Source: Thunnus maccoyii (taxonomy: Eukaryota; Chordata; Actinopteri; Scombriformes; Scombridae). From it: a DNA stretch of 64,000 nt. Every line of letters begins with the position of its first letter. Position 1 is the stretch's first letter. Location: positions 7,669,111 through 7,733,110 of the forward strand of contig NC_056552.1 in the NCBI RefSeq assembly GCF_910596095.1. Direction: 5' to 3'. The notes under the pieces are model-generated. The model made no database searches. It was not told where the DNA came from and saw only the letters and a program-made list of their open reading frames with translations. Shown here in pieces: positions 1 to 64,000 of this stretch. The translations under genes and the position numbers were made by a program.

Positions 1-251
1 CATGAAAGTTCCATCATGCATTTATACCCTTTAACATATTAAAGTTCAACTCAATATCTGTGCCACAGAATCTGACGTGTTTGTTGTTAGAAGTTCTCAC
101 CCCTCTGCAGAAATAGAGGTGTTTATAGTGTCTGTATAATGTAACCTGGGATCTACAGACAGTGTTATGAAAAGAACTTTTAAAGCAACAATAATTGAAT
201 GTGTTGTTTCTCCAAAGCTCAGCAACTAATTCTTTATCTTTCCCCTGACAG

Positions 252-14912
<14,661 letters not shown>

Positions 14913-16055
14913 AAATGAAAGAAATATGGACATGACATTGTTGTTTTTTTTCTAGCAGTCATCTCTAAATCCTTTTTCTATGCATTCAAAACTCATTCGG
15001 CTGCCATTGGTCCACATGCTTAAAACCACTCTACTGAAGACGATGTTTGTGTTTTTCCAATCATGAGAAGTTTTGGGACTGCTACTTCAACCGAAACCAA
15101 CCACAAGGACACTTTAAAAGAATCTTTTGTTTCCACTGGCAACAAGAAAATAATATATACTTGTGTAAAATTTCCCCCTGGAGATTGAGAAAAAAAAAAG
15201 ATCCGCACACGCAATGAAACACAGATGACTTTTGCCATTTTCTACCACTGCGGAAGGACATTGAAAACAACAAATGATATGTACCATTTTTCTGGTGTTA
15301 AATAAATTGTAAAAAGTGTGAAGTGTCTTCTTGTTCTAAAATTTTAAAAAACACCTGAATGTTGCTCAGACAAACGTGACCAGCAAATGAGCAAGACAAA
15401 GAAGCTCACCTTCATTGCAATATGTAGATGGCTACCTCATAACAAGAAGTCACCCGCAATTTTTCTCAAAGGACAAGGGTTTATTTTACACAAGAACACA
15501 AGAAAATCATTAAAAGGTGCTATAACCAATTCAATGAGGTCCAGTTATTGGTGTTTGATAGTGAGACTCTCACTGTCATACTGTAATTTTTGCCACTAAT
15601 GCCTGCAGAACCTTTGGTGCTACTAAATTGACTCATTGTCATGTTGTCTATGCAGTGCAATTGTTTTCTTCTCAAGTGTTGGTTTGATCACAGAGGTCCT
15701 CTGAAAAGGTGATCACTGCAGATGTAATGCATGCAATCATGTCTTTGTAGATAAAAGCAAGTGACTCTGGTTCAATATAATTTCCCTGCCCATGTGTTCA
15801 GTGTTGATCCTTTTGTCTGTTTGCCCCTGTGGAAAACTCCTCTTCACTAAAAAAACAGCACACATCTCCCACCCTGTTGTTTATGTTGTTTGTTGATGTC
15901 TTTTTCGCGAAGGGTTTCTTAAAAAAAAAAATTGAAGCAGACCCACTTTCATGATTTAAAAGAGAGATTCTGTACTTATTTTGTACATGTATAATAAATC
16001 AAGATGTTTTTAATTATTTTGGGTGCTGAAATAAAGCATGTGAAGTGGTCTACTC
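14913..16055 (+). other. col1a1b: Collagen gene 3' UTR with several poly(A) signals
   Basis: Non-coding sequence after the TAA stop. AATAAA hexamers lie at 15301-15306, 15993-15998 and 16030-16035, so alternative 3' ends of about 0.4 kb and 1.1 kb are likely. Mammalian COL1A1 also uses more than one poly(A) site. The cleavage points are not visible from sequence. Confidence 0.6.
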
Positions 16056-17200
16056 AGTGGCTGAGTTTTCACTGTCCTGTTTGCAACTGTTGTGAAACTG
16101 AAATCAGGTGTTAGGATTCAAAAAATAAATTCCCATACAATGGAGGTGCATTTCACATTTTCAGAGAGCTGATCCTTTCGTATAGACATTTATCTAAGCT
16201 TATGTGTGTGGCATTGAAATAGAGTTAAAATAGGTTTAGGGATCAACTGTTCCACAACAGTTGCACTTGATATATTTCTATTAAGCAGCAGTGAAAACAA
16301 GGCCAATACTCTAACCTGGCTTTTCTTTATCAGTACACACACAACTACTAAATTGTATTACATCTGCCTCCAAATTCTTTTAGAAATCTGACAGTACAAA
16401 ATTTAACCAACAGCAAAAAATGTTTATCAGACATGCAGCCAATGCAGTTAATTATACTCATGTCACTTGTCTTGTTTTCAGCTCCACAATCTCTTAAAAC
16501 AGGGATCTGGATTTGCATGAGAATGAATGTTGAACTGTTAGCAGGAGAGGAGATGTGTGCTGGACCTAGAAACTCCTAAATCAGAAGAAAAGACAGCAGC
16601 GACTCCTTCTGGGCATCTAGTGCAACAACAGCTGTTTTAAAGAGGAGTTCAACACTGAAATCACACAAGATCAGAAAACTGCTGCCGCCCCGCTCTCTGA
16701 AGTTTCAACATTTTCTAGTTTCACGTTGCACTTGTGGCCTCAACCCAACAGAAAAATCTGAAAGTGTGACGTGACTTTAGAAAAGGAACTACTATCGCGT
16801 TGAATCAAGTGATATAACATGATAGAGGGATGCAAACAAGTGAAAATTATTTCATAATTATCTCTCTGGATCACTGTAAACATTTGCAGTTTGCAGGAAT
16901 CCACTTAAAATGGACAACTAACATCTTTTCTGCCTCCCTTGAGTACTGCAGCTGCTGAGTTTCTGAAGTAAACTGTATCAAATCCAATTCTACAAAGTCT
17001 TGGCAACAGATTTTCAGTCAGGTTGGACGCTGACTTTCCAGCCTTTCTCTTCAGCCTAGTTGCACTATGAACAATACAAAGCGTGCTGTCACCGCATCTC
17101 TGAAACGGTAAGTGTAGACCTCCTCCTTTTACTTTAAATACTGCTCCAGAATGTCTGTAACAAATCTTGATGCCTGGTACCAGCAGCGAGAACTGATTCG
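16056..17200. other. Intergenic interval between the collagen and sgca 3' ends
   Basis: The two genes converge here. I see no gene. A 41-nt open stretch from an ATG at 17067 to a consensus-like donor (CG/GTAAGT) at 17108 on the + strand looks like a small first exon, but no partner exon is evident, so it is not called. Confidence 0.5.
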
Positions 17201-17206
17201 TTTATT
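17201..17206 (-). promoter_or_regulatory. Candidate poly(A) signal for sgca
   Basis: TTTATT on the + strand reads AATAAA on the sgca strand, about 510 nt downstream of the sgca stop codon. Its position is plausible, but hexamers are common in AT-rich DNA. Confidence 0.35.
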
Positions 17207-17712
17207 AGTAATGAAAGAAGGTGGAATACAGAGAATCATACATGGCAAATATCAATCTAAGTAACTACATACTATTTATGTATTTTAAACTTAAAGAAAG
17301 AAAAAGGAGAAAAAACACTATTTCCCACAGCAAATTGACAATAGGATGTTGCAACACATTACTTTATAACATTCAGGCTTTACATGTATCCATCGTTGTT
17401 CTCACTTCCTGTAAAAACAAACAACATTACACATATAAAACATATATAAATATATTGTAGCCTAAATATTTACTAGAATTAATGTAATGTAATTTAATGC
17501 AATGTAAACTCCCCCTGAGAGGCTTTACCTGGGCAGTGTGTCAACGTAGGGATCACTGTGAAAAGAGGAGATTTTAGAAAATCTACGTTAAGAAGTGATT
17601 TGACTTTTCAGGATCAGTTTCATTTAGATCACTACTAATGCTGACTGGCAAATGCTGGTAATGAAAAATAAAAGCAGATCTGTGAATAAATAAGAGTCAG
17701 TGGGTAAGGGTC

Positions 17713-20700
17713 TTACTGCTGGGCCATGATGAGGGGGATGCTGGGGCTGTTAGACCGTAGCGGCGATGCTCTCTCCCCGGTTCTGCTGTTGAACATGGGC
17801 AGTGTGGACAGAGGAAGAGGAGGAGTGCCACGGTCTCCTGCCATGTTCCTCAGCTCATCTGTGTTTCCGAGAATAGTGTGGTGGTGGTACAACTGAATCC
17901 TGCAGAAAAGTGGATGTACAGAACGTTAGTTTTGTTTAAAATATTTTGTTTAGTTTTTTGCTCTGATACCCTTTAACCATTAAGAGAAAAAGATATTTTG
18001 TCTTCAGAAATATGTTAAGAATCTAAAATATTGGCTTTTTAGACATTTTGGACATCTGGCTGTGAGTGTGTAACTATTTTGTTTTTTTTCTTTTCAATGC
18101 AAAAATGTTTTATGTATAAGTCTGGCAACAGTGAACAACATTTTGTACTTACTGGTTTGTCCTTGCATTCCTTTTGGCCCTATGAAAAAAAGAATAATGC
18201 GTCACCTTTGTGTCACAGTTTATCAGGATCAATCAAAAGCTGAAATTGGCTTTGAGTATTTGCTTCAACAGTGAGTTCACCCAGATAACAGGAATTCTTA
18301 AATTCCTACTCACACCCAGTGGAAGGGTTAACCACTAACCCTAACCCTAACCCTAACCCTAGTGGGATCCATTAGATAGCTACCCTAACCCTAACCCTAA
18401 CCCTAGTGGGATCCATTAGATAGCTACCCTAACCCTAACTCTAACCCCAGTGGGATCCATTAGATAGCTACCCTAACCCTAACCCTAACCCCAGTGGGAT
18501 CCATTAGAAAGCTACCCTAACCCTAACCCTAACCCTAGTGGGATCCATTAGATAGCTACCCTAACCCTAACCCTAACCCCAGTGGGATCCATTAGATAGC
18601 TACCCTAACCCTAACCCTAGTAGGATCCATTAGAAAGCTACCCTAACCCTAACCCTAGTAGGATCCATCAGAAAGCTACCCTAACCCTAACCCTAGTAGG
18701 ATCCATTAGAAAGCTACCCTAACCCTAACCCTAGTAGGATCCATCAGAAAGCTACCCTAACCCTAACCCTAGTAGGATCCATTAGAAAGCTACCCTAACC
18801 CTAACCTTAGTAGGATCCATTAGAAAGTTACCCTAACCCTGACCCTAACCCTAACCCTAGTAGGATCCATTAGAAAGCTACCCTAACCCTAACCCTAGTA
18901 GGATCCATTAGAAAGCTACCCTAACCCTAACCCTAGTAGGATCCATCAGAAAGCTACCCTAACCCTAACCCTTGTAGGATCCATTAGAAAGCTACCCTAA
19001 CCCTAACCTTAGTAGGATCCATTAGAAAGTTACCCTAACCCTGACCCTAACCCTAACCCTAACCCTAGTAGGATCCATTAGAAAGCTACCCTAACCCTAA
19101 CCTTAGTAGGATCCATTAGAAAGTTACCCTAACCCTGACCCTAACCCTAACCCTAGTAGGATCCATTAGAAAGCTACGCTAACCCTAACTCTAACCCTAA
19201 CCCTAGTAGGATCCATTAGAAAGCTACCCTAACCCTAACCCTAGTAGGATCCATTAGAAAGCTACCCTAACCCTAACCCTAGTAGGATCCATCAGAAAGC
19301 TACCCTAACCCTAACCCTAGTAGGATCTATTAGAAAGCTACCCTAACCCTAACCTTAGTAGGATCCATTAGAAAGTTACCCTAACCCTGACCCTAACCCT
19401 AACCCTAACCCTAGTAGGATCCATTAGAAAGCTACCCTAACCCTAACCCTAGTAGGATCCATTAGAAAGCTACCCTAACCCTAACACAAAATTTCACCAA
19501 ATAAACACAGCTATCTAAATGGCTACTCCACTAGTGGTTCAAAATAGATACATACACTCCCTCTCGTCTGCAACACATGATGTAGGCCAGCAGGGTACAC
19601 AGGATGATGGCAAGGATCAGGGGCACGATCACTGTCACAATGTAGTCTGGGAGATAGTCTCTGCTCGGTGGAGACTCGAGGGGGATGAAGTCACCTCCAG
19701 CCTCCAGAATCCCTGAGCCCACCGTGGGAGCAGGTGGAGTCGGCTCCTGCTTTGACAGATCAAACTGCAGGGAGAAAAAGGAGAGCCAGTTTTCTGTCAT
19801 ATAAACTATGAGATACAAAGGCACAGATGACAAGATTGTTAGTGTGCTTTCAATTGATTAAGCATCCTAAATAGGGCTATGGTGGTTGTCAATCTGGGGG
19901 TCAAGACACCTTCAAAGGGTCACAAGTTTAGTTGTATAGCACCTTTCAACAACAAGGCAATCCAAAGTGCTTTACATGAAACATAAAAGGCCTTAAGAAA
20001 ATTAGAGATACCGCCTTGTGGTTGTATGCCTCCGCTAACTAGTCAAGTTGCAGTTTACATCCATGACTGTCCAGACTCATAATATCTGTAGTGAAGACTT
20101 TGAAGGAATTAAATAAAAGGTATTAAGTGTCTTGAGTTATGGCCAAAAACATGTTATGTGAGGTCACAGTGACCTTGACCTTTGACCACCAAACTCTAAT
20201 CGGTTCATTCTTGAGTCCAGTGGACGTTTGTGCCAAATTTGAAGAAATTCCCTCAAGGCGTTCCTGAGATATCGCATTCAGAAGAAGGGAATGGACGGAC
20301 AACCTGAAAACATAATGCCTCCAGCCACAGCTGTCACCGGTGCAGAGGCATAAAAAAGGAATAAAAATAGGATTTAAAAGGAGTAAAGTTAAAAAGAAGA
20401 CTGGTTAAGACACATGCCACATAACCGCTCGATTCCAGCAGCGGACCCTTGTTACATGTCTTTCCTTGTCCTCCCTTCCTGTCACTGCCCTACCGTTGCT
20501 ACCTGATAAAGGCATAAAATGTCCAAAAAAACCCTACATATATAAAAAGAGGTTAAAATAAGGTAAAATAGAATAAAACAGATTAAACAGGAGGATGAAA
20601 TAACAGTGCAGTAAGATAAATACTCCCAAATATTTCAAGAAAAATCTGAAGAGCCGCAAGATTAACAGGATAAGAAAGAAAAATAATGTAAGACCATTTG

Positions 20701-23700
20701 TCTTTCTTTTCTCTAACCTTTCATTTTAGTCATTATGCATCACGGTGCTGGAACGCCCCAACCCTTGCAGCTTTTAAATCCAGATCGAAACCTTATTGTT
20801 CTCAAGAGCTTTAACTACATGTTTTTAAAACTCAAGGTCTTATTATTATTGTATTATTATTATTTTTAATCTTTTTATTTATTCATTTTTATTCTTTTAC
20901 TCTTTTATTTTATTTCTTAATTATTTTTTATTTTTGTTTCTATACAGATTTTATCTCTTTTATTCTGCTCTTTTCCGATTGTGTTGTTTTAACTTTGTTT
21001 TGTGCTGCTGTAACTTCTCTGTACAGCACCTTGAATCTACCTCTGTGTATGAAACGTGCTTTGTAATTAAAACTGCTTTGCCTTTTTCTGATGAAATAAT
21101 GTAAAGTTTAACCTCTTCCAGCCTCTTAAAAAATCTAAATATTGAAAATATTGAAAATGCAACCCCCTGAAAATGACTGTAAACTCGTTGACATGCGCAA
21201 TGTGTCATTTAAAGAGGCCATAAGATGAAAATGTTGCAAACCACTGGTCTGTGAAATATCAACAAATATTAAAAAGCCTATGTTGATATCTTCAAATTGG
21301 TTGTTTTTGTCTGATAAGCATTTTAAAAAAAGGTATTCAATTTACACTACATAAAATAGAGAAAAGCAAAAGGACTAAAATTAACAGCTTGAATCAATTA
21401 TCAAATAGAAGATGATTCATTTTCTGTTGTGGTTTCCAACATTTTTGGCTTGTTATCCTTCAAAACATCAGTGAGGACATGAAACAGGTCAGTGAGGACA
21501 TGGGCTGTGAGTGGGTCAGTTGACTGATTTTCCCTCATTTGATTGTTTTTTAGGGGTCACACAGGTGAAAGTATCTGGTCTTTCACAAGAAAAAAGCAAA
21601 AAAAAAAAAAGATAAAAGTCAGAAATATAATTATTGTTCTTCCTTATCCCTTTTAATCATTTTCTGACTCCTTAGATTTATTTTGGGACCCCTTGGTTGG
21701 GAACTACGGGACTAATCATTTCAGGACTAATCCCTAACCTCTGCCATTTAAATAGAAGGACTTATACCAGAAATATTACACTAAATTCCTTCATAAAAGT
21801 GACATTACAAACTCTGTATTGCTCATAATTCACACCACCATTCATATGTCTTTTCAGCCCTCACCAGCTCAGTCTTGCACCACGTGATACAGTTGCTGGG
21901 GATGCTGCAGAAGTTACATTCTCCAGGGATCTTGACTTTGGCCCCTGCTTTGCACTGCTTCTCATGCTCTGCTGTCAGCACCCTCAGGAGACAATCTGAG
22001 AAAAACTGCTCCGACCCCACCTTCACATACACACTGACACAAATCAGATTTTAATAATGGAACAGTCATTTTAAAGCTATAAAAGTCACAGTAAGCTGGC
22101 AGAAAACTCTCTTTTTACCCTTCAAAGTGGCCTGCAAGAGGGAGGGGAACTCTGCCGCCACGGTCGAGAGCGTTGGTGATGTTGACAATTTCCAAAGCCT
22201 CTGTGTCCCACAGCTTCTGTAAATCCTGCTTTATTTCATCCTGAACAGGAGAGGGCAGCACCTTCTCAACCTCTCTCAGTTTGATGAAGAACTCAGCTTG
22301 ATAGGGCAAGATCCCCTCTGTGAGTGAGTGCAACGGTGTACGACATGTCATTTCTACAGTCATTGTGTGAATTTTGTCCCATATACTCCTTTATTATTAC
22401 TATACCTGTGCTATGGATTTGTGATAATAATTTAAATCATACATACCTGCTGTTACTTTGATTACGAGAATTTGTCTGGCTGTTTCATAGCTCCGTTTGT
22501 TGACGGCATAAATCTGTCAGACAAAGGATGAGAGTTTATTAACCCTTACATACTGTTCCTACTCTGACCCTTCACAGTATCCTCTCATAATTAAGACTCT
22601 CTCTCTCAAGTCCAAACTTCTAAACCACAAATTTTTCATTCATAAATACCTCATCAGTCATTATCAGTCAAAATTTCTGAATAAGTACAGGTCAAATCTA
22701 ACTATTGATGTATAAAAATATGTATCAGCTGCACAAATTTTTAAAAAAAGTTGACATAAAAAGTTGGAACATTTCAATTTTTTGTATATTCTGTGTCACT
22801 TTGAGAAAGGCCATATAATTTCAGGCTAAACGAGTGGTGTTGAGGTGTTTTTACTGCTCTCAAATGTACAAATGGGTCAAATTTGACCTGAATGGGTCAA
22901 ATTTATACTGTACACAGTGTAGTTATACTGTGTAATAGAAAAGGTGCCTAATTAATAAGGCAGTTTCCAAATATTTAACAATGTCACTCTCAGATATTCT
23001 TTCACTATTTGTTTCTATTGTTTACTGCATTCTTGTTGTTGTTGTGTTTGTTTACCTCTACTTTGCATTAGTTATCTATTTCCTACATTTCCCAGACTGC
23101 CCTCTTTCTTAATAACATAATATAATATGTGTTTTGAATCAGATAGAGTACAGTAGAGCTGCAATCTTTGATTGAATCCAAAATGTGACATGTTTTCCAT
23201 AGATATTATATTCTGTTTGATTGAGACTATGGTGCCACTTCAGAGACTTGTATCTCTTCTTCTTCTTCTTCTTCTTCTCTGACAGGTTTCTTCATGAATG
23301 TTTGATGATGATGCAAAAAAAACCCCCCAAAAAAAACAGCAGCTCCAGAGTGAAGCCCGACGCTTTTGTCTCTGAGGGTCTGACAGCAAAACCTGACATT
23401 TACCAATGATGTTTCATACAGCTGAATAATTTTCAGATTTGTCTCTATTGTAGCTGCGCTGGAAAAATTTCACTATATGCATTATCCACCAGAATGAAAG
23501 TAAGAATATATACCATCAAGCATTCTCATTCAGGTTTGTGTCACTGTTAGTGTGACTGCATACCTCAATTATACTTTTTCCAGGAGATACTGGTGTCCCA
23601 TACAGGAAGCCGTTATCATAGGGGTGCCTTTGGGTGAAGCGCAGCCACTCTGGGAGGTCTGGGAAATTCTGCCTGTTGCACTTAAAAATCATGGGGTCAT

Positions 23701-24268
23701 CATACAAGCGGCCAGCTATACAACACACAAAAGGGAGAAAAGAGAGATAAATACAGAAAAAAATGCACTAATGTACTACATGTTTATCTCTTAAATGTGT
23801 TTGATAATGAAAAGCTGGTGAATTGCTTATGATTTAGGCTCTTACGGTAGAGTTTTGACAGAGGTTCAAAGTCATTCTGAAACGTCTCTCTCATCAGCTC
23901 ATATGTAAATAACTTCCCCACAGGAATGGTAAATTTGATCTCTGCATTGGCCCCAAACACACTGACAGCACAAACTATGTGGAAGTGGAGAAAAAAAAAA
24001 AGCACCAAATGATTCAGCTGAATGATTAAAAATGGCACAAAAAAAACAAACAAACAACTTAAACTTTAAAATATGACAACATGCATGATGTTCTAACAAT
24101 TAAGCCTACAATCCTTGACAGCTGATATCAGGACCAAATGTAAATAACACAAACTAGATACTAACACAAAGGCAAGCACCTGGCAGTATTGTATATTACA
24201 TGAAGTTAAATAACGTCAGGAGTAAACTTGCCTGTTAAGAAGAGGACCCAGCTCCTGCAGCCTGCCAT
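17713..24268 (-). CDS. sgca: Alpha-sarcoglycan, complete, 391 aa, 9 coding exons
   Basis: Single-pass membrane protein of the dystrophin-glycoprotein complex at the muscle sarcolemma. Exons, 5' to 3' on the - strand: 24268-24232, 23974-23846, 23715-23564, 22513-22447, 22317-22119, 22033-21865, 19764-19556, 18179-18153, 17899-17713. All phases agree. The start is the [10 protein letters not shown] methionine, which gives a signal peptide ending near FGANA. The ectodomain has family motifs ([35 protein letters not shown]) and a kept sequon NIT. A hydrophobic segment of about 25 residues (from [10 protein letters not shown]) leads into MCCRREG. The cytoplasmic tail has [13 protein letters not shown] and PLSTLPMFN, as in mammalian SGCA. 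Length is close to the human protein (387 aa). The membrane-proximal ectodomain has more cysteines than human (CNFC and CITWC region). Intron 1 uses a GC donor. It lies between the collagen and ppp1r9b genes, as in mammals. Confidence 0.93.
18335..19485. repeat. Interstitial telomere-repeat compound minisatellite inside an sgca intron
   Basis: A tandem array of about 1.15 kb. The basic unit is about 38 bp: two or more CCCTAA hexamers, then a spacer of the form TAGTAGGATCCATTAGAAAG followed by CTAC. I count 27 spacers, nearly all with a BamHI site (GGATCC). The first six spacers are a distinct subtype (GTGGGATCC, mostly with GATAGC); later ones are GTAGGATCC with GAAAGC. A variant with TTAGTAGG, GAAAGTTA and CCCTGACCC recurs four times (near 18806, 19011, 19103 and 19354), which points to higher-order duplication. 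On the sgca strand the RNA would read UUAGGG. It occupies most of intron 18180-19555. Confidence 0.97.
20019..20354. mobile_element. MITE-like dispersed repeat with ATGCCTC ends
   Basis: The element begins near TATGCCTCCGC and ends near GCAGAGGCATAA, which are inverted ends. The interior (GTGACCTTGACCTTTGACC and the AATTCCCTCAAGGCGTTC region) is a sequence I recognise as highly repeated in teleost genomes. No coding capacity. Confidence 0.6.
20735..21090 (+). mobile_element. LINE-like 3' end relic
   Basis: The decayed end of a reverse-transcriptase ORF (a reading like CSF/FKSRSK) is followed by a T-rich 3' UTR and a tail resembling GTGAAACGTGCTTTGTAATTAAA, typical of L2/Rex1-like elements in fish. 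Family assignment is by resemblance only. Confidence 0.4.
23254..23278. repeat. (TTC)n microsatellite
   Basis: About eight TTC/CTT triplets in the sgca intron between exons 23715-23564 and 22513-22447. Confidence 0.85.
24226..24231 (-). other. sgca: GC-type splice donor of sgca intron 1
   Basis: On the - strand exon 1 ends ACAG, followed by GCAAGT. Using GC joins [12 protein letters not shown] to VCAVSVFG in frame and completes a signal peptide. The only nearby GT donor puts exon 2 into a frame with an early stop. The sequence matches the usual strong consensus of GC-AG introns. Confidence 0.75.
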
Positions 24269-24449
24269 CTTGTTTTGGCCTGTGATTGACAGAGCCAAGC
24301 GGAGAGGGGCTTGGTCACAGAAAAAGACATGTCAGAGCTATTTTTGCCTCACACACACCTAATGATATCCGGAAGGGAGTCTGTGAGTCTGAGTGTGAAC
24401 GTGTGGAGTAAATGAAGAGCTGTATTGATCCCTCCGGTGATATAAAATC

Positions 24450-24765
24450 ACATTCCTAAAGTAACTAAGTACATTCACTCAAGTACTGTACTTAAGTACA
24501 AATTTACTTGAGTATTTCCTTTATACTTGACTCCATTAAATGAATCTGATGGTTAGAATTACTAATATATTTACTTTGAAGATTTTACATACAAAACATG
24601 TAATGAACAAGCAGTTAAAACCAATCCAGCTACAACATTATATTATATATCACTTTCAAAGGGGGAATTCTGCTTTAGGGTTACTTTCATTTCTGATGTT
24701 TTCAGTATATTTCTGATAATACTGATGTACTTCTACTCAAGTAAAAGTTCTTCTTCCACTCTTGG
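24450..24765. mobile_element. Dispersed repeat with AAGTAC-rich ends
   Basis: Starts near AAGTAACTAAGTACATTCAC and ends near TACTTCTACTCAAGTAAAAG. The outer parts form imperfect inverted repeats built on ACTCAAGTA. I recognise this as a very common non-coding teleost repeat. Confidence 0.55.
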
Positions 24766-25089
24766 CCTAATCTATACATTTCTTGTGTGTCTTGTGTCAT
24801 TTCTAAAAGTGAGTAATGAGATTACTACTCCATGTGAGTAAATTCGTGGCTGTTTTTGTCTCCACATTTTCACTGCTTTTTCTTTTTCTTGCCTTCCTCG
24901 AAGGGGTAAGGGAGACAATAACAGCAATTTCAAAGATATACTGTATACATAATAAATAAATACTAAAACATGCTCACACAACAACAGCTATAACTATTTT
25001 TGTCTCTCTGCTGCAACTTTATTTATTTATTTGCACTGGGAAGTGTGCCTGAAGCAGCAAAAAGAAGTACAAGAACAAGTGCACAGTAT

Positions 25090-25442
25090 TAGAGCTGCAA
25101 CTAAGGATTGTTTTCAATACTGATTAATCTGCTGGTTATTTTCTCGATTAATCGTTTGTTCTATAAAACACCTGAAAACAGCGAAAAATGTCCTTCACAG
25201 CTTCCTAAAATCCAAGGTGACATCTTCTGGTTTGTTGGACCAACAGTCCAAAACCCAAAGATATTCAGTTTAATCTCTCATATGACTAAGAAAAGCAACA
25301 AAACCTCACAAATGACTGGCTGGAACTGATGATTGTTTGACATTTTTGCTTTAAAAATACCCCAAAACGATTAAACTATTATCAAAATAGTTGCCAATTA
25401 TTTTTCTGTCGATCGACTAATCTATCAATCGTTGCAGCTCTA
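25090..25442. mobile_element. hAT-like MITE with TAGAGCTGCAAC ends
   Basis: Terminal inverted repeats TAGAGCTGCAAC and GTTGCAGCTCTA bound a 353-bp non-coding element. Its interior has GATTAATC motifs at both ends. Flanking octamers agree at only 5 of 8 positions, so the target-site duplication is decayed or absent. Confidence 0.6.
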
Positions 25443-25529
25443 CGTACTATAGATAAGTAACCGTAGAAAACTAGTATACTATACACATTATCAGTATGAA
25501 GCACTGAAAAATAAATGGTAGGTACTAAA

Positions 25530-25840
25530 TCTAGATCTCGATTAATTGCCAACTATTTTTATAACTGATTAATCATTTTGAGCATTTTTTTAGGAAATAA
25601 ATGTCTAAATTCTCTGATTCCAGCTTCTTAAATGTGAATATTTTCTAGTTTCTTTAGTCTTCTATGACATTAAACTGAATATCTTTGGGTTGTGGACTGT
25701 TAATATAAAACAAGTCATTTGAGGACATCACCTTTGGCTTTGGGAAACAGTGAGTGACATTTTTCACCATTTTATGACATTTTATGCACCAAACAACTTA
25801 GCGATTGATGAAGAAAATAATCGATAGTTGCAGATAACCA
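25530..25840. mobile_element. Second, truncated hAT-like MITE copy
   Basis: Shares GATTAATTG, CTGATTCCAGCTTCTTAAA and GATAGTTGCAG motifs with the copies at 25090-25442 and 57735-57972, but lacks a clean left terminus. Confidence 0.45.
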
Positions 25841-26872
25841 AATCCATCATACACCGTAAACATAGTGACGACAACGTGTATTGAGACACAAAATATCACC
25901 AAAAAATGATGAAATGGGGGCCGATTTGAGGGAATGGTGGGCACAGTGTCTTGTTTCTGCAGATATCATATTGCAGCAATAAAGTTTTTTCTACTTCATA
26001 TATTGAGATAACACTTTTATCCTTCACTTCACAATTTGCTCACTCAGTCACTGACTCGAGGACATTGCTGTGCTAATCCACAGTTTTACTACTAATAAAC
26101 TGTCATAGGGAAGCTAGCTGCAGCTGTAGATGGCACCACTGTTACACTGAAAATGCACATCCTGTTTGAAAAGAGTCCTTTCAGGAAATACGGTATTCAT
26201 CTAGTTATGTCCTTCAGACTAGACCTTCATCTGCTGTGAGATAAAGGTGAATATGATAGAAAGGGAAAAGTGGGTTTTTTTTCCTATGTGTGAGACAGCT
26301 GCATGAATGTGCTGGCCTTGCAGATAAATCCGCCCCCGTAGAATTCAGAAACCGTAGACGGTGTGGGTAGATACAACCAGCTCTCAACCCCCCAAAAAAC
26401 GGGAAATGCTTTGTCTACCTTCAAAGATAATGTTTAATGTATGTATCAGCTACAGATGCAGAATGCAGGAAGCAACAATGTGGCCCGCTAATAACGGATG
26501 TGTTATTGGCCAAGGAGGTTTGACGTGCCCGACAGTCTACTGGGTCCTAGTGCTAGTCGAGTTCCCTAACAATCACAGCTACTGTACATCAGTTTGATAG
26601 CCTGGGGCTCCCAGACTTTTGAATGACTGGTAAGTGATCATTATTTTATGTGAGTGTTTAAAAAAAATAGGATTTTTGTATTATTGTTTGTGAAATTGCA
26701 CTTATAGGTTAGGAGGGTGGTGAAATCTGGTCTCTGGACTGTTTTATTGTGCTGACATGATGCTTATTTTTCTTGGTTGGGTGTTCCATATTCAAGTGCA
26801 TTATTATAAGTATGATTTTAATTTTGATAAAAATAAAAACAGAAATAAAAAAAGGAGTGAAATTTTTAACAT

Positions 26873-28343
26873 AGTGGTTCCCAACCTTTTTTTTGTCCTC
26901 TGCAGTCCTGTCAGATGAATACACCTACACTACATGTCATGTTCCAGATGTATCTGTTTAATTTCAAAATTGATGTTTGTACAATATTTTTGACATAAAC
27001 TTGAACAGTAAGTGTTTAGGTCAGTTTATCAAGTTTGCATTCCTACCTCTACCATTTAGAGAGGCTGAGGTTTACCATTTATCCACTACTTTTAGCTTAT
27101 AAATTATTTTACCATTACCTTTACCTAAATTATGAATGATTTAACCATTCAAACATTACTTTTGGCTAATTATTTCAACCATTTATTCACTATGTTAAGC
27201 TTATTCGTCATTATACCATGACTTTTACATAACTATTTGAGCCATTCATCCATTACATGTAGCTATTTCAAACATTTATCCCTCAGCTACTTTTAACTAT
27301 CAATTTTAACTGCTATATGCACTAGCTACTTTGAGCTATTTAACCATTATACACTAACGGTTAACCTACTTTTAGCTTATTCGCCATTTTACCATTAAGC
27401 CACCTAACTATTTGAGCCATCTATCCATTAGCTATTTCGACTATTTATTCACTATTTTAAGATTCGTCATTTTGCCATTATTTTTACCTAAATATTGATT
27501 GATTTAACCATTACTTTGAGCTATTTCAACCATTTATCCGTTACTATTGGCTAACAATTTCAACCATTTAGCCACTATTTAAGCTTATTCATCATTTTAC
27601 CATTACTTTTACATACATATTTAAGCTATTCATCCATTACTTTTTACCAATTTCAAACATTTATCCATGACGTTTATATAATTTCAACTGTTGTATCCAC
27701 TGACTACTTTAGCTAACTATTTCAACCATGTATCCACTAACGGTAACATTTAGCTTATCATTTTACCATTCCTTTTACTTCCCACCTAATTACTTGAGCC
27801 ATTTATCCACTACTTTTAGCTAACCTGCATTATTTCAACTTTTTATCCTTTACTTTTAACTGTTTTTACCATTTATCTACTATTGTAGATAAAGGATTGT
27901 TTTTTATCCTTTAGCTTGCTTTCAACCATGTAAAGCAAGCTATAATTATTTTTTAAATCTATTTCAGCCATTTTACATAACATTAGCTATTTCAACATTT
28001 TATCCACTAATATTACTTTTACTTTACTATTTCAACTGTTTATCCATTAGTTTTAGCTATTCCAACCATTCATCCAAGACTATAAGCTTTTTTCCGCCAT
28101 ATTTTAGCTATTTTAACTGTTTATACTTTACTTTTAATGTTAGCTCATTTAACAGTTCTTAGGCTATAACTAACTAGTTTTTATGTGGGCCACTTTCAAT
28201 GGCAACATGTAGCATCAAGGTGTAGATATATATTTTTAATCAATTAAGTCATAATTTCTATATTTTTTCAGATTGGTTGAGTTAGTCCACATGGCAACTG
28301 CTGAGGGACCCCTTGGGGTAAGTACTCCTGTTTGAGAATCACT
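26873..28343. mobile_element. MITE-like element with a large internal minisatellite
   Basis: The left end AGTGGTTCCCAACC and the right end GTTTGAGAATCACT are imperfect inverted repeats (11 of 14). They are followed and preceded by GACCCC-type sequence typical of a teleost MITE family. Between them, from about 27050 to 28180, is a degenerate tandem array built on units such as TTTCAACCATTTATCCATTA, ACTTTTAGCTA and TTACCATTAC. Units are roughly 30-40 bp and poorly kept. No coding frame. Confidence 0.6.
27050..28180. repeat. Degenerate AT-rich tandem array (ACCATTTATCCACTA / TTTTAGCTA)
   Basis: CCATTTATCC, CCATTACTTTTA and AGCTATTTCAACC recur dozens of times with many substitutions and indels over about 1.1 kb. 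The start and end positions are estimates, because the outer copies fade out. Confidence 0.75.
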
Positions 28344-28971
28344 GATTTATAATATATGTGAAATGAAATACCTCATACTCACAACATCACATACATTTAT
28401 GGTTGAAACTCCTCTCAGGACTGTATGCAGTAATGGCCCATAGTACTACACTAGAGAGGCAGAGATTGACGGGCACTATGACCCAGCGGCTGCCTCCTCC
28501 ATGCAGCAGCACTCTGCCGCTACGAGAGGAGGACCAGAAATCTGCAGCTCACAGAATGAAGAGATCAAAATGATGCTGCCTGTAAAAAGGGATTAAACGT
28601 AAGCAATCTGTCGTCAGCTGCGGTAAATCCGCGGCTCATTACTGTTCTACTTTTCTGTGCAAATATTATTATTATTATTTTTTCACTGCTAATGCAATTA
28701 TCCATGAGGGTTAGGTTTGCATTGTTGTAACTGCAAGCGAGCTAATGACAGATGCATCGTGCTCACTTTCTCCGTTGCATTGGACGAGAATTGCAGCGGA
28801 TGCAAGCAGGCCTATAATACGATCTGTTGTTTTTGTTTCTCCCCATCTGCCGGTCTAGTCTGGGCGCCACCTCGCTAGAATCGGCTGCTGGTGGATAATA
28901 CAGATTTGCCAGCGGGAGTTGAGAAAGGAGACATGCCGTCGCTGAGCATCCGTTGCGACGCTTGACTGACC
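28344..28971 (+). promoter_or_regulatory. Presumed ppp1r9b promoter and 5' UTR
   Basis: This is the stretch before the spinophilin start. It turns more GC-rich and CpG-containing from about 28440 onward, as expected at a vertebrate promoter. No TATA box is obvious and the transcription start cannot be placed. A possible 3' splice site (TCTAG) lies near 28858. Confidence 0.35.
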
Positions 28972-30995
28972 ATGATGAAGACCGAATCCACATCCAAGAG
29001 CACCGGCTCTGGCTCCACGCTCAGGAGCCCATCCCCGCACAGAAACGCGTACGAGGCGGGGATGCAGGCCCTGAAACCCGTCAAAGACAATTCTGCAAAC
29101 GGGGACATGCAGGAGGGCCCCCGAGGGCGCAGGTACGGCTCCAACGTGCATCGTATTAAAAACATGTTTCAGCAGATGCAGACCACATCCCCAGCCGATG
29201 CAGAGGGAGAGGAAGGCGCCAGGAACAACGACAAAACGGTGCGCCTCTCTCTCCCCAGAGCCGGGAGCCTGAACGAGAACGTGGACCACAGCGCGCTGCT
29301 GAAGCTCGGATCCACCGTGTCCGAGCGCGTCAGCAAGTTCGACACCAAACCGGAGAACGGGCACCAGCGGGCCTCATCACCCAGCTACTCCAAGCTGCAG
29401 GAGACCCGCCGCATCTTCGAGCAGCAGCAGGAGAGACAGCAGCAGGAGAAGCTGGCCACCACCAGAGTCCTGCTGAAGACAGACAAGGCCTCAGGCTTTC
29501 AGGATGGCAGGTTGGATGTGGTGGCTCGTTTCAATGGCAGCACAGAGTCCCTTGACAGCCTGGACACCAGTGAGGCAGTGTCCCCAACAGTCAGCCAGCT
29601 CAGTGCTGTGTTTGAACGGGCAGCCGAGCTCCGGAACAACCTCCACCGCCTCTCTTCTACACCACCGCTCCCCTCCAGGGGGGGTCAGCACCAAGGTGGG
29701 TGTGTTGAACTCAAAAATAATCACAAAGAGGGTCAGTGCCTTTGCAGCAGGCAACCAGGAGGAAGAACTAGGCAATCTGAAGGACCAAGAGGGGCCTCCA
29801 AGGGGCCCCAGGGGGAGGGTGTCTCCCCCTTCTGAAAGCGTTAATGGGGGCCAAAGTGCTTCATATAGTGAATTTTCCAGTACTGTAGGGGAGCCAAACG
29901 AGCAGAGAGAAAAGACTGTTTCAGATGCAGGTGTTGAGGCCAAAGCTGAGGTCACATTTGAGGAACACTCTGGCGCCAAGCAGCCCAGCAGCAAAACACT
30001 GCAAGGTGATATCCACATCTCTGCGGAGAATGGACAAACTGCTGCTGAGAAGCAAAGCTCAAAGGGCGGCGAGATGAGGGACGGGGAGAGGGATGCAGAA
30101 GAAGAGGACGACAGGACGCTCAGAGACGACCAGTCGGGCCGCGACTCTGTGGATATCAGTACCTACAGCGCGGTCGGGGAGGACTTTGGAGGAAGCCAGG
30201 TGGATGAAGAGGAAGATGAGGGCGATGACCGCTACGAGCCCGAGTCCAGCTGTGTGGAGATTTCTGGGCTGCCTGCTGAAGAGGACCCGCCCCCTTCGAG
30301 GAAGATCCGCTTCAGCATGGAGCCCATCAAGGTGAGGAAATATGCACTGGAAAAAAAAAAACCCACATAGAATTAATATAAACAAGATATGCAAACATGA
30401 AGATGTTATCATTCAGACAAGACCCACAGTCTAATTAGGCGGTGCAGATTTGTGAATTGTAATTTTGCCCCTATTGTGGTGTGTGTTTTGAATTTTCTTC
30501 CATTCTGTGTGTCGAGAGGATGGTTGAACTTGACCTTAAAGCTTATCTGCTGCGGTACAGTGATAGCCAGCACCACTGTCAGCTGTTTTAATGAACTCAC
30601 TCAGCTTTTACCGGTGTCAGAATGATGCTGACATTTTGATTTTACCCTGTTTCAACATGGGGCTTTGCACATTACTAACACCCTCCCTCCACAGTAGCCA
30701 GTTGCTAACGGATGGCCCTGCATTCCAACTGTGCAGCTGACATGGGCCCCAAAAGAGCCACTATGTAGATACTTATCTGAAATGCAGTGGAAGCTGCCTC
30801 TGTAAATAATTGCTGGTGGAAGAGGAACAGAAAGGGCCAGGATAATTAGACCTGTTTTTTTTTTTAGAGATGTGGATACTCTGCTGTGACCAATGAAAGG
30901 TCAGCGTACAGTGTAGGGGGAGCTGAGTGTTTTTGTGTGTTTGAGTATAGAGGAAGTGAGTAAAAAGACTGTGATCTCCTCTTGGGCCAGTCCGA

Positions 30996-31037
<42 letters not shown>

Positions 31038-34000
31038 TATGAGGAGGAGGAGGTAGTGTTGATTCTTAGTGTCTGGGGGTGGTGTAATGATCCGAAGAAG
31101 AGCATCAGATCCTCTCCAGCTCAGTCTCGCTGCTCTGCTCTGCCTTTAGGTCTGTCTCCGCCAGCTGAAGTGGGCCCTGACATTGTGCATCACACACATT
31201 CCCTCACGCAGAAAGCCATTTCAGTGACTAAGGGCTCCTGTCCTGTATTGTGACCAGTCAAGTCGAAAGTTGCTTGTGCTCTCTCCCCATCATTGCACAT
31301 TGTCCAGTTGTGCATATTCAATAGAGCCTGAGCCTGAGAGTTTTTTAAAAAAAACCAAACAGATAATGACAAATAGGCTGATTTCTCCTTTTTTCAACAA
31401 CATAAAGAAAATACTCAAATTTGGCTATAAAAGAGTATCAACTGACGCAAAATGATTTAGAGCTGAACAGGGAATTTCAAAGGAATAGTTTGATGCTTTG
31501 AGAAAATACACATATTTGCTTTCTTGCTGAAAGTTAGACGAGATTGATGCCACTCTCATGTCTTTATGGTAAATAGGAAGCTACAGCCAGAAGTTGGTTA
31601 GCTTAGCTTAGCACAAAGACTGGAAACAGGAGGAAACAGCTAGCCTGGCTCCATCTAAAGGAAAACTAAATCAGAAAACCAGCTCCTCTAAAGCTATTTC
31701 AAAAGATGTCAAACTATTCCTTTAATATCTAACTAGCCTATCTAAGATGATGGTATGTATGTGTGTTTAAATGTGGATCCTGAAAACATATTTTATCAGC
31801 TCTCTTAGTGAGAGTGACGTCCTACATTTAAACATTATTTTCTGCCAGTGTTCGAACTGTTTCGGTCATTTCACATCAGAGGTTTCTGCGTTTCTCTCTG
31901 CTCGTATGGTTTGAAGAGACTGAGGCTCACTTGTTAAAAATGTGATGTCACGTAATTCTTTGCACAAATCGGGATTAAGCAACATTCAAATCAGAATCTG
32001 ATGACAGCTGATGGGTTGTCAGTCTGGGTCGTCACTGTCAGTCAAATCCGATCAGTCCACATCTATAGTCTCCTGATGAAGCAGCTTACCAGAGTTTGAG
32101 TGTGAAATTCTTAATAATCTTTAAACTTTGATTACTGTTTATTTATGTTGCTCTGCGTCATAGAGAAGCAAAAAAATCTACAATCTAACATTTGTGACTA
32201 AACAACCAAACTGAATTTTATTATTTATCATTAAGTTACAATTTAATCACATTTTTGATACTTTAACAGCTGATTGTAATTGAAGTGGTTTAATTCTGAT
32301 GGCTGCACTGAAATATGTGGTGTCACATTTTTGCAGCAGAGCCCCATCCACCTCAAACTAGAGAGAAACCCACAGGCAAAATAAATACAGTATAGCTAAG
32401 GTGAAACCAACTGTGTTCTAACTTCGGCATATGATAGTGTGTTTATGAGGGTCCCCGTCGCTCATATGCACTATTTTTGTGATTGGCAGTTGATGGTGGA
32501 AAAAGACGCAAACAGTGAGGGTTACGAAATATTCATAGCTTTGCAAATGTTTCTATGAGGAAGGAAGTGCATTCAACACGCGCCAAGGATGGACACCATG
32601 AGTTTTGTTGAGAAACGATGAAAGTACATGAAAACTCCTCAGGGTACCGTTAAATCTTAAATAATATCTGTAAATAAAAACAAATAAATGTTTTCAAGCT
32701 TGAATGAAGAAACATAAGAGTGAGAAATGCAGCCTTTAAAGCGTTTATGTACAGTAATTTCTATGAGCGTGTGTGCCAATTATATGCAAATACTCTTATA
32801 TCTGTGATAAGCCAATACTAGGCTTTAATATCCACCCAATGTTTGGATCATACAGACTGTGTCCGCCATGCTGAAAATCCCATCAATCCCATATAAATCA
32901 TGTCTGAGCTCAGTATGCCATTGTAATGCAGGAAGAAAAAGGAAGAAAAAAAAAAAACAAAACAGACTTCTATCACATTATTTTATCCTCAGGAGATCAA
33001 AGATGGCTACCCGGAGGAAGCATTATGTATGGTGTGATAAAGAAGTCGTAACTCATAGGCTTTGATGAAAAGCAAAATTTGGTTGTGACCCTGCAGCCAT
33101 CATCGGAGAATAACCTCCTACTGAGTCCTTTCACACTGTATCAGTGTGGCCTTTGTTATGGAGATTGATGCAGGGGTGGATGAGAGTAAAGAGGAGGGGG
33201 GGGGGGGTAGTGAGGTCAAATGGGAGGGGCATTATTATGCAGCTCAAATGTCATGCGACTGTATAACTGCCAGCTCTTAAGTCACAGTGTCAGTTGGTTT
33301 CTCTCCCAAACAGGAAGTGCCCATTTTTAGTGCATATTTCCCCTCTGTGCAACAATTCAGCTTTTGGCCACAATTAAGTCTTGTTGTGGTGATGGCGGTT
33401 GGACGTCTGGGCGCATGTCTTTCTTTGTCCCCCGATTTTACACCGAACACTTCTCACTGTCTGTCTGTCTAGCTGTCTCCGTCCTCCTCGAACTGGCAAA
33501 AATAGCATTTCTGCTTCGGGTAGAGTTCACACTAGACCCTTTGTTTGCTCCTCCTGACACTTTTTCTCTCGCTCCTTCTTTTTTTCCCTTTCGCTCTTTG
33601 TCACCAGTCTCCTACTGTTAGTAAAAATAGCAGCATTGTTATCGTCACAGACTTGCCTTGCTTTTCAGGGCCACCTCCTCGCCGAACACAGGAAGCGGCC
33701 TCTCATGTCTTAATTATTCGTTGAGCTTGTTTGTTTTGGCTTCACGTTATATCAGTTCAGTATCAGTATACTACTGTGTTTCATGATGTAGTCATGCCAT
33801 GATTTTTAATTATTTATCCTTTTGTTAGAGGAGAGCTTTTTTTTTAAAAAAAGCGTAAGATAATCTCCATTTGATTTGTGCTGTGTTCCCCCCAAACTAG
33901 AAATAATCAGATTTATTTTTCATGCACCAGAATCACCTTGCTCACTCATCACCTTGCCTACTCTAATACTTTTTACCCCCCCCCATCACCACCGTCACAC

Positions 34001-37000
34001 ACACACACACACACACTTTCTTGTGGGTTTCTGCTACCTACGCAACTCTGAACAGCAGTCCTGCCAGCCTGCTCAAAGAACACCTATGATTTTCTTTCAC
34101 ACTGTGTCATTAACACAAACAATGACTGTTCTCATACAGTAATAATCTGAAGGTGTTGAATTTTGACAAAAACAGACAGAGGAATATCATTTTTTTTTAA
34201 GGTTACTGTCACAAACTGCAACATAGAGAACATTAATGGCCAAAATGCAACCATCGGTTTGTGTTATAGCTCGGGTCAGCCATCGAGGAAGTACCCAGGG
34301 AGAGGTAATGCATCACCATATGTCAAGGTATCCTCAAACTGTCTATTACTTAGACTCAGCGGTCCTGCAGTATTTCATACAGTGCATTACTCACAGTGAG
34401 GAGGGGTGGGAGACCAGACAGATTATCAGCAAGGTCACACTGCCCCACTTCTCAGTCCTGCAGTGGTGGTGGTGGGTTGCACGCATTTGCATGATGTGCC
34501 TGCAGTTACAGTTACTGCAACAGGCCGTGTTATGAAATGTCTCGGTCATGATGTCTGAGAGCGGTTTTGTCTCGTCTGCCATAATCATGTCAGGCTTGGG
34601 AAAAAAAACAAAACAATAGACGCTGGTTACAGTGATCTGTGAGGCTGCACCTGTATGGAGCGGTGAAGGTTTCCATCTTCAGTTTTACAGCTTGTCTAGT
34701 TGTGATAATACTGCATGGATCCCCAGGGATGAGAAATTAAAGGATAAGGATGATGCTATTCTGTATTTTTCTTATTGTCAATACCAAGACTAAAACCAGC
34801 AATGTGTTAGTCCGGCTCTCAAGACTATCCTGTGTGTGGCGCTACAAGCCTCAAGCTGATTTGTTCCAACTTAAGACTCAAATCCTTTAAAAACAGGTTA
34901 CAAATACATACTTTCATCTTTAATAAAAAACAGTTAATAATTTCCTTTAACAGCTGGGCCATGTAGATTTAAACAAACATTACTCAAATTTGAGTAAACA
35001 TGCATTTGTCGGGACTACTTTCAGATGCAAAACTATACAAATAATTAACTTCAGTCGCCATTCATGGCAATGAGGGAAGATGTCACCCAGTGCAACAGTG
35101 TTGTTAATAGTTTTGGGACTTTTGGTTTTGGTATTTTCATGGGATTTGTTTACAGTAACAAAAATATAGAATATACTTACAAAAAAAGCCAGAGAGGAAG
35201 GTATAGATATAATAACTATACAAAATAACTAAAAAACTATATATATTGTAATAACCTCGACCTGTATATACGTCAACGTGCTTATATGCAAAGCAATTTA
35301 ACATGTATATACATATAAAAAAATTAAATACATAGAAAATGTATAAAATGCCTCCTCCTATTCACAAGGTAGGATTGTGAATTGGAGGAGTCATAGTAAA
35401 TATAGTAAATTATAAAATACAATGACTACAATGTAAAAAAGATAATATGAATAACAATATATATCAAGTTTACAGTGATATACAATAAACATATAAAACA
35501 TCATATAGTTATATAGTTGCTGTATCATTCCACATATTATAGCGTTATTCAGTCCTCTGTGGCTGACCTTATTATGCTGCCGTGTCTCTCCCCAGGGTCA
35601 GTGCTAAGCCTAAACATGACTGCTGACCAAAGACTGGCCTGCCAAAATAGACAGGCTCTGGTGCCATGCAACCGTTACTATGACAAACCCATCATATCCA
35701 TTTTATTGGCTGGGGTAGAGTGGTCCAACGTGATGGCAGCCAGGGCCACATCCTTATTTTCTGCCTGCGTGTTGCACATCTGGGATCTGGATTAACCCCC
35801 AATTTTAGGAGGATTTAGAAGCAATTACCTGCCACTTCGGCTCTGGACATTTGTAACCTGTGGTGGTTGGGAAAGTAATTAATGGTGGTGTTTTTGAGCT
35901 GTTGAAGAGGAAAAGTGCAATCATTATGGCTTCTTTGGGTCTACGAATGTGTTATGACAGTGTGATTAAGCATCACCCATACATTCTGGCTCTAACAGGC
36001 TATATCATGTAATAGTGGATTATAATTGCAGTGAGACTCCCTAAGATTGTAGGAGCAGCCATTTATTTATGCATGTTAATCACTTTAATTCACTTCAGAA
36101 TTCACAATCAAGGTAAAAACAAGGCAGCAACCTCCAGGGCTGCAAAATGAAGCCAACGCCGAAGTGCCAAAAACTGCAGTTCCTCAAATGGCAACTTGAA
36201 GCTGGCTCCAAAAGCGAGTCAATCCCCATAGACCCCCATGTTAGAATGCCTAACTTTACAGCAGAAATAATATAATAATGTTTATAGCCTGGTAGAAAAA
36301 ATGGTTTTGGTCTCTATAGCTAATTTCCCTGTTCATGACAACTGTACAGGGGGTGAATTTTTATATAACTCACCTGTTTAAATTTTATGAAGGCTTAAAG
36401 TTATGCATAATTAAGGGTGTGGCTGCTTTGAGTGACAGATGGGTGCTGTCACAAACATTGGTTATGTAACGTAACTATGGCGTAACCCCAGATTCACAGA
36501 GTATTGGTGTAGCTGTAGCGAGCCGTAGCCGTCGCTATTTCAGTGTGTTTTCAGTTCATGAAAGTTAATAATAAGATTTTGGTCGCCTAAAAAGTCTTGT
36601 TCAGCGTTTGGTTGTACTAAAAGACCCTCTAGGGAGTCAGATGCTCAGTTTTTTCCAGTAAGTACATTTTGTTTTAATGGTTTTAAACCTGTTTTTCACT
36701 AGCATGAATTATCATTAGCATTATCACAGTTAACCATAGACTGTAAATGCACCGTGCTAACTAAGTTAGCAGCTGGCAGCTAGCAGCTAGCATTAGGGTC
36801 AGCTCCACCCTCTTGTCCAAATATGGTCACTTTTGGCTCCAAAAATTCAAGATGGCGACTGTAAAAATGCAAACTTGAGTCTTCAAAACGGGAGTCTGTC
36901 ACTACTGGATTTCAGTCAGCCGTGGTTTTGAGTCTGGCAATGCTATCTTGGACACATAGGTATGGCAACACCACTTGGACAAATCACTTGTTGTCACTAC

Positions 37001-40000
37001 AGGATTTGAGTCTGTCAACTGTGGATTTTACATGTATTTTTCACAGAATAAGAGTTATTACATAAAAGGTTTGGTTCATATTCAAATTCTTTGGCAAAAT
37101 GCAAAACTGTACTCATTAAGTAATGTGCTTGAATATCTTTGTTTGAGCTCCCCCCCATATATTGATATAAAAAATAAAACAAATAAAAAAAAAAACATGC
37201 GCACACACACAGTGTGATGTGATCTTTTGAAATGTAATGGAGATGGTTACTGAGTTAATTACTCTGTTCCTACATGAACCAAACATTTTTATATAATAAC
37301 TCATATTCTGTGAAAAATGTGCATAAAATCCACGGTTGACACTCTGATCGTGTAGTGACAGACTCAAATCCTGTAGTGACAACGTGTGGTTTGTCCAAGG
37401 GGTGTTGCCATACCTGGCTGTCCAAGATGGCGGATCCGCACGTGCACGCACGAATCAAATCCACGGTTGACTCAAATCCTGTAGTGGCAGAGTCCAGCGG
37501 GTGATGTCATGGTTACTACTATTAATTATTAACAGTCTATGGGTAAAAACAGAGAATAGCAGTGCAGCTGGAAGAAGCTGACGTGCCAGAAAAATGTTGG
37601 AACAACAGCAAGAATTATGTGAATAATGAAAACGATGGAAAGTTGGGTGCTACAGAATGTGGAGAGACAGAGTGGAAACTGTTGTGAAAAAACCAGTGGC
37701 ACCACCCCCACACACATCCTATTGGCTGGATCCAAAATTAGATCTGTTTTTGGAGAGTCAAGAGGGAAAGAAACACAGCAGTTGACATGCTGCTGTGGGC
37801 TGTGGGGGGTGGGGGTGGGTGTATTGACTCCCTAGTTAAAACCACCACAGCTTTAGTCCATCACATCCTAGCTAGGGGGCCATCAAGATGGAACCACACT
37901 GTAGGAGAACAGAAGCCTTGAGACCAGCTCTATCATTTAGCCATCTCTCTGTCACGACAACTGCATTGTAAAATGGTAGTTGTCACTTACTGGCTTTTTT
38001 AAATACCTTTTACAGTCCCAAGTGGGTGCTCTTTATAGACACAAACACAATCTGTTAGCTGGTGAGTGGCTCTAGCTAGCTGCCCACAGAGCTTTTGTAG
38101 GACATCCCAGGCAGCTAGTAGCAGAGGGAGGGAGGAAGGGAGTTTCCTGGCCATCTGTTAGCTCCTCTGACCTACTATCTGCCACAACTGGAACAGCGTC
38201 CTTCTCCAGCCCTGCCCACCCCCACCGCCCTGCCTTTAATCCCAATGTTTGTCTTCCAAAGATAGCCACCTCACTGTTCAAGGAGTTCATCTACTACTCT
38301 GCATACTTAGGTCAGGTTGGGGTGAGAGGTTGCATCATGCGGGATCCCATTAGTGTGTCTGCCCTGCGTGGAATTATCTCACAGAAGAAGGGAGAAAATC
38401 TTCTTTGGAAAGTGAAAGTGTTAATTCTACTGTATGTCATACATGATTGTAGCCTGGTCTGCATCACGGCACCGCTCCCGAAACTTGCCCCAGGGCTGCG
38501 GGTCACGACACACATCCGACCACGGCTGTGTTTTTCCAGTGCCACGTTAAACGCTGCTGAACCTCGTTTTGATTGTCTTCAGTGTTGTGGGCGTAAAAAT
38601 GAGGGCACCACAAGCTACCAGCTGTGGCCTCTTGATCTTTAAACTCAAGGAGTGGAGCGGCGCCACGTGAGAGCGTCACACTGGGCATGCAGGCTTGTGA
38701 TGCACTGTTGTTGTTTTATGCTCTGTTACTTATGATACAAACAGTGTATTTTGTGTGTCTGTAATCCACATTCTGCTAATCCCTCTAAATACAAAGGTAA
38801 CCTAAATCAAAAGCCATTAGACTTCAGTGCTGATGTCAACTGAAACTGCAGTTTGAATAATGGTTATTTTCATTCATTAATCTTTTGATTACTTTTTCAA
38901 TGAATCATTTAGTCTATTAAAATATCAAAAAATATGGTAAATATGGTATCATAATTTACTAGAGCCTGCATTAAAGTTCTCAAATTGCTCACCAACGGTT
39001 GAAAACCCTAAAGATATTCAATTTACTGTTATATGAAACAGAAAAGGTGCAACAGTTACTCACATTTGAGGGGCTAGAGTGTAAATGTAACTGCTTGGCA
39101 ATTTTGCCTGATAAATTACTTAATAATTGACTGATATCAACATTGTTGTCAGTTATACGAATAGTTAATAGTAACATTTTGGCAAATATGCTTATTACCA
39201 CTCTCAAATCCTTGCAGCTGGTTAGTTTAGCTTAGCTTAGCATAAAGACCAGAAATAGGGGGGAGCAGCTAGCACTGGCTCTCTCTGGAGGTAGCAACAT
39301 CCACCCACCAGCAACTTTATAGCTCACTAATTAATAAATTACATCTTGTTTGTTTAATCTATATAAAAAACTAAGTGTAAAAACGTCACATGGTGGTTTT
39401 ATGGGTGGTTATATATGCCCAGACTATTTCTTGGGCAGGCACAGTGACCGGAAGTGTGACAGGAAGTTATTGTGTGAATTATTAGTGAGCTTTAGCGGTA
39501 GGAAGATTTTGTTACCTTTGGACAGAGCCATATTTTCCAAAGTGTCAAAATAAGTACTTAAATTTTATGTCTGTGAATTGGTTAATCATTTCAGCACCAA
39601 ATATTAAAGTCACATGATTTTCAGTAAATTCCTTATCAGAATCAGAAACTGGTTTATTGCCAAGTAGGTTTGCACATACAAGGAATTTGCCTTGATGTTG
39701 ATAATATTCATTGTAAAGAAATTCACTTATAAAAATGGCATCATTAACAGAATAGTTTGACCCGAGCTAAACTCGAAAGCAGCATGTAATTTTTACGCTA
39801 GAGTTTGAGGAAAAAAAAATCCGACCACATCATCACTTGTGTGAACAGACAGTGATTTGGCTCACGGCCATAGCATTGTAAACCCTATTCCTATGGGTGA
39901 GGAAGGCTTAAAAGTAGGCGCAGAGGCTTGTACAGTGTTCAATGATGCATGAAAATACAATAATACTGAATAAATCTCAGAGAGGAGGGGCTGGTTACAT

Positions 40001-40420
40001 TTCAAAGGCACTGTCAAAACTGACAAGCTCTTTACTGTGGGGTTGCCAGGGAGACGGGGCCTATATGACTGCAGGGTAGCACTGAAGCTACGAGATGCTA
40101 CTTTGTAACGCAGATGGACGCGCCAAACGTCCGAGAAAGAGTGCGAGAGATGCACGGAATAAAGTAAAGAAAGACTCAAGAAAAAAGGTGTTAAAATGTT
40201 GCAGCAGTGAGAGGAAAAAAAAGGGATTATTAAGTAAGTATAGAAGTACAGAAATTCAATCAAATAAATCAAAGAATGTGTAAGAGGAGAGTGTCCAGCG
40301 CTGAATTAGTGTGGCTACTTGAGCATGCAAGGTGGTGCATGCATAATCATCTTGGAAGACTGAAAGTGAGGCTTTTAAAGACTCCGCTTACTCTCTCTCC
40401 CTCTGTGTGTGTGTGTGTTT

Positions 40421-40460
<40 letters not shown>

Positions 40461-43400
40461 CTTGTGAGCAGCAGCTGCAGAAGGCCTCCATTAGCATGCT
40501 GGAGGTGGTTATGTAAACTGTCATGCTGTTAGACCAGAGTGAATGTGGGAAGTCGGGCCCTGAAACAGAGGCCTCTGTCTTCATGAGAGCAACTTTAGTG
40601 GTTCTGATTAATTCTCCCCAGTGTGTTTGATACAAATTACCGCTGTGAAACGATACAGATCGAGGAAATGCTGCGGCTGTCTCATTTGAAACGGTCAATA
40701 AATTTGAATTGCATTATGTCTGCATTACAGTGCTGGTCAGTAATGATCAAACCATGTATCCGGCTTGTCTGTCTCAGCTGTTTACATCGCCAACGCTCTG
40801 AGAGTTTGCAAACATATTTGATAGAAATTTGAAGTCAGTTCAGAAACTTCTTCACTGAATACATCATATTCATTTTCCATTTGTTTTAGCAAAAGCAGAG
40901 GGCTATTTCAGGTTTCAAAAAAACACTTCGTACTGGATTTAAAATATGTAACAATTCATGCACATGATCTAAAAAAACACTGCAGTGTAGTTTGCTGTGG
41001 ATATGCATTTATTCACTTGTTGTTAAGTCACAATCCACAACCTTTCCTTGAAAACAAATCTGCATTTTTGCAGCGATGTGATTCAACATTTACTATGTGT
41101 CCCCCAGTGTGCAGAGGAAGTGATATGTTTTCTGTTTTCAGTTGCAGTTACTATATTTGGACTAAATGCGGGAAGAACTGGGTTGTAGGAAGGAGCGCTG
41201 ATAGCCTCTGTGACTGCAGAGACAAGAGAGGGTCACCCGAGAAACTGAAACCTCACTAGAGGAAAATCCAAGGAGAGACATGTTACTGCTTGGAAAGAGC
41301 AGTGCAAAAACACAACAGACAGGACCAGTTATCCCTGAAGATAGTACTTATTTCAAGAAGTAGTTTGCTTTCTTGCAGAGAGTTTGAGAAAACTGGTAGC
41401 ACTCTCATTTCTTTCAGTTAAATATGAAGCTACAGCAAGGATACGGTTAGCTTAGCTTATCATAAGGATCGGAGGCAGGGGGAAACAGCTATCCTCGCTC
41501 TTTAAACATGTAAAACCACAAATTATCATAGGTTTTTGATGTGAATAACCAAACATGATGTAACATGTTAATAATTGAGATTTAGAGGTGCTGGTAGGTG
41601 GATTTTTTAACTTTTGGACAGAGCCAGGCTAGCTGTTTCCCTCTGTTTGCAGTCGCTAAGCTAAGCTAAGCTCAGCTAAGCTAACTGTCTACTGACTGTA
41701 GCTTCATATATACTGTAACTGAACAAATATGAGAGTATTATCAATCCTCTCATCTAACTTCTAGCAAGAGAGCAAATGAGCTTATTTCCTCAGAATGTGC
41801 CTTTCTTAGGGAAATTCCTGAAACTATGCACCATTACAAATATTGTGAAAAGAAAATTCCCATCACCTCCCACGGTCTTGAACACAGAGGTTTAAGTAAT
41901 TGTGATACTCAGCCTAATGTAGCGTGTCTATTTCCTCCTGCAGGTGTTTGCCACCTATCCCAACGAGGACTATGACAGGCGTAATGAAGACGTGGATCCC
42001 ATGGCAGCATCTGCTGAGTACGAGCTGGAGAAGAGGGTGGAGAGGCTGGACCTGTTCCCCGTGGAGCTGGAGAAAGGTCCTGAACATTATAAAATTACCT
42101 AAAAAGCCCGCTTTCTATTCCCAGTGCTCATCTGTATTCAGTCAAATCCTATGTGTACAAAGCTACTTACAAAAAGACTTGGGTCTGCTCATACAGTACA
42201 AATATTTCTAAGCATCTGGGTTGTTTGCACAATATTGGGAATCTGAATATAAGAAATTTGACAGGCTGTCGCTGTATTTGAAAATGAATTTTTGTATATG
42301 TGATTAACCTCCCACAGGACAGTTTGATTCTTCCTTTCGGTCTCTATTTGAAGCCAAATGAAACAACTTTTTGTTATTACTTATGTAAAAAGGCCCACAA
42401 TGTTCACCAGCTGCCTTCTGTCAACCCTCCTGTCTCCCACAAGGCACACAAGTGCGATGGTGCAAGTTTTACCTTCCATCTCTCCTCAGTGAGCCATACT
42501 TCCAACATCTCTTCAACATTATGGTGCATTAATATATTTATAGAAGACTATATTTAGACTTGTGTACGTGGCAGGTTACACAGGATGCCATATGTGACCA
42601 TGTTGTGTATAAATGATGTGCAGCTGTGTATTCTGTCCACATTCATCACATCTGGACAAAACAGAAATTCCAGTTATTGGTGAAAAAGAGAAATGGTGTG
42701 CACAAATTATCAGAGCATTACACCTCAGGCAGGAAATCAGGGTGTTATCATTGACTCTGATCTAACTGTCAAGCCACGTACAAAGAATTTAATTAGAACA
42801 GTGTTCTGTTCTTTCAATAATGTGCAATGATCAGACCTTTTCTTTTTCCTCAAGATACAAAGAAGCTTGTTCATCCTTTTTTTTTTTTTATTTTTTTTTT
42901 TTACAAGCACGCTCAACTATTATAATACGTTGCTCTCAGGGATCCCCAATAGTTCCATAAATCAGTTACAGCTCATACATAATGCTGCTGTCGGTGTTAA
43001 AAGATACAAAGAAAAGAATTCACATCACTCCTGATCCTTGCATAGCCCCCAGTTAGGATTGATTTATGATCCTACTACTTATTTATAAATCTTTTCATGG
43101 CTGCTGTGGTTGTTGTGCTGCGATAATATGCTGCATGTCCCTGGTAGACCTCTCGGATCCACAGACTCGCTGCTGCTCACCGTACCAAAAGAAATCAGAC
43201 AAAGCTTGAAGCTGCCCTCTGCAGCTTTGGACCCAAACTCTGGAACAGATTCTCCCGCTGGATCTGAGGACAGCAATGTCAAACTAAAAAACTCACCTCA
43301 ACTCGTATTATTAATTTTTGATTATTCTCTTTTTCTTTTTGAACTGTATGGATGTATGCAAGCAGGTTTAACTGTTTAAATTAACTGCTCTTTCTACTTG

Positions 43401-46400
43401 TTTATAGTTGTTTTCTCTTAATATAAAACACTTTAAGCTGCAGTTCATGTACAGGGCCTATATAAAGTTTATTGGGTCTATATATTAAAGATCAACCAAT
43501 TCAGGATTGTTGAGGCTGATATTGACATTTGAGAGTTTAAAAAATCTGATGATGATTGGGCAATATTAATTTTCTTTACACAACCCATAATAAAGATTTC
43601 CTTAAAGTTGTTTTTTAACAACTGCAATCAAGAATTATACTGGGAAAGATGTTTTACAGTTGAAAAAAACTTGTGACTACTATCTGCTGGAGGAATTATA
43701 GAGTGATGACACTGTTCCAAAACATATGTTGGCCTTTCCGTACTTGAATTTCTTGTTATTTATTGGCGGACATATACGCCAATAGCTATATATCTGCATT
43801 GAGCTAATATTGGCCTGACTGATTTATCGATAGGGCTCTACTATACAGTATATATTTCATTGCATTTTTATATATATTTATATAGTACTTCTGTAAGATC
43901 AGTTGATTCATTTGTAAGTGGAGTAATACTGTAGATTTACCTAATTTGCATTTCATTCGGGGTAATGGGACAGAGGCAAGTGCTGCAAATTCACTTCTCC
44001 ACCCAAATTGATTCTCTTTCTCTCTCTCTGAAATTAGTTCACAGCAGCTTTTATTACCAAACATGTGAATCCCAAGGGCGATGACATAGATATGGTATCA
44101 AAGCCAAGTTTTCCACCCACAGAGAGTGATAACAATCTCTCAGTCCAAGAATTCCTATTATTGACTCACAATGACAACATAAGAAATCAAACAGACCAAA
44201 ACCTTTTAAACTTGTAATATAACGACAGTTTAGTAACAGCTGGGCCCAATCTCTTTCAGATGGCGATGGCCTGGGCATCAGTATCATCGGGATGGGTGCA
44301 GGAGCAGACATGGGTCTGGAGAAGCTGGGCATTTTTGTTAAGACGGTCACAGATGGAGGAGCAGCACATAGGGATGGCAGGTATGTTAACTTACTCACTT
44401 TGTATTATCCTGATTCCTCAATTAGTACACATTCTTAACAACTGAAATGCTCGCTTTAAACTTCCTGTCAAACTGAGAAACTCCTTAAGACTTTTCCTTT
44501 AAACTATGTGTTAGCTGGGTAGTTGTTGGTTTATTTCCAGGAGTGGATGCTTTATTGATGTAGCTTTTTTTATGTCTGACAACTGCAAATACTGCAGGTC
44601 TTGTTGCCAAGAATGTGGGCTTATGTATAAAGATGAAAGCCAAAGACTACAGCTGAGCTATTTCTGTAGATCCTAAACTTCCTCTCCCTAAACTGTCTCT
44701 TCCAGGATCCAGGTGAACGATCTGATTGTGGAGGTGGATGGGACCAGTTTGGTGGGAGTCACCCAGAGCTTTGCTGCCTCCGTACTCAGGAACACCTCAG
44801 GAACCGTCAAGTAAGAGTCACTCTGAATAGTCGTGATTTTACCACAATGACATTAACTTTTACATCAAGAAGCACAAATCATCCGAACACTAGTGTGGGT
44901 TTTATTAGCCTCACTAGAGTCATGGTTCTAGGGATGTCAGTGTTGGACTGTGGGTCTGTTGGTCCACCAGTTTCATCCAAATTGAACAAGACTGATTATT
45001 ATGACACTTGCACTTATTATTATGACACATCCCAGAGGAAGGAGCCTTTTGAATGTGATGATTCCCTGACTTTTCCTCTTGTGCCACCATGAGGTTGACA
45101 TTATTTTCTAGTAAAGTGTCTCAAAACTATTGGATGGATTACCATGAAATTTGTTACAGATATCCATATTCCCCCTCAGGATCAATTGCAACAGTTTTGG
45201 TAATCCCTTAAATTTTAATCTAGCATTTTTGTTTCTAATTTTTTAATTCTTTTGACCACTATTAGGTCAAAATGTCAGTTTGTTCACCACTTCCGTTTCA
45301 GCTGTACTCTGTGTGCTAATTAGCATGTGCTAGAGTATTGCCACACTAAACTAAGATGAGGAACAGGGTAAACATTACCTGCTAAACCTCAGCATATTAA
45401 CATTGTCAATGTGAGAATATTAGCACACTAACTTCAGCATTTAGCTCAGAGCACTCAACTACAGCTTCACTATTGTGGCTTTAGACTTGTTACTTAAGTA
45501 GACATTTAGTTTCACACTTACTATTTTGTAGTTCCCTCAGGCTTGCTACATGCCTTAGTGACCAAGTTTTGTTTCTCTTTGTTGCCATAGCTCACTACGA
45601 CATCCAGCATTCTTGCTTGAAGAGATAGTTTCCTCTTTATACATACCCCCAGCCAGTCTTACACGCAGGACTGACTTCTACCACATCCTGCTCATTCAGA
45701 TCACCAGACTTTAGATGTATATCTTAAGTCTCACAGGGTCATGATTATACCCTTCTGTATTGAAAAGCTCCTTTTGGAGACACATCCTGAATCAGGTCCA
45801 AAGATTCCAACAACAGCCACAGAAAACATGGTTATCAGGAACGAATACAGTTTGCATCAAAAGTACCATTTTTGAAATGCCAGAGGGTTATTTGTAGCCT
45901 GACTCTATCACATTTTTGGTGGAGCTGACTGCTCCCTATGTGCTCCTTTGTCATCTTAGCTCATTCATAATTCAGGGTTTAGTGGTCACTGTTGTTGGGG
46001 TAATTGTTAGTGTTGTGTGACTTGTGAAGATCAGAGACCTCCATAGATAGCTCATACATTATGGATCTGCTCTAGAGATGGAGCAGGGCACTAGAGCTCA
46101 GATCTATTCATGAAAAACGATAGCCAAACAAATAGACTGGGGCAGGAAGTGTGTTTAAGAACATTTAATTACCCGTTAGCGCCGCAGAAATTGAAAGGCT
46201 TCAGTGCCAGGCCTAGTATCTGTCTGTGGCTGCATCATAATTCACTGTAGCTTTCACTGTTTACTGTTTACATGGTTCCTTTAATTGGCCAGAGATTGGA
46301 GAGCCTTAATCAGGAAACATATAGCCTCTATAATAAACCGTACAATGAGCTAAAAGAGAGCCAGAGTTGAGGATTTGATTTTAATCACAGAAGAGGACAA

Positions 46401-49400
46401 CTCCATAGAGACCGCCTTTGTTCATCTAAACAGGAAGCCATTTTCTGTCATCAGAGAGCCAGTACATTCCTCACTGCATCAGTACATTACACCATACCTT
46501 ATGGAGGCGGTGTTCATGATCCTCAGCGGTCAAGAGAAAGAAAGGGCCGTCATGTATTATTTAGCATGCACATACAGTATCATACCATATCTCAAATCAG
46601 GGCCTATTCCAGTTCACTTGTTGTTGTTTCAATCCTGACTGCTGATTGTCAAAATGCAGGTTTGTTATTGGGCGAGAGAAGCCGGGTGAACAGAGCGAAG
46701 TGGCCCAGCTCATCCAGCAGACCCTGGAGCAGGAACGCTGGCAGAGAGAGATGATGGAGCAGCGCTACAATCAGTACATGGATGAACAAGAGGTCAGTCT
46801 TCATGTTGAGGGCTGATTTTTAAAAGATGACTGGCACATCTGGTGTAGCATCCACTGTTAGCTGACAAGACTGGTTGGTTTGTCATTCTCAAGTCAGTGT
46901 TGGTGCAATGTCTGCACGTGCACAGTGCAGAAGTGAGGGTACAATGCTTACTAATCCATTTCCCTTCCTCCCCTCCCCCTCCACTTGCATGCACACACAC
47001 TACTGTGACAACAGTTTTAAGAACTAAATGGAATATTTTGGCTAAGACCTTTTGAAGTTGTTTCAAGTAAAATAAAAAAGAATAAAACACATTTTCAACA
47101 TTTATTGAAATTTCAAGTAAGAATACAAAAAATGTGACATTCGCAGCTGAAAAGTTGTGCCACACAAAGCTGCTTGACAACAGAATAAAGGCATCACTCA
47201 ATAGCTTTAAAGTTTTTATAACCCTTTCAACCTTTAAATGGTTGAGGCACCTTTAAATGAGAAACAAGGCTTTTTGCAATAACTGTCCCCATGTAACCTT
47301 GGTTCCTCTTTAGAATTATGAAATTTATCCCAGTGCCATCGTGAACGGAAGTGACCCTCTCTGGTTGGGCAGAGTTGTAGCTTCTGGCTAAAAGCCACAT
47401 TGTTGTATTCATCATCTAGTATCAGCATGATCAAACGATAAGCTCAGCTCTAAAATGGGGACAAATCAGGATGACTCAGATGTTGTTGCCTTCGGATGCC
47501 CTTTGCATCGTTAATCTTTGTTTCAGATTGTCTCTCTGTTTTAGCTTTTACAGAGACTGCCTTTGAGTTTCATTACTAAAATAACAGAGAGGAAGTTGCC
47601 CCATTCATGCAGGGGTGAGAGTGGGTGGTTCTTGAAAAGCATTTGGTTGTATAATGGCAAATGAATAGTCTGCTTTATTGAGCTTTGCACCACCTAGTGG
47701 CCATTTGGTGTCACAGCACAAAAATGTGGGCACCAAATAAATAGACTATTGCACCTTGTTTTCCTATTTTCTTTGCCATTTAATCCAAACATTCAAGAAT
47801 AAATGTAAAGAAATTTTATTTTTTCTCTTAGAAATCTTCAAATTCAAGGAAGGTTACTTCCTGAAAAACAGTATCTCGGGTATCACAAGGGTAAACCATA
47901 TCAAACAACAGAGATGTTTCCTAAATTCAGCTTCCTCTACCTTACTTATAGTAGTTTGCCCTTTTTAATGATCTCTCAACACATTATGTCCTGCTGCAAC
48001 AGCTGGACTCAACAAGAAATACATCAAAAAAATGATATATTATGCATAATAAATAAGGAAGCAAGATGTGACTTTAAAGGGTTGGTCCACCTAAATAAAA
48101 AACAAAACATATTTCCTCACTTATCTGTAGTAAGCTCTGGTATCTAGCCATGCAGATAGTTTCATCTTTATGTGCCTGTGTTTTGAGTTATCAATTTTGG
48201 ATATTTCTGTTCTCACTCCACAAAAATTGAGTAATTTTATTATGATACACAGAACTAAGAAAAGTTATGTATACTTAATCAAAACTTAATCAGCAACCTG
48301 TCTTCCCAGAAACACACCATCACTCTGTATAATCAGAAAAAAAATAGTTCCTATGAAAACAGTGAGTCCTAGAGTTTAGAGGAAATGTTTTTATTGTAAT
48401 TTGGGTGAACTGACCCTTTAAACTTTATGTAATTATTTCTGGCTGTGAATGGCTTCCTAACCTTAACCTCAACCGTGCAGGGTGGAGAATATGGCACAGA
48501 TGAAGAAGAGGACGAGGACGAGGATGTCAGTCCGCCGTATCCCAGCGCCATCGAGGTGTTTGACTTGGCAGAGAACGAGGACATGTCGCCTCTGGAGACG
48601 GACCCTGAGAAACTGGCCCATAAATACAAAGAGGTGAGCAGTCATCTCCTTAATTGGAGCATTTCCTCTGTAATCACAGTTTATTTCCTCTGATGTGTCT
48701 AATATTAACATCTGTGTTTAAAATTGTCATCTCTCTTTCCCATAAAGCTCCAAATAAAGCATGCTGTGACCCAGGCTGAGATCCAGCAGCTGAAAAGAAA
48801 GGTAAGTGTGAAAGGTGTGTGCTCTGGGACAAATGAAACTTAATCATCCAGAGCAGGATTTTTGTTTTCTGCTGGCTGTAATTGAAACAAATGCTTCCAT
48901 CTATTTTTTCCAGCTGCACCATGCAGAGCAGGAGAAGCAGCGCTGGCGTATGGATAAGGCCCAGCTGGAACAGACCCTGCAGGAGAACAAGGAGCGTATG
49001 GAGAAACTGGAGGGATACTGGATGGAGGCTCAGAGCCTGTGCCAGGCTGTGGACGAGCACCTGAAGGAGACACAGGCCCAGTATCAGGCCCTGGAGCGCA
49101 AGTACAGCAAAGCCAAACGCCTGATCAAGGAGTATCAGCAGAAGTAAGACAGCTCGACTATACATACAAGCTAAATGAGTTATGTCATGTATTAAATGTG
49201 AGCTAAACAGCATGGTACTCTGATCTGATTCCTTCTACAGGGAGATTGAGTACCTGAAGAAGGAGACCCAGCGTTGTGCACAAGTTGGAGCTGAAGCCTC
49301 CCTTCTGAAAGAAGAGTCTGGTCAACTTCAAGAGCAGGTATGGGAAGTTTCTTTGCTAGAGCTTGAACATTGTCAGTGCACACATCTATTAACAATGAAT

Positions 49401-51524
49401 ATGCTTTGAATATCATGCATATACTTAAAGGATGTAGCTGTTGATTTTCTATATTTTTCTTATTGTCAACAAACCTTATATGCAGAGCCAAACCAACAAT
49501 GAACTCATCCTACTTACAAGTATTGTGTGTACATCTGAAGCCTGATATATCTTAATCTCTTTGTGCTGTAGACTTCTTTTGTTGTCCAAAAACTATTAAA
49601 AACATGTCAATGAGCCTCACAGCTGCACTGGGTGACATCTTCCTTCACCACAAAGACTTTTGGGCACGGTAGAAATGGCTAACAGTAACTAATAGTAATC
49701 ATGTTTTCAGTCTCTAGTGAGTAAAGCAGATGCCCCTGCACACAAGATTTGTTGACAATAAGAAAACTGCCAGCCATATCCTTTAAGTGTGAACAAAACC
49801 TGAATTTAGAACATCAAATGTATTGTGACACTTTTGAGAGAAACTTTGCAAAGTGTGAAAAAAGGAGCATTTATTTTTAGCTTTAGTGTCAAATAGTAGG
49901 TCTGAATGGTGTCATGCTGACAACATTTATGGGTTTTAATAAAGTAAGTAAAAGTGAGTACAAGCCCTTTTCTCTGAGTACATTTTCATTAAATGGTAAA
50001 TTAGATTTACAAATGGATAACTGGCTAAATCTAAAGGTATCACTGAGGAAATGTATCCTAGATCTTTACACATTTACATATAAAACTGCAGATTGCACCT
50101 GTTTTTCATGACAAACATCGTATTAATGGTATTGCTATTAAATTATACATGATATCATATATATTCTCAAAAATATGTGCACAATTCTAAATTTAGATCG
50201 ATATTTATGGGGTAACTCTTTCATAATGTAACATCTAATAATCATTTTTATTCAAATGATACTTCTTAAACATTCTTACATTACAGTTTACCAATATAAA
50301 GTAAAACAGGTACTGAAGGTGCATTTGTCACAGCATACTTTCTGTCTTGATTTGGTTTTACGGTTTTGTACACTGAATCCACAATGTTCCATCTCTTTGA
50401 GAGCATTGACCGTCATGTACTGTTACTCTCCGTTTCCTGTTTTGCCCTTTTTCAAACGTTCCCAAAGATATGTGAGTGTGGAGGGCGAGCTGTTAAAAGT
50501 CAGCACTCTGCTTCGGACGGGCAGGCCTGGGATGACTTTGATGTATGTTTAGGGGTCAGTGTTCTGCTGGAAAATGAACTACTGTCTTCCTCTAAGCCGG
50601 GATAGACGACAGGCTGTGCAGAGCTTTTCTTTGGTGTAGTTGATCCTCTGCGAGTCAGCACCTCGTACAGTAATCTCTTTGTCTAAGCTCTCTGCCTGCA
50701 GCTGTAAAAAATCACCTGTAAACAAGACTTCCTTCCAATTTGAGGCTTGACTAATGTTCATTTCACACTCTTGAGAGCAATTTGACCCAAAGCTGCTTCA
50801 GTAAGATGCCCTGAGATTAGATGAGATATAATCAAGTGAAAGCTCCAGCACTAAGGCCTCATTTACACTGCATGTCTTGATGCCCAATTCTGATTTTCTG
50901 CCTATATCCAACTTTTCTGACCACCTGTTTACATCTAATTTTACAAGTGACCGATATCCAATACCTGTGTTTACACTTGATTAACACTTAAAACAACCAG
51001 TTAAAACAACAGTTTGTTTTTGTTTTTTTCAGCGGACGCTAGTTGTGCCAGCTGTGCACATGAAAATAACGTTATACGTCATTAAAACGCGAAAAAGTAT
51101 AAGATAGTCGCATTTTCAATGACGTGTGAATCGCAATGACATGAAAAACCCAATCTGTCCGTTTAGATGACAGTCGCATTGGCAGATACCCGATTACCAT
51201 CAGATTTATTTCCACATATGATTGAGGCCCGATTCCATGTGCTTTTTTTCCCGTTTTCATGTTCATAATACAAATCCGATCTGTGCCACATATGATCAAA
51301 AAACTCAGAATTGGGTCACTAGTACCAGGCAGTGTAAATGCGGCCTTAGACGTTTGGACCCCCACTGTGTATACTGTTCACACCAGGCACAAAAGCAGCG
51401 TAATGTAGTCATTGTCATAACTGTGTTTCACTCTCTTCTTCTTCTTCTTCTTCTTCTTCTTCTTCTCCTCTAGGTGGCTGACCTGGAGTGCCGGGTCGAG
51501 GAGCTGAAATCTGAACCTTTATAA
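28972..51524 (+). CDS. ppp1r9b: Spinophilin / neurabin-2 (protein phosphatase 1 regulatory subunit 9B), 10 exons, frame break in exon 1
   Basis: Scaffold that targets PP1 and binds F-actin in dendritic spines and at cell junctions. Exons: 28972-30331, 41944-42076, 44260-44380, 44706-44810, 46660-46792, 48481-48633, 48748-48801, 48914-49143, 49241-49337, 51474-51524. The start MMKTE and the actin-binding N-terminus ([15 protein letters not shown]) match mammals. The PP1 docking motif RKIRF (RKIHF in mammals) is at 30299-30313. A PDZ domain ([20 protein letters not shown]) spans exons 3-4. Coiled coils follow ([18 protein letters not shown]; exons 48914-49337). The C-terminus ends ELKSEPL. Exon 1 changes frame at the G run 29678-29684: residues up to LPSR read in one frame, and [11 protein letters not shown] onward in the next. 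As written, the product would stop at 287 aa. With one G fewer, the length is about 811 aa, near the human size. All other phases fit. Intron 1 is 11.6 kb. Confidence 0.92.
29678..29684 (+). other. ppp1r9b: G7 homopolymer where the ppp1r9b reading frame shifts by +1
   Basis: The frame is conserved ([12 protein letters not shown]) up to CCCCTCCA. After the seven G it is open only in the frame one base later, through to the PP1 docking motif and all downstream exons. Six G would restore continuity. The run is a typical place for a sequencing or assembly indel. Confidence 0.75.
30996..31034. repeat. (TG)n(GA)n microsatellite
   Basis: A short TG run followed by about 14 GA dinucleotides in ppp1r9b intron 1. 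Confidence 0.85.
31479..31723. mobile_element. MITE with 15-bp perfect terminal inverted repeats
   Basis: AAAGGAATAGTTTGA at 31479-31493 is exactly inverted at 31709-31723. The 245-bp interior includes GGTTAGCTTAGCTTAGCA and GGAAACAGCTAGCCTGGCTC, a signature I recognise from many percomorph genomes. Two relatives lie in the same intron. Non-coding. Confidence 0.75.
36139..36275. mobile_element. Dispersed repeat fragment
   Basis: Contains GCCAAAAACTGCAGTTCCTC and CCATAGACCCCCATGTTAG, which recur widely in fish genomes as part of a non-autonomous element. Boundaries are uncertain. Confidence 0.4.
36895..37500. mobile_element. Long palindromic (foldback) element
   Basis: The left arm (about 36895-37090) and the right arm (about 37263-37500) are imperfect reverse complements over roughly 200 bp, around a loop of about 170 bp. 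Shared blocks include GTATGGCAACACC, TTGTCACTACAGGATTTGAG, TTTTTCACAGAATA and TTTGGTTCAT. GTCACTACAGGATTTGAGT-like motifs also repeat within an arm. Non-coding. Confidence 0.7.
39155..39545. mobile_element. Relative of the GGTTAGCTTAGC MITE family
   Basis: Shares GGTTAGTTTAGCTTAGCTTA, AGCATAAAGACC and the AGCAGCTAGC...TGGCTC block with the 31479-31723 element, but is longer and degraded. Edges are approximate. Confidence 0.5.
39640..39700. mobile_element. Short dispersed repeat (GTTTATTGCCAAGTAGGTTT)
   Basis: The block TCAGAATCAGAAACTGGTTT followed by ATTGCCAAGTAGG is a repeat I have seen in many teleost sequences. Only about 60 bp is recognisable. Confidence 0.4.
40403..40457. repeat. (TG)n microsatellite
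   Basis: About 25 TG dinucleotides with one TTTGAG interruption, in ppp1r9b intron 1. Confidence 0.9.
41353..41797. mobile_element. Palindromic long-arm copy of the GGTTAGCTTAGC MITE family
   Basis: The left arm (GCTTTCTTGCAGAG, CTCTCATTTCTTTC, ATATGAAGCTACAG, GGTTAGCTTAGCTTA) is mirrored in the right arm (GCTAAGCTAAGC, CTGTAGCTTCATAT, ATGAGAG, CTAGCAAGAGAGCAAA). It ends about 150 bp upstream of ppp1r9b exon 2. Confidence 0.6.
42725..43290 (+). mobile_element. LINE (L2/Rex1-like) reverse-transcriptase C-terminal relic
   Basis: Broken reading frames in ppp1r9b intron 2 give typical LINE peptides in order: [15 protein letters not shown] near 42730, [20 protein letters not shown] near 42915, and [13 protein letters not shown] near 43225. 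Frames shift and a poly-T tract interrupts it, so it is dead. Family assignment is by resemblance. Confidence 0.6.
43484..43845. mobile_element. Dispersed repeat with GATCAACCAATTCAG / TATCGATAGGGCTCTA ends
   Basis: The ends and the GGCTGATATTGACATTTGAG block resemble a common teleost MITE whose consensus contains GATCGACCGAT and ATCGGTCGACC. This copy is decayed. Intron 2 of ppp1r9b. Confidence 0.35.
44811..46659 (+). other. ppp1r9b intron 4
   Basis: Apart from the dispersed repeat at 45030-45490, no feature is recognised in this 1.85-kb intron. Confidence 0.5.
45030..45490. mobile_element. Dispersed teleost repeat in ppp1r9b intron 4
   Basis: Contains ACTATTGGATGGATTACCAT, CCTCAGGATCAATTG, AACATTACCTGCTAAACCTC and CATTTAGCTCAGAGC in order, a series I recognise from a frequent non-coding fish repeat. 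Boundaries are approximate. Confidence 0.5.
46793..48480 (+). other. ppp1r9b intron 5
   Basis: Holds a 348-bp MITE at its 3' end (48074-48421). The rest shows nothing recognised. Confidence 0.5.
48074..48421. mobile_element. 348-bp MITE close to a splice acceptor
   Basis: The left end TTAAAGGGTTGGTCCACC and the right end, reverse-complemented TTAAAGGGTCAGTTCACC, are inverted repeats. Similarity continues into AAATAA / AAATTA. The right end is 59 bp before ppp1r9b exon 6, so the branch point probably lies in or beside the element. Non-coding. Confidence 0.75.
50851..51349. mobile_element. 499-bp MITE with 21-bp terminal inverted repeats
   Basis: The left end CTAAGGCCTCATTTACACTG is inverted at the right end with one mismatch over 21 bp (51329-51349). 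The interior is non-coding and has further sub-terminal similarity (ATCCGAT and GATCAAA-type motifs). It lies in the last intron of ppp1r9b. No convincing target-site duplication, so no superfamily is assigned. Confidence 0.75.
51431..51468. repeat. (CTT)n microsatellite forming the polypyrimidine tract of the last ppp1r9b exon
   Basis: About 11 CTT/TTC triplets end 5 bp before the acceptor AG at 51472-51473, so the microsatellite itself serves as the polypyrimidine tract. Confidence 0.85.
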
Positions 51525-53155
51525 AAAAGCCCCCCCCCCCCCCCCCCCCCCGTTATGTATCTCAGAAATCCGAACTCGACTAGATGAAGGAGAAGATAGT
51601 GTTATTGTTCTTGCGATGAACTGCAGGGTATTTCTTGTCTGGAACACGAGCTTGGTTTCTGGTCGCATACTGTATGTCCTCAGGCTTTGTATTTCAGCCA
51701 CTTAACCCCCTTTTAACCATGTTTTTCTGTTAACATTTACTAGAACGTGAAGAACAGTTTTATCACCACAAATACAGACTCTGTTGAGCTCTAAATGTAC
51801 TGTTCCTTTTTTTTTTTTCTCATTTTCAGAGTTCAGTATTTAATCCCTTAATTTGTGGTTTTGTGACAGACCAGGCTGTTGCTTTTAATTGCCAAAAAAC
51901 AAATTCCTTTCTTTCTTTTGCCTAGTTTTGTGACCTTTTTATTTTCTGAGTTTGTACAGATGTGATAATGTGTGGTTTAACAATCAGTTTGGTTTGTAAA
52001 AATTTTTAATATGTGTATAACATTTAACATAATATAAACTAATGAGATTGAGGGTTTGTTGTATATTTTATGTGATGAAGATGAAAAAGGACGGATTGCA
52101 CTGAAGAAGACATCAACGAGGTGCTTCACTGGAACGGAGGAAGAAACGGGAACGTCTTCAAAATTGTATAAACAGTAACCCAACCTTTGTAGGGGTCTTG
52201 TCACTTAACCTTGGGAACCACCTGCTGCCTACCTTTCAGAAGTGTTAGTGTATTTTTTACACAGACTCGTTAACGAGCGACCAATCCTCCGGTTTCAACC
52301 CCTCACTTATTTCAAGAAGGACCACAGAAACAAGCCTCCACAACTGCTGTGCCACAAATACAAATGGATCTCTCTTTATTTCTTTCCCCCCCCTCAAAAT
52401 GGATGTTGTTAAGGACTTGTGTAACTGGTATTAGTTAGGACTACTGATATAAGAACCATTACTGGACTGGGCTTGTTAAAGAAGCCATTACCAGCAGCAA
52501 AGTTATAGATTTGAAAAGCTTGTGTCTCTAACCAGCAGCTGCACTTGACACCGCTGTGTGTAGCACATGGAAAACACTGCCAGGTTTATTCCTGTTTCAA
52601 TTTCCGCACAGTTTAAATGAAATTGAGTCTACTTGTGTCAACTGTCATACCAGTATGTTTGTATAGTTCAGGTAAGACTGAAATATTTTAATTTTACTTA
52701 ATATTTATAATATAGTCAAGGTGGACATATGAGCTAACAAGGACAAAAACTGACAAAAGCAATGTTCAATAGACAAAGTTATACTGTGTCATGTAAAAAA
52801 GATGTAGATCTGGAGGACTACAAAAACAAAATTAAGATTAATGAATTGAAAAAAAAAAACAGGCATGGTTATGAGTATTTTCATAATATTAAGGCTTGTA
52901 CAGTGCACATGCTTTGCATTGTATGTTTTGTGGAATAAATGGTCAACAGTGATGGTCAAGTATGTTGTTTTTATTTCAAAGCAAGTTGACATTAAGACAA
53001 ACTGCAGTAAGTGTTTTTGTGACTTTGGTGTCTTCTTTTACATTTTTTTTAATTGCAGGAAAACAATTTCATGTGTTGATGATTTTAAACAAAAATGAAA
53101 TTGACTAGATATGAATTGCTTTAGCTTTAAATAAACTTGAGTATAACTGAAAATA
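51525..53155 (+). other. ppp1r9b: ppp1r9b 3' UTR
   Basis: Follows TAA at 51522-51524. A poly-C run of 22 (51530-51551) begins six bases after the stop. AATAAA occurs at 52934-52939 and 53130-53135, either of which could end the transcript. The UTR probably meets the 3' end of the gene on the other strand. Confidence 0.55.
52970..52975 (-). promoter_or_regulatory. Candidate poly(A) signal for the prdm9-like gene
   Basis: TTTATT on the + strand reads AATAAA for the - strand gene, about 315 nt past its stop codon. If used, the two convergent genes overlap by some 150-200 nt. Confidence 0.35.
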
Positions 53156-53288
53156 GTGTTATGTACAAGACATTAAAAAAATTCTCTGCAACTCTCTAAG
53201 AGCAAAACTGTGAAGCACTTGACCACTGAGTGCAAATCAGTTTACATTGGCAACAATCTTCTTCCAAAGTCTTAGAAGTGTCGTCTGA

Positions 53289-56200
53289 CTACAAGTGCAT
53301 CTTCTGATGGTGTCTCCTGAGGTGATAGTTTCGGGAAAAGCTCTTCCCGCACTGGGTGCATTTGAACATTCTCTGTCCCTGGTGGAGCATTTGGTGAGCT
53401 TTGAGACTCTGCGGGCGACTGAAGCTTTTACAGCACTCGGGGCAGCTGTACGGCCTCACTCCCGTGTGCTTCCTCTCGTGTCGCTTCAGGTCTCCCGACT
53501 GCCGGAAGCTCTCCCCGCAGTGGGTGCACAGGTACGGCTTCTCCCCCGTGTGAGTTCTGAGATGCACGTTGAGCTGGCCGGTGTAGGAGAAGCTTTTGCT
53601 GCAGTGAGGGCAGTTGTACGGCTTCTCGCCTGTGTGAATGCGCTGATGTTGCTTGAGGCTGTAGTGGTTTGCGAAGCCCTTACCACAGTCAGTGCACAAG
53701 TAGAGCACCTTTACTTGCTGGAAGCATATGTGAGTTTTGAAAGCTTTGGCATTCGCGCAGCTCTTCCCACAATGAGGGCATATATATTCCTTTTCACCCT
53801 CCTCCTCCTCCTCCTCTTCCTCCTCCTCCATCTTATCCATTAGGCTGTCTGAATCGCAGTGTGACAGATACTCAACCGGGTGGTGTCTCCTGATGTGTTT
53901 AACAAGGTAGCTCTTCATAGTGAAGGAGAACTGACAGAACGAGCATGGGAAAAGCTCAGACGTGCAGTGATACTTCATACAAGTGTTGCTCTTCTGATGC
54001 TGTTTAAGGTTCCCGCCTGTAGAGAAGACCTTACCACAGCGGTCACAGGTGTAAGATTTTCCATTTACATGTACCGTCTGCTCGTGTCTCTTCAGGAAGC
54101 CAGACTTATGAAAGGTTGCCCCGCACTGACCACACTTGTGCTGTCTCAGAGCACACTTATGTGCTTTGAGATCGTCTGGGTTTCCGTACGTTCGTTTACA
54201 ATGATTACAACTGAACCATTTGTATTTTTTTAACTTTCCGTTTCTGACACCGGCTGTTTCCGTTTCACTGCACTTCTCCTCAGTCTGAGCCGTGCCGGTT
54301 AACGGCTTCTTGCAGATGGTTGACCTTCGTTTTGGAGCTATGAGCTTTGTTATGGCGGATATTTTAGATCTAGCTCCGAGTCGCTGAGGCCTCTGAGAGG
54401 GAAGTTTTTGGATAGACTCAACTGTTTCAGCCACTGAGGGTTGTGGACTGAAGTCAGGGTCATGGCTCTGATCATCACCTGTAGGCACTGGATCGTCCTC
54501 TTGAGTCTCCTCTGAGTGAGTCTCGCTTATGTGTTCCTGAAGCGTGTCCACTGAAGAAAAAGTCAGTGAGCACTCCGCACAGCTAAACGGCATAGTGTGA
54601 GATTCCTCCTCGGCCTGGTTTACTTCTTCTCTCCCTTTGCTTTGTTTCTGGTGACGCCGCAGGTGCCTGGTCAGGTCGTTGTACTGGCCAAAGCACTTCT
54701 GACACACAGTGCAGACGTACGGGCGAAACTTGTCATGGACCATCGCTTTGTGCTTTTTGAGGGACGCTTCATATATGAAGCTCTTTCCGCAGTCTGAACA
54801 ATTGTTGGACTGTTCATCCAACTCCTGGGATGTTTCTGCCTCTCCTGCAGAAGTATTCTCCGTTTCAGTTGCATCCTTGGCTTCTTCTATGTTCTCGCTT
54901 GCATTCATTCCCTTTGTTTGAATCACTTCCTCAGCTGCTGTATTAGAAAGCTCCGACTCTGATGTCAAGCTCTCTTTCCCTTCATTGAGGATTTCGCTCT
55001 GTTTAGGCACCTCTTTTATCACAACCTGCTTTCTGTGGATTAGCTGGTGTCTGATTAAGCCGGACGCCTGGCTAAAACTTCGCCTGCACTGCGGGCAGCA
55101 GTAGGGGCGCTTGTTTGAGTGGACACAAAGCTTGTGCCTCTTGAGGTGAGGTAATTGCTTGAAAGTCTTCCCACAATCAGAACACGTTTTGGACTCCACG
55201 GGATCCACAGATAACACCACTGGGGAATCTGCAGAGTCAGCATTTGAAGCAGGATTTTCAGGTTCAACTGCTTCAACGACTGGTGCTGTACAGTCCGCTT
55301 TTGGTTGTGTGTGGAAGTTTTCTGTATGTCGCTGGAGGAAGGCTTCTGTAGTGAAGGACAGCTGACAGTGGGAGCACGGGAAGATCTGAGATGTCGCAGT
55401 TGAATTACTCTCTACAATTTAGAAGAGAGGAGAAAAATTTACGTTACACTTCATGGTGAATTGCAAGAATCATCCTGTCAACTGGAAAATAAATCAATAA
55501 AAAAAAAAAGACTTCATGACTTGTTGAACTACCAGTACATAAAATGGCCTTCCATATCATGTTCTCAGTCATAGGGTAGTAAAGGTACCTGCTGCATTCA
55601 ACTTCATAACCCACATCTGGTTCCAAGCTTCACTAAAACGGGCGAGAAGTTTGCTGCTGGGCCCCACCAGTAACTCATCTCCGGGGTGTATGGTGCGACA
55701 GCAGTGAAAAAGGATGCTACCTTTGTACTGGACCGCTAGCAAGTTCATCTCGTCTTTATTACGAGCACAGTTGACGTACCTGTGTAAGAAAGAAGAAGGT
55801 AAGAAAAATATCAGGTGGTCCAACTCAGCTTGAATATAAACATGGAAAAAGCAGCGGCAGAGGGTCCCTCTCAGTTTTTTTGGATGCACCATCCTCCGCA
55901 ATATGAAGTGAGATATAATGAGGTTAAATAAGAAAATCATTTCTTGTATGGACTATAGAGGCTAGGCACAAAACTGGGTCTTGGTTGGGGTTGATTGTGC
56001 GACCTGGATGTGCCTTCATATCAGGCATTCAAGCATCACATTAAAAAATGTTTCACGAGGAATGTAACTGTTTTAAACAGTCAAGTTTTATCTAGTTTAT
56101 ATCTCAGATCCTGTTTTGTTGGGTTGGATCTAATTGCTGTAAATTAATGTGTTTTAATGTAACTTTATGACACTTATTTATGCTGCCATTTTGGCCAGGT

Positions 56201-58897
56201 CTCCCATAATGTATCTCAAGAGACTTCCTGGTTAAATAAAGGTTAAATAAATAAGTGTGTGAATGTTTACCTTTCCATTTTCAGTCACCTGGATGCAGTG
56301 GCTTTATGTGACAGCAGACACTAATTCTTGCCTAGAAAACTGAAGGCAAACCTAGATGAATAGAATAGATGAAGTGATTTATCTTTTGTGGGCCCTGTAG
56401 TTGCCAAATTCAGTTTTATATGCGCTGTTATCTCATTGTAATTCTCCATGTTAATGCTCTGTCCTGGCATTATTACACAGCCAGTCATCCTAATGGGGAT
56501 TTCTTAATGAACAGCCCTGCCCTAAGGTTTCTTTTCTAGTAAACAGACACAGTCGCAATTATAAAACTCATTACATTACCTCATCCAGTTAGAGAGTGAT
56601 TCTCTGGCAGCATCGATGTACTCAAACTCATCCTTTCCTTTGTAAATCTGCAGAAAATTAAAGTAGTTGAGACGTTATGTCACATTTGTCATTTTAACGT
56701 TTCATTTTTAAAGGATAGGTTCACAGTTTTTCAAATCTGCCTTATAACAACAGTTAGTTGCCCATATGAACAGTGAAAGAGGTTTTCCTTGCTGTAATCA
56801 TTCCTCCTGTTCATACTGGCTATTAAAAGATCCCCTTCAAATGGCTTTCAATGTAAGTGATGAGGGTTTATCTTAAGCTTAAATGAGGCTTCAGCAGTCT
56901 GAGTTAGTCATATCAAGTGGATATCTGCCACATTCACAGTCTTTTCAGCATCAAATTTCCTCGGACAGTGTTTCACTGTTGAGCTAAGTTGGAAGTATAC
57001 TAACATAAAGAGGGACTTTGGCATTAAAAAGACTGTAACGTTGAAAGATATCTACTTGATTTAACTAATTTGGACAACTGAACTTCATATTAGCTTCAGA
57101 TAAACTTTGCACAGAAGGAGGGTTTTGGATTTTGTCCCCCATCACTTGGCCCATCAATGGCCAGTTTTAAGACAGACTTGAAAAACTGTGAACCCGTCCT
57201 TTAACTGTCTGAGCTCACCTCCCAAGAGAAGTCACTCGCCATAGCCTTTTCCCTTGTTGTCTCTTCCCCCTCGAATGGTCCAAAATGCATGCCGGGAGAC
57301 ACATCTGGTCCATGATTTATGACCCCAACACCTGCATTGGGAATACTAGATCTTCCTATCATCAGGCCGTAGGGCAGAGTGAGGAGGGCCCTCTGGGGGA
57401 CACCCATGCTCGTTGGAAAGTCAAGAACAAAAGATGGGCCACTGATATTGGCGGGATCATTCTGCTCTTGGAAGAGAGTCAGACACTCCTCACAATCTAG
57501 AAAATATAAAACAGAAGCACACAGTATTTAGGTTTATGCGTTTCTGTATACACTACTTATCATCTAACGTATATGGATATCATTAAAATGCACACAAATA
57601 TCTGATTAATTACCACATATGAAATGGTACATTTAAACATCATATTCTGTCTATGATATTACATTTCATCAATTTTCTGTCTGCAGTAGTTTGTGGCACT
57701 ACAAGTTTTCCAAGATAATGTGGAAACTCTGTATCAGAGCTGCAACAATTAGTTGATTAATCGATCGACAGAAAACTAAACCTATTTTCGATTAATTGTT
57801 TTTAAATTCTCTGGTTCCAGCGTGTGAAAAATGAATATAATATAATACAAACTTTTACTTTCTGGTTTATTTACTCCTCATCAATTGTTAACATTTTATA
57901 GACCAAACCATTAATCAAGAAAATAATCAACAGATTAATTGATAATGAAAATAATCATTAGTTGCAGCCCTACTTTGTATGAACAGAAACAGTTTTTGGT
58001 TGCTAAAATCCTTCCTCTTGTCAATATCAACTGAGAAGAGATTATTTTATAAAGCAAGCAGATTCTAATGTAAGAGATGCGGAACAAAACCCAGAGTCTT
58101 GTTATGTGCAAAAGCAGCAGCTCATGTGAGGTTTTAGCAGAGTAAGTTAGAAAAATCAAATGGGTGTTCTCCAAACATTACAGCCTTTTTTTCCGTTTCC
58201 TGTTTGTGTTGCTATCCCTCCACTGCAGCTCAGTGAGGAAAAACTGTCTGTGGAAACAAAATGAAGTAACTTCTTACTATATCTTTGGAAGATACTCACT
58301 CGATTTGTGCAACTCAGACTGCTGAAGCCTTATATATCATTAAGTTTTACACAGAATGAGGACTATGAATTTTGTCCCCCATCTCTTACATTAGAATCAC
58401 ATTAGGAATCTCTTCTCGGCCAGTATAGACAGGAGAAACAGCGACCACAAACTGTTGCAGTGTGCATAAATGCATGTGAGTGTTGTTCTAGCAGGCAGGC
58501 AAACATGTGAACCTATTGTTTAAGCCCAAGGATGCTGTGAATACAGCTTGAAGAAAGAGAGAAAAGACAATCCATGCTTACAGAAGCCATCACCAGCCTC
58601 TGAGTTTTCTCCCTGTCCCACAGTGTCCAGTAACTTCTGGATTGGCGTTTCTGCTGGCTCTAAAACAGGTATCACTGATAGAACAAAGACATTATTTTAG
58701 AAACTTGTGTAAAAAAAAAACATCTCATGCTTCCTGTTTAAAAGTCAAGTTAAAAGCAGAATGTAATGTGGAAACTTTGGGTATGGAAAACCTGTCATAC
58801 CTGCAGGGGTGATGCTCTCAGGAGGTAAACACTCTTCTGTTATAACAACCTCCTCGATTGTCTCAACCCACTCCACATTGTTGTTCCTGCCCGACAT
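53289..58897 (-). CDS. prdm9: PRDM9-beta-like protein: PR/SET domain plus 16 zinc fingers, 944 aa
   Basis: Exons on the - strand: 58897-58801, 58659-58582, 57496-57219, 56647-56580, 55779-55589, 55411-53289. All phases agree. It starts MSGRNNNVEW with no KRAB or SSXRD domain. A pre-SET knuckle remnant (FYCEEC) keeps the first two cysteines but not the later Cys and His. The PR/SET domain runs from RALLTLPYGLMIG through SIPNAGVGV, HFGPFEGE, EYID, NWMRYVNCARN, QYKG and HPGDELLV. The three tyrosines needed for methyl transfer in mammalian PRDM9 (Y276, Y341, Y357) align with Phe (57228-57230), Phe (55707-55709) and Pro (55659-55661). One finger follows SET (CSHCQLSF), then 15 more. Three of these end in Cys or lack the last His (FSCNHC, CDRC, CPHCGKSC). 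Fingers are diverged, not near-identical tandem copies. A Glu run precedes EKEYICPHC. A nuclear, DNA-binding, probably non-catalytic factor. PRDM11 is less likely, because of the zinc-finger array. Confidence 0.82.
56090..56254 (+). mobile_element. Dispersed LINE-tail-like repeat
   Basis: GGCCAGGTCTCCCATAATG followed by GACTTCCTGGTTAAATAAAG and a short TAAATAAA tail is a very common 3' end in teleost genomes. It lies in the prdm9-like gene's intron. Confidence 0.5.
57735..57972. mobile_element. hAT-like MITE with 8-bp target-site duplication
   Basis: Ends CAGAGCTGCAAC and GTTGCAGCCCTA are inverted. The flanks are CTCTGTAT (left) and CTTTGTAT (right), matching at 7 of 8 positions, as expected for hAT insertions. 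The 238-bp interior has GATTAATCGATCGAC. Same family as 25090-25442. Located in the intron between SET exon 57496-57219 and exon 58659-58582. Confidence 0.7.
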
Positions 58898-59784
58898 GAG
58901 TGCAGCATCTGCGGAGGGTCGATAGAAAACCTATAACTTTGGTTTTTATCCTTCTGACAGCTGCTCATATAAACAAATACAAACCGCTAAGCACAACCAA
59001 CGTTAGCAAGTTAACCTAGCTCGTTATAGACACTGGCGTCAGCAATTTAGCTGGCTAGCATTAGCTTAGATGTCATATAAACGGCAAAACAATAGTCTTG
59101 ATAAATTTCAGTGCAAAAAGTGCTGTGAAGTTAGCCTGCTCTAGCTAATAGTACAGCATTATCTTAGCTATACTTGAGTGTGTAACTGCTATGTGGCTAT
59201 CACAGCAGCACCAGCAAGATGAGCATTGCATCACAGAACAATATATTTACAGTTAAAACCTTTTACATTTATATAAACTTTAGCACCTACTCGAATCACT
59301 ACGGCTATATTCTTCGGACTATTTCGCTAACTGCCGTAGCAAACTAGTGTTTTTGCTGTTAACATTATCTCAGACTAGAAACTAAATTGTCCGAAAACGA
59401 GGCTTCCCCGGAAGTAAATAGGTGTCGCTTTCAACATAAGGGTGCTCATTCCTGTTCTGTGTTTTTCAAATAAAAGTAATAACTTTATATCGACTAGCCG
59501 ACCCGTTTGTTGTCTATCTACTGTCGGAATTGTTTTATTCCCGCTGAGAGAAACCAGCAACATTTAAACTAAACATACGACAACATTGTTATTGTGCTGT
59601 TGTATGTTTTAATTGTAAGGGACTGCAGATGAAAATTAGCTTTAAGCTAACTCTGGTGCGGTGCATCAAGTGTTAACGTTTATGTTTAAAACTGTGCATT
59701 GTCCCAATAAATACAATACAACAATAAAACAATCAGACTTCTTAACTCTCTATATAAAGACTAAAGTCCCCCTTCTTTGCATCG
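58898..59784 (-). promoter_or_regulatory. 5' region of the prdm9-like gene
   Basis: A 3' splice site (CCGCAG) on the - strand at 58909-58914 shows that a non-coding first exon lies further upstream. It cannot be placed. An out-of-frame ATG at 58908-58906 precedes the main start by 11 nt and would give a short overlapping upstream frame. The stretch has GCTAGC and GCTAAC repeats but no recognised gene. Confidence 0.4.
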
Positions 59785-59855
59785 GCGCCGCTGGTGTAGT
59801 GGTATCATGCAAGATTCCCATTCTTGCGACCCGGGTTCGATTCCCGGGCGGCGCA
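59785..59855 (+). tRNA. tRNA-Gly, anticodon CCC
   Basis: The 71-nt sequence folds as a cloverleaf. The acceptor GCGCCGC pairs with GCGGCGC. The A box is TGGTGTAGTGG and the B box is GGTTCGATTCC. The anticodon loop TTCCCAT, on a CAAGA/TCTTG stem, reads CCC. The T arm is CCGGG/CCCGG. A discriminator A ends it, and a T9 run at about 59862-59870 is a Pol III terminator. It closely resembles vertebrate glycine tRNA genes. Confidence 0.97.
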
Positions 59856-59861
59856 CGGATC

Positions 59862-59870
59862 TTTTTTTTT
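59862..59870 (+). terminator. Pol III terminator of the tRNA gene
   Basis: A run of T follows the tRNA 3' end after about six bases, as is usual for RNA polymerase III genes. Confidence 0.8.
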
Positions 59871-60004
59871 CCTTTCAAGAGGACAAAAAGCTTTTCCCTG
59901 TAATTTATATCATACAGCCATTAAACTGAATCACAGCAGTTTTGCTTATTGCCATGTCCTCCACACCATACTGTTAGATATATCCACCTTATATTGGACT
60001 ACGT

Positions 60005-60500
60005 TGCAAGGTTATTATTACAGTAGTTAACTAAAACTAAACTAAAAACTAAAACTATGAGTGAAAAACATTTTAGTTAACTGAAATAAAAATAAAAACT
60101 AGACTTTAGAAAAAACGAAAACTAACTGAAACGATATCGTGTACTTATAATTTGTCAGTTTGGTCATTTGTCAACACAACAAGCATGAGGAGGCATTGGT
60201 GCATGTTTATTGGGATTGGGTTGTCTACAGTCAATTGCCTTCACAAAGTCTTGTGTTTGTATTGTAATACCTATTCTGAACTTCTTAAATCTTGCTCCTG
60301 ACAAATACCCCCCATATTATAATAATAACAATAAAAAAAACTAAAACTAATACTGAATCTAATACAAATTAAACTAAAACTAAACATTTTTAAACAATAA
60401 AAACTAAACTAAAACGAACAAACCCACTCTGATAACTAACTGAAACTAAACTGAATTGAAAACAAAAATGAAATAAAAATAAAAACTAAAGAAAAACACA
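60005..60500. repeat. A-rich (AAACTAAAA)n degenerate repeat
   Basis: AAACTAAAACTAA-type blocks cover 60020-60135 and 60330-60500, with a less repetitive insert between them. A similar A/T-rich repeat is found dispersed in vertebrates. No gene. Confidence 0.65.
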
Positions 60501-60974
60501 AAACTATATTACTCTGCTGCGTTGTGGTATAAGTTACAGCTGCAAACAAACCTACTTTCGTGCACAACTCACTGGAGGGATGCCTTTGGTTGTTGTGTGA
60601 TGAAACATGCTACACAGTACTGAAAATGACCTATTCTAACTAAATTTTTATTGCAATATCTAATATAGCGTAAATCTATCACACAAACTTCAAAGAGAGG
60701 TGAGAAAAGCAGCAATAACACCGATAACGTGCTACCTCTTTAATACAATAATATACTATATAATATAACATAATTATCCTTAATACGTCCATGATATATG
60801 GGCTAAACTCCCTTGAGAGCATCCATCCCCTGCTGCCACTTGTTGCCTGGCAACCACCTGAATGATGTCTGTGAGTTTGTTGATATTGTTCGGAGAGAGA
60901 AAAAAAAGACAATTGTTGCCTGGCAACGACGCAGCCAACAGAAAGCACCACAAACAACTCATCACAGCATCGAG
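60501..60974 (+). promoter_or_regulatory. Presumed fbxw10 promoter and 5' UTR
   Basis: Sequence between the A-rich repeat and the chosen start. It is open in the gene's frame back to an ATG at 60813, but that extension has no resemblance to FBXW10. GTTGCCTGGCAAC occurs twice (near 60843 and 60916). It is a perfect palindrome that fits an X-box (RFX-type) site, which would suit a ciliated or testis-expressed gene. This is inference. Confidence 0.4.
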
Positions 60975-63643
60975 ATGAAGTCCGTTAAGTGTGGTAGAAG
61001 TGTGTCGGTGTGCGAGCTCAGCTGCAGTAAGGCGGAAGGATGCCCCAACATGTGCGGGATGTGCCCGTCTTGCGTCTTTGCCCCCAAACCACCAGGTTCC
61101 ATCCAGCGTTTGTGGAGGGTGTCGGATGAATTCAAGAGGAGATTCGTGGTGGAGCTGCTTCTCCGGTGCGGAAACGTCCAAGTGCTGGAAAGTGTCCAGA
61201 GGGTCCTGCGTGTAACATCATGGACGTTGTTCAATTACGCCAGGTCCAGAAGTCCAAATTCACCTCAAGATTTCCCCCGCCGCGGTCCGGACCGAGCGCC
61301 GCATGGTAAACCAGTCGGCATGGACATGAATGAAATCTGGGACTGGTTCAGTAGCAGCCCGGACTGGATTAAATCACGGTATCTTTGCCGTCTTTTCTCA
61401 CTCTGTGAGTCGGAACTATTACGCATGGTCGCTAATTTAACCAGCGTGCTTCTAGTCAGATTAAAACGAGGGTTGCTGCACTTTAATGGTAAGAACACAA
61501 CAAAAACAACATCATTAAGTTCAGGATTATAGTGTTTCTTTCTGCCGAGGAGTAAAACATAATAATATAATATTTTGTCTTTGTTGCAACTGACTGTTTA
61601 CATAAACGTAATAGAATAATTTGGATTTTAAAGTGTGCAAACTCACCTACAAGCCTCTTGTGTGTAATGGAGTTGCAGTACAAGTGCAATTCCTACTTGG
61701 TGCCGCTAGATGCCAGTAAAGGACACATACAGTGGCACAGTTTGCTTTTTCATTTATGAAGTGATTTAGTGAAATAACATCTTTGCTCAATGACATATGA
61801 GGCAGGCTTGACTGTTTTTATTATTACTATTATCATTATTATCATTAATCATGCTCTCTTTTCAGTGGGTAGCCCCAACACAAATCAACATCCTCAGGTC
61901 AGTGAGGGAGACTCAGAGGACCCTGCTCTTATGGTAGTCCCTGGATCCTCAAAGTCTGTGTCTGGAGTCAGCCGATACCGAGACTTCATAGGCTGCCTTC
62001 CTGTTGATCTGTCAAAGAGGATATTAGGTAAGTTGACACATAGGCAATAATGAAATGATTGCAATATTGTCAGTGTCTCTATTTGTATTCTTGATTTCAG
62101 TGAGTTAAAATGTTATATAATATGGTGTTGCATCATAAAACAGTATACATGTTGCAAATTCATTTGGTAGCATGCACTTTTAAGCACTTAAGTGTTTTAA
62201 GCACAAGATAGTGTATTCAGACACAAATACACACAGTCACACAGGTAATCAAAAGGAAACGGTATCCATAAGCAAACGAGATGCAGTTGTTTCAACAGTG
62301 TTACTTTGGTGGATCAGCAGTGTAATCTACTTTTCAGTCTCCGTGTTCACTTTGAAGTGTGCATTGACATGTCCATAAACCGATAATACAAAGCATCTAA
62401 GCCAGGCTAATGGCACCATGGGGATGTAACTTCATTACTCAAGAATGCTCTTGTTAAATCCATCCCATTCAAGTGGGGTAACCCTTGGATATAAGAGCAA
62501 CAAAACCTGCCACGCAACTGATTGGCTGTTTGCTCCAAGCAACCTCTGTGACATTTTACTTAAGGAATATATTGAACAAAACAAAGTGATGACGAGGAAA
62601 TAATGATAGTTTGCAATTAAGTTTGCATTTGGTATTTGTATCAATAACAAAAATAAAACAGTTCCATCCTTAAATTGAGTAAATTTTAAAGTATTTCTGT
62701 TATTAATCTTTTAAACTTGTACATACATGTAGATATTATACTGTCCATGTGTGTCTTCTATCAGGTCTACTAGATGAACATACTCTGAGACGCTGCCAGA
62801 AGGTTTGTCGATACTGGAAGCACCTCGCAGCGGAAACCATGGAGGAAATCCATTTCAGAAGTATCTTCCAGGATCAAGTGAAGGCAATGATGAAGGTGGG
62901 GCAAGCATGTAACAAGCGTGTGATGATAACATAATTACACAGATGTTTAAATGTTCTATAAATGTTTTTTTGTTTAATAAAAATAACAAATCAGTAAATC
63001 CTTTTTCTGTTTTAGCGATACAAAGGTGTTCATTTAGTCAGTTCTACCTATGCCAACATCGTTGAAGTCCTCATACCTGTCAAGGATCATGAGAGGGGGG
63101 ACATTCATTCTGGTGTCAAAAAGGTCATCAAATAACTGAAAAACCTTCATAATCATCACTTTTTGTACCAGAAAACTACTGTCAATCGATAATCTTCTGT
63201 TGGATTTACAGGTCAAGCCTTTTCAAGCTGCTTACGCCAACATCAAAACCAGAACAGTGCAAATGGAAGAGCGAAATGTTTATTGTGGTGCATATTTTAC
63301 CACCACGCTGCTTAACAAGTTAGTGTGTTCAATTTTTTTTTTTTTTATGTAGCATATTTTTAAGAACGCTAACTAAACCCTGCACATTATAATAAAAACA
63401 TACATTTCATACAAGTGTGTGTGTTTCTGGGTGTGACAGAGAGGACCCTCATCGCGTGGTAGACTACAGAGGTGGATCATTTATGGCCACAGGCTCCAAA
63501 GACCGCGTGGTGCATCTGTTTTATGTGGCATCGGAAACAAAATCTGTGGCGGTGATGAAGGGCCACGTCAGCAGCATCCGGGCAGTGCTGCTCTATGAGG
63601 AGCGAGACCTGCTGATGACTGCCAGCTGTGATGCAAGTATCAG
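60975..63643 (+). CDS. fbxw10: F-box and WD40 repeat protein 10, 5' part (continues past window)
   Basis: Likely substrate adaptor of an SCF (Skp1-Cul1-F-box) ubiquitin ligase. Exons: 60975-61488, 61866-62027, 62765-62895, 63016-63123, 63212-63318, 63440-63643, giving 408 residues before the window ends. The start chosen is MKSVKCG (60975), because the upstream in-frame ATG at 60813 adds unrelated sequence. The N-terminus has a cysteine cluster (CSKAEGCPNMCGMCPSC). Matching family landmarks are the EIWDWFSSSPDW segment, the F-box (YRDFIGCLPVDLSKRILG into LLDEHTLRRCQKVCRYW, about residues 205-250), EERNVYCGAY, and the first WD repeat (SKDRVVHLF; MKGHVSSIRAVLL; LMTASCDASIR). The order and spacing fit human FBXW10. 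Later WD repeats lie beyond 64000. Confidence 0.85.
62028..62764 (+). other. fbxw10 intron 2
   Basis: A 737-bp GT-AG intron. Nothing recognised inside. Confidence 0.5.
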
Positions 63644-64000
63644 GTGAGCATGGGATGATGATTCAGAGTCATAATTATAATTTTGTGAATGTATATGTGC
63701 GTGTGTGTATATGTTGACTTTCTCTTATTTGAAACAACTTTTGGATACTTTCAGGTACTAATTGATTTTTAGTTTCAAAGTTGACCAAACCTTTAAATTT
63801 TAGAGTCTCTAATTTAATAAAAAAAAGTGTGTTTGTTGGTTCTCTATAAGTGGTTTTGTTTTACTTCAATTCAGTTTTAGTTTGTTAGAATCAATTCTTT
63901 AGCATTTCCACTTCTTTTTCCACTGTATCAAAAATTTGTTCTAAATTCTTACCACAACAAAATAAATTTGTATCATCTGCAAATAATAGTTTTTAATAAT
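63644..64000 (+). other. Start of the next fbxw10 intron
   Basis: Begins with GTGAGC after the WD-repeat exon. AT-rich, no further exon before the window ends. Confidence 0.6.

Follow-up and report, generated by a model that had tools for sequence, protein, structure and literature searches.

An intron of the alpha-sarcoglycan gene (sgca), a muscle gene of what is probably a fish, contains a tandem array in which telomere hexamers alternate with a spacer. What is new here is that the sequences flanking this array suggest how it originated. We favor, with a probability of about 0.53, an origin in which telomere repeats were inserted at a break in one arm of an inverted repeat and the interrupted arm was then copied in tandem. 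The repeats seem to interrupt this arm at a TAG, in the telomere register. The evidence comes from a 64-kb window, by which we mean the whole stretch of DNA analyzed; all positions refer to it.

The array lies in an intron of sgca

The part of the gene that surrounds the array is read from the minus strand:

17713..17899, minus strand: last sgca exon, coding part to the stop codon
18153..18179, minus strand: sgca micro-exon, 27 nt; skipping it would keep the frame
18180..19555, minus strand: sgca intron (GTATGT...CATAG), 1376 nt, which holds the array
19556..19764, minus strand: 209-nt sgca exon that encodes the transmembrane segment and ends in phase 2

When the 209-nt exon, the 27 nt and the last exon (from 17899) are joined, they give, on the minus strand, a single open frame encoding 140 aa. 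Its product matches two solved alpha-sarcoglycan chains, the better of which, 9c3c, aligns over 99 residues without a gap (E 2.9e-26), and this alignment runs through the 27-nt exon. Pfam at E up to 0.001 returned no family for the 140-aa tail. The frame and the homology together support two claims of the original prediction, which was made from the sequence before the present analysis, namely that the array is inside an sgca intron and that a 27-nt micro-exon occupies 18153-18179. A literature search on SGCA exon 8 returned nothing on a 27-nt exon by title or abstract start. The human counterpart of this exon has the same size. The array accounts for 84% of the 1376-nt intron.

Several other features of the window were recorded. 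Of the first 14 kilobase pieces (window 1-14000), 12 encode runs of 6-18 Gly-X-Y triplets on the plus strand, and on the other strand such runs reach at most 5. We take this gene to be a fibrillar collagen, probably col1a1, lying tail to tail with sgca, which would fit the COL1A1-SGCA neighborhood. A stretch with GTCACAGTGACCTTGACCTTTGACC at 20090-20350, upstream of the sgca transmembrane exon and presumably in the preceding intron, may resemble a dispersed fish repeat. Further along, an open frame of 297 aa (29477-30370, plus strand) ends in a match to the first part of a PDZ domain (PDZ_5, E 8.1e-06) and from the gene order is perhaps, we presume, a neurabin-type exon. An open frame of 709 aa (53289-55418, minus strand) encodes a C2H2 zinc-finger array (Pfam zf-C2H2, 4.3e-68), and its best solved match is Zinc finger protein 568.

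Organization of the array

The array can be divided into the following parts:

18338..18361, minus strand: 24-nt first block of telomere repeats, made up of four GGTTAG and flanked by CCCACTAG and TGGTTAACC; where within TAG the cut lies is ambiguous
18339..18602, plus strand: six units, each 44 bp long, of kinds A, A, B, C, A and D, with spacer GTGGGATCCATTAGATAGCTA; GAAAG in one of the six
18603..19472, plus strand: 21 units that are probably derived and measure 38 bp (16 units), 50 bp (3) or 56 bp (2); their spacer is GTAGGATCCATTAGAAAGCTA or a variant of it, and three copies of a five-unit block lie among them
19473..19485, plus strand: terminal hexamers CCCTAACCCTAAC after the last spacer

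The array spans 18335-19485, where it had been predicted to consist of 27 hexamer-plus-spacer repeats. Cutting at the spacer GGATCYATYAGAWAGYTA indeed yields 27 units of 12 kinds, and a single pattern fits all 27 spacers. The units are 38-56 bp long (38 bp in 16 cases, 44 bp in 6, 50 bp in 3 and 56 bp in 2) and so fall within the range of a minisatellite, in which tandem units measure roughly 10-100 bp. Their lengths vary by whole hexamers. The BamHI site expected in the spacer, GGATCC, is present in 26 and replaced by GGATCT in the remaining one. The two spacer subtypes that had been noticed are real: 6 of the 27 start with GTG (with GATAG in 5 and mixed with GAAAG in 1), and the other 21 start with GTA and have GAAAG.

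Exact CCCTAA occurs 67 times in the array. The double hexamer CCCTAACCCTAA occurs 34 times in the window, compared with a mean of 0.02 in 100 shuffles, and all 34 copies lie within the array and on the plus strand. Head-to-head hexamer arrays, by which interstitial telomeres of the fusion type are recognized, are thus absent, all the double hexamers having one orientation. The four exact GGTTAG of the first block, inside a gene, correspond to a short interstitial telomere, that is, to near-exact TTAGGG repeats at a non-terminal site. Outside 18300-19500 the window contains 23 single hexamers (9 CCCTAA and 14 TTAGGG) and no tandem CCCTAA or TTAGGG hexamers. A separate array of the pentamer GCTAA, with 6 copies and 92% matches, is found at 41655-41684.

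From left to right the kinds are ordered AABCAD EFEFEGH EFIGJ GHK EFLGJ E. Kind G followed by H or J occurs four times, as the prediction of a four-fold variant block had it, and this pair is part of a larger five-unit block, E-F-(E/I/L)-G-(H/J), that is seen three times. The three blocks measure 202, 208 and 208 bp and are separated by 1-2 mismatches and one 6-bp (hexamer) difference. We judge that the unit was rightly described as compound and re-amplified.

Inverted arms flank the array

The original prediction missed the inverted flanks and the polarity of the array. The arms are:

18330..18337, plus strand: left arm, outer part (AACCACTA), directly before the first hexamers
19509..19539, minus strand: right arm, uninterrupted, used as the yardstick for the empty site

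At the left edge of the array the plus strand has AACCACTA, followed by 24 nt of hexamers and by the first spacer (GTGGGATCCATTAGATAGCT; the spacer of the 44-bp units is GTGGGATCCATTAGATAGCTA). The right arm, 31 nt long, starts 23 nt beyond the array, and its reverse complement is AACCACTAGTGGAGTAGCCATTTAGATAGCT, that is, AACCACTA-GTGGAGTAGCCATTTAGATAGCT. When the 24 nt of hexamers are omitted, the left edge and spacer align to the reverse complement of the right flank with a score of 40, matching at 12 of 12 positions in AACCACTAGTGG and then showing three single-base gaps and one mismatch. The best control score was 29 among 3000 dinucleotide-shuffled versions of the right flank and likewise among 2500 window 100-mers (1250 places, both strands), so that none reached 40; data and controls were each given four join points. 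The join of left edge and spacer was noticed before testing, and most of the score of 40 comes from this join. The right flank read directly scores 24 and the left flank 22. Compared with the right arm, the spacer alone scores 24, and both sets of controls, 5000 shuffles and 5006 window segments, peaked at 23.

A terminal inverted repeat of the kind that marks a MITE or small TIR transposon becomes apparent only if the hexamers in the left arm are disregarded. A general inverted-repeat finder run on 18180-19700 did not report the full arms among its 7 pairs; five of these paired a 10-nt spacer core with the right arm, and the other two were weaker. Exact AACCACTAGTGG occurs once in the window, in the right arm, and with up to 2 mismatches it is found 6 times, which is the chance level (6.2 expected). 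As candidates for a target-site duplication the flanks offer at best TTAA on the left and TTCA on the right, and a target duplication at the arms is doubtful. No second copy of the element was recognized within the 64-kb window; the best window scores for the right half, 34 (about 31621-31651; 18211-18241) and 33 (22651), are uncalibrated and are read as background. As exact patterns, the unit and the right arm had no matches in viral contigs, and the unit had none in bacterial or archaeal contigs, collections from which little can be concluded here. Six pieces of unit and arm found no match as text strings in the papers searched, and work on minisatellites of the telomere type, on inverted repeats, on breaks and on fish showed no such locus, as judged by title and abstract start.

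On the G strand the insert consists of exactly four GGTTAG, and zero bases of the matched site are lost. Three nucleotides at the break, TAG, are in register with the telomere repeat, as judged from the right arm rather than from an orthologous empty locus. Passages of PMC2246262 report, for four mammals, that 67-80% of informative loci have at least one in-register nucleotide at the break. For insertions within repeats the same passages use the repeat consensus as the empty site, and among rodent insertions they count 31/130 with the site unmodified, deletions being commoner (65/130).

Polarity and a model for the origin of the array

Two sites discriminate between the spacer subtypes, GTG/GTA and GATAG/GAAAG, and at these the right arm has GTG and GATAG, like the 44-bp kind. 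This agreement at both sites gives the array its polarity: the 44-bp units, which adjoin the left arm, probably represent the ancestral form, and the remaining units would be derived. The hexamers that flank each spacer are ready homology for unequal exchange or slippage, which are named in general as minisatellite mechanisms in sections of the review PMC6947457.

These observations can be ordered in a model. The sgca intron would have harbored a short element with inverted repeats, in all probability a non-autonomous DNA transposon of small size. A double-strand break would have occurred in the left arm of this element at ...CCCACTAG|TGGTTAACC..., and repair, most simply via telomerase, would have added about four telomere hexamers in the TAG register. 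With hexamers now on either side of an arm piece of about 20 bp, unequal exchange or slippage could have generated the tandem of hexamers plus arm piece. This copying would have given first the 44-bp units and later the 38-bp units and the five-unit block. The array would be spliced out along with its intron, and most probably it is neutral. What is observed are the array, its inverted arms, the match that the hexamers interrupt, the register and the blocks; the break, the part played by telomerase, the transposon, the unequal exchange and the neutrality are inferred. Several points speak against the model. The empty site is a paralogous arm rather than an orthologous locus, the identification of the element as a transposon rests on one inverted repeat, of which no second copy was recognized in the window, and a single insertion does not explain the hexamers that follow the last spacer.

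These last hexamers would be accounted for if the hexamer-plus-spacer minisatellite were instead an internal part of a dispersed transposon family, the present copy having arrived with the full array or with a short one that grew later. The whole array does sit between both arms, and transposon-derived tandem repeats, including those of MITEs, are tabulated in parts of the review PMC6947457. However, the telomere block breaks the arm itself and not the interior of the element, the match is restored without the block, and no other copy was recognized in 64 kb. We regard this origin as possible but somewhat unlikely. Alternatively, the arms may be no transposon ends at all and instead a short inverted duplication produced while the break was being repaired and the telomere repeats added. 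This would dispense with the transposon, but nothing interrupts the right arm, which lies on the far side of the array, about 1.2 kb from the left arm. In addition, three gaps and one mismatch separate the two arms, as against 1-2 mismatches between the blocks of the array, which suggests that the arms are older than the array. An inverted duplication is therefore distinctly unlikely. Finally, five-unit blocks 1-2 mismatches apart are easily collapsed or expanded in assembly, and the array might belong to a satellite spread over the genome, or owe its length to assembly. The inverted flanks suggest a local history and the unit kinds shift in order along the array, so that we consider either of these quite improbable. 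Insertion of telomere repeats at a break in the left arm, followed by tandem copying, is the reading adopted below.

The array in the sgca transcript

The sense strand of the array contains 67 TTAGGG and 86 TAGGGT, in agreement with the prediction that the sgca pre-mRNA would carry more than 50 UUAGGG-like motifs. Non-overlapping quadruplex motifs (G3+N1-7) number 9 on the sense strand of the array and 0 on the other, so that the predicted quadruplex potential lies on the transcript strand; the rest of the window has 2 and 3. Allowing quadruplexes lowers the calculated fold energy of the 264-nt 44-bp domain from -82.2 to -110.1 kcal/mol and that of a 300-nt stretch of the derived domain from -97.6 to -105.9 kcal/mol, both calculated with no shuffle control. 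Because its energy drops more, the 44-bp domain is predicted to be the likelier quadruplex former. With quadruplexes left out, the RNA fold of a 266-nt sense piece is ordinary (z -1.25, 25 of 200 shuffles being as good or better), as is the DNA fold of a 266-nt piece (z +0.80).

Might the array then be a functional splicing element, in which binding of hnRNP A1-type proteins or G-quadruplexes set the inclusion of the 27-nt exon? The sense-strand motifs, the fall in fold energy when quadruplexes are allowed and an exon that can be skipped in frame all speak for this, as does the recognition of UUAGGG-repeat RNA by hnRNPA1 reported in a portion of PMC7192615. PMC7215372 regards a splicing effect of intronic telomere repeats as an interesting thing to test, and gives 31% as the share of human interstitial telomeres that lie within introns, a figure compatible with random insertion. 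Against a splicing role, the ordinary RNA fold is unexceptional, the splice sites of the intron (GTATGT at the 5' end, CATAG at the 3' end) look intact by eye, the array ends 155 nt from the micro-exon and 70 nt from the 5' splice site, and TAGGG is absent from the next intron, as it is from both array-free parts of this one; we consider such a role highly improbable. Least credible of all the ideas raised here is the fuller scenario, in which a telomerase-repaired arm break would have turned the sgca pre-mRNA into a variable platform of more than 60 UUAGGG for telomere proteins or hnRNPs, with inclusion of the 27-nt cytoplasmic exon depending on allele length. Thus, the original prediction stands as regards the compound unit, the sgca intron, the sense orientation, the quadruplex potential and the micro-exon; nothing in the analysis supports the effect on splicing, replication or fragility that it had also raised. 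The array is most likely neutral, a compound minisatellite.

Relation to known systems

The locus resembles the short interstitial telomeres found at breaks, as these are described in parts of PMC2246262 and PMC7215372, in that exact hexamers in one orientation interrupt a recognizable sequence, with an in-register TAG and no target bases lost. It differs from them because the insert, together with arm sequence, was re-amplified to a 27-unit compound minisatellite, and because the empty site used here is the paralogous arm, not the orthologous locus. Telomere repeats at break sites are also the common feature with the TERC-ITS loci of vertebrates; according to PMC8537989, 6 of 27 primate and rodent TERC-ITS interrupt repetitive elements. 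A search of 17400-20600 against Rfam, at E up to 1, gave no match, telomerase RNA included. The sgca array may differ in this from TERC-ITS, in which the flank derives from telomerase RNA, although a fragment as short as 20 nt would escape the search. Lastly, as in the transposon-derived minisatellites and satellites covered by sections of PMC6947457, a piece of an inverted-repeat element appears to have been multiplied in tandem, whereas here about half of the unit consists of telomere hexamers.

The locus joins two documented processes, the insertion of telomere repeats at breaks and the birth of a minisatellite from a piece of a transposon, and at this one place it is possible to read where the insertion lies, in which direction the array grew and which blocks were duplicated. 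For the present, the array is best regarded as a curiosity, most likely neutral. It also offers a natural test of intronic telomere repeats versus splicing, the question left by PMC7215372.
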